64,000 bases of DNA, taken from assembly GCA_029531795.1 (NCBI GenBank), contig JAPEIS010000004.1, forward strand, positions 1,240,001-1,304,000. The letters are read 5' to 3'. Position 1 is the first letter of the stretch. Every line of letters starts with the position of its first letter. The notes below the pieces were generated by a model, which saw only the letters and a list, made by a program, of their open reading frames with translations, did no database searches and had not been told where the DNA came from. This stretch comes from Sclerotinia nivalis (lineage: Eukaryota > Ascomycota > Leotiomycetes > Helotiales > Sclerotiniaceae). The translations under genes and the position numbers were made by a program. Shown in pieces: positions 1 to 64,000 of this stretch.

Positions 1-241
1 CAGCTTGCATAATTAATACTCCAATCGCATCAATTGAAAATGATCAGCATATAGAATACAGCTTCAATATAGCCTTCTTATTTCTTGTTGGAAATCTATC
101 CTCGAGAAATTTTTGAGGGCATATAATCGATACTTCTCTTGAGGTATACCAATCTTTTCGTGATTGCTCAATCAATCGTTGTTTGTCTTATATAGTTATA
201 CACCAAAAAACCCAAAGCGAAACGTAGAAAGCAAAGCTAAG

Positions 242-1519
242 ATGGAAACTTTGAAGATACCAAAACAGATTGATCCGCAAGATTTGGGAATCCATGTACT
301 TGTCGATTGCGAAAGCCCTCTTGTTGAGTATATACTCTTATTTGTTTTATCTTACCTTCGAATAATCTTATCTTCGAATACTGACTCTTATGAAGTATAA
401 TAGCTGTTCATGGACTTGGGGCCACATCAATGACGACCTGGACCAAAGCACGGAAACCACAAGAACATATCGATCGTAATACCGAATCTAGCATTGCACC
501 CCCTTCTGTTCCGATGAATAAATCCGAGGATCGCGTTAATTGATTAAGCGATCCAACAATGCTTCCAGCAGATATCATTAATGCCCGAATAATGGCCTTC
601 AATTATGATAGTAATTGATATAGCGATAATGCTATCAAAGTTCGTCTTGACCATGTTGCGAATGATTTGAGACAAAAGGTTTTGCGACAACGAAAAGTAA
701 AGAAGGATAATATAACATATATAACTTATATTATAAGCTAATGATTGCTAGAATTGTTCTTCACGACCATTAATATTTATTGGGCATTGTTTTGGTGGTC
801 TTATGATTGAAAAGGTATTTTAGTTAGCAAACTATGAATTTATTTGTTACTAACTTCAGATGAAGGCTTTGATCAAATCTCAAATGTCGAAAATACTCGA
901 TTTTACGATAGGGGTTGTATTGCTTGGGACACCACATAAAGGCACTGATAATATTACCTCGAGCGAACTTCTGCAAAGAATTATCTGTGCTGATGCTGCA
1001 AGAGAAGCAGCCTTATTAATCGCATTAAAAGCTAATAACGAAATAGTATTAGATGCAGTACAAGAGTTTTCAATGATGGCTCATGAAAAGAATATTCCAA
1101 TACATTGCTTTTTTGAACAAAAAAGCTCCAAGGTATCCAAAATGTTCGGCGATGATTATAAAGATTTTATTGTAAATGAAAAGTCAGCTATCTTAGATGA
1201 CTGTGAACGATATAGCCTGCTACTGGATCACTACCAACTCAATAAGTTTTCCGATCCTAAAAATGGAAATTGGAGAGAACTCTCTGATATCATCACTAAT
1301 ATTTGTGATAATGCACATCAACTAACTAATCGCAAGAATGGGAATAAAAATGAGAATAGAAATGGAAATGGAAATGGAAATGGATATAGATATGGAAATG
1401 GATATGAAAATAACCGTCGTGATGAAGGAGCTAGCTTTCTAGACCATTTTTCTACTAATAGTGGAAAGCAATTTATTGGGGGTAATTTCAATTCGGGTGG
1501 TGGATCAATGACTTTTTAA
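242..1519 (+). pseudogene. SesB-like alpha/beta-hydrolase (putative NLR-partner effector), two in-frame TGA stops
   Basis: A four-exon model fits with all phases intact: 242-327, 396-696, 752-814, 860-1519 (369 codons plus stop), with GT..AG introns of 45-68 bp. Family hallmarks in order are AVHGLGA, LSDPTMLP, NARIMAFNYDSN, the nucleophile elbow GHCFGG (exon 3) and GVVLLGTPHKGT. This is the SesB/lipase-like domain found at the N-terminus of, or next to, fungal NLRs. The only breaks are two TGA codons (541-543 and 616-618), both where the family has Trp. The elbow has Cys where Ser is usual. An Asn/Gly/Arg-rich tract (about 1330-1420) leads to a C-terminal motif GKQFIGGNFNSGGGSMTF, echoed in the receptor that starts 315 bp downstream. 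Such effectors are thought to be triggered by templating from the paired NLR; here function is inferred. It is called a pseudogene because of the stops, although everything else looks recently functional. Confidence 0.8.
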
Positions 1520-1833
1520 AGAATCATCATTAGAAATAATAATCGTAGGCTTTCAAGCCCCTCCCCCCCACCCCCACTCGATCCACACCCCATCGATTAG
1601 TTACTTCGAATCTCTTTCATGTGACAAACCGCTTCAAGGTCTCAAAAAGCGTCCCCTGTGGTTAGGTGCTCTGTACTCAGCCCCAGGACGTAAAACAACA
1701 ATAACAATCTACACAGTAAAAGCGTCAACGTTTGAAAAGCCTTAACCTTATTATATTCCACCCGAGGACGCAATAAACAGTTCGAGTAACTTGGAAGCTT
1801 TCGAGTTCAATTACTTCAAGTATATTTATCACA
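1520..1833. other. Intergenic region between hydrolase and first NLR
   Basis: This 314 bp stretch has a short C-rich run at about 1557-1577 and no coding signal. It would contain the 3' end of the hydrolase gene and the promoter of the receptor. I see no clear TATA box or other assignable site. Confidence 0.5.
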
Positions 1834-4800
1834 ATGCCCGATCCATTTAATAATGTTACCACTAGAATCGTTACTAGAATCGAAGCTTTACTCCACCTTA
1901 GTAGCACGGTCCATCAATATTTAAGTAATATCAAAGACCCAACCACAGATCACAACAATATCATCAGCGAGATCAACTCTGTATATGAAATCCTTTCTAT
2001 TTTACAAGCTAATATACAAAACAATACAATCAATAATGAAGATTGGTCTACAATTTCTCAAAAACTTGAAGACTCCGATAGTCTATTAAACTTCTTAAAG
2101 ACAGCACTCCAGGAATTAACTACAAAATTCGAGGATACGGTTTCTATCATAGATGTTAAATTCCTTCGATGGCCTTTCAAGCAAAACGAAGGAGAGGAAC
2201 TCTTCCGATTTATTACAAAGCAGAGATCCTTACTATCTTTGGCTTTGAGGAATAACTATATTGTATGTTCGGCGGACATCCACAATAATACACTCCCTAT
2301 TCGAGATGATATCGAGGTAAGGTCTATTCTCCAAATGATATATATAGGCTAATATCTTATATAATCAGAATACAAACCTTTATAAAAGATATTACACAAA
2401 TGATACTACGACTTTCAACTCGCAATATCAAGGCGATGAATCCCGATGTCTATCTGAAACACAGCCTAAACGACAGAAGATTAATCTACAAGGCAATTTT
2501 ACAAATGCGGACGGGTTACAATTCAATGCATCAAACCTCAATTCTGGGGGAGGGCCTATTAATATCAATACTTACACCCCAGGAAACCGCTGCTTAATCG
2601 ATCTACGAACCACCGATCCACAATCAGACAAGAAACGTATCGAAGAGTTTAAAGGAGGATTACTCGTTAACGTATATGATTGGATTTTCGATAACAGTGA
2701 TTTTCAACAATGGCGCTTCAACCAAGACAATCGCTTACTTTGGATCAAAGGAGATCCTGGCAAGGGCAAAACCATGTTGCTCTGTGGTATAATAAATGAG
2801 CTGCAGAAATCGGATGAGAATGCCTTAGCCTATTTCTTTTGCCAAGGCATCGATGCACGCATTAATAGTGCTGTGACTGTTCTACGTGGCCTTATCTATA
2901 TGCTTTTAGAACAGCAACCTGCCCTTCTCTCGCATTTGCAAAAGAGATATGAGGTGGCAGGAGAACAGTTGTTCAAAGATGTCAACACCTTAACAGCGCT
3001 CTCTCAGATTTTGGAGGATATCTTGCATGATAAGAATTTGAAGCCGACGATCTTGATTATTGATGCACTTGATGAATGTCAAAAAGACCGACCACAATTA
3101 CTTCGCCTAATTGTTTCGGGCTTATCCATCTCTTCTCGTGTTAAATGGATTGTCTCTAGTCGGAATTGGCCCGAAATCGAAGAGCAGTTACAACAGGCCG
3201 AGCAGGGAACCCCGCTCAGTCTCGAATTGAATGCTGAATCAGTATCTACTGCTGTCAGATGGTATATCCGAGAGAAGGTGAAATATCTTGCGAGAACAAA
3301 AAAATACACAACGGAGACAAAGGATACTATCGAACGTTATCTCCTAGAACATGCAAATGGAACTTTTCTTTGGGTGGCTTTAGTTTGTCAAAATCTTGAA
3401 AAAGCTCGATTATTCACGAATTCAAAGCTACAAGATTACCCTTCCGAACTTGATCCTTTATATAATCGTATGATGGAACAGATAGTAGATATGGAAGATA
3501 TCGAGGCGGCTCAGATATGCCTTCAGATCCTGGCTATTGTAGTAATAGCATATCGGCCTCTTACGCTTGACGAACTAATGTCCCTGATGGAGATGAATAA
3601 TGAGATTCCGCTAGAGGAAATAATACAACTTTGTGGTTCCTTTTTGGTTTCTCGTAACAGGAGTGTATTCTTTGTTCATCAATCAGCACAGGATTTCCTT
3701 TCTAAAAAGGCTGCTAGAAGGATATTTCCCGATGGAATTAGCAAAGTCCATGATAAGGTATTTCGAAATTCGGTAACAATTATGAGTAAGACTCTAAAAC
3801 GTAATATATACGACTTGTATCATCCCGGTTTCCCTATTAATAAAGTCAAGCAACCCGATCCCGACCCATTGGCATATGTACAGTATTCCTGTATCTACTG
3901 GGTTGATCATTTAAAAAATGGAGATCCTGAACAAAAGAAAGAATGTATTCAAGATAATGGTCATATTCATACATTCTTAAAAAAGCATTTGCTGCATTGG
4001 CTGGAGATTATGAGCTTGATAAAGAAAATTTCAGAGGGTATCATTGCAATAAGTTCTTTAGAGTCTTATATTCTAGTATGTCAATACTATTTGGTAGTTC
4101 TTTTAGGAATTCAGCTAATAGATAATAAAGGCTAATAAAGGTTCTGAACTCTATACTCTTATACATGACGCTAAACGCTTCGTCCTTTACAATCGAATAG
4201 GAATTGAACAAGCTCCTCTTCAAATCTATTGTTCAGCTCTTTTCTTTGCTCCAGAGAATAGTATTATTCGAAAAACATTTCAAGAATATATTCCGAATTG
4301 GATTTATAAAATATCAAGGACACGATCAAGTTGGAGTGCCGCCCTCCAAACGCTCGAGGGTCATTCGGCTTGGGTTAGTTCAGTTGCTTTTTCATCAGAT
4401 GGTACAAAGGTAGCTTCAGGCTCTGGTGATGATACAATCCGGCTTTGGGATACGGTAACGGGCAAATCGCTTCAAACGTTCGAGGGTCATTCGGATTCGG
4501 TTAGTTCAGTTGCTTTTTCATCAGATGGTACAAAGGTAGCTTCAGGCTCTGATGATCATACAATCCGGCTTTGGGATACAGTAACGGGCAAATCGCTTCA
4601 AACGCTCGAGGGTCATTCTGGTCGGGTTAGTTCAGTTGCTTTTTCATCAGATGGTACAAAGGTAGCTTCAGGCTCTGATGATTATACAATCCGGCTTTGG
4701 GATACAGTAACGGGCAAATCGCTTCAAACGCTCGAGGGTCATTTCGTTGGGGTTACTTCAGTTGCTTTTTCATCAGATGGTACAAAGGTAGCTTCAGGCT

Positions 4801-5969
4801 CTGGTGATCATACGATCCGGCTTTGGGATACAGTAACGGGCAAATCGCTTCAAACGCTCGAGGGTCATTCTGGTCGGGTTACTTCAGTTGCTTTTTCATC
4901 AGATGGTACAAAGGTAGCTTCAGGCTCTGATGATCATACGATCCGGCTTTGGGATACGGTAATGGGCAAATCGCTTCAAACGCTCGAGGGTCATTCGAAT
5001 CGGGTTACTTCAGTTGCTTTTTCATCAGATGGTACAAAGGTAGCTTCAGGCTCTGATGATTATACGATCCGGCTTTGGGATACGGTAACGGGCAAATCGC
5101 TTCAAACGCTCGAGGGTCATTCGAATCGGGTTACTTCAGTTGCTTTTTCACCAGATGGTACAAAGGTAGCTTCAGGCTCTGGTGATTATACGATCCGGCT
5201 TTGGGATACGGTAACGGGCAAATCGCTTCAAACGCTCGAGGGTCATTCGAATCGGGTTACTTCAGTTGCTTTTTCACCAGATGGTACAAAGGTAGCTTCA
5301 GGCTCTGATGATTATACAATCCGGCTTTGGGATACGGTAACGGGCAAATCGCTTCAAACGCTCGAGGGTCATTCAGGTTGGGTTAGTTCAGTTGCTTTTT
5401 CATCAGATGGTACAAAGGTAGCTTCAGGCTCTGGTGATTATACAATCCGGCTTTGGGATACGGTAACGGGCAAATCGCTTCAAACGCTCGAGGGTCATTC
5501 GAATCGGGTTACTTCAGTTGCTTTTTCACCAGATGGTACAAAGGTAGCTTCAGGCTCTTTTGATCATACGATCCGGCTTTGGGATACGGTAATGGGCAAA
5601 TCGCTTCAAACGCTCGAGGGTCATTCAGGTCGGGTTACTTCAGTTGTTTTTTCACCAGATGGTACAAAGGTAGCTTCAGGCTCTTTTGATCATACAATCC
5701 GGCTTTGGGACATAGCGACGGGCAAATCGCTTCAAACGCTCGAGGGTCATTCGGGTTTCGACGCATCCTCAATCTTTCAACAGTACTCTATATCAAACCA
5801 TTGGATAGTTGAAAAATCAGATGGAGAAATGCGAAATATTCTTTGGTTACCTTCAGATTATCGGTTCTCTTGTATATGTTTTTATAAGGGAATTATAGCT
5901 ATGGGATTTTCAAACGGTAGTATTTTCTTTTTGAAACTTGAAAATGGAAACAAATTTCATATTATCTAA
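1834..5969 (+). CDS. STAND/NLR receptor: HeLo-like N-terminus, NACHT, about 11 WD40 repeats
   Basis: Three exons keep one open frame: 1834-2316, 2369-4075, 4131-5969, about 1342 aa. Introns are 52 and 55 bp with GT..AG ends and both sit at phase 0. Residues 1-150 resemble the helical fungal STAND N-terminal (HeLo-like) domain. Residues 210-228 hold a Gly/Asn motif, GLQFNASNLNSGGGPININ, like that ending the upstream hydrolase. NACHT follows, with Walker A GDPGKGKT (near residue 288) and Walker B LIIDALDEC (near 390). From about 4346 there are eleven near-identical 42-residue WD40 repeats, then a unique C-terminal tail. Family role: cytosolic sensor whose repeats bind a ligand, opening the NACHT to oligomerise and trigger a death effector. 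There are no stops or frameshifts, in contrast to the ruined neighbours, so it is probably functional. Ligand and effector are unknown. Confidence 0.88.
4346..5755 (+). repeat. 126-bp tandem repeats encoding WD40 units (11 copies)
   Basis: Eleven tandem 126 bp units each encode 42 residues containing SDGTKVASGS and TIRLWDT. Units differ at very few nucleotides. The variation clusters at the two residues after GHS (DS, GR, NR, GW), at the S/T of the next V-x-S, at S/P before DG, and at the two or three residues around ASGS-x-D-x-TI (GDD, DDH, DDY, FDH). Such high internal identity indicates ongoing unequal exchange between units, known in Podospora HET-D/E/R-type genes. Confidence 0.9.
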
Positions 5970-6215
5970 GTAAAACCAGTTTCAGTATATCTATTAGTTA
6001 CTACATTATTTGTTGTTGGTATCGAAATGGTAAGGTTCAAAGTGTAAAGTACTTTAGTCTATTTGATAAAACTTGATTCTTAATTCTTACTATCTATATT
6101 GAAAGAACGAACTCCTTAAATACATATTAAAGGAGCTCGTACGGTCCCTTATGATCACATGATCTAATACGATCATATGATTTAACTACGGTTCATGATC
6201 ATATGACTTGATGCT
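5970..6215. other. 3' flank of first NLR
   Basis: The first 40 or so bases after the stop match the 3' flank of the second receptor (19670-19714, other strand) and then diverge. Around 6145-6210 a GATCATATGA-like word recurs three times. No gene is visible. Confidence 0.5.
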
Positions 6216-7345
6216 ATTCTCCCAGGACGTTTGGTTCGCCGACTCAGGGAACAAGGATGACCTGATAACCTAGTTCGATGGATACAATCGTTCTCTACAA
6301 ATCGATCAATTCGTATTCGGCTTGATGGCGAAACAGGGCCCAGTACTAGTATTGGATGTGATTTGCCACAAGACTCTTCAATTTCATCTATCCTTTTTAT
6401 GCTTTATATAGCTCCTTTGTTTTGATTAAACAATCCTACTCGAAGATTTGGATATGCAGACGATATCGCACTAGTAGCTTTTTCTTCAAGCTTACAATTT
6501 AATTGTGATCAACTACAATTCGAAATGCTAGAGGCTTTGGATTGGGGCAAATCTGAAAGGATCATTTTCGATCCTATGAAGTTTAAATTGATATATTTCT
6601 TCAGAGGTTCTAGAAAAGATATCGAAAGCCCTACTATTTATACAGAAAATCTTTTAATAATGGAGAAACCAGATCTATTAAAATGGTTAGGGGTTTACTT
6701 CGATAAAGAACTGAATTTCAAATTTTATATTTAGATTCTTTCAGTTAAGGCTTTTATTATTGCGAATGTGCTGTATTCGTTTGAAAGGATAATTCAAAGC
6801 ATCCCATCAATTTTGCTTCAAAAAGCGGTTACAGCCTGTATCCTGAAGAAATATTACTTTGCAACCGAAACCTGGTGGTCTGGCTGAATTAGAAAACGAA
6901 GTTTAAACTTCACAATCTCGAATCAAATGGATGGACATTTGAAGCTTTTGAATAAGATTGTACTAGCTAACGCTCGAGCAATCCTCTCTGTATTCCGTAC
7001 AATTAATATTGTTACTTTATATAAGGAATCAAATCTGATGTTTTTTGAGATTGAGCTAAATTTGATATCCCAAAGTTTCGTTGCCCGAACGACTCGACTA
7101 AATCCTAAACATCCCTTTCGAATTCGAACCAAAAATATCCTAGCTAAAGCTGGGGTTAGAATTGCTGAATCAAGGTTTTCAAGAATTATTTTAGCTTTTC
7201 TAAAAGTTGAATATATCAATTCAATTGTTCTTCCCCTTTGAAGAAACAAAGAACCGCATATTATCACAGAAATCCGGATCGATGGCTTTTTCGGTTGTTC
7301 GAAGAAACGAGTAGCTAAGGATTTCGAAAGGTTCACACACAACAA
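6216..7345 (+). mobile_element. Decayed LINE reverse-transcriptase relic
   Basis: Conceptual translation over several frames gives pieces of a non-LTR reverse transcriptase: RLDGETGP, GCDLPQDSSISSILFMLY, RRFGYADDIALVAFS (the catalytic YADD box, near 6447-6490), ALDWG, then LLKWLGVYFDKELNFK. The C-terminal ORF2 region runs to about 7340. Stops and frameshifts occur throughout. The sequence belongs to a different LINE lineage from the element that follows, because the catalytic box is YADD rather than YIDD. No target duplication or tail was found. Confidence 0.75.
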
Positions 7346-7525
7346 ATTTCGAAGAACAAAATTTCTTCGAAATACGACCAGTTCTTCCCTTTATTTAATA
7401 AAGAAATACTCCCAAAATCCATTCCAATTGTTCCCAAGTGAATCGGCCCAGTAGTTGTTGTGATACTGTCATCGCCGCTCAAAACACAAAACTTACACGA
7501 AAATTCGCGTAAAAACTCTCCTATT

Positions 7526-8959
7526 ATGGACGAAGAGACCATTATGGTCGATACTATCCCATCCAGCTTTCCAAGAATCATCTTAGGTACTCCAACTCAA
7601 AAGGAGGTTGCACCATTCCTTTATGAGGAGAGTCTCAACAATCCCCCATTTATCCTTTCTAGCCCAACCCCCTTCCAATCCTTCAACTCCTAAGCTCAAT
7701 ACAATATTCTTAACTCTGATGATCCTTTCAAATCATCTACTATCTTTTCTATACTCCAATTCAATAATAAGCGAAGAAGATAATTCAGCCATTCAGAATC
7801 TAGCCCTACAAAACCAAAGGAAACCATTCAAAAAGCGAAAGACCTCTTCATTCTAGCTATCTCTATAGAAAAAGATATCGAAGAACAATCGAAGATCCTA
7901 AACCTAATCGAAATATTCTGCGAATATCTTGAAAAAGGGAAACTTATTAAAGCTTCAAATATTATCACTTCACAGATCTCCTATTTCGAAAACGCAACCA
8001 AAAGAATTGAAAAACAGGCTAATTACTTTTCCAATCTTTCCAATCATTCAATTACTCCTCCAATAAATCCTTCAACAATAAACAAAGAAAGCTATATTTC
8101 AGTTACCAAAACGATAAAGGAATAGAAAGTAATTACAAAGGGAAACTCTACAAAACAAAAGCCTACAGAACAAAAGGAAAATACCCTTAATAAACGATTG
8201 ATTCTTATCAATCCATTTCTTCATCAATCTATTTCCTTTATACCATTACATACAAAAAACAAAATCAATGAAGCCTTCAGAAAGGCTGGTATCAATGGAC
8301 CTGTTATTTCAGCCATTACTACAACTAGAAGCAACAACATTATTTTAACCACTAATAGCCCTTTCAATGTACAATTCCTAATCGAAAAGAAAGAAATCTG
8401 GAATCAAATCATCCGATCAGAGAGAATACAAATCGATAAACCATGGCATAAAGTTATTATTCATAAAATTCCAATCAAGGAATTCTCAGGCCCGAAAGGT
8501 ATAGATCTAATTAAAGAGGAAATTAAGATCTTTAATTCAGGTCTTGTTCTTATGGGTACTCCCTATTGGTTCACCAATACCTCCAAAAGAGTTAATCAAC
8601 AAGAAGGAGCAATAGTCATTGCATTCGCTACACAAAAGGAAGCAGAGATAGCTATTCGAAAAAGGCTATATATTGCTGGTATTAGCATCAGAGTCGAACG
8701 ATTCTATCCTTCCACCCCTTCCTCCCAATGCAATAAATGTCAAGGATTCGGCCACAACGAATCATTTTGCAAAAAACCTCCAGCCTGTGGTCTCTGTAGC
8801 AACAATCATGCTACAGCCGGTCACTTTTGCTTAATTTGTCAAGCTAAAGGCAAACCCTGTCAGCATTTAGTGATTAAATGCGCTAATTACAAAGGAGAGC
8901 ACAAAGCTAATTCCAAAGCATGCGAAATATACCAAGCAACTATAAAGAAATCCTCCTAA
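7526..8959 (+). pseudogene. LINE ORF1 (gag-like, CCHC zinc knuckles)
   Basis: The start is probably ATG 7526. The frame is broken around 7690-7830 and by a TAG near 8123, and the last 253 codons (8198-8959) are open. The open part holds an RRM-like segment and then Cys/His knuckles: CNKCQGFGHNESFC, CGLCSNNHATAGHFC and a third Cys-rich unit. This matches the nucleic-acid-binding ORF1p of Tad/I-clade elements. Its TAA stop (8957-8959) is followed directly by the ORF2 ATG, an arrangement that suggests termination-reinitiation. Confidence 0.72.
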
Positions 8960-10605
8960 ATGCTGTACAACAATACACGCATTCTTCAAATCAATTTAAA
9001 CAAGAGCTCTCAAGCTACCGAAAGCGCTCTTCAACTTGCTTTAGAACTCAATATCGATCTTATAGTCATTCAAGAACCCTGGATCCTCTCGAATCCCGAA
9101 AAAGACTACTCTTCAACTAGATCGATCGCTCACTCCAGCTACTCTCAACTCCTTCCCAATAATCCTTCGAACCTTCGCCCTCGTACAATGATCTACATTT
9201 CGAAAGGTTACAAACCGCTAGTAGCCCTAGCATCCAATTCTCCAAAAGACCCAGATATCCAAATCATTGATATCACTCAGGGAAATCATACAACCCAATT
9301 ATTCAACATATACAACAAAGCCGATCAAGCTCAAAAGAAAGGCTACACTATCGAAAGATGCCTCTTCAATATCCCTTTCACTCATTATACCATTCTCACA
9401 GGAGATTTTAATTCTCACCACCCTTGATAGAATCCCTTTTCTAATAAAAGCTTCAATGCCGATCAATTAGCCAAATAGTTTGAAGATCACAATCTCACCC
9501 TTCTTAATAAAACAGGGATTAGTACCTTCTATCGAACAAATATAACAAATCCAAACATTCTTGATTTTACTTTAGCTACTGAAGCGATATCCTCCAATAT
9601 TATTGATTGGCAAGTTCTTCCTGATCTTAGATCAGATCATTTAGGAATCTTATTTGAAATTAAAAGCACCGGAATTCGTTCAATAAATATCGTTTCGTTA
9701 ACAAGATTCAATACAAAACAAACGGATTGGAACAAATTCACAAACACCCTCGAATCAAAGCTATCGTCTTCAACTATCCTGAATTCTAATGATTACCTCA
9801 ATATCACTACTTTAGAATCCAATTCACTTGATTCTCTTCTCGACAAAAACTAGCAAATGCAAACACTGGATAAAGCTGCAATAGAATTCACCCGAATAAT
9901 CACCAATTCGGCTGAAATCAGTATACCGAAAATCAAGTCAACCAAAAGGGCAAAGCCCTGATGGTCTTCAGAGCTGAAAACTCTTCGGAAACGATTCGCA
10001 AATGAATATGAAAATACTAAACGATACCCTGAAGACGATATATTCAAGAAAATATATCAATCAGCAAGGAATCATTACTTTCAAGCTATCAAAACAGCGA
10101 AAAAGAATCATTGGAACGAATTCCTAGAAAAAGAGGATACCCAAACGATCTTTAAGGCAATATCATATACGAAAAATCTTCAAACCGAAAGGATTCCGAA
10201 TATCCGATCCAATTCCTCTCAACTCGAAAGCTCTTTCGAAGGGAAATGCTCAGCTTTCAGATCTGTTCTATTCCTTCCCCCTCCAAGTACTACAATACCC
10301 AAATGGGAAGGATACAAACAATCGAAAAAGTCCGATTAATCTAAATATACGGAAAATGAACTCTTTAATACTTGTTCAACTAAAATCAAAGGAAAGAGTC
10401 CGGGCCCAAATGGAATCATTCAGGAGATCATTATTCGAACTTATAAAGCAATCCCAAAAGCTTTCTTTACCCTTTTCAGCAATCTGATTAATCTTGGTTA
10501 CCATCCTTCTTATTGGAAACAAGCTACAAGAGCGATACTCAAGAAGCCTTCGAAATCAGATTATATTATTCCAAAAGCTTATAGGGTTATTGCCCTTTTC
10601 AATTG

Positions 10606-11973
10606 ATTGATTGATTGATTGATTAAATTAACGTCTACACTGAGTCTAAGACTATCTAAGACGGCTAGAGGCTCTTACGAACCCCTAACAGATAACATAA
10701 TGAAGGTAAGCTGGCTTATAGGCCTGGCTAAGTACATGATTTAAATGATTGAGATAAACTCAATCTTTTGAGTTGAATGGGGGAAGTGAAAACTAATCCT
10801 GAGGAATAATCCCGCCCTACAAACGCTGAAGCATATTATAGAGATAACAAAAGAAATAATATTTATTTAAAATTGTAGAAGGATTTACACCCTTCTTTCA
10901 ATTTCATCATTCGTCTCTTCCCCTGCTCCTTTTGCTCCTTTTGCTCCTTTTGCTTCTACTTCTCCTTCTTCTCCTTGTATTCGTTTGAGATACCATGATC
11001 TAGTAGCTATTCTTGTTGTATCGATGAACTCGAGGGTTTTGATTGTTCCTGCTTTGGTATAAAGTAGGTATTTCATAGTGAGTCTAGATAATGAGTTATT
11101 TTCTTTGAGTTTTCTTCTTGCTTTCTTATATAAAGGGCAGCTGAGTAATAAATGATCAGGAGTTTCTTTTTTTCCACATCTACATTTATCATTTGCCGAG
11201 ATTCCAAAGTGTTGTAAATATGATTTGAAGTATCTGTGACCAATCTTTAATTGGAAAAGGGCACTGATGATATTTCTTTTGATATTCCCTAGGATACCGA
11301 TTTTTGAGCTGGTTTTCCAAGGGTAAGTTTTTGCATATGATGATGATGATTGTCGGGGGTTGTTTGTATTGAGAAGGATAATCCAATCTTCAGATTTCGT
11401 TCTTTTGATATCCATTCCTAATGAGGCAAAGCTAGTTTCGTTCGACGATGATCTTAGTCTTGTAGCTTCTTTTGCAAGGGCATCGGCTAGTTCGTTTCCT
11501 TCCATCGAGGTATGCCCAGGGACCCAATTGAGGGAGATCTCGGCTCCTTTCCTTATGAGAGTTTCTGTGGCCTTGATTGCTCTGATTTGGCATGTTTGAC
11601 CAGGAGCATCCGAAGGTATTTTCAATCGGTAAAGTCCGGCCTGATTATCAGAGTAGATCTTGAATTTCTGGCCTGATTGAGCTATGGAACTTGCGTATTC
11701 GATTGCTCTTGTGACTCCAAGAAGTTCACCATTATACACTAATTGATTTACACCAATATTGAGTGTTTCTTTGTGAAGAACTTGATCGCTGGCCGAAATA
11801 GCGACGATCCCGATTCCTACTCCTATCCCTTCCAAGGTTGACGAAGCATCTGTATATATAACGATGGTGTTTTTGCTTCTATATTTGAAAGCTAGATTGT
11901 GTATGATTGCAGCATCTTCCTTGGGTAGTTTGCTGATATTGACTTTGTATGGAATATCCCTTTTCCAAGGGGG
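10606..11973 (-). mobile_element. Nested 5'-truncated LINE (RNase H end plus 3' UTR)
   Basis: A minus-strand LINE copy is flanked by a 14 bp target duplication, GCCCTTTTCAATTG (10592-10605 and 11974-11987), and carries the family's tetranucleotide tail at its 3' end (10602-10622, TTGA on plus). It is 5'-truncated within ORF2 just before RNase H. It closely matches the copy at 40632-42296, so the insertion is recent relative to its host element. Confidence 0.9.
10885..11970 (-). CDS. LINE ORF2 C-terminus: RNase H and zinc motif (partial)
   Basis: An open frame without stops encodes the RNase H domain (TDAS, YNGELLGVTRAIEY, SDNQAGLYRL, GHTSMEGNELADALAKEA) and a C-terminal CRCGKKETPDHLLLSC zinc motif, followed by a Gly/Ala/Lys-rich tail. 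It is truncated at the N-terminus by incomplete reverse transcription, so it has no start of its own and is not expected to make a functional protein. The lack of stops marks it as younger than the host element. Confidence 0.75.
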   Translation of the reverse strand, partial: PWKRDIPYKVNISKLPKEDAAIIHNLAFKYRSKNTIVIYTDASSTLEGIGVGIGIVAISASDQVLHKETLNIGVNQLVYNGELLGVTRAIEYASSIAQSGQKFKIYSDNQAGLYRLKIPSDAPGQTCQIRAIKATETLIRKGAEISLNWVPGHTSMEGNELADALAKEATRLRSSSNETSFASLGMDIKRTKSEDWIILLNTNNPRQSSSSYAKTYPWKTSSKIGILGNIKRNIISALFQLKIGHRYFKSYLQHFGISANDKCRCGKKETPDHLLLSCPLYKKARRKLKENNSLSRLTMKYLLYTKAGTIKTLEFIDTTRIATRSWYLKRIQGEEGEVEAKGAKGAKGAGEETNDEIERRV

Positions 11974-12438
11974 GCCCTTTTCAATTGTTTAGACAAAATT
12001 AGTGAAAGAATTCTAGCTCAGAGGTTTAGCTTTCTAGCCGAAACTACGAATCTATTATATCATTCCCAAATGGGCAGAAGACAAAAGAAATCAGCCATCG
12101 ATACAGCAATCTTGCTCACCACCGAAATCGAAAGAAATACAAGAATCAAAAAGAAAACCTCAACCCTTTTCCTAGATGTTAAAGGGGCCTTCGATTATAT
12201 ATCCAAGAATCGACTTTTAGATATCTGCAAGAACCTCAATCTCCCAATTAATCTTATTACATGGATCTCATCATTTTTGGAAGAAAGATTACTCAAACTT
12301 TCGTTTGATGGTCAAACCGAAGCCTTTAAATCAATCAACACCGGAATCCCTCAAGGAAGTCCAATCTCACCAATCCTCTTCCTAATCTATATTCGAGATC
12401 TCTTTCAATCGAATTCGGTTGAATATCTCTTGTATATT

Positions 12439-12531
12439 GGAGGACAAGACTCAACACCTGTACGCGGTGTCCTCTACGAACCTCCAGCTCTTTTATTTAA
12501 TTATTAGAGTCTGCAGAGCTAAGTTTGAGTC
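12439..12531 (+). ncRNA. Predicted HDV-like self-cleaving ribozyme
   Basis: The double-pseudoknot layout fits by eye. P1 is GGAGGAC (12439-12445) with GTCCTCT (12469-12475), 7 bp closed by a G-U wobble. J1/2 is AA. P2 is GACTCAA (12448-12454) with TTGAGTC (12525-12531). P3 is ACC (12456-12458) with GGT (12466-12468) around a 7-nt L3, TGTACGC. P1.1 is GT (12460-12461) with AC (12476-12477). P4 lies in about 12482-12516. J4/2 is GCTAAG with candidate catalytic C12519, as in the antigenomic HDV ribozyme. P1 begins at the element's first base. HDV-like ribozymes are known at the 5' ends of some non-LTR elements. Not verified by folding or activity. Confidence 0.62.
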
Positions 12532-13221
12532 ATTTGATGGAGTCGTGGTGATTGGAAGAGGAAGAGGCACCCGATCGCGATGTTTTTTGCCTCCGAGTTG
12601 GCTGATGGCAAAGGCCAGATCTCGGTTTTTTGACAGTCGCATTATCGGATTGTGCTTTCTACAACACTACTTTTATTACGAAACAAAGGACAACACCATC
12701 ATCTACGACAATATACTACAAAATCATCTCCAAGATCCCTCTGGGGCATCGGGCGCGATTTATCAAATTCGGTTTTAAGGTTCAGACTTTACCTCCTTCG
12801 ATTCGAATCAAAACAACAACAATTTATATACTTGGAGGAGCTGTGTAGAACGACCCGAGCTAATAACGTATCTGCCATAGAATTCGGTGGAGGATATACT
12901 ACATATAGGATTGGGGCACCTTGTAGGATCAATATCCCCATGGTTTGGAGGGTTCTATGAAATCGATATTAGGCAAGGCATAACCGTTGGAAAGTTACAA
13001 ACAGGACAAAGAGTTGATGTGAAGGAAGGTTGTTTGGATTTGATTGATAGAGAGATCGGATTTGGAAAATTATGAGTATAATGCTTTGATTGGTATTTTT
13101 ATCTTTATATGCGATGCCGTATAGAGGTCGGGCTTTGCTCCCTAATATTAGTTTTCACTTCCCCCATCAAAAATATATACAAACCTGTATGCTATTTAGA
13201 TAGCACTACCTATAGCCATCT

Positions 13222-13247
13222 GTTAAGAGCTCGATTGAGCTCTTAAC
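13222..13247 (+). ncRNA. 3' stem-loop of LINE/retroposon tail
   Basis: A perfect 11 bp stem, GTTAAGAGCTC/GAGCTCTTAAC, with loop GATT lies just before the conserved CCGTCCTAGATAGTC block and the tail. The same position in the other copies holds a stem of different sequence. It is a candidate recognition element for the LINE reverse transcriptase. Confidence 0.6.
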
Positions 13248-15462
13248 CGTCCTAGATAGTCTTTGACTCAGTGTGGACGTTAATTAAATCAATCAATCAA
13301 TCAATCTCTTGTATATTGATGATATAGCTTTGATCATTCATTCCTTAAGCTGGAAAAAGAATATTATCTTTTTCGAAAAAGCAGCGAAACAGATCTATAC
13401 TCTTAATGAGAAAAACACTATTCAATTCGATTTAGCAAAAACGGAGCTAATGCACTTCTCCACCTTCAAATACACAAAAGACGCTTCAATCAAGCTCCCA
13501 AATTCTGAGATTATACAACCCTCAGTACTAGTTAGATGGCTAGGTATTTGGTTCGACCCCGGCCTCAATTTCAAACAACATATTACAATCCGAGCTACTC
13601 AAGCTAAAGCCTCTTTCTATCAAATGGCCAGATTAGCCAATACTAAGAAAGGATTTAGTCCTAAAGCTTTAAGGCAACTCTATATAGTATGTATTACCAG
13701 TATAGCTGATTACGGATCAATCATTTGATGGAAAGATCAAGCCCAATTCAAAAAGATTCTTCAATTACTCCAGAATCTCGCTCTTCGAAAGATACTAGGA
13801 GTATTCAAAACTTCTCCAATAAAACCAATAGAAGTGGAAGCTGCTTTGTGCCCTCCGGAAGTCAAATTAAATATTGGAATCAGACAATATACTTTCAGAT
13901 TATTGAAAATCTCACCTTCCCACTCTGTTAATCTAATTTCCAAAAGATTGATTGCTGAAAAAGGAGATCAGAGCTCGATAATAACCTCTCGAAGAAAACT
14001 ACCTAAACCTACTCAGCTTGAGAAGATCACAAATTCAATCGAAGAAGATGTCGATCCTTTGACTCTAGAGAAAATCGATCATTTTCACTTTCCTTTTTGA
14101 AAAAGGGATACTCTATACAAAGTCAATATCAGCAAGCTAGCAAAGGAGGATACTGCAATTGTTTATAACCTTACATTCAAATACAAATACAAGAATATCA
14201 TTACAATATATACTGATGCCTCATTTACTTTGGATGGAATTGGAATTGGAATCGGGATTGCAGTTATTCTATCGAATGGTCAGGTTTCACATCAGGAAAC
14301 CATCAATATTGGGATGAATCAGTTTGTCTATAATGATGAACTTCTTGGAGTCACTAGAGCAATCGAATATACTAGTTCCATTGTTCAACTAAGCGAAAAA
14401 TTCAAAATCTACTCAGACAATCAAGCCGGATTATACCGATTGAAAACACCCTCTGATGCTCCTGGCTAGATATGCCAAATTAGAGCAATCAAAGCTACAG
14501 AAACTCTCCTTAGAAAAGGAGCTGAAATCTCCTTTAATTGGGTTCTAGGGCATACCTCTGTTGAAGGAAACGAATTGGCTGATGCTTTGGCAAAAGAAGC
14601 TACAAAACAAAGATCATCATCAAACGAAACCAGCTTTGCTTCATTGGGAATGGATATCAAAAGGACGAAATCCGAGGAATGGAAATCCCTTCTTAATTCA
14701 TCCAAATCAGTCTATTCGAAAATATACTCCTGGAAAACTAGCTCAAAGATCGGAATTCCAGAAAACACCAAGAGAAGTTCTATTAGCGCTTTGTTTCAAT
14801 TTAAAATCGGTCACGGATACTTCAAATCCTACTTACAACGATTCGGAATCTCATCAAATGATAATTGTAGATGTGGAAAGAAAGAATCCCCAGATCATCT
14901 TCTTCTCAATTGCTCTTTATACAAATCAGCTAGAAGAATACTCAAAACAAACAATCCTACCTCTCGACTTTCTATGAAATATCTACTTCACACCAAAATA
15001 GGAATCATCAAAACCCTCGAATTTATCGAAACAACAAAAATAGCCACCAGACTATAACATCTTGCTAAGATACAAGAGGATATAGAACAAGAAAACGAAG
15101 GAGAAAAGAATGAATCAGAAGAAAATGGTTAATTGGATCAATTTGATCAATTTGGTTATTTTGATCAACTTACCCCTCTATGCAGGGTAAATCATTCCAA
15201 TTTCGAATTATATCATATTTCATTTGTTATTTTCTTTATTATATACAAAAGTATTTGTAAAGCGGGCTTTGTTCCCCAGGATTAGTTTTCATTTCCCCCA
15301 TTCAAAATTAGTAGATTGAGGTTATTTCAATCTCTTCAAATTGTACTAGCTACAGCCTAATACGGCCAGCATTTCACCAGTTGTTATTTGTTAGGAGCCT
15401 ACAAAGCTTCTAGCCGTCTTAGATAGTCTTAGACTCAGTGTAGACGTTAATTCAATCAATCA

Positions 15463-15554
15463 AGCCAGCTTACCTTCATTATGTTATCTGTTAGGGGTTC
15501 GTAAGAGCCTCTAGCCGTCTTAGATAGTCTTAGACTCAGTGTAGACGTTAATTT

Positions 15555-15585
<31 letters not shown>

Positions 15586-15586
15586 T
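15463..15586 (+). mobile_element. Solo LINE 3'-end fragment
   Basis: About 120 bp starting AGCCAGCTTACCTTC are identical or nearly so to the 3' end of the 40.6 kb LINE copy (42183-42296). It includes the stem-loop and a (TCAA)n tail. It is an extreme 5'-truncated insertion at the tail of the preceding LINE. Confidence 0.8.
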
Positions 15587-15589
15587 TAT

Positions 15590-15900
15590 AGCGATTTCCA
15601 TCACAAAATATTCTGTAATTCTGTCGGCGATTTTTCCATCGGCAAATCGGAGTTTGCAAGGGTGAAGTAAGAGTTGTATTTCGATATTGTATTTGGAAGT
15701 AAAAGAACGATCAGCAAAGGCTTCTCCAGAGTATCTATTATCAATAAGATTTATAACAATAAAGGGATTTTTATATGCAGGGAATATAATGGTTTTAACA
15801 AATAGAGATTTGCTATTCATAGAGTTGAGCTGCAATGGCTTATCTCTATCCATTCTTCGATTTACCTTCTTGCCCTTAGTATTCCTTTACGAACGATTTT
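15590..15900 (-). pseudogene. Retropepsin-like fragment of the Ty3 element
   Basis: Translation in one minus frame gives a segment with LIDNRYSGEAFADRSF and LRFADGKIADRI, typical of the aspartic protease domain between gag and RT in Ty3 elements. The catalytic D-S/T-G appears as DNRYSG, so the triad is altered. It is truncated by the LINE tail. Confidence 0.55.
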
Positions 15901-16434
15901 TCGTAGAGATTAATCTTTTCCCTATTCGGGACTTTCCTTGATTAAACTGGATATAGAGACAATCTCCTCTGGCTCGATATAGTTTTGCCATTGTACCTCA
16001 TTCAGGTATTGTTGGCTTTGTACCCAATTACCAGTATATCCTTTTCGAAATCCATTGCGATTATTATTAAACCTATTGGCGTTTCGAAAAGCCGGAACGG
16101 CAGCGTGTTGATCGAGGGCCGGATTAGTTGAGGCAGCGGTATTGCAGTTGGAAAAGGTATTAACGGGAGCTTATTTGCCAGAAAGAAGATTACCATTGAC
16201 ATCATAAATAGCATGACAATCAATCTAAAGGTAACCGATCCTACCACAACAATTGCAAGAAACCGTAGGATTAAATTTCTTTTTTTTATTTTACAAATCC
16301 TTTTTCTGTTGTTCTTTTTGTTTCATTGTATCGAGGTCTATAGGATCACCGTCAACAATAAATGCTTTATCAGAATTTTTGTTATAATACTCAGCGTCAC
16401 GAAGATTCTGATTCCAAGTAGAGAATTTCTTTTG

Positions 16435-17295
16435 TCAACCATCAACATCGTCGGTTGCGTAGGGATTCGAATCACCAATAACCAAAGTTCGAAAGGGGGC
16501 CGTAACCTTTTGTTTCATTGCATTAACAATCTCGCGATCAGATTTGTGGCAAGAGTTAGCAAGATGAGATAACGTAGAGAAGAAAGCCGAAAAGGATTCC
16601 TTTGGATCTATAGAAAGCTTGTCGAATTTGAACGAGGCTTCCCTTTCGATATCCACAGAGATATATAATTTGTCCAATTTGGCCAAAAACGAAACAGCAG
16701 AATCGAAGCAAGTGGGATCGTCAACGAATCTGGTGATATCCGTAATACACTCTTGTCGCACTTGACCATCGAGAAGACTAATAGTATGGCTAATCTTCTT
16801 TTGTTCGGAGGCAAAAAGTTGTAAGTCGATCATCCAACAGAGTTGTAAACCCAACTTCCAGGACTGATAATCCTCTTGTCGAACGAGAATATTAGATCTT
16901 TCGCTTTTAAAAACGAACGGGTCCTTCTGAGTTTGGCGGGGAGTGGTCGGTTTCTGGCTAGTGGCAACATCACCGGCGTTCAGCTGAGCTTGCTTGCCGG
17001 CTAAAGTGCAAAGAAACTCGACGTTTTCCGCTTTGAATTCCTCGATCTTATTTGTTTGAGTGGCGATATGGGTAGTTTGAATAGTAAAGCGATCTTCGAT
17101 GATAAAGAAAACATGATTCAAATAAGCAGTTTGTTCGTTAGGACCGGCAGCGAGGTTTGGCGTCACTGGAGCATCCAATTCTGCTAGGATTTGTGTAATA
17201 GTAGGCCATTGGCCGAAGACTCATTGGATTTCGGTACGAATTCCTTCGATAGAAATAGGAGTCGCACTACCAACGGATGTAGAACCGGAAGCCAT
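16435..17295 (-). pseudogene. Ty3 gag (capsid)
   Basis: The likely start is ATG 17295-17293, with one TGA near 17220. The long open part resembles fungal Ty3 capsid: FVFKSERSNILV, SWKLGLQLCWMIDL, DPTCFDSAVSFLAKLD, ESFSAFFSTLSHLA. Past the listed end the frame runs into a degenerate CCHC knuckle (near 16215-16262) with a stop inside. Expected role is the virus-like particle. The copy is dead. Confidence 0.7.
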
Positions 17296-17339
17296 TGTAA
17301 AAAGAATTACAATTGTACAAAGTAATCGATAGGGAATTT

Positions 17340-17515
17340 GCGATTGCACAAAAGCAATCAAAAACAGATACAGAAGTTTGCGAATAAATACGATCGCACA
17401 AAAGCAATCAGGGATCAGAAGCTGCGCAAAAGTAGATAAGAAACGCGACCGTACAAAAGTAGGCGAGTTACGACGGCGCGAAAGCAGTCGAAAGCAGATA
17501 CAGAAGCCTGCAGAT
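17340..17515. repeat. Degenerate short repeats in the Ty3 leader
   Basis: Variants of GCACAAAAGCAATCA (also GCGCAAAAGTAGATA, GTACAAAAGTAGGCG, GCGCGAAAGCAGTCG) and of CAGATACAGAAG recur every 25-40 bp. They lie between the LTR and the gag start. Function unknown; possibly packaging or leader structure. Confidence 0.55.
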
Positions 17516-17738
17516 GATTTGGCAAGGCCAGATTACTTCGTAAAGTGATGGAGCCTTTGAAAGGGTAGTACAAACTATCACGGTGAGGGAAAAGGCATGT
17601 GTAGGTTTGATCTATTGTTGTACTACGAGGAGGAGAAGAAGGTCAAGGAGGTGACCTGACTATATAGAAGTGAGTGTATGCATGTGTGCCTAAGGCACAC
17701 ATGATCACGTGCAGGTGAAGGGAGATGAACCCGTAACA

Positions 17739-19015
17739 CCCCTCTATCAATTTCAACGAAATACTATCATCATCGATAAGCTCCAAAAGATATAGAAAGG
17801 ATATATATAACCGAGAACGATAATAGATATTAACATTAATCTTGTCTAATGGTTTATATCCCTTAAGATGACCATATTTCGCTCGACATATCTTTTCTCT
17901 CTTCTCTAATCTCTTAGATTCTTCTTGACCAAGAGAATCAACCCTAGGCGTCCAGTATAATCCATTATCGCATTTGATATCGAAATAGAGATTCCATAGT
18001 ACAATAACAGATTTCTCATCAAGAAGATCGCTATTCGTAATCCATCGAATCATAAATTTCTTTATCAATAAACTAAATTTGTAAATTATTTTATAAAAGA
18101 TATCTTGAATATCAATAGACCTGCTATCAATCCATTTCTTCTATCTTTCATCAAGATCCTGCAATTCGTTATATATCCAATTTCGCAGAACTGTATCCTT
18201 CCTTTAGCTATCGTAATACATCAATTGAACAAAACCAGAAATATCCAATAGTTCTGTTATCAAAGGTATACCACTTAACAATACTAATACAATTCGATAA
18301 TAGACTTCATATCTACAATCATATGACAATTTCGTTTCGTTCTTGATATATTGTTGTATTTGAATATCGTAGATAGTTTTAATAGATTCTATCCTTCGAA
18401 GCTGGAATTCGTCTTTGAACAAAAGAGAGACAATACATGATTGATAAGTTAATGTTTTTCGATTTCGTTGTTGAGGTTTGGTAATATAGTGTATCCTTTG
18501 TTTATTGATAGATTGTTTACCTGGTGGTTGATATTATTATATCTTTATATGCTGAAATTTATTCAAGAATTGACTGGCAAATGATTTTGATATAGTAATA
18601 ACAAATACACATCCATTTTGGAGATGTGGTGTATAAATTGACGGATTTTTCGGCTTTTCAGATTCATCAGATTCATCCAGAGATTCATCTTCATCGTTTT
18701 GGAGAATCTTTGTATCTCTCAAAAGAGTCCGTGTACTTTCATTCAATTGATCGCCTTCATCGGTATTACGAGTACTATGTGCTTTAACCAAAATCTGATC
18801 AGGAATGCCTTTAAAGTATTGTATATGCTCGGCTTTCCAAACATTCAAAAGACTGAGGGGAGTAAGAGCAACAGTAACACCTAGTCTCTCTTTCAACCAG
18901 TGGTTTGTACTGTCAGCAGAGCAAGGGCAATCGAATTCATATGTTCTATATATCTGCTTATTGGCTGGACATTCGCTATGTATAGTATAAGCCTTCGAAT
19001 TAGCATGTATATCAG
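17739..19015 (-). pseudogene. Unrecognised gene fragment between two LTRs
   Basis: One minus frame stays open over most of 1.27 kb, with a few stops (near 18537, 18201 and 18139), at least one apparently replacing Trp. It contains a Cys-containing N-terminal part (EFDCPCSADSTNHW), an acidic Asp/Glu/Ser stretch, NPSIYTPHLQNGCVFVITIS and a long Ile/Lys-rich C-terminal half. I do not recognise the family. The 5' side is cut by the solo LTR at 19016 and the 3' side by the Ty3 LTR at 17738, in whose first bases the frame continues. Confidence 0.5.
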
Positions 19016-19408
19016 TGTTACGAGGGTTGCCGTCTAGATCATGTGGAAGTGCTCTAGGTTCTCGAGGTGATTTATAACTAGACGTCAAGCAGGGATTTAA
19101 GTAACAATAATAATGATATGTAATTCGTAACTAATAATAGAGTATACTAAATGATTGATCTTGAGTACGAAGCTCTACAGTAAGGAAATCCATCCTGGTC
19201 ATATAGACCTTCATGCTTTCTGACTCTAGAGGCTCTAATTATATTTCTTAGAGTCATCGGCTCTAGAGGCTCTAGTTAGATCCCTTAGAATCGTCACGTA
19301 ATATCACATGACCCTTAGTAGTCCTTACAGCACTTGCTATCTGGCTTTGTGAGGTCTTGGCTTTATCATGTGACGAGCTATCCTGGTGATGCGACGTCTG
19401 TCGTAACA
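19016..19408 (-). repeat. Solo LTR, TGTTACGA family (393 bp)
   Basis: It has inverted ends TGTTACGA/TCGTAACA. Read on minus, the order is a variable U3-like part, a TATATGA box, then a 200 bp conserved part ending CCCTCGTAACA, shared with copies at 26801, 31526 and 32469. Its U3 part carries repeated AGAGCC/GGCTCT words. The 5 bp flanks are ATCAG and ATATG, so the target duplication is lost or absent. Confidence 0.78.
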
Positions 19409-19714
19409 ATATGATACAAAACTGGAAACAGAATCGAGAATTTACATCTTTCTCTTTGTGCTTTTGGACCTTCAATTCTAATAATGATTAGCTCGAAACT
19501 GTATCAAATGAAATAATTCTTTATATTTCTTTGTGCTAATAAAACTATCATATGATCACACAAGAACATACTGGAATCAAGATGGCAAATAGAAAGTCTA
19601 TATAATCATGGACTTCCCCCAACCTCTCTGTTAAAGAGAGAAAAAAATAAAAGAATATTATATTAAAAACACAAATAATATAGTAACTAATAGATATACT
19701 GAAACTGGTTTTAC
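19409..19714. other. 3' flank of second NLR
   Basis: This AT-rich stretch of 306 bp includes an A-rich run near 19636-19665. The part nearest the gene matches the 3' flank of the first receptor for about 50 bp. No further gene is visible. Confidence 0.5.
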
Positions 19715-22700
19715 TTAGATAATATGAAATTTGTTTCCATTTTCAAGTTTCAAAAAGAAAATGCTACCGTTTGAAAATCCCATAGCTATAATTCCCTTAT
19801 AAAAACGTATACAAGAGAACCGATAATCTGAAGGTAACCAAAGAATATTTCGCACTTCTCCATCTGATTTTTCAACTATCCAATGGTTTGATATAGAATA
19901 TTGTTCAAAGATTGAGGATGCGACCAAACCCGAATGACCTTTGAGCGTTTGAAGCGATTCGCCTGTAACTGTATCCCAAAGCCGGATTGTCAGATCGTTA
20001 GAGCCTGAAGCTAATTTTGTACTATCTGGTGAGAAGGCAATTGACCAAACCGAATTCGAATGACCCTCGAGCGTTTGAAGCGATTCGCCTGTAACTGTAT
20101 CCCAAAGCCGGATTGTCAGATTGGTAGAGCCTGAAGCTACTTTTGTACCATCTGGTGAGAAGACAATTGACTGAACCGAACCCGAATGACCCTTGAACGT
20201 TTGAAGCGATTCGCCTGTAGCCGTATCCCAAAGCCGGATTGTCTCATCGTCAGAGCCTGAAGCTACTTTTGTACCATCTGGTGAGAAGGCAAAGGCAATT
20301 GAATGAACCCAATCCGAATGACCCTTGAGCGTTTGAAGCGATTCGCCTGTAGCCGTATCCCAAAGCCGGATTGTTTTATCGTCAGAGCCTGAAGCTACTT
20401 TTGTACCATCTAGTGAGAAGACAATTGAATGAACCGAATCCGAATGACCCTTGAGCGTTTGAAGCGATTCGCCTGTAGCCGTATCCCAAAGCCGGATTGT
20501 CTCATCGTCAGAGCCTGAAGCTACTTTTGTACCATCTGGTGAGAAGGCAATTGACTGAACCCAACCCGAATGACCCTTGAGCGTTTGAAGCGATTCGCCT
20601 GTAGCCGTATCCCAAAGCCGGATTGTCTCATTGGTAGAGCCTGAAGCTACTTTTGTACCATCTGGTGAGAAGGCAATTGAATGAACCGACTCCGAATGAC
20701 CCTTGAACGTTTGAAGCGAGTCGCTTGTAGCCGTATCCCAAAGCCGGATTGTTTCATCGGCAGAGCCTGAAGCTACTTTTGTACCATCTAGTGAGAAGGC
20801 AATTGACCAAACCGAATCCGAATGACCCTCGAGCGTTTGAAGCGATTCGCCTGTAGCCGTATCCCAAAGCCGGATTGTTTCATCGGCAGAGCCTGAAGCT
20901 ACTTTTGTACCATCTGGTGAGAAGACAATTGACTGAACCGAACCCGAATGACCCTTGAACGTTTGAAGCGATTCGCCTGTAACTGTATCCCAAAGCCGGA
21001 TTGTCTTATCGTCAGAGCCTGAAGCTACTTTTGTACCATCAGAGCCTGAAGCTACTTTTGTACTATCTGGTGAGAAGGCAATTGACCAAACCCAACCCGA
21101 ATGACCCTCGAGCGTTTGAAGCGATTCGCCTGTAACTGTATCCCAAAGCCGGATTGTTTCATCGGCAGAGCCTGAAGCTACTTTTGTACCATCTGGTGAG
21201 AAGACAATTGACCAAACCCAACTCGAATGACCCTCGAACGTTTGAAGCGATTCGCCTGTAACTGTATCCCAAAGCCGGATTGTCTTATCGGCAGAGCCTG
21301 AAGCTACTTTTGTACCATCTGGTGAGAAGGCAATTGACAAAACCGAACCCGAATGACCCTTGAACGTTTGAAGCGATTCGTCTGTAGCCGTATCCCAAAG
21401 CCGGATTGTCAGATCGATAGAGCCTGAAGCTACTTTTGTACCATCTGGTGAGAAGGCAATTGAATGAACCGAACTCGAATGATTCTCGAACGTTTGAAGC
21501 GATTCGCCTGTAGCCGTATCCCAAAGCCGGATTGTCTTATCGTTAGAGCCTGAAGCTACCTTTGTACCATCTGGTGAGAAGGCAATTGACCAAACCAAAC
21601 CCGAATGACCCTCGAGCGTTTGGAGGGCGGCACTCCAACTTGATCGTGTCCTTGATATTTTATAAATCCAACTCGGGATACATTTTTGAAATGTTTTTCG
21701 AATAATACTATTCTCTGGAGCAAAGAAAAGGGCTGAGCAATAGATTTGAAGAGGAGCTTGTTCAATTCCTACTCGGTTATAAAGGGCGAAACGTTTGGCA
21801 TCATGAATATAGGCGAAAAGTTCAGGAGCTTTTTCAACCTTTATATTTATCAGTTGAAGTTATTTGAAGCTATTTGAAGTTATTTTGACTTACCGAGATA
21901 TAATTTTCTAAAGAACTTATTGCAACAATACACCCAGAAATGTTTTCCATCAAGCTCATGACCTCCAACCAATGCAGCAAATGCTCTGTTAGAAAATTAT
22001 AGACTTTGTTATTATTTTGAACATGGTTTTCTGTTTTTGGGGGATTTCCACCCATAAAGTGATTGACCCAATAGGTACATGAATATCGTATATATGCTAA
22101 TGGATCAGGATCGGGTTGCTTGACTTTGTTAGTAGGAAAGCCTGGATGACGCAAATCGTATATGTTCTCTTTCAATATATTGCTCATTTCTATTATCGAA
22201 TTTAGAAATATCTTCTCATTTACCTTGCCGATCCCATTTGGAAATATTGTCTCAGCAGCATTTTCTAATAGGAAATCCTTTGCCGACTTATGAACGAAGA
22301 AGATACTCTGATTGCGAACGATCAGAAAGGAGCCACAAAGTTGAATGATTTCTTCCAAATAAATCTCCGATCCGATCAGACACGCCAACTCGCAGAGCGT
22401 AATAGGTCGAAAGGCTACAATTACAATAGCTATAAGCTGGAGACAGAGCTTAGTTACTCCATGCTCTTTTATATTTAGAATTTGCTGTAGCATGCGTTCG
22501 TATAAGGGATCCAACTCTCGAGGGTAATAATCTTGTAACATTGAAGTCGTGAAGAATCGAAGTTCTTCAAGATTTTGGCAGACCAAAGCCACCCAAAGGA
22601 AGGTCCCGTTCGCATTCTCTAGGAGATACGATTCAACCGTCTTTCTATTTCTTTTAATATTTTTCTTTATCCTCGCAAGCTTTTCCACCCTATCTCTTAC

Positions 22701-24140
22701 ATACCAATCGACAGCAATAGATACTGTGTGGGTATTTAATTCGAGATTGAGCGACGTTCTCTCCTCAATCGGCCCTAGTGCCTCTTCAATTTCAGACCAG
22801 TTACGACTAGAGACAAGCCACTTAACGCGAGGAAACTCAGTTAGACTGGAAACAATCAGACGAAGTAATTTGGCCATATCCTTTTCGCATTCGTCAAGTG
22901 CATCAATAATCAAGATTATTGGCTTCAAACTCTCATCATGCAAGATATTCTTCAGAATATTAGAGAGCGCCACCCACGCATTAATACCTTCAAATAACTG
23001 CTTCCCTGGCACCTCATATTCCTTTTGTAAATGCCGAATGAGGGAAGGCTGTTCATCTAAGAGCATATAAATAAGGCCACGTAGGACGGAGATAGCACTA
23101 TTAATGGTATCGACGTTGCTTTGGCAGAAGAAATAGGCTAAGGCGTAATTATTTGATATCCGTATTTCGTCTATGATACCACATAACAACATAGTCTTGC
23201 CTTTGCCAGGATCTCCTCTCACCCATAGCAAGCGGTTGCTTTGGTCGTTGTACCATTGTTGGTATTCCGCGTTTTTGAAGACCCATTCGTATACCTTAAG
23301 GAGCAATCCTCCTTTCAGTTCCTCGATACGTTGCTTGTCCTTTCGTGGATCGGTAGTGAACAGATCAGTTAGGCAGCGCTTATCTGGGGAGGGAGGATTA
23401 TCGGGATTACTCTCGATCTCTCTGTTGAGCCTCCTGAATGCTTTATCCTTTCCCTCGCCATAGATAACTGACATAGATACTCCAAAGATACCAAGCAAAC
23501 TATATGCTGCGTCTTCTTCTCTCGTCGAAATTCTGTTTTCCGCCCATTTCATTCTATCATCAACACTAAACTTCGATAAAGGAACTCCTTGGAGCGCTTC
23601 AATAGCAATTCCCGTGATCTCATGTATAATCAACTTCAGAGATTCCCTATCACCAAGCCTACAACAATCCCGTGAAAAGAACTCGATTGATATTGGAGCG
23701 AGGAGTTCTTGGAGCGTCCATCCTCTTGTAAACCATCGGCTGGCCCGAAAACGCTTTTCCCACATGCTTTGTGGTTGCTCTACACCATTTTGAACGACCT
23801 CTACATCTGATAAATAGACATAGCATTTTCTAGCCTTCCCATACCAACGGAACATAGAGTTTAGAGATTCGCTCAACTCAGGGTCGCTCGTCTTTTTAAT
23901 GCAACAAGTATCCACCCAGAAGTAATCGATGTTGTCACAGGCAGCCTGTTTTCCGCAAAACTGGAGCTTCTCATAACCGGTTTTTGCTTTGCCATTACCT
24001 GAGTTTATATCTTCGAAATTGACTTCCTGCTCGTCACTTCCCCATGTATGTGAGAGAATGGCATAAGGAGGAATATTGTTATCTAATAGTGCTTTAGTGA
24101 GCCGATATCCGTCAGCATTATCGCACTCTAGCAAGCGCAT
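19715..24140 (-). CDS. STAND/NLR receptor: HET, NACHT, about 13 WD40 repeats
   Basis: Two exons, 24140-21894 and 21838-19715, are separated by a 55 bp intron at phase 0 (about 1456 aa). I chose ATG 24140 because MRLLECDN is the canonical HET start and the upstream extension begins with TTG. HET signatures are YAILSHTWG, YFWVDTCCI and RGWTLQELLAP. NACHT has Walker A GDPGKGKT and Walker B LIIDALDEC. Thirteen 42-residue WD40 repeats and the same C-terminal tail as the first receptor follow. The architecture equals that of Podospora HET-D/HET-E/HET-R, which trigger heterokaryon-incompatibility cell death through the HET domain after ligand recognition by the repeats. The gene is free of stops in a compartment of dead sequence, so it is likely functional. 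The recognised partner is unknown. Confidence 0.9.
19925..21635 (-). repeat. 126-bp tandem repeats encoding WD40 units (13 copies)
   Basis: Units vary mainly at the two residues after GHS (GL, SS, GS, SW, DS, ES, DW, NS), the residue after the following V (W, H, L, Q) and the residues after ASGS (ND-K, ID-L, AD-E, TN-E, DD-K). Two units carry small internal duplications: unit 5 repeats DGTKVASGSD (near 21030-21060), and unit 11 has an extra AF (near 20288-20295). Both are in-frame slippage products. Confidence 0.88.
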
Positions 24141-24773
24141 TTTAGGATTTGAAGTATGCAAAGTTGAGAGACCAGTAGATAATGATGAAGTACACAACAG
24201 GAATCAATATAGCGCTGATATCTTGAAGTTGCCCTTGATCATAGATTATCTCGAGAAATTTGTGTGACAACACAACTATTGTGAGGTGTCGAAGGTTATT
24301 ACCTTTTGGAATGTGGGGTTATGCAGGTCAATCTGACTCATGGCGAGAATGCTCCGACGTTACATTGTCTTTCTGGCTGTATTACCGACTTTCTCGCCAT
24401 TATATGTATTATTACGATGATTTCCAACATGGCTAGGGAAAAGATATCTGATAGATGGAAATTGCAATAAGATTAGAACAGAACCGGCAGCAGCTCAGTC
24501 AAATATAGGACAGACATCAATTCATATCAGATATACGTAGCTTATATATGATGAGTGGCGGCTGTTGAATGAGCGACGTCTTCATGATGTTTACCAACAC
24601 CTCAAATACAATCAAGGTTATCTTAAATTAGTGAAAGACGAAAAAGCATCATGTGATAAAATTGTGTCCTTCCATAACTTTTTACCACGATTAGCGAAAT
24701 CAATTCTGAAACATATATTTTGCCCACTACTTTGACCTGAATCTTCAGTATATAATACATAAATAGATATTAT
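24141..24773. other. 5' flank of second NLR
   Basis: The first 57 bases extend the HET reading frame to a TTG only and are treated as leader. The rest is AT-rich, with no recognised gene or element. It presumably contains the receptor's promoter. Confidence 0.45.
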
Positions 24774-25800
24774 ATGAAAGCTCAAAAGCCATCTGCACTT
24801 ATATCACATTACTATACAATATCTAAAGAACGATTCTTCACCATAACCTTATCTTTAGAGCCTCGGCTGAACGCTCGTATTCCTGCTATAACCCTTGTCG
24901 ACGCAGATGGAAATGACCCAATGTCCTCTTTCCTCTCCCCCACTAGTTCGGACCACTTCAATTCGAAACATAAATACTATTCTGCAATACTTCTAATTGT
25001 TCCTTCGTTATTTCCTCATCTATACACAATCGCCGAGAAACCATACTCTCTTTCTCGAAAAGAAATGGTCCGGGTTGAGCATCAACACCTGGATCTCAAC
25101 GACACAATCGCGAAAATACATAATAATGATTTCTCAAAAGATTAAGGACATGAAAGGTATACGTAAAGCACAAGCACTTATTAGGTTGGCAGAGGACCGA
25201 ACATACGATGCCAGATCAAAACACAGTCGGGTCCCTCTGACTACCCTTTATTATCGCGATCATAGACAGCCTTTCCATAGAAGCGAAGGCTGGAGGCCAA
25301 CTGTATCTCACTCTGTTGGAGGAGAAAGCCCTCGAAAAGTATTTGAAACTAATGGTTGACCTTGGGAATCCTGTATGAATCAAGTGTCTACCTACCCTCG
25401 CCTTTAGTATCGCCCGCTAGCGTTCGACGAGTAAAGCAAAAAAACCTCGGGCAAGAACTGGCCTCGGGGCTTCCAGAAGCGTCACCCAGAACTCAAATCA
25501 CGACAAGTGAGGGCGATAGATTGGAAACGTTATGAGAACCATATTTATGACAAGATTATACACTGGTTTGAGGTGATTGGAGAGGTATTACAAGATCCAA
25601 CCATTCTGTCAAAGGATATCTATAATATGGACGAGACAGAAGTTATGTTATGTATGCAGGGCTCCGTCAAAACCCTTCTAAGTCAAGACGATACCTGAGA
25701 CTAAAGAGGCGCGGACGTCAAGCGCATGATGATCACTGCCATAAAGTGCATCAGTGCAAACGGCGAAATCTGCCCGAAATTGATGATGAAGGCGATAACG
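24774..25800 (+). mobile_element. Fot1/pogo-type DNA transposon relic
   Basis: Frames between about 25140 and 25760 give a pogo-type transposase: an HTH region (SRVPLTTLYYRDH), LEEKALEKYLKLMVDLGNP, LPTLAFSIAR, GKNWPRGFQKRHPELKSR, AIDWKRYENHIYDK, and the first catalytic Asp in DIYNMDETEVML. VKRMMITAIKCISANGEI follows. Several stops and frameshifts break it, and the C-terminal part of the DDE domain is missing. No terminal inverted repeats were identified, so the element borders are uncertain. The 5' 350 bp are assigned only by proximity. Confidence 0.72.
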
Positions 25801-26360
25801 ATACGCGACCTACAAAACAACGAAATCTTCGTTCACCGCCTATTAACAACAAGCAAACTCTGTCCGAATATGATGATATAAGACGTCATCTCCGACCGCA
25901 TCGCATCGCTAGCCCATCATTCACCGCTCAACCTATCCTGATCAATTCCCCTACATCAACCCCTATTGAGCATTCACCAACGCCCAACGATGGCAATCGC
26001 TGCTATTTACCACGATGCTCTCCGAGTCCCGTATGTGCGGAGCCGGCGACAGCTATGCATCAAGAGTGGCCTTTCCAAGGTTTCCTTGAACGCATCAGGA
26101 TCGGGAATGTTACAACATGTAACTTTGAGTTCTAATTGAAATGTGTTCCCGAACACTTTCATCTCCCCGTTCTGTCAGAAGCATTGGACACCGGTGCATT
26201 CTCGTCTCCTAGCATCAAGATACATTCCGAGGTACCGCCTGCAAGATTACGAGCGAAGAGGAAATGTGTTCCACGGGAACCGAAGGAACATGAAACGATA
26301 TTGAGGATGAAAAAGGATGATTGGTTCTGGGAGGAGATCTATGATGCCCTTCCGTATTGA
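25801..26360 (+). pseudogene. Unrecognised gene fragment with basic/charged C-terminus
   Basis: Open segments in more than one frame encode a Pro/Arg-rich part (TKQRNLRSPPINNKQ), then CNFEF, a stop, and a segment ending ARLRAKRKCVPREPKEHE plus ILRMKKDDWFWEEIYDALPY before TGA. The last part looks like the helix pair often seen at the end of fungal SANT/HTH-like proteins, but I cannot name the family. It is probably a captured or broken host gene. Confidence 0.4.
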
Positions 26361-26800
26361 ATTCCAGTGGCGATCTAGATACAGTATTCTATAAAATTTA
26401 AGAAGTGATCATTATATCTCATGCTATTTTTCTTCATAAAAGCAAATCTTTAATAACATTCCTAGCTAAAGGAGAATTTTTGAATTATGTGATGTGAATA
26501 AGTCCGGTGCTAACCTCTACCACAAACTATTCTTCTGGATTGTCCATCCCTTTTGTTGCAATCTCTACTCCAACTTGGTGTTCAGCTACCCAGGCTTGCC
26601 TTATTCTCTTCTCAGCCAACAAAGAAAGCATTCAAACCCTCCTATCTCAATCCAAGACAATTTTATTCCTCCCCTTGTTGGCTTGAATACATTAGATTCC
26701 AAAGTCTAATTTATATTAGATGAGTGATAAATCGGACTTTTCCCATCATACCTTCTTCTTTCTGCCTTTGCCTCCACTTTTTCTTTCAATCTCTCCTTTT
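26361..26800. other. AT-rich spacer
   Basis: No convincing coding region is visible in these 440 bp. They end with the 5 bp target CTTTT used by the neighbouring LTR. Confidence 0.45.
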
Positions 26801-27151
26801 TGTTACGAGGGTTGCTGTCTAGATCACGTGGAAGTGCTCTAGGCTCTCGAGGTGATTTATAATTAGGCGTCAAGCAGGGACTTAAGTAACAACAGTATTG
26901 ATATGCAATTCGTAACTAATAGTAGAGTATACTAAATGATTGATCTTGAGCACGAAGCTCTACAAAAGGAATTCATACTGAATATATAGATCTCCATACT
27001 CTTCGTTCAGGAGCATAGGAGCATGGGAGCATAGAATCATTCAGGGCTCCTCTGCTCCAATGATCCGTCACGTGATATAATATGATGACTAATCGTCCTT
27101 ACCATCCTTACCATCGTTGTCACGTGGTATTATGTTGCGGTGATCGTAACA
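26801..27151 (-). repeat. Solo LTR, TGTTACGA family (351 bp), TSD CTTTT
   Basis: It is bounded by a perfect 5 bp duplication, CTTTT (26796-26800 and 27152-27156), so it formed by LTR-LTR recombination of a complete insertion. The conserved half matches the other copies. The U3 half differs, with GAGCAT/GGAGCA repeats and CACGTG motifs. Confidence 0.9.
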
Positions 27152-27181
27152 CTTTTCTCTTTGTCTTGCCTCATCTTCGTA

Positions 27182-27540
27182 CTAACGATTCAATTGAAGG
27201 TCACACAGTAAGCCTCCCATATTTCCTTTATTAGTACTGCTCTCCCATTCTATCTCGTCGATTTCGGCTTGTTCTAAGTCGATAAGCATCATACAATCTC
27301 CAATATCAATAGCATTATCCAATTTAATATCCATATAAATCACTCTATAAGAAGTTAATACCTTATAGACTTCCTCTAACTTCTTCTCAAATTCTTCATC
27401 TTCTCTATATTTCATCTTAATATCAAATAATCTTCGACCGATGATTTCTGATAGGATCAATATTGGTGATCTATCATATTACTTCTCCATAAAAATAAGG
27501 TATAAACCTTCCTTGAAGAGATTTGAGTTGGCGATATATA
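27182..27540 (-). pseudogene. Protein-kinase-like fragment
   Basis: A minus-strand open segment of 92 codons (27460-27182), extendable upstream through one stop, contains YRVIYMDIKLDNAIDIGD and MLIDLEQAEIDEIEW. These resemble the catalytic (HRDxKxxN-like, here YMDIKLDN) and DFG-like (here IDLEQ) motifs of fungal protein-kinase-like proteins. Only this central piece remains and no start was found. It is likely a decayed copy of a repeated kinase-like gene. Confidence 0.5.
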
Positions 27541-27952
27541 AGCTTTTCATTCTCAAACTCCTTATCCCAATCAAACTTACGTTTTTTGAGAATAACTATA
27601 AATAGCAGGAATTATTCAGAATGTAAGGTCTTGAAATATAAAAAGAAGTCGAGAAGTCTTTTAATTACCGATCGAATAAATAGAATCAGGAGATAACCGA
27701 GAATAGATGGTTTTTTGATCTTCAAGCGATACACAGTTCGAAGTTAATCAATTCGTACAGCAATAGTGGCAATTATTAATCTATGTCCCATACAGAATTC
27801 CTAGACAAAGGTTAGAAATGTTTTAATGGGGTAATTAAAAGCAATTTATCTTACTAAAGGGCTATAAGTTTCAGTAGGATCTAATTCAACACAGTGAAGT
27901 GGTAGGGAGGATGGTGAAGGTGGTGGGTTACGGGGGAATGCTCTGGCCAAGT

Positions 27953-30900
27953 TCAATCCCACCAAATGTTTGGATCAATCAGCCACATCGCACAATTACT
28001 CGTTATCGTCCCCCCTTGTTTAAATCGAGTGCTACTCTGATCGCATTCATCTATAGCTCGTCTCAATATTCTGTCACACTGATCGCTCGGACTAGAACCA
28101 TCAATAGTAAAGGCACAACCATTGATTATAATTACCGATACAGAAATATAATCGAAACAGGAATTATCAATACAAACCGCATCATTTCAGTCAATAGCTG
28201 TGTAGAGGGAATTAGATGTAGTGGTATCGAGTATTGTGCCCTTATACTTGTTACAAAAGTTATTGATGGTATTCATCATATCCCTACGATCTACTGTGAC
28301 ACCTGAATTGTAGCAATGAACTTTTTCCGTTGAAGGATTCAGTGATGGTTTGTTATATGGCGGAGGTGGTTTACTAGACGATGGAGGAGAAGGAGGAGGA
28401 GCAACAGAAGTCGTCGTTGATGGTTTGCCGATTGGGCTATCATAGGTTGGTACTGGAAGGCCTAGTTCTAAAGCACACTTATCGTCCTCTTCTTCTTTGT
28501 CGGGATCCTCTGGGTCATCCTCGTTGGGATCACCAGTAGAACCTGGATTTTCTTTTCCTGGTGGCAAAGGATTATCTATCGATTTTGGAGTAGGTTTAGG
28601 GTCCGGATTAGGGTCCACAAAGTTAGAAAAGTCTTGTCCTCCATTGCTGTAATCGAAAAGACAAAGGTGATCGTAGAAAATGAAACATTTAGTCCTACAA
28701 TTAGAGTTACATATCGGTTTAGGCTTATCTAGCTTGAAAGTTATAATTGGGAAATTTACAGTAGCAGTTGTTGTTTTTGTTGAGGTGGTTTTTAGATCTG
28801 GTATTATAAATGTATAAGGATATAAAGGTGGTGTTATTATACAAATTATAAAAGTATATATTATTCCGGATGACTATTTAGGGTTTGGATCATCAATAAT
28901 CCTGAATGGCTGTGGTCTGATATTATTGATGATATAGAATGAAGATGTGACGGTTGATATATTGTTGAAATTCGTTATGATATATGCTTATACCTTTATC
29001 TTTGTTGTTGTAATTGAAGGTATAATGAAAACAATGGTTTGAATAATTGTTATTAGCTTCCCGGATTCTAATCAAGCAATTTCTAGTGAAGTTCTATATA
29101 GTGGAAAAGTGATAATCGTTGGATTTGACAATATTATGGGAGGCAGTACAAATGTGTATAATAGCTGGCAATTGATGATTGGATTTGATTGAGTCCAAAT
29201 GCTTGGATCAATATAAACAAATGAGTTGCTGTCAGTTCCTGTGTCTTCTTTATCATTTTGTTTACCTCCTGAACCTGGATCGCTATTGTTAGAGTTTAAT
29301 TCGTTTGGAACATTTCTATTTTTTGTTCTAAAGAACAAGTTAATACTCTAGATCATTGTTTCGCCGAAACAATATTGATTAACCCAAGCCCTTTTTATTG
29401 TGATTGTTTCTATATTATCATAATTGATCCATTGATTTCCTTAAATCAATTGTTTTATTATATCATCTTCAAGAAGATTTGGCTGAACTCCAAATTGAGG
29501 AATGATGATATTGTTGATCTCTTGTAACGATATGATATTCTCAAAGTTAGTATATGGATTTGCTAAGTTTGGTCCGGATTATTTACATCCAATACGATTG
29601 CAGTTGGAGTTTATCAAAGTGTATCCTCTATTATAATATGCCAAGTCTATGTTGATCTTGAATGGATCCAAGCTATTGTATTAAAAGGGCAATGTTCAAT
29701 TGTATATCTCTGGTATGTTGGTTTGGCCCAAAACGGTTTTGCTTATGGTTGATACCGAGATATCCCATAGTCCATGAAGATCATATGTTATAAATCCAAA
29801 GAAATCAATGTAGGGCTGTATGGCTATTGGATCGAACCAATGGAGATACTAGTAATTTGCAGAAAGAGTGATATTGATTCCAAATTCTGTTCCGAAAGAG
29901 GCATATATCTGTTTAAGCAGATTAACGAAATTTTCGGTATCTTTTGCCTTACCACCACGATTTGGAGCGTTTGGGCTGCAAATATGTCAGATATTGTTTA
30001 ATCACAAGAAGGATATTAGGACTTATTATTTCCAATCAATATCGACTCCCTGAAATTCATACTTCATTATAAAGTTCTTTAAAGAATTTATAAAGGTTAC
30101 AGTATTAACGGCTGAGGATACTATATTGCCCCAGACCGTCTGTGTTGGATCAGGATCATTGAAATCCCATCCACCGATTGCTACTTATATCTGTAATCCT
30201 TTCGATTGAAGACTAGTAAAATCAGAATAGATGGAAATATCGGTAGTATCTTTAGGAATTACCTTAAATGTAGAAGGGCTTATGTTCGCAAATACCAAAA
30301 CAAGATGAGTGAGGCCGGTAGTATCTATTTGCGCAAGAGTAATCCTATTACATTTACGATCGCGGACATTTCCGATCTGATAGTAAGCAATCGTGCGATC
30401 ACTTGCAGAATTGCCCTTACAAATAAACGCTGTTATTTGTTGATATAATCCAAACCCAGTTTGGTATGGCTAAGTTGGGTTAGGTGAATTGCAAAAATCG
30501 GATTCGATCTAAGTATTGTTACTCATTAAAACATCATTCATCTGAAAAAAAGGATATGCTTATATTGCAGAAGCTATAATAACTATAGTAAACATTAAAT
30601 GGATACTTTACTGAACCTTTAATATTGTTCTGTTTGTAGGCAGTAGTTTCGTTGTTTGGTTTTTTTTAATCAGTTCTACTTTACTTTGTGTACAAGTTCG
30701 TTTATTACATTGTAGCAAACTTACAATCAGAGATGCAACCATGGCTACAATTATCCGAGTCGTATCCGTATTTGCCTTCGGCGTTACAGTAGCTTCCATT
30801 CGAACAAGGACATCCGATACTACATAATCCAGCATTAGTCTGACGATTTATTAGTTGAGATGTACTAATCTTGATCATTCTTTTATTCTTCTGGCTTCGT

Positions 30901-30990
30901 TTGCGAGCTTCAAATGTATTGGAGAAATTTATCGTAGTTCCTAATACTTGCAGTATTTAATTCAAGTATATCTCTATCGTTCTAAAGTAT
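27953..30990 (-). pseudogene. GH18 chitinase of the killer-toxin-subunit type (decayed)
   Basis: Reading minus from about 30990: a Cys-rich chitin-binding module (CSIGCPCSNGSYCN, then GCISDC, about 30690-30830), a gap, and a GH18 domain with RTIAYYQIGN (near 30410), VAIGGWDFNDP (near 30175), FQGVDIDWK (near 30045), ITYDLHGLWDIS (near 29780), AYYNRGYTL and FGETMIWS with the Trp now a stop. A Ser/Pro-rich linker and a Cys-containing C-terminal domain (LHCYNSG-like, near 28310) end at TGA 27953. More than ten stops and frameshifts make it dead. The catalytic Glu of the DxxDxDxE motif is Lys. Intact relatives are large secreted chitin-binding hydrolases, often near LysM genes; a LysM relic lies at 49 kb. 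Confidence 0.75.
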
Positions 30991-31164
30991 CCCAAAGCTT
31001 GTTCTCGAATGTAAGATCTTGAAATCTCAATAACAGGAAGTACTGAAGCGTTCGGAAGCATTTCAAAAATTTGTTTAATTGATGAATATTTTCCAATACC
31101 TTATTTCAATATAAAAGACCTTCTTCTTTCGCTTCTTCTTTTCATAACATTGTATCTTTAGAAC

Positions 31165-31500
31165 TCATACCAATCTCAAAGATCGAATAAAGATGATCAA
31201 CCAATTTACTTCCTGTTTTGTCAACTTATATCCCTTGGTTTTTATAATTCCGTTATCGTATATCTCGTCAATTATAAAGTGTAATGATCCTGGAGTCCAT
31301 CGTCTCAGCCAGATATCTATAGAAGCAGTATTCAGATTACTATACCATTCAATAACGGTAGCGGGTACATCTATATTATCGTTCCAAAGTGTTTTGAAAT
31401 AGAACTCCCACATGCCTGTAGGATTATTTTGTCCCGACATAGATAGCCGAAGGGTGTTGTGAGCATCCGATTGAAAGTTTTGCTCGGATCGTTGACCCAA
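31165..31500 (-). pseudogene. Unrecognised gene fragment beside solo LTR
   Basis: A 111-codon minus ORF contains SGQNNPTGMWEFYFKTLWND and WLRRWTPGSLHFIIDEIYDN. Composition looks like real coding sequence (Trp, Cys-free, mixed polarity), but I do not recognise the family. The upstream side is cut by the solo LTR at 31526, from which the frame may have been entered. It lies upstream of the chitinase relic in the same direction; whether they were one gene is unknown. Confidence 0.4.
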
Positions 31501-31525
31501 TACACCAGTATTGATACCACATTTC

Positions 31526-31849
31526 TGTTACGAGGGTTGCCGTCTAGATCATATGGAAGTGCTCTAGGCTCTCGAGATGGTTTATAACTAGGTGTCAAGC
31601 AGGGATTTAAGTAACAACAGTAATGATATACAATTCATAACTAATAATAGAGTATACTAAATGATTGATCTTGAATACGAAGCTCTACAGTAAGGAAATC
31701 CATCTTAATTATATAGACCTTTGTACTATACGTCCCATTGCTTCCCACTATGTCCCATTAACTACTGTTGAGTGATCCTTGGTGGGACAACTGGGGTCAG
31801 GTGACTTTTAAGCTTAGTCATATGGGCTCTTATTAGGACTGTCGTAACA
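31526..31849 (-). repeat. Solo LTR, TGTTACGA family (324 bp)
   Basis: It shares the conserved half with the copies at 19016, 26801 and 32469. The U3 half carries GTCCCA/TGGGAC repeats instead. The flanks ATTTC and TTAGC do not match, so the insertion was rearranged or arose by exchange between elements. Confidence 0.78.
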
Positions 31850-32468
31850 TTAGCACACTCTGTCACTACATGCATAACTAATGTAACAATACAACATACA
31901 GTCTCTCCTCGTATAGACGTCAGAAAACCAGCAGTGTGATCTAATCGATCGATAGAGTCCTCTGCATTGAAAAAGAGTCGCTCAATGCAATTGATAAGCA
32001 AAGGACTTGTGAAGCGTTTGATTCCTTCCTATTTTGATGGTTTCAGTTAATGAATCATTAAATAAACAAGAACTCAGATACTTACAACCGAATCTAAATC
32101 TGGCTTGAGGGCCTTCATGTTTGTAGACAACCGCTTCCAAATATGAGGATTGTTTTGACTGTTAACCTGAGAAGCAACTAGAGAGCGAACAATGGAAACA
32201 GAGCTAACTTGTATATCATTAACGCGATTTAAAAGCTTTCTAAGTTAGTTAAAAGTAAAATATTTTGGTAAACAAAAGCTTACCTTGCATACAATCAATT
32301 GAAATAACGGAGCTTCTGTATTATCCGTCTGGAGGGCCTGGTATGCACACCAGCATGCCTCAATCTGGCCAGAAACTCTTCTTACATTTGAGTCCGGCCA
32401 CATTTGAAACCCAATATCGAATTTACCAGATACAAGTGCTGCATCCTATAAACTGTTCACATAGTGCC

Positions 32469-32799
32469 TGTTACGAAGGTAACAGCTGACTTATCAAAGC
32501 TGAGCCACGTGCAAGAAACACGTGACTTGGATCCTTTGGAGCTTAGGATCCAAGGAGCCAGGAGCCTTGGAGCTTGGGATCCAAAAGGATCCAACAGACC
32601 ACGAAGGTCTATATAATGAAGATGGATTTCCTTTTTATAGAGTTTCGTACTCAAGATCAATCATTTAGTATACTCTATTATTAGTTACGAATTGTATATC
32701 ATTACTGTTGTTATTTAAATCCCTGTTTGACGCCTAGTTATAAATCATCTCGAGAGCCTAGAGCACTTCCATGTGATCTAGACGGCAACCCTCGTAACA
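32469..32799 (+). repeat. Solo LTR, TGTTACGA family (331 bp), TSD GTGCC
   Basis: This LTR is flanked by a perfect duplication, GTGCC (32464-32468 and 32800-32804). Read on plus, the order is U3 with GGATCC/CAAGG repeats and two CACGTG motifs, a TATATAATG box near 32610, then the conserved R-U5-like part ending CCCTCGTAACA. This copy fixes the orientation of the family. Confidence 0.9.
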
Positions 32800-33529
32800 G
32801 TGCCATTGAAAAGATATAATCGGAGAGCAGAGTTTGTTAAGGGATGTTCATGCTTCGTCTCTTCTCAGGTTCCTCCAACAAAGCTTGAATGCTAAACTTG
32901 AAGCATTGGAAGGGAGATTGGAGAAGATATCAAAGGGAGGATTGGAGGGGAGATAAGAAGGACCATCATTAGGAGTACCGTTGGAGCTATCGATAGGGAG
33001 TATACCATCATTGTTGAAGTTTGTATTGAGATACCGCGATCTTTTCGGGTTGGATGCTTGAGATAATGAACGGGTAGGGATTGTCTTATTCGGGAACTGT
33101 GTATAATCGAAGCGAATAAGGTTTTCAAATTGAATTCTTTTTCTTTTTTGTCTTTGGTTATTATATTGAGATTGCGATTGAGAAGGTAAAAGTAAGGGGT
33201 TCTTAGTTTGGGATTGCAGAGCTGCTATAAAGAGATGATCAGGATTAACTCTGGAGATCCGGGAGGATGTTTGGGATGTTTGAAAGGTATTGGAAAGATT
33301 TCGTATAGTAGAAGGAATTTGGGTTTGAGAATCTTGTAAAGGGATTGATATGATAGGCTTTTTAACTGGTATTTTTTGTTGTTATAGAATATCCGTTAGT
33401 AATGAAAATGAAAATAGATATCTGGAAAAGAGAGAAGGGAAGTATAAATATAATAATGGAAGACTTTATTCGCGGGGTATTTGATGATCCCAAAATGGTA
33501 TCAATGTCTTCAATCAATTCTGTATCATT

Positions 33530-33766
33530 TATCACGGAGGCAGCAGACAGGATAACAGAAATCACTTTTATTGATAAGACGTAGCTCGAAGAGCTACGTT
33601 TCTACAGAAGGAACGTTTCCTTTAAATACATTTGTGTGTGCTAGGGCTCCGAGCCCTAGCGCTCTTACAGGGTACGATCACCGAGCGTGCCCCGCTCGGT
33701 GCTGGATCGGACAGGTGGAGCCTACTAAAGGGGCCGGTCCAGTGGCCCGGCCCTGACCCCGTGACA
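33530..33766 (-). repeat. Solo LTR related to the 34.0 kb Ty3 element (237 bp), TSD TCATT
   Basis: It is flanked by a perfect duplication, TCATT (33525-33529 and 33767-33771). On minus it starts TGTCACGGGGTC and ends CTCCGTGATA, like the LTRs at 34004 and 39429. Its R-U5 part is nearly identical to theirs, but its U3 part is quite different and is built from GC-rich palindromes. Confidence 0.9.
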
Positions 33767-34003
33767 TCATTGAAGGAATCTTCCTTATCCGAACTGATCT
33801 CAACCTCATCTTCTTCATCAAATTTCGATTGTTCATAATCGTCATCTTCCAAATTTATTCCACCAGTTTTTTCTTCGAGATCATTAGTATTGAATTCATC
33901 GTTGTTTTCGAATTCAATTGTTGAAGAAACGCAACGATCTCTAGTAATAGTAGGGTTTGAAAAACACAGGATAGATTAGTATGTATACTTTTTGCTAGGA
34001 TAT

Positions 34004-34216
34004 TGTCACGGGGTCCCCGTATATGGTATACGGAGACCGCTCGGGTTCCGACCCGTAGGAGTCGGACCTCGGATAAGTGTAGGCTAGCCCCGGTCGGGGC
34101 TAGCGCTACACATAAATGTGTTTAAGGAACCGTTTCTTCTATAGAAACGTAGCTCTTCGAGCTATGTCTTATCAATAAAAGTGATTTCTGTTATCCTGTC
34201 TGCTGCCTCCGTGATA
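34004..34216 (+). repeat. 5' LTR of the chromovirus
   Basis: It runs from TGTCACGGGG to CCTCCGTGATA. U3 contains CCGTATATGGTATACGG and GGCTAGCCCCGGTCGGGGCTAGC-type palindromes. It shares its R-U5 end with the solo LTR at 33530. Confidence 0.92.
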
Positions 34217-34377
34217 CTACGTAGCTCTTTCCTATCTGTGCCGACACTTCTACGATATCGTCCCGTCCGCACCCGCCTAGCCAGTCTGGCTCCCCCGAAG
34301 AATTCGCTACCGCTGTAGCCAGTGATACCGCGATCTGGTATCGTTACCTTACTTCCCTTTACGAATTCAGTATAAGA

Positions 34378-35544
34378 ATGGAAACAGAAGTGACCGATCT
34401 GCAATCTGCAATTCAAAAGCTTACTCTCGATCTGCAAGTCGAGAAAACTGTATTTATACGATGGAAAGAGGAGAACGATAGATTGATTACCTATCTAACT
34501 CAACTCCATCCCGTCCCCGTTGCCCCGCCTGTTTCAACCCCTACCGACCTGACCGACCCCTCGCCTCTGACTCCTGTTACAACCCCAACTGCCGCTCCTG
34601 TTCTGTCGAAACCTCAATTGAGTGAGAAGGTACCTGATCCTGCACCGTTTGATGGAACGAAAATCGATCTTGATCGATTTGTCGATCAAATACAAAATAA
34701 AATGCATACCAATTCCGACCGCTTCACTTCCCCGCATTCCCGCCTGACTTACGTAACTGGAAGATTAACTGGACCCACTGCTGCGCAAATTCGACCGTAT
34801 AATATCAAAGGACAATTTGTTAAACTTGCCGATTATGAGGATCTATTGCAAATACTGGAAAGAGCTTATGGAAACCAGAACAAACGAGCCGAGACCCGGA
34901 AACTCCTGATCAATCTGAAACAGAGGAACCAACCGTTCCATGTCTTCTATACTGAGTTCCAAAGACTAGCATTGGAAGCCGGGATGGCCGACGACAACAG
35001 TACCCTGGTTATCCTATTAGAACAAGCCCTGTCGAGTGAACTGAAGAACCAGATTGTTACCGCTGAGCCCCCTACGGATAGTACCGACGCATTCGCCGCT
35101 TTCGTGCAGACATTGGAGAATCGCCGTCTGTACCTGATGGGACCGACCGGCTCCGGTCGTAGCCCAATCGTCCCGCCACCCCGCACTACTACTCAAAACC
35201 TGAATCCTGTTAACCGTACCCCCGCTCCGTCCCCGAATTCTACTGTCCGATCTGCTGCTCCCGCTACGATTATGCCTGCTGGAGATCCAATGGATCTCAA
35301 TTCCCAAAGACGTACTAATAGACGCGAACGAGGGGAATGCTTCCGTTGTGGGTCTGCCGATCACCGTGTGAAAGACTGCCCGTTCCCAGATAATCGTTCT
35401 GTGCAAGCTAGAGCTAGCCTTACCAGTCTTGCTCCGCTATCCCCTGTTCCGTCTTCCGGCCAGATTCAACCGTATGCTATGTCACCGTACAGTCTGTCCC
35501 CTCCCGGCTCCCCGAGTTCGGGAAACGGAGCCCGTCTGGCATAA
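34378..35544 (+). CDS. Ty3 gag with CCHC knuckle
   Basis: This intact 388-codon ORF has a coiled N-terminus (LQSAIQKLTLDLQVEK), a Pro/Thr-rich stretch and a capsid region (FDGTKIDLDRFVDQIQ, LLQILERAYGNQNKRAE, FHVFYTEFQRLALEA). A zinc knuckle CFRCGSADHRVKDC (near 35339-35380) and a Ser/Pro tail complete it. It forms the particle and binds RNA. The stop (35542-35544) is followed by pol in the -1 frame, so pol expression would need frameshifting or reinitiation. Confidence 0.88.
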   Translation: METEVTDLQSAIQKLTLDLQVEKTVFIRWKEENDRLITYLTQLHPVPVAPPVSTPTDLTDPSPLTPVTTPTAAPVLSKPQLSEKVPDPAPFDGTKIDLDRFVDQIQNKMHTNSDRFTSPHSRLTYVTGRLTGPTAAQIRPYNIKGQFVKLADYEDLLQILERAYGNQNKRAETRKLLINLKQRNQPFHVFYTEFQRLALEAGMADDNSTLVILLEQALSSELKNQIVTAEPPTDSTDAFAAFVQTLENRRLYLMGPTGSGRSPIVPPPRTTTQNLNPVNRTPAPSPNSTVRSAAPATIMPAGDPMDLNSQRRTNRRERGECFRCGSADHRVKDCPFPDNRSVQARASLTSLAPLSPVPSSGQIQPYAMSPYSLSPPGSPSSGNGARLA

Positions 35545-38500
35545 GTCGTTGTCAGACGAAAGCCCTGTGTACACTACGTCTGTCCGCTGTTGCAATTCAA
35601 GGTTTATCTTTCGCTGAAGAAACAAGCAATCGAGCAAATCTGATGATATTGTTTGTTACTGTCCTATCGACGCCTGATCGATCCTGTCCCATTTACGCTA
35701 TGGTGGATAGCGGATGCGAAGGATATGCTTTCGCGGACTGAAGTTGGGTGGAAGCTACCAAGCTCTCAACATACAAATTACCTGTCCCGTTCGAAGTTAT
35801 TGGATTCGACGGAAAAATACTGCCCGAAAACCGAGTGGATCGTTACATTCTAACCGATCTGCAAATCAATGATCACTATGAGAAAAGATCGAAAATCTAC
35901 ATTACAGAACTAGCTCATTATCTGATTGTCCTGGGGTTGGCCTGGCTAAAGAAGCACGATCCCTATATCGGATTCGCATCCAATACCTTTCGCTTTGATA
36001 GCGAGTTCTGCCGAAAGTCCTGTAATACGCCTGCGCAACCATCGAGTGTCCGAGCCCTATCCGATATCCCTGTCAAAGCCCGTCCTATTTATCTACCGCT
36101 TCGTCCTGAAGCGCTAAAGAAAAGAGATATAACAAACGTTTCAATCCGAGCTTGCTTGATGTACGCCCGTCGAGGCTACAAGATGTTCCAAGCTAGTATC
36201 GATTTGATAGACCGAATCCTGAAGGAAAAAGAAGACCCTGCTCCCGAAGACCTGCCTTCTGAATTCCGTTCGTGGATCGACGTATTTTCTCCATGTAACG
36301 CTGACAAACTACCTCCGCACCGCCCATACGATCATGATATCCAACTGCAAGATGAAACTAAGCTACCATTTGGAGCCCTGTATTCAATGTCTCGGGACAA
36401 ATTGAAAGCTTTGCAAGAATGGTTAAGGGAAAACCTAGCAAAAGGATTCATCCGACCGAATTCCTCCGCTTCCGTTTCGTTTGTTTTATTTGTTAAGAAA
36501 CCCAGTGGTGGTCTTCGATTCTGTGTAGACTATCGTGTGTTGAATAACCTGTCTGTGAAAGACCGATACCCGTTGCCTTTAATCAAAGAGTTTTTGAATA
36601 ATCTGAAAGGGATGAAGTATTTTACAAAAATAGATATCATCTCGGCCTTCAATAATATCCGAATCAAGGAAGGACAAGAATACCTAACTGCATTCTGTAC
36701 CCGATTCGGCCTGTTCGAAACCTTGGTTATGCCGTTCGGGCTGACCGGAGCCCCAGCAACATTCCAACGATTTATCAACGATACTTTAAGAGAATACCTG
36801 GATATATTCTGCATTGCTTATTTGGATGATATTTTGATTTATAGCAAGACCCGTTCTGAACATATAAAGCATGTACAAAAGGTACTAGACGCCTTACGGA
36901 AAGCCGGATTGTATGCTAATCTGTCGAAATGCGAATTCCTGAAACCTGAAACGAAATTCCTGGGCCTAATTGTAGGCCGAGAGGGGATCCGAATGGACCC
37001 AGCCAAGATTAAGACGATAATTGATTGGAAAACGCCGAAGAACCTGACGGATGTACAAATGTTTATAGGGTTTAGCAATTTCTATCGACGCTTTATTCGC
37101 GACTTCTCCTCGATCATTCGTTCGATGGTAAACCTGACCAAGAAGGATGTAGCCTTCCAATGGGATCCTGGTTGTGAGAAATCGTTCTCGAGTCTGAAAG
37201 CCGTATTTACGGCAGCACCTGTATTAGCCTCTTTCGATTGAGAGAAGGATGTAATCCTAGAGATAGATGTATCGGATTATGTATCTGCTGGAGTCCTCTC
37301 CCAATACGATGACGATGGGATTCTGAAACCTGTTGTATATTTCTCAAAGAAGCATTCGATTGCAGAATGTAATTATGAGATTTATGATAAAGAATTACTG
37401 GCAATTATCTGCTGTTTCGAAGAGTGGCGATCCGAATTAGAAGGCGCCTCTTCCTTGATCAAGGTCATTACGGATCATAAGAATCTGGAGTACTTTACGA
37501 CAACAAAGCTATTGAACTATCGTCAAGTTTGCTGGTCTGAATTTCTGTCCCATTTCAATTTCAAGATTACGTACCATCCCGGAAAGCAAGGAGCGAAACC
37601 CGATGCTCTGATTAGAAGATCAGAGGATTTGCCTAAAGAGGGGGATGAACACCTCCTTCATCAAAATCAGACTATTCTGAAAACCGAAAATCTAGATACA
37701 GATCTGTTTCCTATTGTTAAACCAAAGAAGAAAGTCCGTTTCGCGATTACAACCCGTAGCCAAACCTGTACCGATACTCCGTCGTCTGTCCGCAATCCCG
37801 AACCATCTGTCCGCGAACCTGGATTACCTGCCTGTGAACCTGAACCACCTGCGATACCCGATAACCCAATCCCTGTCCAATTGCCTGAATCTATATAATT
37901 GGAACCCCCTGAAGAACTGAAACCTCTACTCGCTGAAGCTTACCTGTCCGACCCGCTTCCGCTATCGATCTTAAAGGCTTTAAAAAAGAATACTGCTAGA
38001 CACCCGCATATCATATTATCTGAATGTACTGTGAATAATGACCTATTATATTATCGTAAAAAGCTTTATATTCCTAACTACAATCCTCTGAAAGCAAAGC
38101 TCCTCCGAATGATCCACGATTCCCCTGTTGCCGGACACCCGCACCGTACCCGTACCTTCGAACTGCTTTCCCGAAACTACTATTGGCCTGGATATTACGA
38201 CTACGTCTCCCGTTGGGTGCGCAATTGTCATAGTTGCCACCGAGCCGCCCCGAACCGTAGAGGACAAGAAAGAGTCTTATACCCTCTCCCGATCCCGCAA
38301 CAAGCCTGGAGAGATATCTCAATCGATTTCATCACCCATCTTCCGAAAAGCTCTGGGTACGATGCGATATTTGTTGTAGTCGATCGATTGACCAAAATGA
38401 AGCATTTCCTGCCCTGCCGAGGAACCTGTAACTCCGAAGAAGTCTCCCGTCTGTTCTTGAAGCATGTATGGAAGCTCCACGATCTACCGCAGACCATTAT

Positions 38501-39415
38501 ATCCGATCGTGGAGCTCAGTTTATCTCTGACTTCTGGAAGCATATCTGTAAACGACTAGATACTGTTTCGAAGCTGTCGACAGCTTATCATCCTGAAACC
38601 GATGGACAAACAGAAAGGGCGAACGCAATGCTCGAACAATACCTTCGCTCGTATGTATCCTACCTGCAGGACGACTGGTCCGAATGACTACCGATCGCCG
38701 AATTCTCGATTAACTCTGCCTGGTCCGAAAGCTCCCGCCTATCGCCGTTCTTTGCCAATTACGGTTTCCATCCCCGAATGGGTTTCGAACCCGCCGCGCT
38801 CTCCGATCGCCCTGGAGTCCTGGACGCTGAAGAATTCGTCAAAAAGATGAAGTCGATCGTCGATCACCTGAAGACCGAACTGACCGCTAGTCAAGCCCGC
38901 TATTCGAAGAATACCGATTCCCACCGTTCACCTGCCCGTCGATACCAGCCTGGAGATCTAGTCTAGCTTAATGCTAAGAATATCCGAACTCTTCGTCCCC
39001 AGAAGAAGCTAGATTGGAAGAACTTAGGTCCCTTTCGAATTCTGAAGGGCATAGGCTCGTACGCTTACGAACTGGAGCTCCCTACCTCTATGAAGAATCA
39101 CCCGGTCTTTCATATTAACCTGTTGTATCCCGCCAATGATGACCCTGTCCCCGGTCAACGCAACCCGCCTCCCCCTCCTGTCGAAGTTGAAGGCATTGAG
39201 CAATTCGATGTAGAAGAAGTCCTGGATTCCCGATGGGAACATCGGGGCCGTGGTGGCCCCCGCCTGAAGTATACTGTCCGATGGATAAGCTATGATACGC
39301 CTACCGAAGAGCCTGCGGAGTATTTGGAGAATGCTCAAGAACTGATCCGTAATTATCACCATCGTTATCCGGATAAACCTGGTCCCCCTAATCGTCTCAA
39401 CGGAGCTCGACCCTA
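35544..39415 (+). pseudogene. Ty3 pol: protease, RT, RNase H, integrase, chromodomain
   Basis: Protease has YAMVDSGCEGYAFAD (near 35700) followed by a TGA at 35739. RT (36.3-37.2 kb) carries [23 protein letters not shown] and [13 protein letters not shown] at 37239 precedes RNase H ([14 protein letters not shown], then [19 protein letters not shown]). Integrase has an HHCC finger (about 38115-38240) and the catalytic core with [11 protein letters not shown] and [11 protein letters not shown]. Stops lie at about 37896, 38685 and 38964. The C-terminal segment (39090-39415) holds a chromodomain (VEEVLDSRW.. YTVRWISYD.. [12 protein letters not shown]) that in chromoviruses targets heterochromatin. 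At least five stops, three or more at Trp sites, inactivate it. Confidence 0.88.
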
Positions 39416-39428
39416 AGGAGGGGAGTAC

Positions 39429-39641
39429 TGTCACGGGGTCCCCGTATATGGTATACGGAGACCGCTCGGGTTCCGACCCGTAGGAGTCGGACCTCGGATA
39501 AGTATAGGCTAGCCCCGGTCGGGGCTAGCGCTACACATAAATGTGTTTAAGGAACCGTTCCTTCTATAGAAACGTAGCTCTTCGAGCTACGTCTTATCAA
39601 TAAAAGTGATTTCTGTTATCCTGTCTGCTGCCTCCGTGATA
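39429..39641 (+). repeat. 3' LTR of the chromovirus
   Basis: This 213 bp LTR matches the 5' LTR except for three transitions (G/A in the AAGTGTAGG context, T/C in CCGTTTCTTC, T/C in GAGCTATG). It is followed by the GATAT duplication. Confidence 0.92.
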
Positions 39642-40631
39642 GATATAGTGGATAAAACAAACGCTTTTTAGCTGCATTACTATATTATTGTTGTATTATT
39701 TGACATACAATAAAGACCCTACTAGCTGCTTTCTACTTATTAGTATCTATCATTCTGAATTTCCTATCTGCAGATAAATAACACAAGGATTCTTTAAAAA
39801 CAAATACAATCTATATTCGCATACTGTATTTAATCACAGAGAAACTCCTTGTTTATGCTTTTCTTTCTCTTCTCCCCTTGGCTTAGTATTCTCTAATACA
39901 AGATACTTAACCTACTATTCTTGAGTGTGACAAAAAGAGAATTTGAGAAATTTGAAAAAAAAAAAAAAAAAAAACTGTTTAACGCGTCAAAGTATCAATT
40001 ATAGCTAATACAGTGAATTTTATAAGTTTGGTGGCCTTGAATCATCAAAAATCATCAAAATCATGTCAAAGTAGATAAAACTGCTCAAAACTGGTATTAT
40101 TGGCTCAAAAAGATATCAAGGTAATCTAGTGCTTAAAAGATGTGTATGTGCATTATTAAGCTTATCCCGATTAAGCTAGAAGCGGGTGAGCTCAAGTTTT
40201 GAACCCCATCTAATAACTCATCCAACTCGGATACTCCGCTTGAATCTTCCCTTCAGCGTTTTTAAGGCTCATACATTATTAATTAGTTTATTTGTAATCC
40301 TTACTATCCTTACCATCCTGACCCCGTGACATGAAGGTTGAAATAGAAATACGATTTCATAGTACGAATATGAATCTTATTGGCCAAAAAAATCACTATG
40401 GGACGGAATCTTTTTCATGAACATGTGTGTATGTATGTGTATTATTATTTTACGATCAGAGGCCAGGGCTGCAGGCCCTATTCTCATTATATCCCCTATT
40501 GAAGCAAAGGCCGTTAGGGAGTGACTCCTGGGTTACTAATATCTATATACATATAAATATTTAAAATGAATGGACAATTCCCAAGCGCGTTTACATAACT
40601 GCCATAATCCTTAAAGACAATCTATTGTATC
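39642..40631. other. Gene-free AT-rich stretch
   Basis: It contains an A18-19 run near 39955-39975. At 40318-40332 there is a TGTCACGGGGTCAGG-like LTR start on minus, possibly a decayed relative of the 33.5 kb LTR. A TTTTTCATGAACATG motif also seen near 43274 occurs near 40408. No coding region is supported. Confidence 0.45.
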
Positions 40632-42296
40632 GGGGTCTTCAAAACCTCACCTATCAAACCAATGGAAGTAGAAGCAGCCCTTTGCCCTCCAGAAGTCAGA
40701 TTAAATGCTGGAATAAAGCAATATGCTTTCAGATTATTAAAAATCTCCCGGTCACATCCAATCAATCAAATTATATCGAAGCTGGTTGCTGAAAAGGAGA
40801 ATCAGGATGCGATTTCTACTCCACAAAGAAAGTATCCAAAACCCACTCAACTCGAAAGAATCAATAATTCAATCAGAGAAGAATACGATTCCCTCGTTTT
40901 AGAAAAAATTGATCACTTCCACTTCCCCCCTTGGAAAAGGGATATTCCATATAAAATCAATATCAGCAAACTACCCAAAAAAGATACTGCAATCATACAC
41001 AATCTAGCTTTCAAATATAGAAGCAAAAACACCATCGTTATATATACAGATGCTTCGTCAACCTTGGAAGGGATAGGAGTAGGAATCGGGATCGTCGTTA
41101 TTTCGGCCAGCGATCAAGTTTTTCACAAAGAAACACTCAATATTGGTGTAAATCAATTAGTGTATAATGGTGAACTTCTTGGAGTCACAAGAGCAATCGA
41201 ATACGCAAGTTCCATAGCTCAATCAGGCCAGAAATTCAAGATCTACTCTGATAATCAGGCCGGACTTTACCGATTGAAAATACCTTCGGATGCTCCTGGT
41301 CAAACATGCCAAATCAGAGCAATCAAGGCCACAGAAACTCTCATAAGGAAAGGAGCCGAGATCTCCCTCAATTGGGTCCCTGGGCATACCTCGGTGGAAG
41401 GAAACGAACTAGCCGATGCCCTTGCAAAAGAAGCTACAAGACTAAGATCATCGTCGAACGAAACTAGCTTTGCCTCATTAGGAATGGATATCAAAAGAAC
41501 GAAATCTGAAGATTGGATTATCCTTCTCAATACAAACAACCCCCGACAATCATCATCATCATATGCAAAAACTTACCCTTGGAAAACCAGCTCAAAAATC
41601 GGTATCCTAGGGAATATCAAAAGAAATATCATCAGTGCCCTTTTCCAATTAAAGATTGGTCACGGATACTTCAAATCATATTTACAACGCTTTGGAATCT
41701 CGGCAAATGATAAATGTAGATGTGGAAAAAAAGAAACTCCTGATCATTTATTACTCAACTGCCCTTTATATAAGAAAGCAAGAAGAAAACTCAAAGAAAA
41801 TAACCCATTATCTAGACTCACTATGAAATACCTACTTCATACCAAAGCAGGAACAATCAAAACCCTCGAGTTCATCGATACAACAAGAATAGCTACTAAA
41901 TCATGGTATCTCAAACGAATACAAGGAGAAGAAGGAAAGGTAGAAGCAAGAGGAGCAAAAGAAGCAAAAGGAGCAGGGGAAGAGACGAATGATGAAATTG
42001 AAAGAAGGGTGTAAATCCTTCTACAATTTTAAATAAATATTATTTCTTTTGTTATCTTTATAATATGCTTCAGCGTTTGTAGGGCGGGATTATTCCTTAG
42101 GATTAGTTTTCACTTCCTTTATTCAACTCAAAAGATTGAGTTTATCTCAATCATTTAAATCATGTACTTAGCCAGGCCTATAAGCCAGCTTACCTTCATT
42201 ATGTTATCTGTTAGGGGTTCGTAAGAGCCTCTAGCCGTCTTAGATAGTCTTAGACTCAGTGTAGACGTTAATTTAATCAATCAATCAATCAATCAA
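40632..42296 (+). mobile_element. 5'-truncated LINE, young copy
   Basis: This copy starts within ORF2, includes RNase H and zinc motif with no stops, then the family 3' block, stem-loop and (TCAA)n tail ending at 42296. It is very close to the nested copy at 10606-11973. No convincing target duplication was found around it. Confidence 0.85.
40662..42014 (+). CDS. LINE ORF2 C-terminal half (partial, open)
   Basis: An uninterrupted 450-codon frame starts with CPPEVRLNAGIKQYAFRLL and contains RNase H (YTDAS, YNGELLGVTRAIEYA, YSDNQAGLYRL, GHTSVEGNELADALAKE) and the zinc motif CRCGKKETPDHLLLNC. The Lys/Glu/Ala-rich tail ends EIERRV. The ATG at 40662 is an internal methionine; the true ORF2 start was lost by 5' truncation. 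The lack of any stop in 1.35 kb points to a recently active source element elsewhere in the genome. Confidence 0.8.
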   Translation: MEVEAALCPPEVRLNAGIKQYAFRLLKISRSHPINQIISKLVAEKENQDAISTPQRKYPKPTQLERINNSIREEYDSLVLEKIDHFHFPPWKRDIPYKINISKLPKKDTAIIHNLAFKYRSKNTIVIYTDASSTLEGIGVGIGIVVISASDQVFHKETLNIGVNQLVYNGELLGVTRAIEYASSIAQSGQKFKIYSDNQAGLYRLKIPSDAPGQTCQIRAIKATETLIRKGAEISLNWVPGHTSVEGNELADALAKEATRLRSSSNETSFASLGMDIKRTKSEDWIILLNTNNPRQSSSSYAKTYPWKTSSKIGILGNIKRNIISALFQLKIGHGYFKSYLQRFGISANDKCRCGKKETPDHLLLNCPLYKKARRKLKENNPLSRLTMKYLLHTKAGTIKTLEFIDTTRIATKSWYLKRIQGEEGKVEARGAKEAKGAGEETNDEIERRV

Positions 42297-42690
42297 GCCC
42301 TGGTTAGATTCAACATCTATTATCGACTATTACCTCAATACGAGGTATGATATGCTTAGTAAGTCCCTTCTATTCCAGAAAGGTCTTTTCGATACGGAAT
42401 TTGCTACTGTTTTATTCGCATTTTATACCTTTTTTCGATAATCGATTATCGAAAACACATTCATTTTAACACTACGATTATCACGAAACAGAGAATACTA
42501 TCATCTATCAACTAATGCTATGCTCTGGGCATCGATACGATATTACGCCTTTTCCTCGATTTTACGAAAATATTTTTTGTGTGTGTGTGGGTAGGGTTAG
42601 GGCCACGCCCCACTATCATTACATTCAGACGACCGATATTCCATTCGGCGGTTTCGATTGTTTACATTCAAACAAAGCTGGAGATCATCA
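42297..42690. other. Spacer with a 24-bp perfect palindrome
   Basis: At 42432-42455 the sequence TTTTCGATAATCGATTATCG plus AAAA is a perfect 24 bp palindrome. A GT run and AGGGTTAGGG follow near 42578-42600. No gene was found. Confidence 0.55.
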
Positions 42691-43127
42691 CACCTAGGAA
42701 GGCATGCAAAGGAGCTAATGAATGAGTTCGAGCTGAGGAGAGTGGTGTCTCCCAGTTGCTTTTCACTAGTATGAGGACCCTTTTGCTGTGCTGGAGGTAA
42801 TCTTGACGGAGATGACTCTTGGCCTTTGTGGGAAGTGGGTGTCGGAATAGCAGATTGGGTCGAAGAAGAAGATTATATCAGTGGGATGCTTTAATTAGCA
42901 AGGGATAGGGGGAGAGCGAGGAAGGAAAGGTCTTAGAGGATGAAGATATCGGGCTTTGTTCCCCAGTATTAGTTTTCACTTGCCCTCAATCAACATTTCA
43001 AGGGTTGAAAAGAAACCCAAACTATACAAACTGTATGCTAACTAGCATACAACTCCCCATAGCATCAACTAGGAGCTCATAGAGCCCCTAGCCGTCCTAG
43101 ATAGTCTTAGACTCAGTGTGGACGTTA

Positions 43128-43158
<31 letters not shown>
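42690..43158 (+). mobile_element. LINE-tailed 3' fragment with unrelated body
   Basis: From about 42952 it carries the shared 3' block (CGGGCTTTGTTCCCCAG.., hairpin CTAGGAGCTC/GAGCCCCTAG near 43069-43091, GACTCAGTGTGGACGTTAA) and a (TCAA)n tail to 43158. The preceding 250 bp do not match the LINE ORF2 or the 12.4 kb retroposon. The 5' border is uncertain. It cuts into the ribozyme-headed copy that follows. Confidence 0.62.
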
Positions 43159-43159
<1 letters not shown>

Positions 43160-43274
43160 CTCTTCCAATTACCACGATTCCATCAAATGATTTAAACTTA
43201 GCTCTGCAGACTTTCATAAGAAAGCTGGAGGTTCGTAGGATGCACTGTATACAGGTGTTAAGTCTTCGCATCCC
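43159..43274 (-). mobile_element. Head of a second ribozyme-type retroposon (truncated)
   Basis: On minus, 43274 to about 43159 aligns with 12439-12560 of the nested retroposon: the same head, then TCATTTGATGGA-TCGTGGT-ATTGGAAGAGG. The rest is cut off by the LINE-tail fragment on its left. Confidence 0.7.
43189..43274 (-). ncRNA. Predicted HDV-like ribozyme, second copy
   Basis: P1 is GGGATGC (43274-43268) with GCATCCT (43243-43237), again 7 bp with a terminal G-U. Four of its pairs differ from the first copy by compensating changes. P2 GACTTAA pairs with TTAAATC (43195-43189) at 6 of 7 positions. P3 is reduced to two pairs. P4 CTTTC/GAAAG replaces CTCT/AGAG. J4/2 GCTAAG is unchanged, with candidate C43201. 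Decay suggests this copy may be weak or inactive. Confidence 0.55.
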
Positions 43275-45486
43275 TTTTTCATGAACATGAATCATATTGG
43301 CCGAAAAAAGCCTCCGGTAGGATGAGCTGCGAGGTAGGCTAGAGAGGTGCCTCGAAAAATGATTCGGGGTGTTAGCGAGGGGAATCATTTTTCCGGCACC
43401 GAGAGGCCGCACTCGTATAGAGATACCCAAGGTCCGTGCGCTGGGAATGGAATATTTAGTTTGGTGACGAGTGAAACGATCCTACACCCAGGAGTATCAT
43501 TATATTGTTCCGGCGCACAGCTCTTGATATATCTTATACATATTTTAATAAACCCTTCATATTCATTTAGATTTAGATTCTAGAAACCATATGAAATCTA
43601 CTCTACATTTTAGCACAGAATTTGATGCACAGACCACCCTTTCGAAAAAAAAAAAGTGAACTCCGAATAGTTTCAAAATTTGTTTAATCGAGTTGAAAAA
43701 GCTTTACACTATGAATGTCTGATAGACTACACAGCATATGCTAATCATAGGTTTTGAGGGGCATGAAAAATAACTATAGTGAGTACAGCGAATCTATGAT
43801 TATTTTTAGCTCCGAAAGGATCGGAGTCAAAGCTTGTATAACTCTTATTGTGAGTTGAGATTATATAATCCATTATAATACTCGGTGTATAAATCAATAA
43901 CGTTGCTGAAGTTGAGATTACATAACCAGTATTAATAAGTAATGGAAGGGAGAATCACATTTGCTTATATAATTAACAACTATTCAGCAATCATATTGGT
44001 CTGAGTAGGAGAATATTATAGTGGCGTACTTCAGCCAATCATATCAATCATTTAAACTCCGGGTACTTTACTATTCAGTATTTCTGATTGACTAAATACA
44101 TTTGAAACGATGGAAATATCGATTTGAGTTGTATACCTCGAAAGCTTTACAATAAAAAACAGGATAGGAATATAGAGCTATAAGATGTTATTTGATTGAG
44201 TAAGAATCTTCAAGTTTCCGTTCTCCAAAAATCGACCACAATTGTAACCAAAGATTTAGACCAATAGATCGTACACAAAGAATCATATAAGATATTATTA
44301 ATATATCATCCAATCATTAACATTTTTGAAAAACCATTAGTATAGTTTTAACAGCTTTCATTGGTTAATCGTATCAACTCTCTCTCTACTCATACAATCA
44401 AAAGTATATCACACTTTACCTAAATATAGACTCTCTTGTAATCTATCATTCTGTGATATTCTTTTTGGTAGTATACATAAGATATCGATCAATGATTAGT
44501 AAATTCCCATTACCGTTGTAATATATAGCATAAAAAACACGTCATTATGAATACAAACGACTATACACAATCAGTTTTTCTCACTTCGATATAAGAAAGT
44601 GCCTAGCTGTGGATACAAATGATCCGATTTTTTCAGTTCGATATAAGAAAACGCCTAACTATGGATACAAATGCTTGTTTACCAAATCTCGTTTCCTCAA
44701 CTTGGTATAAAGGATACTTAATTGTGGACAATAGGTATTCAACTATGGATCAAAGCTGATTCGCCCCTCGGAGAATAACGGAATTCAGTTCTTCTTGATA
44801 TTCTGCTGGTTTTTTGTTATCCCGAAACGGGCATGTATGTATCAACAACTTGGTTCTCGTGAATACGGTGTGAATACGGTATTTCTATAAACAGTTGTCA
44901 GGCATTCAAATTTTTACTTACGAAGGTTCGAAAAGTGACAAGATAACTTTTTTTAAACACAATCTACACATTGTGTAAATGACCGTTAGACCATCAAAGA
45001 TATTTGGTTACAGGTTTTCCGGGTTTTCAAATCTATGTACCCACCATTGCGCCGCTTTTACTCCCTACTTGGAATTTTCCGTCTTTAGATACCTACCTAG
45101 GTATCCAACCTTCGTAATTTTGGATTTTGGATTTTGGATTTATGAATCTACATTTTCTGTCCTCCAAAGGGCGATTCCACTAATTTTCTTGAACGTTACA
45201 AATGTATTCCCTTTTTGTTAATTGTTTTACTTCGAAATCAAGATGTAATCATAGGCTATTTGCCTCCTCTCCGTCTCAGCATTAACCAGAGATTATCTGG
45301 GACATAGGAGGACGCCCAAGGCAACTTTATTATCCGCGATTTTTCCGCAGGGGAAACTGGTGAGTATGAATTGATAAACAAACTGACAGAGTCTACATCC
45401 TCATTTAGAATGGGTATGTTTAATTGCATTGAACTATTTGACATGGTTCAGTTACAGTCCGGTTTTTCGGAAAGCGTGGTCTAACC
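43275..45486. other. AT-rich non-coding stretch
   Basis: No gene is supported here. A GC-richer patch occurs at 43300-43440, with an inverted CTCGGTGCCGGAAAAATGATTC / GAATCATTTTTCGAGGCACC-like pair (near 43340-43415). The only other feature is the degenerate tandem repeat at 44582-44758. Confidence 0.45.
44582..44758. repeat. Three degenerate tandem units of about 60 bp
   Basis: Each unit has the order TTCGATATAAGAAA, then GCCTA-CT-TGGATACAAAT, then a T-rich spacer. The third is more diverged (CTTGGTATAAAGGATACTTA, then ATTGTGGACAA). Function is unknown. Confidence 0.55.
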
Positions 45487-47530
45487 ATGCTCTCTTCAGG
45501 TGCGCCGAGTACTTTAGCAAAAGAGGACCGAATTCTGCTAGAATTTAAAAGAGATATGGTTTTCCAGTACAGGATGATGGGAAGAGACCTCCCGACTTCG
45601 GATATCAATGACCCGGAGTTCGAAAAACTGCTATTCAACCAAGATTCTGACACGTTACAAAAAGACATAATCTTCTATATTCAATAGTACCAAGAAGATT
45701 GACGGACACGGGACCTAGGATAGGCGGTGCAGCCCAGCGTAGAACGCAGCTCGAAAAATGGATCTTAGAGAAACGAGATACCCCCTTTTCACGAAAAAAT
45801 TCAATCGTGAAATCACAAAAGGAATTCATCATGCAGCAAGAGAGTTATGGGGAGGAAGGATTTTGGGGGCAGCAAATGTGACCAAAGTAGACTTTGATCG
45901 CTTTGAACTGAAGCAACTACTTGACTGGCAATCAATAAATGCTATTTCGCGTGAAGTGAGTGAACAACATGAACTAGCATGGTGTTTGGGATGCGTATGT
46001 GGAATCAGACAGGGCTCGCTCGCTGAGGTTGCTACCAGGAAAGGACGGTACTTAAGGTGGCAAGATATTGTGATCACCCGCGCTAGTAGGTCATACGATG
46101 GTAGAGTTATTATTGAAGGTATTATGGGTGAACATATTCATATTATGATAACTAGAGAGCTAAGTTCTATGGAAGCAGAGATCCTATATAGGGTATCTGC
46201 TGACTAATCTAAAAGAGCATTCAACAGTTATTTAACCAGGAGTCGTATGTAGGAAAATTCAATATGATGGTCACATTTCCATATCTCAAAACCAATAGTG
46301 AAGAGGATGTCTGAACCGGAAAAGAGGCCAGTCTTCATTGTTGCACTCCCTGGTGGAAGGGGAGTTGATCCAACTGGACGCCCGCTTTCTTCGGATGGAT
46401 TGGGTGCTTTTTCAAGAGAAGGGCCATATCAGCCGGGTATCCGGAGACCGTGTCTATGTATGCATAGTGCCGCGGTCTTGCCACGCTTGTGAACCGCGCA
46501 ACCAATACGCAAACTGTCAGAGCCATTTTAGCACACAAGCCAGATTCTACTATTTTTGAGGGACACTACAATGATCCGACTGTCTCTGTCGAGCTGCTGG
46601 CAGTCGCATATACGGAAAAGCAAAAACCCATTGAAAATGAAGCGCATCCTGCTCCATATCGGATCCAGTATTCTTGGACACCTGCTGAAGAAGAAAAGTT
46701 CTTACGAGCCATCATTGATCAGGACCCAGCATATAAATCGGCCAAAGATGCTGGAGAGCGCAAACGAGCAGCTAAAAATGCTCGGTATAGGGGACGGCTT
46801 TCAATGCGCGAACAACAACGGGCAGTGCAACAGATGTTTTGACTTCGCAAGAATATGAAGCACGCATTCACGATCTACGACAGAATTCTTCTCTATACAA
46901 CGAGCTTCTCGCCCGAGCCACTAAAATAGCGGATTCTGAAATCGGAGATGACTTGGAGGATGATATAGAGGACGTTGACACGTATGAAGATTTAGGCGAA
47001 TAATTAGGTGTAGCATTTGGAGATGAAGAAGTTGAGGATGCTTCCCAACCCACATCTAAAGCACCAGTGCAAAAGCGTGGTACGACCATGCTCGAAACTG
47101 AATCAGCAACAAATAACAAAGGTCTTCAGTGTGCCACTGTGAACATCGATAAAACGCCAAAAGAGCCTGTTATTGCGGTCACATACGCGCTGACAGTGAG
47201 AATATTTCTCGAATGGTTAATGGAAACGGAAGAACAGTCTCATCCCTTAGAAATTGGAACACAAGCTGAGAAATAATAAACGTGTCGTTTGTGCGAAATT
47301 GATGATACTACTACAGATATTCAAAAAGAGAAATTATGGGATTGACGGTCCAGATTGAGCAAACACCAAGGATCTTTATTCCACAGTGAAAATTGGCGTT
47401 GGATCAGGAAAATAAAGCTGCTTTATCCGGATGGTAAACTGGTTAAATGTCCATACAAAGATTGTCCAAAAGGATTTTATGAGTATGCGGATCACTACGG
47501 TTTGAAGCTTCACATCATATCTACTGCGCG
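45487..47530 (+). pseudogene. DUF3435/FluG-like, tyrosine-recombinase-type protein with C2H2 fingers (decayed)
   Basis: Pieces in changing frames keep the order expected for this fungal family: an N-terminal part (45487-45687), HELAWCLGCVCGIRQGSLAE and RYLRWQDIVITR (45960-46080), then VNRATNTQTVRAILAHKPDS and FEGHYNDPTVSVELLAVAY (46485-46610). These resemble the C-terminal R..H-x-x-R..Y part of tyrosine recombinases. An acidic linker follows, then a C2H2-type Cys/His region (CRLCEIDD, later CPYKDCPKGFYEYADHYGLKLH, 47285-47515). Several stops and frameshifts inactivate it. Related proteins include Crypton/Starship-type recombinases, but C2H2-bearing DUF3435 copies are common and not all mobile. 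Confidence 0.6.
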
Positions 47531-48199
47531 TTCTTGGTGATGACAGTGCTCATGCGCGATTGATTCGAAGAAATGGATGTTTGGAGCCGGAATTCTACGG
47601 AGAAGAAACACCAAAAAGAACTAGAAAGTGAAAATCGGACAGTACAGAATCAGAGCCGGAACGTGGCGGATGCACAGTTTTAAATAAGCCGAAGATATTA
47701 GAGGAAAAGAATGGAATACCAAATATCTTCGGAGGGCCAGTTCCAATTACAAAATCGGTAATAGCAGCAAGTCGCCCTTCGGGTAAACCCCCGAGAAGCT
47801 ACATGGATGGTCCCAAGGTCGACCACAATACATGGCTCGTCGCGCAACGAGGGAGTCCGTTGATAAGATTTGAAGCCCAAGATCATCAGTTCGGGTAGTG
47901 GCCTAAGTTGTAAGAGCAGAGGTGATGGAGAATAGGGCACGATTTTTATATGAGCACGGATAGAGCACGCTCCAACCTTATGTTTGCTAGCATTCGCGAG
48001 CTCCGATTTAAGATAGCTTCTTACCATAGTATATTTATTACCATTACATTCAAAAGTTCAGTTATTTATCATTATACATCACTGTCATGATGCAAAGAGT
48101 AAATCTCAAAAACAATTGTTTCTGAATTCACGGGAGGAAAGTTACTCCATTTTACCTGATTTACCAGTCATCCTACCAATAGTGTATCACCACTGTAAG
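47531..48199. other. Spacer after the recombinase-like relic
   Basis: A minus-strand open stretch (47698-48027) has no recognisable domain, and the plus frame continues a few dozen codons from the relic. I do not call a gene. Confidence 0.4.
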
Positions 48200-49011
48200 A
48201 TCTGGGATTTTAAGTCCGTACCACACTTCTACTCCCAAAACGAAGCAGCCCATAGCGAGCACGACCTCAACACCGCAACTCGCCTACAACAGCTCTCTCT
48301 CTCAAAAGTCACATACGCAAGATGCAGATTGGATTAGAGTCATCGCTGATGAATATGAAATAAACGGCTCTCCTGACCTCCCGTGGGCAGCAGGCATAGT
48401 AGCCTATCGACAATGTTATCACAACTGCTCTGCATTAAAATGGGCAGCTTTCAGAAAAGAATTCGACGCATTGATGATGAAGCAGTGGCAACAAGCCCCC
48501 GAGAAAGGAGGCGATTCAAGAGGAATGATGGATAGATGGAAAGTATTTTGGAGGGAGGACGAGGGATTGGAGGATCTGAGTATGGATGAGCTAAGAGAGT
48601 TTGTTACCCACCTGCTTTGAGAACCGACCCGAGAACAGATTTGCTGAAATGATTTAGGAGGTTTACCGCGCGGATAGAGGATCATGGTGAGAATACTAGT
48701 AACCAGTTCTTTGTGGTGGTCAATGATGAAGTTGTTGATTCGACGTTGGAGGGCCCTGCGAAAGGAAAAATTCCATTTGTGTATGCAACTGATCCGAGTT
48801 ATGAGGTTGAAAAGGAAGGGGAAGAGGAAAAAGAAGATGACGATGACTACAAGGGACAATTAAAAGTTGCTGTTGAATTGTTACCAAGTTTCTGGTGTGA
48901 AGCTGGACCGGATGATGGGAGAGCGATGGAAAAGTTTCGTCCATGCGATGGCATTTCGACGCGGATATTTAACACAGGTCTCCTGAATCGAATAGGGAGT
49001 ACGTGTTTTTA
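48200..49011 (+). pseudogene. Hypothetical fungal gene, probably broken
   Basis: Two coding-like segments lie in different frames. The first, about 48200-48620, contains QDADWIRVIADEYEINGSP, LPWAAGIVAYRQCYHNCSAL and a charged C-terminal part. The second, about 48660-49011, contains NQFFVVVNDEVVDSTLEGPA and KIPFVYATDPSYEVEKEGEE, then an acidic run and LKVAVELLPSFWCEAG. No intron with good borders joins them, and a TGA and TAG lie between, so I treat it as a decayed gene. The family is not recognised. Confidence 0.45.
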
Positions 49012-49122
49012 GATGGTCTACATATTTACGACACGCCAACGCAATATGATTCACCACGGCACAGGTTTTGACAATTCGACAGAATAGCTGGATTCCAGGC
49101 ATAAAACTGTGCGAAAGAGATA

Positions 49123-49860
49123 TCAAATGCGGGTGTGATAGAGTCGCATCCGTCCCCCGCCTTTGGTGATGTAATATTGGTTGCACGAGGAGACCATACC
49201 GGTTTGTATGGGTGCCGTAGCTGGAGGATTTGTTGTCGATGTCATTGTGATTGACATGCTGGTGGTCGGTACAGATACACAGTAAGCATCTCCGATGATA
49301 AGAAGAGAGCAATCGCTCTCAATTGCGGGGTTCCATGCGAACAGTTGAGCAAATGTGATGCCGTATAAATCTCGGATGCTGGAACAGGAGTCTCCTGCTA
49401 CTGCGGTGTGCAATTTCAGACAGCCGGGGAGCATCCCTGATTGTGTAGGAGCTGCGGCTGCTGTTGTGGTTGTTGGGTTACCAACCCCAACACAAACTGA
49501 TCTATACTTCCAAAAGTTGAGATCCGCGAATAAGCCCGAGCAATCGGATTCCACCCAGGAATTGAGAGCAAATAACTCGGTAACCGTAATGTTGTATGAG
49601 CTAGCAAACTCATCATATAGGACATCTAGAGAGATGAAGTCAGGAATTGACTTGGATATGTGCTGGATAATACATACAGTTGACATCACCCTCCGTATAC
49701 ACTTGCAAATTTATTACAGTTAGAAGCAGTCTCAGCTGGGACGTCTTCTTGAACGAAGGGATCTCCGACAGAAGTCGCCGATGCAGTGGTAGCTGTAATT
49801 GATGTCAACGGGGGCGATGGTTCTTAGGCTGAGGAGTCAGTACCCTATGATGGGCTCGGA
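49123..49860 (-). pseudogene. LysM-domain protein (decayed)
   Basis: Minus translation shows at least two LysM modules: one degraded, with YNITVTELFALNSWVESDC, and one better kept, with GDSCSSIRDLYGITFAQLFAWN and SDCSLLIIGDAYCVSV. They are joined by Thr/Ala/Pro-rich linkers (PTTTTAAAAPTQ). Upstream, PAETASNCNKF starts a further module that meets a TGA. A third module begins at SSCNQYYITKGG and runs out of frame near 49145. LysM proteins are secreted and bind chitin or related glycans; fungal effectors of this class hide chitin from hosts. No signal peptide or full gene remains. Confidence 0.68.
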
Positions 49861-50287
49861 TGTGGTGTTTTGCTTTGCCATGTGGATGCAGATGATATGG
49901 CTGCTGCGGCCAATACTTCTATTTCGAATGCGACTCACGTATCTGCAAATACGATGACTATTGATATCTACAACCTTTATTTTAATTTCATCGTGACACA
50001 TATTTACCGCAATTTATATTGAAGTTTGAAAGATTCAGATTATCAATTAACACATTCGGGCGAAACAGAGGTAATATAAAAGCTTGATTAGCATATGTAC
50101 TATTTAAAACTATAATGGATATTCTGCTGAACCTGATAGAGAAATGAATGAGTGAACGATAAGACCCAATCCATTTCAACGCTCTGGATTCCCCTTGGCC
50201 AATCAGCCTGCAATTAAAGTTAATAAATTATAAATTCTCCTTCCACTTGCCCATTCTCCCACTCCAAGTCGCACCTCATCCCAACCC
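49861..50287. other. Spacer at the compartment boundary
   Basis: There is no gene here. It separates the repeat-rich part from the gene block that starts at 50288. Confidence 0.45.
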
Positions 50288-52643
50288 TCACTTCATATCA
50301 AATATCCTCCACAAACCGGCAATCGGATTAATAGTCGCCTGTCGATATAAATCCTTCTTAAAAATATCCTCTCCCAACTTCAAATGTTGATAATTTTTGA
50401 TTTGCCACGATTTCACAGCCATCATTCCCTCCAATGCTTCTGGCGAATTATCCCCAAGCAAAACCCTTCTTTCTTCTTCCGCTTTTGCTTGCTGTTGCAT
50501 TTTCATTTGCATTTGTTGCCAGCTATCATAGTATGTTTGATCATAATTGATATTGGCGTATAAAATGTCTAGAGCAAAGTCTTGTGGTGTGGGTGTCGCG
50601 AGTCCATAGGAAAATTGGTTGTGGGAGGACGGATCCAGAGCGTATCCGGTGCTGTATTGTGCGTTTATGTGTTGATTCCCGCCAAAAGGATCATATGTGT
50701 TGTTGTTGTTTAGTGTCTGGAAGCTCGTGTCCATTCCGATATCCTGATTCCAACAACTTAATTCCAGTGGGTTGACATTCTTCGTATTCGCTCTCAAAAC
50801 CTCCAACATCATCCCATATCCTCCATGCCTTATTTCAGTTATCCTCTGTTGCCATGACGTACCCCATATTCTCTCTTTATAGGGTGATGGAATGGCTACC
50901 ATCATATCTATAAACACGACTGCTGATATTGCAAGTGAACATGCGGAGAGGAATGAAGGTAGCCAATCACGGCGAGATCGAAAGTCTGAGGGAGCGAGCG
51001 CGAGTGCCTGATATTCTTTGAAGGCTCTGCGCATCGTACTACGTGTAGTGCGAATTTTTTCGAGGAGGCTGAGGACTGGAATGGGTGGTGCGGGCACAGT
51101 AGTTGTGATAAAGCATTTGTATAGTTCGCAGCATTCGATCAAGATTCTGCAAGAGGCTTCAAGAGATTTGTTCTGTGTACAATTGTATCAGAAACGACGC
51201 TTTTGGTAACTTTCTACAAACAATTTCCGTATGATGAACAAAAGTACTCACGGGTTGGAGAATAGATTCTTGGTATGTTTGAGCTATGGCCATTAGATCT
51301 GAGTATTTTTCGTCGAAAACACCAGTTGAACGAGCCTGTTCTTGTGCTAACACGAAATGATCTCTAAAGACGACATTGTCAAAATCGTGATCGAAGGCTT
51401 TTTCGGCCCTCTCAGCCGAGAACATGCGCCAGGTTTTGGTCTTCAGTGTATCTCGAGGGATAGCGCGGAGGTTTTCTTCCATATGTGCTAAGGCATGATT
51501 AGGTTCTGCATATATTAAAAATGAATGAAAGGAAAGCCGAACATGGTAGAAGATATAAGACCAAGCTTTCTAAATTTTCCGTTCTCGTTCCTTGGGTACT
51601 TGGAGCAACATTGAAGTTTGATACTCGGATACAAGAATCACAGAATCCTGATATTAAGTGCTATTGTGTGGTAAAGTCAGTTGTCGGTTCATAATAGGGA
51701 TTCCTTCTCTATCGATAAATAATGAATTGCAAAAGAGATATAATATACATTAGAATTGTATTTCCGGCATCTCCAACAAAGCGAAGCATCACTTTCCCAC
51801 CATTCGGAGCCAAATGGAGGGTGTGAGTGAGGATCAGGGGTTTGTTGACGTCGACGTTTGGCTTTTGCAGTCCTTCTAGGGCGTGATAGATGAGGCTCAG
51901 GAGATGGGGAAGGGCTGAAAGCCTGTTTCCGTTTTTCTTTGGAGGACGAGACAAGTGGCACAGGACCTATTGCAATTTCTAATGGTTCCGAAAATACATC
52001 AACATTCCCATAAAGAAATGGGTTCTTTACATCTGCGGTAGTAGTGGGGTGTTTGGCAGGAGGTTGATAAGGAATTGATCTTCATAAAGATGTTAGCCAG
52101 CATCTATCTACTTGTATAAGAAGATACTGACTGTGCATGTTGAATTTGTTGATGAGAATAGTGGTAATCTTCGGGACCTTGTCGAAGAGGTAACACATCA
52201 TAAGGCGGGGATTGCTGAGCGAGCCTCGATTGTGTATTATTAGATTGATGAGAAACATGTCCTTGTGCAGGTACCGGGGCTAAGTATTTAAGAGCTTCTG
52301 GTAGCTGTTTGGGATTCGACTTTTTACTTATGTGAGCAGCTTGGTCAAGTGCATGTGGACCATCCAATAAATCGAGTAGAGATTCTTCTGTCACGGAGGA
52401 TCGTTCTAAACTATTAGGGTCACGAGATGCTCTGGATGTATCGGATCCATACTGGTATCCCAAGTTCTCCTCTGGTAATGGAGCCATGTACCCGAAGTTA
52501 GGATCGTTGTACCCATCATCGAAGGTCCATAGCTCGGTCGTGTTAATGATATCTTGTTGGGCCGGGCCTTGAAATTCTGAAGCATACCCGTAAGCCTCGG
52601 ACCGGCCTTGTTGTTGCTGTTGTTGTTGGCTTCTTTCATTCAT
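50288..52643 (-). CDS. Putative transcription factor (fungal Cys-type finger near N-third)
   Basis: Exon 1 is 52643-52132: a Gln run, MAPLPEENLGYQYG, Gln/Ser-rich and acidic (DLLDGPHALD). A 52 bp intron (52131-52080) follows. Exon 2 has a basic NLS-like part (SRPRRTAKAKRRRQQ) and then CWRCRK, which looks like the first half of a fungal zinc cluster. The next junctions (51790-51510) are unclear and should carry the remaining cysteines. A long exon (about 51506-51252) includes MEENLRAIPRDTLKTKTWRM. A further intron (about 51251-51173) precedes the last exon, which has ITEIRHGGYGMMLEVLRANT and ends at 50288. The composition fits a nuclear regulator. It has no obvious lesions. Exact exon structure in the middle is uncertain. 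Confidence 0.6.
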
Positions 52644-54025
52644 ACTTTGAACCCAATCTTGGTTTCGGTTTGATCAGAATGCTACCAGAGAACCGGGTCA
52701 TGGTTTGTTTTAATTATTTAAAGTGATGGGTTTGTGGATCAACTTGGCGATCAGGCGGAAAATCATCAAGTCCGGTCCAATTTCCGTTGGTACGGATTAC
52801 ACAAAAAATAAACGGTAGGCGTACTCCACAGTTCGGAGACTTAGTCACACGTTTGATATCGCTTCAGGGGTTCGATGGTATTTTATTGCTGCTATGTATT
52901 GAGTCGATAAGTACCGAACGTGACCTCTATAAGCTGGTACAAGGAACATTCGCGATAGATAATAGAATCTTTCTTGATTGATGGTTATATACAATTACCA
53001 TGGTATCAATGTATTACTTCAATAAATGTTACACTAGTAAACAGCAACATCCGGAGCTTGCATTTGAAGCTTATATTCTGCATCTGGCCAGGACTTGTCA
53101 GCAGTGGCTTCTACCGAATACTTTTTATTAGCTTCGGCAGAGCTAGGAAAAGGAAAGGAAAAGTTTAAGAAAAACTAGAGAAAAGCGAACGCACTCCGAA
53201 TCCTTGGCATGCTCCTTCCTAGTGACTGTTAGTGTTCCTTATGCCGCGTTTGGTTCCACTCCCTCAGCTTGAATATCTTCTTTAGAAGAATGACAATTAC
53301 CCCGGCTACTTACGTTTCCTTATGAATTTGGCAAATCATCTTTCAAAAAATATCTGGCCAATTCAATATCAATACCTAAGTTGCCAGCTCTCATATTACT
53401 GAGGATTGATGCACGAGATGGAAGATTTTTACCCCTTCATCAAAAAGCACTGATCATTAACGAAGCGACCGTGTGCAACAACATCAACAAGTTGTCTTGA
53501 GATTTGCTGTTGAGATCTCAAGAATCGATAATACCATCTAATATGGAACAAGTCCAAAATGAAGTTATTAGACACGATAAGGTGCTCTTTTTAAACTCAA
53601 AATTCGAGCAATCACCTCGGATGAGTGCGCTTCCTTCTTTCAACTTTACGCGGTTCCGCTCCAGCCTCTAGAATTCTTGAGACATTTTTCACGGACTGAT
53701 GGATCTATTGTTGTTTTCAATGTCTCAGTAACGTTGATTATTTCCCCATAAACACAATCTTCAAATGCGATAATTATCCTACAGGAGTAAGGTACGTGTG
53801 CACCTACCCCTCACTCATTCGGTATATGATTTTCCGGCAAGCCTCCATTTTCGCATTTAACGTCATCATTGAGCAACGTCGGCTTCCTATAAAACAAAAT
53901 GAAAGTTTTCTTTGATCAAAGATTTACAACCTGAATAGGATTCAGTTGCAACCGATTTCTCCTAGATCTCTTATCTTTGTGATTTAATATTCACGAAGCT
54001 GCTTTTCGGTAATATCCACGCAATC
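52644..54025. other. Divergent intergenic region
   Basis: About 1.4 kb lie between the regulator (minus) and the MFS gene (plus), so both promoters should lie here. Short ORFs at 52787-53168 have no recognisable content. No operator could be assigned. Confidence 0.5.
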
Positions 54026-55549
54026 ATGGATGAAGGGGAATGGCCATCGCAGTCCGATCAATCTACCAGGACAACAGATACCGAATTGCAAGTCCTCATC
54101 TTTCAACCCGATGACCCTTCTGACCCTCGAAACTTTTCTTTCTGGAGAAAATGGAGTATTGTGGGTATCATTACACTTATCGATTTGACAGTATCTTGGG
54201 GAGCATCAGGATACTCACCCGCCCAGGAAAAATTGACCGAGTCATTTAATGTCAGTTCTGAAGTTGGAGTACTGGGTCTCTCACTTTACATTCTCGGATT
54301 AGCATTGGGGCCGATGACATTAGCACCATTATCTGAATATTATGGAAGGACTTACTTATACATAATTCCTTATGGGACATTCCTGCTATTTTTGCTTGGG
54401 ACAGCACTCGTACAGAATATTGAAGGATTTCTCGTTTTAAGGTTCTTGTCAGGTCTCTTCGCCAGTGTAACGATTGCCAATTTTGGTGGAACGATAGCCG
54501 ATCTCTGGCCAAGGGATCAAATAGGACCAGCTATGAGTATATTTCTCTGGGCCGCTGTCTGTGGAAGTCCTTCTGGATATTTCTTGATGTCGTTCGTTGC
54601 AGAAACACGTGGTTGGCGTGAGGTATTCTGGGCTTTACTTGGCATCTGTGGTGGATTTTGGTCAATACTTGTAGTGGTACTTTTGGTCTTTAAGAATGAG
54701 ACGAGACGTTCAGTGATATTGCGAAGGCGTGCAAGCCGGGCAAATAAGGCTGCAGGAAGGATAATTGCCACGGTACCCACGGAAATGCAAAGTAAATCGC
54801 TGGGACAACTATTCAAAGATACGCTTTCTCGACCATTCCGTTTCCTTGGGACCGAGCCCGTTATCATTTTTGCAGCACTTTACAACGGGTTCCTTTATGG
54901 TCTTTCGTTCCTCTTCAACAGTGCTTTCAACTTGGTATTTGGCAAGATGGGATATGGCTTCGAGACAATCGGCGTCGGTCTTTGCTTCCTTGGAATTATG
55001 ATTGGCATCAGTTTGGGACCATTTATCAATATATGGCAGGAAAACCACTATCAAAAACGAATTCGTGTAGCTGGAATAAGGGAAGTGCAATCTGAAGAGA
55101 CGCTTGACCCTGAAAGATTCAAGAATATACCAGAAGCACGAGTCCAGTTGGGTAAAATTGCGGCTATTCTACTACCAATCAGTCTCTTCTGGTTCGCATG
55201 GACTTCACCACCTCAATATCATATTCATTGGATTGTGCCCATACTTGCTACGACTCTATTTGGGTATTCGTTTTACACACTTATTTTGATGACATATTTG
55301 TATGTCGAGGATAGCTATATGGTATTTTCGGCTAGTGCATTGGCTGGCGTGGGCTTGATACGAAATTTGGCGGGAGCGGGATTTCCTCTATTTGGGAAAC
55401 AAATGTTTGTAAATGTGGGATATAATTGGGCAGGAACAATATTGGCATGTTTGGCAGTATTACTGGTTCCTATTCCTTTTATATTAGAGAGATATGGTCC
55501 GAGACTTAGGGCGAGGAGTTTGTTTGCGAGACAACATATGGATGATTGA
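54026..55549 (+). CDS. MFS transporter, DHA1-type (drug/polyamine H+ antiporter family)
   Basis: This intact single-exon gene encodes 507 aa. A hydrophilic N-terminus (about 42 residues, DDPSDPRNFSFWRKW) leads to about 12 hydrophobic segments with a central cytoplasmic loop (about residues 225-270, basic RRRASRANKAAGR). The sequence APLSEYYGRTYLY matches the family's loop 2-3 signature, and SPSGYFLMSFVAETRGWREVFW that of TM5-6. The family exports drugs, polyamines or secondary metabolites at the plasma membrane using the proton gradient. The substrate cannot be told from sequence. It faces away from the putative regulator at 50-52.6 kb, an arrangement often seen for a transporter and its controller, but that link is inference. 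Confidence 0.88.
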   Translation: MDEGEWPSQSDQSTRTTDTELQVLIFQPDDPSDPRNFSFWRKWSIVGIITLIDLTVSWGASGYSPAQEKLTESFNVSSEVGVLGLSLYILGLALGPMTLAPLSEYYGRTYLYIIPYGTFLLFLLGTALVQNIEGFLVLRFLSGLFASVTIANFGGTIADLWPRDQIGPAMSIFLWAAVCGSPSGYFLMSFVAETRGWREVFWALLGICGGFWSILVVVLLVFKNETRRSVILRRRASRANKAAGRIIATVPTEMQSKSLGQLFKDTLSRPFRFLGTEPVIIFAALYNGFLYGLSFLFNSAFNLVFGKMGYGFETIGVGLCFLGIMIGISLGPFINIWQENHYQKRIRVAGIREVQSEETLDPERFKNIPEARVQLGKIAAILLPISLFWFAWTSPPQYHIHWIVPILATTLFGYSFYTLILMTYLYVEDSYMVFSASALAGVGLIRNLAGAGFPLFGKQMFVNVGYNWAGTILACLAVLLVPIPFILERYGPRLRARSLFARQHMDD

Positions 55550-57689
55550 TTGAGTTTATGATAATGATAAGGATATACTCGTAGAAGATATATATAGATG
55601 TTTAACGATCCCTTGGCGTTGTGTCATTCTTTCAAGTTCGGTATGGAGCTTTAAAGCATGTGTTTAATTCATCTTGTCCGCGTAAGAAAATGGCCAGCAT
55701 ACTATTCCTTGCATAATAATCATGTACCTTCACAATTCCACGTGCTTCAATGGTCTCGGAGAATGGAAGAGTACATCACAGGAATTACAATTAGCACTCA
55801 ATACACCATTTCGCTGCTCCTTGTAGGCACGGAATTGACATCTGGTATCAAATTATTCGATCATTCTTATTGAACCGTCAGAAGGTCCCAGAAAATATGT
55901 CGCTAAAATACATTTTGCTTCATTATCTACATCAGCTAGTAGATTGGAAACTGGATGAAACTTAGCAAGAAATTTACCTGCCCATGAAATGGAAACTTAC
56001 CAAGTCCCACAGCTCTTTCATGAGATCTCAGCGTTGCTTGCAGAAATGAACTTATTTTTTCCCATCTGTTTGAGACCAAGAACCTTAGGAGTTAATCTAC
56101 TTTTGTTTCAGGAAGGTAGAAGTGATCTTTTCAATGGATTATTTAGATGATCCATATAAGCGAAGTATTTGATTACCTAGTTTGCGTTTCGAGTAGATAT
56201 TGAAACAGGAGTATGCCGCTGCTGCGAGACCTTAATAAGCACAGCTAGTCATACTTCATCGCAGACCGTCAGTGCAAAAGAGAAAATGAATTCATAGTTT
56301 TCTACTTGATGGGCTAGTTGTCCGATCAGGGATTTGGCTCGAGGGAGGCGAAAGAAGGAAGAGCGGTTAAAATGATACTCAAGGAAGGAGAGTTGGCGAT
56401 AGGAACCAAAATACTGTTCTTGACCGTGTAGTTATTACATAGTACTCGTTGTGAAAATACTTTCGTCGATTAAGGAAGATAATTTCCAAGACTAATCTAA
56501 CCGGGAGTGTAAATGATGTAGACTATATCAATTAATGAATAGCAACCACGAGTCCCAGCACCTCAAGAAATCAACATCTAATCCACGCAAAAACTTCACT
56601 TTAGACGTCATGTCAAAAACTCCTCACCTCGTTAGTAGCTAATAGAGCTTGTAATACCAATCCCCATCAACATCTAATTCACCAGTATAAAATCATCATT
56701 AAAATTAATATTCAATATTTATCAATCGTAACAACTTCGTTAAATTTCTACACGTATTTTAAAGACTTCTCATATACCATACTTTCCAATACCTGACAAC
56801 ATCTTTACATCACTTCTTGCCACAATATTCCGCTATCTAGTCTCCGTACCAGGTATCGCTAAGGGGAATCTAATACAATACCCTCAATGTTTGTTATTTG
56901 TTATTTGTGATAGTAAGCATATTAACCTCGAGGGGCAGAATAATAGAGAATCTTCATCTAGGATTAAAATACCTTGTGATTGTAGCTATAAATAAATTTA
57001 AATTGAAGGTGGGAGAATGAGAAAGGGGGGTGGAGGGGGGGGAGACTAGATAATATCATCATTATTAATATTACCAACTAAAATTCAAGTAATGATATAA
57101 GGACCTATTATACAGCGGAGTATGTACAACCGATGAATTCTTATATCTAAAATCAGACTAATAACTAGGTAACTAACTAAATGAATTCGGTCAAACAATT
57201 AGATGAATCGCTCATCTGTACCATTAACATACAATATTCGCATAGCTAGCTTGTAGACCACACGAATCTCCAAGGTACGAATGTACAAGATTATAGTTAT
57301 GGCAGAACTAGTATTCCGCATTGTCAGTGAATAATTAGATCTTCGGATTGGCTTCATTGAAAACCTAGGGACCTTTCGATTCTCTGACCTTGTAGAAGAC
57401 TACAACTGTACGCCCCTCCATACATAATTTTGACTTCAAAACCACCAACTATCTACCTCATCTCCTCCACCTCCTCCATCCCATTTAAAAACTTCCCAAA
57501 AATGAATATTCAATCATCCATCAACCTCTACAACAATTTCCCTTCTCAAAATATACAATCAGCAACCTCCTCATCCTTATATTCCTCCTAGTACGTTCCT
57601 TACATCACTAACTCCAACCCATTAACCCAATCCATTCAATCCTAACAATCCACCCAGTACCTCACCACCACCAGAATCCACACCCTTTA
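55550..57689. other. Long intergenic region
   Basis: These 2.1 kb have no supported gene. There is a G run near 57027-57043 and C/T-rich sequence at 57440-57640 next to the P450 relic. No RNA gene was recognised by eye. Confidence 0.45.
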
Positions 57690-59421
57690 TTTCCACCCCC
57701 TTTCCCCACTTCCCGGACCCCTCCTATGAAGAACCAGCAGAATCCCCCCCATACATCCGCTCCCTCCTCCGCGGAAACCTCGTAATCGACATCCGCAAGC
57801 TACACGCGCGCTACAGGGACATAGTGCGCACCGCACCGGACGAAGTATCCTTCGCGCTTGAAGAAGCATGGCACGATATATTCAGCAATAGCGGTGCCCA
57901 GAAAGCGCTTCCCCGGGATCCAAGTTTCTTCAAATCGCCACCGGGACAAGCTGAAAATCTCGTTACGATGGTGGATTTCGATGTGAGTATGCGGATGCGA
58001 CAGGTGATAGGACCCGCGTTTACGGATCGGGCGGTTGCGAAGCAGGAGTCGATTATTCAGTCGTATGTTACGTTGATTGTTGAGAAGCTATTGGAACGGG
58101 AGTGGGAGTGAGAGTGGTTGTGGTTGTTGTAGTTGTAGTTGTAGTTGTAGTTGTAGTTGTAGTTGTAGTTGTAGTTGTAGTTGTAGTTGTAGTTGTAGTT
58201 GTAGTTGTAGTTGTAGTTGTAGTTGTAGTTGTAGTTGTAGTTGTAGTTGTAGTTGTAGTTGTAGTTGTAGGTTGCTAGGCCGGAAAATGTAAAGATGGGT
58301 GCTGTGATTAATGTTGTGGATTGGATGAATTGGTGGACGTTTGATGTAATCAGTATGCTTACTTTAGGGGAGTCTTTTGATTGCTTGAAGGAGACGACTA
58401 ATCACCCCTGGGCGATTTTTGATATACAATTCTATGAAAAGTATGTTATCCTCGTATATATCTGGCAGTTGAAAGCAAAACACCATGGCTAATTATCACA
58501 GTGATGGCATTAGCAGGCGTAATGCAATGCTTTCCCGGGCTCGATGCTCATTTTTAAAATGCTTCCAGCCCGCACTCGAAAAATGCAAGCAGGCCACTTT
58601 GCCAACGCGGCGGAGAAAATTCATCGCCGACTACAGCGTCCGGAAGCAGCGGTGGGTGATTTTATGACCGTCATGCTTGATCAGAACAACAATCCGAACT
58701 TTTCTAAGATGAGTATGTCTGAGATCGAATCCTCGATTGCTCTTATGCTATTAGGAGTTAGTGAGACGACGGGCACTACCATATGCGGAACGATTAATTG
58801 TCTAATCCAAAATCCGGTCGAGCCGACGAAATTGGAATGCGAGGTTCGAAATTGCTTTAATAAGGAAGAAGATATTACGTTTAGTGCTCTTCAACAACTA
58901 CCGTTTCTTAACGCTGTGATAAATGAAGGCCTACGATTGTGCAACCCCGTTTCAGGGGGTCTTCTCCGGATTGTACCTCGTGGTGGAGCTATCGTTTGCG
59001 GATATTTTCTACCAGAAGGCGTGAGTGATGCTGGTCTCCCAATTGTACACAGATATGCTAATCAAATAATAACCCTTAGACACACGTGGCAATGAATACC
59101 ATCGTGATGGCTCATTCAGAAGCTAACTTCCACCGGTGTCTTGAATTCCTACCTGGCAGATATCTTCCCGACCATCTCCGGCCAGCAGAATTTAAAAACG
59201 ATAACCGCAATATTTTGAAACCATGGGGATTGGGAGCACGTGTTTGTTTGGGGAGATCATTCGGACAGGCAGAATTGAGGGTGGTTTTGGCTCGTTTTAG
59301 TGTGGAATTTTGATCTTGAGGCTGTTGGAAACAAGCTGGTCAATTGGGATGATCTCAAAAATTATGTTGTGGTACAGAAAGAACCTATTTTGGTCACAAT
59401 TAAGCCGAGGATAAAGAAATG
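57690..59421 (+). pseudogene. Cytochrome P450 (decayed, split by a microsatellite)
   Basis: N-terminal remnants are GPLL followed by TGA (family Trp) and, after a frameshift in a C run, YIRSLLRGNL. Then DIVRTAPDEVSFALEEAWHD, KALPRDPSFFKSPPGQAENL and VIGPAFTDRAVAKQE follow. A GTAGTT microsatellite (58127-58270) replaces coding sequence, after which NVVDWMNWWTFDVIS and LGESFDCLKET resume. The I-helix is LLGVSETTGT, the ExxR is EGLR (near 58925), and a 59 bp intron lies at about 59020-59079. The heme loop is GLGARVCLG (near 59240), and after it a one-base T-run frameshift shifts the frame to WNFDLEAV and an end near 59421. Intact homologues are ER-anchored monooxygenases. This one is inactive. 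The substrate is unknown. Confidence 0.75.
58127..58270 (+). repeat. (GTAGTT)n microsatellite, about 24 units
   Basis: The hexanucleotide array is nearly perfect over about 145 bp inside the P450 relic. In the P450 frame it gives a stop every second codon. In another frame it spells a Ser-Cys polymer, which I regard as an artefact. Confidence 0.95.
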
Positions 59422-60844
59422 ATCTGGAAATTCTGACAGAGCAATTTTGGTTGGGTCTAGATATCAACATAAGGTGGCATGCTGGCATGTCATAGTATTT
59501 TCAAGGGGCTCATTTCGATGAACAGAAATGCGTTGGTACTTCCAACCCGCGAGTCTATTGATTGAAACCCTAGCAAAGTAAAGTATGATTCGAATTAAAG
59601 ATATATTGATAAAAGAGGTCACGTTAATATGAAGAGTGATGCGAGCTGAACAAAGATAGATGAACGATTTTAGACTATTGGCAACGAATAAACCCAAATC
59701 CTCGTGCATGAGGATGTGTAGCCTATTCGATGACTTACGTTAAAAGTAAAGAGAAGATAATAGGGGAAGAGAAGGCGTTAAGGAGGAGTAAATAGATACC
59801 TAGATAGATATATATACAACAAAACTATTAACAATTGAACAAAAAATCCACCACCCAAAATCGGTGAATCAGATTGCAAATATCACAATTTCCATTCTAT
59901 ATAAACATCCACGATATCTAATCCATCTCTTTCTATTGAAAATATGTATGATACAGATAGGACCGAAGAACATATGACTAGTGTTCTCAACCCATGAGAA
60001 GAGTATATCTATATCCTCAAGCCTCGTTAGCTAAGATAGCACTTGCTAGATAACTAAAAGCCTCATCAAGACAAGCGTTCCGCACATATTTTAAGTGTTA
60101 ACTTCACATCACATCCTCGCACGACTATGAATTGAACTCAAGTTTTTTTTTCCAATTACCAATTACCAATTCATTTCATTGAATGTATGCGTGTTGTCTT
60201 CTACTACCTAGGTTTCCTCCATAACCATTTGAGTCCCTGCATCCCTTATTCGCCCCATACTTCCATCCGTCGAGTCTACATTTCTCCTATTCTCGACTTT
60301 ACGCGATTCAAATCTTTCTTTGGTGCTGTTTATTTCTTTACCCAACCCTCTTGAGACCAGAACCTCTCAACCCAGCTACTAACCCCCACCGCCCAAGACC
60401 CGTTCCAACCCTCAAAGCTCACTGGCATTAAAAAACGCTTCTTATCTTCCTCACCCTCTTTCAACATCCCTCGAGTTACAGGTTTGTTCATGCGTACTCC
60501 CATACGCCTGTAAAATCAGATAACAATTTGTGGGCCATTTGACCCCTCGAAAATAATTCAAAAAGAAAGATTCTTCGTTTTGAAGAGCCAAAGTCGAAGT
60601 TTCAGTGAAGAAAATATCAATAAAAACGTCAATCCCGAAAGCTTGTGAACAGTCACATATCCAAACTCGTGTACGTTAGGCAAGAGTAATAGACCATTCG
60701 GTTGGAAATAGCGACGCATGAGAGAGAGAGAAAAAACTGGTGAGTATGGGTATTTGATAAATATTAAATCAGACGCGAACGTTCACATCCTTATTCTCTA
60801 AGTGTAGTCAAGAGAAAGTGACGCCCTTGCTCTTGACCAGGAAG
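59422..60844. other. Intergenic region between P450 relic and Pal1
   Basis: No gene is supported in these 1.4 kb. It presumably includes the Pal1 3' UTR (on minus). Confidence 0.45.
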
Positions 60845-62782
60845 CTAGAGGAACTGAGATGTTTGTGTTGGCAATGGCTTATTTTCAACCCTTGGCTTTC
60901 GTGGCCCTCCCTTCAAACTCTTGACTCTGGACAAGAATCCACCATTTGATGCGGGCGCTCTGGATGATTCCCCCATGCTATCGCTAGTAACACGTCTTTC
61001 GATTCCCGGAGGGTTAGAAGGAGCGCGGGAGCGGCCAGGTCTCGGTGGCAGTTCAGCGAATGTGACGAATTCCTCCTTGATAGTATCATCCCCCTTGCCA
61101 AATTCATTGAAGAATGGGTTCGCTTCATTTGCTCTACTTCCACCAGGGGTGTATCCATCTGGAGAAATTGAACTGTACATGCCTTCTGGGTTAGTCATTC
61201 TTCCAGAAGATCCGTAGTCGCGTCGGCTGTTGATGCCGCGAATCTTCTGCGCCAATGACTTCTTTCGAGATAGGCCACCATCCATACCGGATTGCTCACT
61301 CTGGTTCTTTTGAACAGCTGCACGAGAAGCTGGGGCACCCTCAAGGAAAGTAGAGGTTCCAAGGCCCATTGACTCCTCGCCATGGACTGGTTCAACACGG
61401 GTGGTTGCACTTTCGATGGCAGATTCTGTGCGGCTAGGCATACCAGGGCGATGCCCATAAGGTTCGTAATTGTCGACTTTATCTCCTCCACGGGAGTAAT
61501 CGAGATGTGCTTCCGCATCGTTGTTGCCCATAAATGTTGCATGATCAGGTTTCTTGTTCAAAGGTCCTCCGCCACCAAGTGAATTGTTGGCTGAATCCTT
61601 AGCAAAAGCTTGCATTGGTGCACGTCGACTTCCTGTTCGATTACGGCCTGGCAAGCAAGCATCGAATGGTCCATCATGATGGAATGCTAAACATGGCTTG
61701 TTAGAAAGAGTTGCTATGATCGATCATGATAACCTACCTCCGATTCCAAAAATGCTCGTGGCATCTAATTGATCGATAACATCTAGAGGTGCCTTCTTCT
61801 TGGTCTTGTCTTGCGCACGCTTACGATCACGATGTTTTTTTTCTTTCTCTAAGCGTCTGCGTTCATCTTCTGGGTCAAGTAATTTGGGCTTTCGGTCCAT
61901 GATAGATGTGTCGGAGTTACGTCTTGCTCCTCGCTTCGGGCTATCGCTGGGATCGGCAAAGATATCTAGCTCTTCTTCTTTGCGGGGTTTGCTTAAGGAT
62001 GGTTTTCCGGGTGCTCTTCTCGCACGCATCGCCTCTTCCTGAGATCGCATTGGTCTATGACCTGATGGTCGTCCTGGTGGAATGTTTTCAACCTGTGGTT
62101 GATTTGCGGACGTGTTTGAGCGCATCAATCCCGGTTTTTGACTTCTGTCCGGGACAGGTCTATCTCCAAGTGTCAGTTCGTCCTATATTTGATGTCAGCG
62201 ATGTGTTTTTATGGAGGCTTGTTGTAGGCTGAACCCCCGTGAACATGCGTGCTTGTGTTCACAAGACTTCATGCCCATCCAACGTTATTAGGAGAAGGAT
62301 GTTGGCATTCTTGGATAAACGTACAAATAAATCCGCAGCGTGTCCGGTCAGAGCTGGGCCTGATGAACTTGGGGTTGTTCGAGAGAATGCCATTTTGTCT
62401 GGTGATGATGTTTGATTTGTAGTTGGAGAATCGAGAAATGGATTTCGTGATAAAGGTCGTGGAGGAGGTTCTCGGTGGGAACGTTGGGTAGAAGAGGACA
62501 TAGCTGGAGATACGGCTCGATTCCTAAAGGGGTTGTTGGATGATAGGTTGGTTGAGAGTCCAGGCGATCGATTCCCTGTTTGGAAAACAAGATTCAAAGG
62601 TCAGTCCAAGGATTCGTCGGCGGATAATAGCAAAAGTGAAACGCTCAATATCCAACTTGATACAAGCCAGCCGCTGTTAAGTGGGGATGGCAGTTTTGTC
62701 GTCGCAGGCTCGCGGCGCATATATATTACAAGAATGATTTGGACTTACCATCATAATCTGGTTGGATAGAGCTCAACGACAT
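60845..62782 (-). CDS. pal1: Pal1 cell-morphology protein
   Basis: Four exons give 523 codons plus stop: 62782-62749, 62575-62325, 62182-61738, 61686-60845, with introns of 173, 142 and 51 bp at phases 1, 0 and 1. The core spans the last junction: DATSIFGIGAFHHDGPFDAC, followed by RNRTGSRRAPMQAFAKDSAN and the Gly-rich GPLNKKPDHATFMG. This is the conserved Pal1 signature. NPF motifs occur (NPFRNRA, NPFLDS, NPFFNEF), as expected for an endocytic adaptor. In yeasts, Pal1 homologues localise to cell tips and endocytic patches, bind the Sla2/End4 pathway and keep the cell shape cylindrical. A basic stretch (EKEKKHRDRKRAQDKTKKK) precedes the core. It appears intact and ancient, marking the core-genome part of the window. 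Confidence 0.93.
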
Positions 62783-64000
62783 GGTGGCAGTGATTGTGAT
62801 GACGACACAAATTCCAGAATTAAATTACTGTAATAAGTTGATGATGGGTTGGTTAAAGGATTCAGGGGATTTGATCCGTTTTACTTGGAGTTTGAGCTCG
62901 TCGTATTGGTGTAGAAAGTAAATATCCTCGTTCCTCGTTGCTTTTTGAAAGGATGTTCGAAATGTTGATAGGGATTTTTTTTAGTTTGGAAACAAGAAGA
63001 TGACTGATCTGTTTGTTTGTAGGAAATTAGGAGGTTTCTTGAAGTAATGACTCTGGTTCTGGAGATTGGATGATTTTGATGATTCTTGTGGTTTCTTCCG
63101 GCTCTCCCTCTTCTGAAGCGACCACACGTGCACGAGTAATTGAACGAAAGGGAACTAATAATTGAGAGAAGGGGAACAGACTGATCGATTTTGGTCCGTG
63201 TCAGGAAACGGTGAATTCCTTAGCGACCGAGGCCTAACCAGTTAACTAACCAGTTAACCAGTTAACCAGCTAACCAGCTAACCCGCACTAAATTTATGTT
63301 TGAGAAATGTAGGCTTGATTGGATACCCGTGTTGATAACCGGATATGATAATTCCTCTTCCCCCTTAAAGGAACGTGTGATGTCGGTTTTTCTTTGGTCC
63401 TTATACTTCAAGTCTCAGGATTGATGGTTCGCAATCAAAGCGATTAATCCTTTTGGAACCTAAAAAGATGGTAGGGAACGGATAGGAGGGGAAGGGATGT
63501 GGATGGGGGGATGGGACGTGAGATGCGAAAATGCTTGATGCACAATCGTAATCTTATATCCCCGTTTGTCTCCCTTGATACCTCTGTCACTGAATTTGAT
63601 TCGAGGAATTTGTATTAGCTGTGGATTCGATTTCGACTCGTTGACGATCTTCAAATTTAGTAATTGTGGTTCCTTTCCAAATTCCTTGTCAATTTTCAAA
63701 GTATAGGTAGGGAAATGAGGGTGAAATCGTTCAGGAGGCGAAGATAGTGTCGATTTGTAAGTTGGGGGTTTGCATCGAAAGAAAATGAAGGGTGAAATGA
63801 GGTTTGATGTTCGAAATTGTTTGATTGATTTATTGATGAATGAATGGATAGATGGATGGATGCACGAATGAGGATGAGGTTGAGGTTGTACGCGTGTATA
63901 AATTCAACCGTTTCCTCTTCCAATGGAATGAAGGAGTTGAAAAGAGAGAGGGAGGGAAGAATTGGGAGTTGTATGCGAAATCCAAAGTGTAATAAAAAGC
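62783..64000. other. Pal1 upstream region
   Basis: The 1.2 kb upstream of the Pal1 start has no second gene. A tandem of AACCAGTTA-type units lies at 63235-63284, and short GGAT/GAATG repeats at 63835-63870. These are likely promoter and 5' UTR sequence. Confidence 0.5.
63235..63284. repeat. Short tandem repeat, (ACCAGTTA)-like
   Basis: About five units of AACCAGTTA or AACCAGCTA follow each other in the Pal1 upstream region. Confidence 0.8.

Follow-up and report, generated by a model that had tools for sequence, protein, structure and literature searches.

HDV-like ribozymes at the 5' ends of retroelements are already known from animals (the SIDEs of Drosophila) and from trypanosomatids (PMC3414825, PMC4035085). 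The R2 SIDEs and R2/R1 hybrid SIDEs of Drosophila are described as short elements in which a 5' HDV-like ribozyme is joined to the 3' end of a LINE. In the hybrids, the ribozyme comes from R2, the 3' end and the target come from R1, and the duplications are of 14 bp; SIDEs are located at rDNA sites, and the same paper calls them rare (PMC3414825). NARTc and SIDER are dispersed and non-autonomous, and they begin with Pr77, an HDV-like ribozyme; NARTc is presented as a truncated L1Tc with the same 5' sequence as L1Tc (PMC4035085). R2, which is a non-LTR element, also starts with an HDV-like ribozyme, typically with a P1 of 6 to 7 bp and a P2 of at least 5 bp; cleavage falls at the precise 5' junction in Drosophila and at position -28 of the 28S gene in some other species (PMC3774820). 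In fungi, 230 HDV ribozyme sites have been published, and such ribozymes have been reported in 26 species without a stated role. Their gene associations were termed "widely variable", and the main text of that report makes no link to transposons ("transpos" occurs 0 times). In these fungal variants, P2 and P3 are separated by an additional base, usually C, the closing pair is typically C-G, and loop E replaces part of P4; in vitro, cleavage takes place at the P1 base (PMC5640933).

We analyzed a 64,000-nucleotide stretch of Sclerotinia nivalis DNA, referred to here as the window. A first-pass annotation, made from the letters of this DNA, had proposed an HDV-like ribozyme at the very 5' end of a retroposon. 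We consider it very probable that a non-autonomous retroposon dependent on a LINE begins with an HDV-like self-cleaving ribozyme, at positions 12439 to 12531; the RNA of this retroposon would be cut from longer transcripts and copied by a LINE. The features are collected in Table 1.

Table 1. Positions in the window of the retroposon, its predicted ribozyme parts, and the second ribozyme copy
Feature	Position	Strand	Basis
RT part of the LINE copy hit by the retroposon insertion	12070..12438	+	Pfam RVT_1, E 2.1e-15
Left target-site duplication, ATCTCTTGTATATT	12425..12438	.	Repeated at 13304-13317
Non-autonomous retroposon ending (AATC)n, 865 bp	12439..13303	+	Bounded by target duplication; further copies found
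HDV-like ribozyme (predicted)	12439..12531	+	Descriptor match, base-pair table
P1 5' strand GGAGGAC, predicted cleavage just 5' of 12439	12439..12445	+	Base-pair table
P2 5' strand GACTCAA, then single C at 12455	12448..12454	+	Base-pair table
P3 ACC / L3 TGTACGC / P3' GGT	12456..12468	+	Base-pair table
P1 3' strand GTCCTCT	12469..12475	+	Base-pair table
P4 hairpin arm	12482..12518	+	RNA fold, base-pair table
J4/2 CTAAGT, predicted catalytic cytosine C12519	12519..12524	+	Sequence
P2 3' strand TTGAGTC	12525..12531	+	Base-pair table
3' tail with terminal (AATC)n, related to LINE 3' ends	13129..13303	+	blastn against LINE tails in window and genome
Right target-site duplication, ATCTCTTGTATATT	13304..13317	.	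Second copy of the 12425-12438 repeat
Second, diverged ribozyme copy	43188..43274	-	Homology to first retroposon, base-pair table
Second copy, P1 GGGATGC/GCATCCT	43274-43268 / 43243-43237	-	Base-pair table
Second copy, P2	43264-43258 / 43195-43189	-	Base-pair table
Second copy, J4/2 C	43201	-	Base-pair table; J4/2 CTAAGT unchanged

Every structural element that the annotation had listed was found again in the base-pair table: a 7-bp P1 with a G-U pair, a 2-nt J1/2, a 7-bp P2, P3 ACC/GGT around TGTACGC, P4, and J4/2 CTAAG. Numbering the ribozyme from G1 (12439), we read the complete HDV order of P1 (closed by the G-U), J1/2 (AA), P2, the single C, P3 (3 bp), L3 (7 nt), P1', J1/4, P4, and J4/2, with P3' flush to P1', so that P1 to P4 would form the nested pseudoknot in HDV order. 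The P4 strands are CTC-CAG-CTCT and AGAG-T-CTG-CA-GAG. Position alone marks C12519, in CTAAG directly after P4, as the predicted catalytic cytosine. In the antigenomic HDV ribozyme, the conserved U23 and G28, five bases apart, are part of the HDV-like signature, and C76, U77, and G80 are named as well (PMC3386971). In L3 of the retroposon, U is the first base and G the sixth, spaced like U23 and G28, and the C, U, x, x, G of CTAAGT has the spacing of C76, U77, and G80. As read from the sequence, a P1.1 of 1 to 2 bp (G22-C39, U23-A38) could also form; it is short, and it is the same in the second copy in the window.

The retroposon interrupts a LINE copy within its RT reading frame, and the host LINE sequence resumes after 13317. 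In the window alone, the duplication can be read one base longer (G); we assigned this G to the retroposon because right-hand duplications elsewhere (e.g., L002, L006, and L008) precede other bases. The longest open reading frame (ORF) wholly within the retroposon encodes 102 aa. Eleven ORFs of at least 30 aa overlap the element, and the five scanned gave no Pfam match (E up to 1). With its LINE-like 3' tail, the retroposon thus looks non-autonomous, in agreement with the earlier statement that it has no reverse transcriptase. We also considered a tRNA-derived SINE, which is ruled against by the lack of a tRNA-like head in 12400-13350 (ARAGORN).

To these data we added further copies. The 42 copies comprise the window copy, 39 from a search with the ribozyme region (the best 40 of 172 candidates scored), and 2 from a search with the 3' tail (the best 40 of 285). 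Duplications of the type left by target-primed reverse transcription, 11 to 18 bp long with at most one mismatch, were present in 39 of the 42, the right copy following (AATC)n. The annotation had P1 starting at the first base after the duplication, and this held well beyond the window: the duplication abuts G1 in 37/42 copies, and one extra base intervenes in 2 (L016 and L022). A 14-base repeat with two mismatches, below the score cutoff, abuts the same place in L085, and no target duplication was seen in L017 or L029. The target duplications thus fix the element start independently of the ribozyme. Most of these copies had been chosen by the ribozyme, so the places picked by the 3' tail alone were taken as a second sample. 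In 39 of these (best 40 of 285), the ribozyme 34-mer stands 657 to 661 bases upstream. The 40th is L085, which aligns from base 3 to base 865 and is heavily mutated by C>T/G>A changes. Truncation of the 5' end beyond a few bases was therefore seen in 0/40 tail-picked elements, 39 being judged by position and L085 by alignment. Over the genome, the 5' ribozyme 34-mer occurs at 73 places with up to 3 mismatches, dispersed over many contigs. L085 (C4:1233730 region) lies about 6 kb upstream of the window; its target duplication is nearly identical to that of the window copy (2 mismatches) and similar LINE sequence follows, so it is probably a duplicate of the same LINE-plus-retroposon insertion.

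How often would such a layout arise by chance? A descriptor with P2 of at least 7 bp gave 1 match on both strands of the window, against 0.16 expected (16 matches in 100 dinucleotide shuffles of the window). When P2 was allowed to be as short as 5 bp, the descriptor matched twice (12439 and 58925), which is not rare given 1.84 expected per window. When the layout was anchored at base 1 in shuffles of the first 140 bases of the retroposon, P2 of at least 7 bp appeared in 1 of 413,533 (about 2e-6), P2 of 6 bp in 5, and P2 of 5 bp in 29. A covariance-model search, the check that the annotation had named, did not come out in favor of the ribozyme: Rfam gave no match across the whole window at the gathering score, and with E up to 10 over 12300-12700 there was no HDV match and one weak snoRNA match on the opposite strand. 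This result counts against a ribozyme but is not decisive, since the published fungal variants broke the criteria of earlier searches (PMC5640933). The energy of the plain minimum-energy fold is unexceptional (z -0.89), and folding by itself does not single out 12439-12531; in the non-pseudoknotted minimum, P1 and P4 are formed, but bases 39-43 pair with 85-89, replacing P2. The unexceptional fold energy, the Rfam result, and a loosest descriptor that is expected about twice per window by chance speak for an alternative in which a transcription start site sets the 5' end, and P1 and P4 belong to an ordinary leader, used in RT binding or translation, whose likeness to the HDV layout is accidental.

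Evidence that bears on this alternative came from a second, diverged copy of the ribozyme in the window. Its homology to the first retroposon runs on to 43158, where a LINE-type tail on the plus strand ends. In P1, pairs 3 to 6 change from A-U, G-C, G-C, A-U to G-C, A-U, U-A, G-C, that is, four consecutive changes, all compensated, with the closing G-U, the second G-C, and the inner C-G kept. One P2 pair changes from C-G to U-A (T-A in the DNA), and the apical stem of P4 changes from CTCT/AGAG to CTTTC/GAAAG with a 4-base loop. Thus, compensatory changes were found in one diverged copy, in P1 (four pairs), P2 (one pair), and the apical stem of P4. Outside P1, P4, and a one-base insertion in J1/2, all differences are C>T or G>A. 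P2 and P3 each have one C.A mismatch, and bases of L3 are changed, with the conserved G now A; because of this damage, the second copy is probably dead. First-family copies differ too little to show covariation, which therefore rests on this one diverged copy. The expectation that further copies would keep the P1 pairing was thus mostly borne out, with one copy covarying, and failed in part for L085, which lost some of the pairing to C>T/G>A changes. On the plus strand, the element with the LINE-type tail (window 42944-43157) ends inside the second ribozyme copy; we sought a target duplication for this element and found none that was convincing, and its 5' end was likewise not found.

An ordinary leader structure is highly improbable in light of these data. 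It would have to account for an anchored chance of about 2e-6, for compensated P1 changes next to an unchanged J4/2 CTAAGT in the second copy, and for a first base that is the same in 37/42 copies while the LINE starts look ragged. Three independent findings support the proposal of a ribozyme at the 5' end: the predicted cleavage site coincides with the 5' end in 37/42 copies, the anchored layout occurred in 1/413,533 shuffles, and four P1 pairs are compensated. Structure, position, and covariation thus mark 12439-12531 as an HDV-like ribozyme, with its catalysis a prediction.

More relatives seem to exist. The pattern of the 3' half of the ribozyme occurs at 136 genome places against 73 for the 5' half, which indicates diverged relatives. 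The P1 pattern of the second copy was matched at C1:3865788, C2:1218877, and C5:308808 with 1 to 2 mismatches and, with 3 mismatches, at 15 others. Among 40 related places listed, relatedness begins only at query base 5 in 33 (84 to 86% identity). A third ribozyme-bearing family is represented by at least 39 places (39 of the 100 listed) with one identical 34-mer, TGAGAGTCTGCAGAGCTAAGATTGAGTCATTTGA, which spans the end of P4, J4/2, and P2' of the third type (e.g., C4:1202893-1202926, minus strand, and C6:316896-316929, plus strand). By alignment, this family differs from the first at its first bases. Within the 34-mer, no C>T/G>A change was found among the 39 places; as a guess, this would fit an element short enough to be spared by RIP. 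The two window copies represent two lineages with distinct P1 helices, and a third is set apart by alignment at its first bases.

Most differences between first-family copies are C>T/G>A (e.g., 100 of the 102 body differences in L030), as expected of RIP. The first 34-mer, within the ribozyme, is exact at 47 of its 73 places (up to 3 mismatches); two body 34-mers, matched to it for CpA+TpG count and G+C, are exact at 28/58 and 18/42. All 93 ribozyme bases are at the family majority in 28/42 copies, 40 of the 42 having been picked by ribozyme identity, and non-transition changes number 0 in the 93 ribozyme columns of the 42 copies against 0.02 to 0.7% per site in body blocks. That the ribozyme is better kept than the retroposon body is suggestive of constraint. 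We do not count this gradient as proof because 40/42 copies were ribozyme-picked and RIP looks weaker at both ends; a similar dip in changes occurs at the retroposon 3' end.

Two further explanations accept a real ribozyme. In one, its first 90 bases double as an internal promoter and the retroposon does not depend on read-through. Pr77 is a precedent, being described as both promoter and HDV-like ribozyme (PMC4035085), and the best preservation of the first 34-mer (47/73 exact, against 28/58 and 18/42) would fit. The same gradient, however, would result from weaker RIP near repeat ends, as the 3' dip illustrates, and ARAGORN found no tRNA-like gene in the retroposon, so that we regard an internal promoter as unlikely. 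In the other, the ribozyme is a fossil, active in the founder and inactive in present copies. The many copies with RIP-type C>T/G>A changes and the damaged P2, P3, and L3 of the second window copy point in this direction, but a first-half 34-mer that is exact at 47 genome places and the 28/42 copies that keep all 93 bases at the family majority (with 40/42 ribozyme-picked) make a fossil very unlikely.

Next, we compared the retroposon with the LINEs. Its last ~175 bases are related to LINE tails, so that the two share a 3' end; the LINE tail pattern, with up to 2 mismatches, occurs at 443 genome places. The LINE copies in the window contain RT and RNase H domains, whereas their endonuclease match is weak (20.6 bits, below the Pfam cutoff of 24.5). 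This LINE probably belongs to the Tad clade. The LINE ORF1 protein identified 30 loci. Of these, 25 extend to a common LINE 5' start, ACAACAAATTTCG..., and a sense-strand descriptor match at that start was found in 0/30, with two loose matches elsewhere (L048 and L059). Nor was an HDV layout present at the mapped LINE 5' end in 9 LINE-tail loci. The regions upstream of 7 more diverged ORF1 matches (L115-L121) gave one loose descriptor match, in L115. A scan of both strands with P2 of at least 6 bp gave an antisense-side match in 11 family-A LINE loci and single matches in L069 and L096, none of which starts at a definable element 5' end, and Rfam with E up to 5 on two LINE loci gave five weak matches, all far under gathering scores. 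The LINE copies with a visible duplication (4/6, judged by eye) have 3 to 12 variable bases between the duplication and ACAACAAATTTCG, so their 5' ends are ragged.

An internal deletion of the helper LINE as the source of the retroposon 5' end is ruled against, as the LINEs start with the unrelated ACAACAAATTTCG... and without a descriptor match. Since their starts are unrelated in sequence and lack the HDV layout, the ribozyme was not inherited from the LINEs examined; this comparison covers the LINEs found with ORF1 and a sample of the other LINE families. The first 100 or more bases of both LINE subfamilies are nearly identical and include a strong hairpin (ATTTCGAAGAA...TTTCTTCGAAAT); the LINE start also has ACAACAA, complementary to TTGTTGT about 115 bases on (5' ends located from ~637 in L040, from ~528 in L041, and at ~7340 in the window). 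Possibly, the LINE start is a structured 5' module of another type.

Other features of the window were recorded as well. LINE fragments at 10600-11835 and 8198-9427 lie near each other in opposite orientation, which suggests nested insertion or rearrangement of LINE copies. ORFs 4962-5969 and 19715-21598 carry very similar WD-type repeats and are near a HET/NACHT protein (21870-24197); such features typify genes of self/non-self recognition in fungi, and the HET/NACHT protein fits a filamentous ascomycete. The fungus is close to Sclerotinia sclerotiorum, with whose protein a transporter encoded in the window shares 96% identity.

According to our model, the retroposon would be transcribed as part of longer, read-through transcripts, in which the ribozyme would fold as a nested pseudoknot. 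The J4/2 cytosine C12519 and a Mg ion would cut just 5' of G12439, giving an RNA that begins exactly at retroposon base 1. A LINE reverse transcriptase would recognize the common 3' tail and insert a full-length copy by target-primed reverse transcription. An RNA that starts at base 1 and is inserted at full length would leave the daughter ribozyme flush with the target duplication, and the daughter copy would be ready for release from any transcript crossing the new site. Catalysis, read-through transcription, and LINE help are the steps that we infer.

The model points to a specific role that HDV ribozymes could have in fungi. It sets a sharp 5' end on a non-autonomous element against ragged 5' ends, without such a ribozyme, on the apparent helper LINE, and a single genome thereby lets protection against 5' truncation by a 5' ribozyme, and promoter independence, be tested. 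Truncated 5' ends occurred in 0/40 tail-picked ribozyme elements against 5/9 LINE-tail loci, which match only the last ~200 to 330 bp of the LINE and were chosen by tail variant rather than at random; the comparison is weakened because the retroposon is much shorter than the LINE, which alone favors full length. That a ribozyme is carried by the parasite and not by its apparent LINE helper would be a notable feature. Tentatively, and with somewhat less than even confidence, we propose that the HDV-like ribozyme is a mobile 5' module of LINE parasites that is missing from the LINE, and that the HDV ribozymes of the 26 fungal species are largely the heads of such retroposons.

Our literature search, made largely without subscription papers, returned no HDV-like ribozyme described at the 5' end of a fungal retroposon. 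Linking HDV-like ribozymes to fungal retroposons appears to be new, and the ribozyme type itself is known. Like the fungal variants, the retroposon ribozyme has a C between P2 and P3 (12455), one of the three hallmarks listed for them, but its closing pair is G-U rather than C-G and its P4 is a plain bulged stem without loop E (PMC5640933). As in R2, an HDV-like ribozyme heads a non-LTR-type element, with P1 and P2 lengths in the R2 range, whereas R2 has its own RT and targets 28S rDNA (PMC3774820). The element resembles NARTc and SIDER in being dispersed and non-autonomous with an HDV-like ribozyme at the 5' end, and it departs from the NARTc/L1Tc pair in that the LINEs with related tails begin with unrelated sequence (PMC4035085). 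The closest match by behavior is the R2/R1 hybrid SIDE, in which the ribozyme likewise does not come from the LINE that supplies the 3' end and the duplications have the same 14 bp as that of the window copy; in contrast to the SIDEs, described as rare and at rDNA (PMC3414825), the fungal retroposon is dispersed (73 places with the 5' 34-mer). Judged from sequence, the retroposon would work like a SIDE, yet it did not arise by internal deletion from the LINEs examined.
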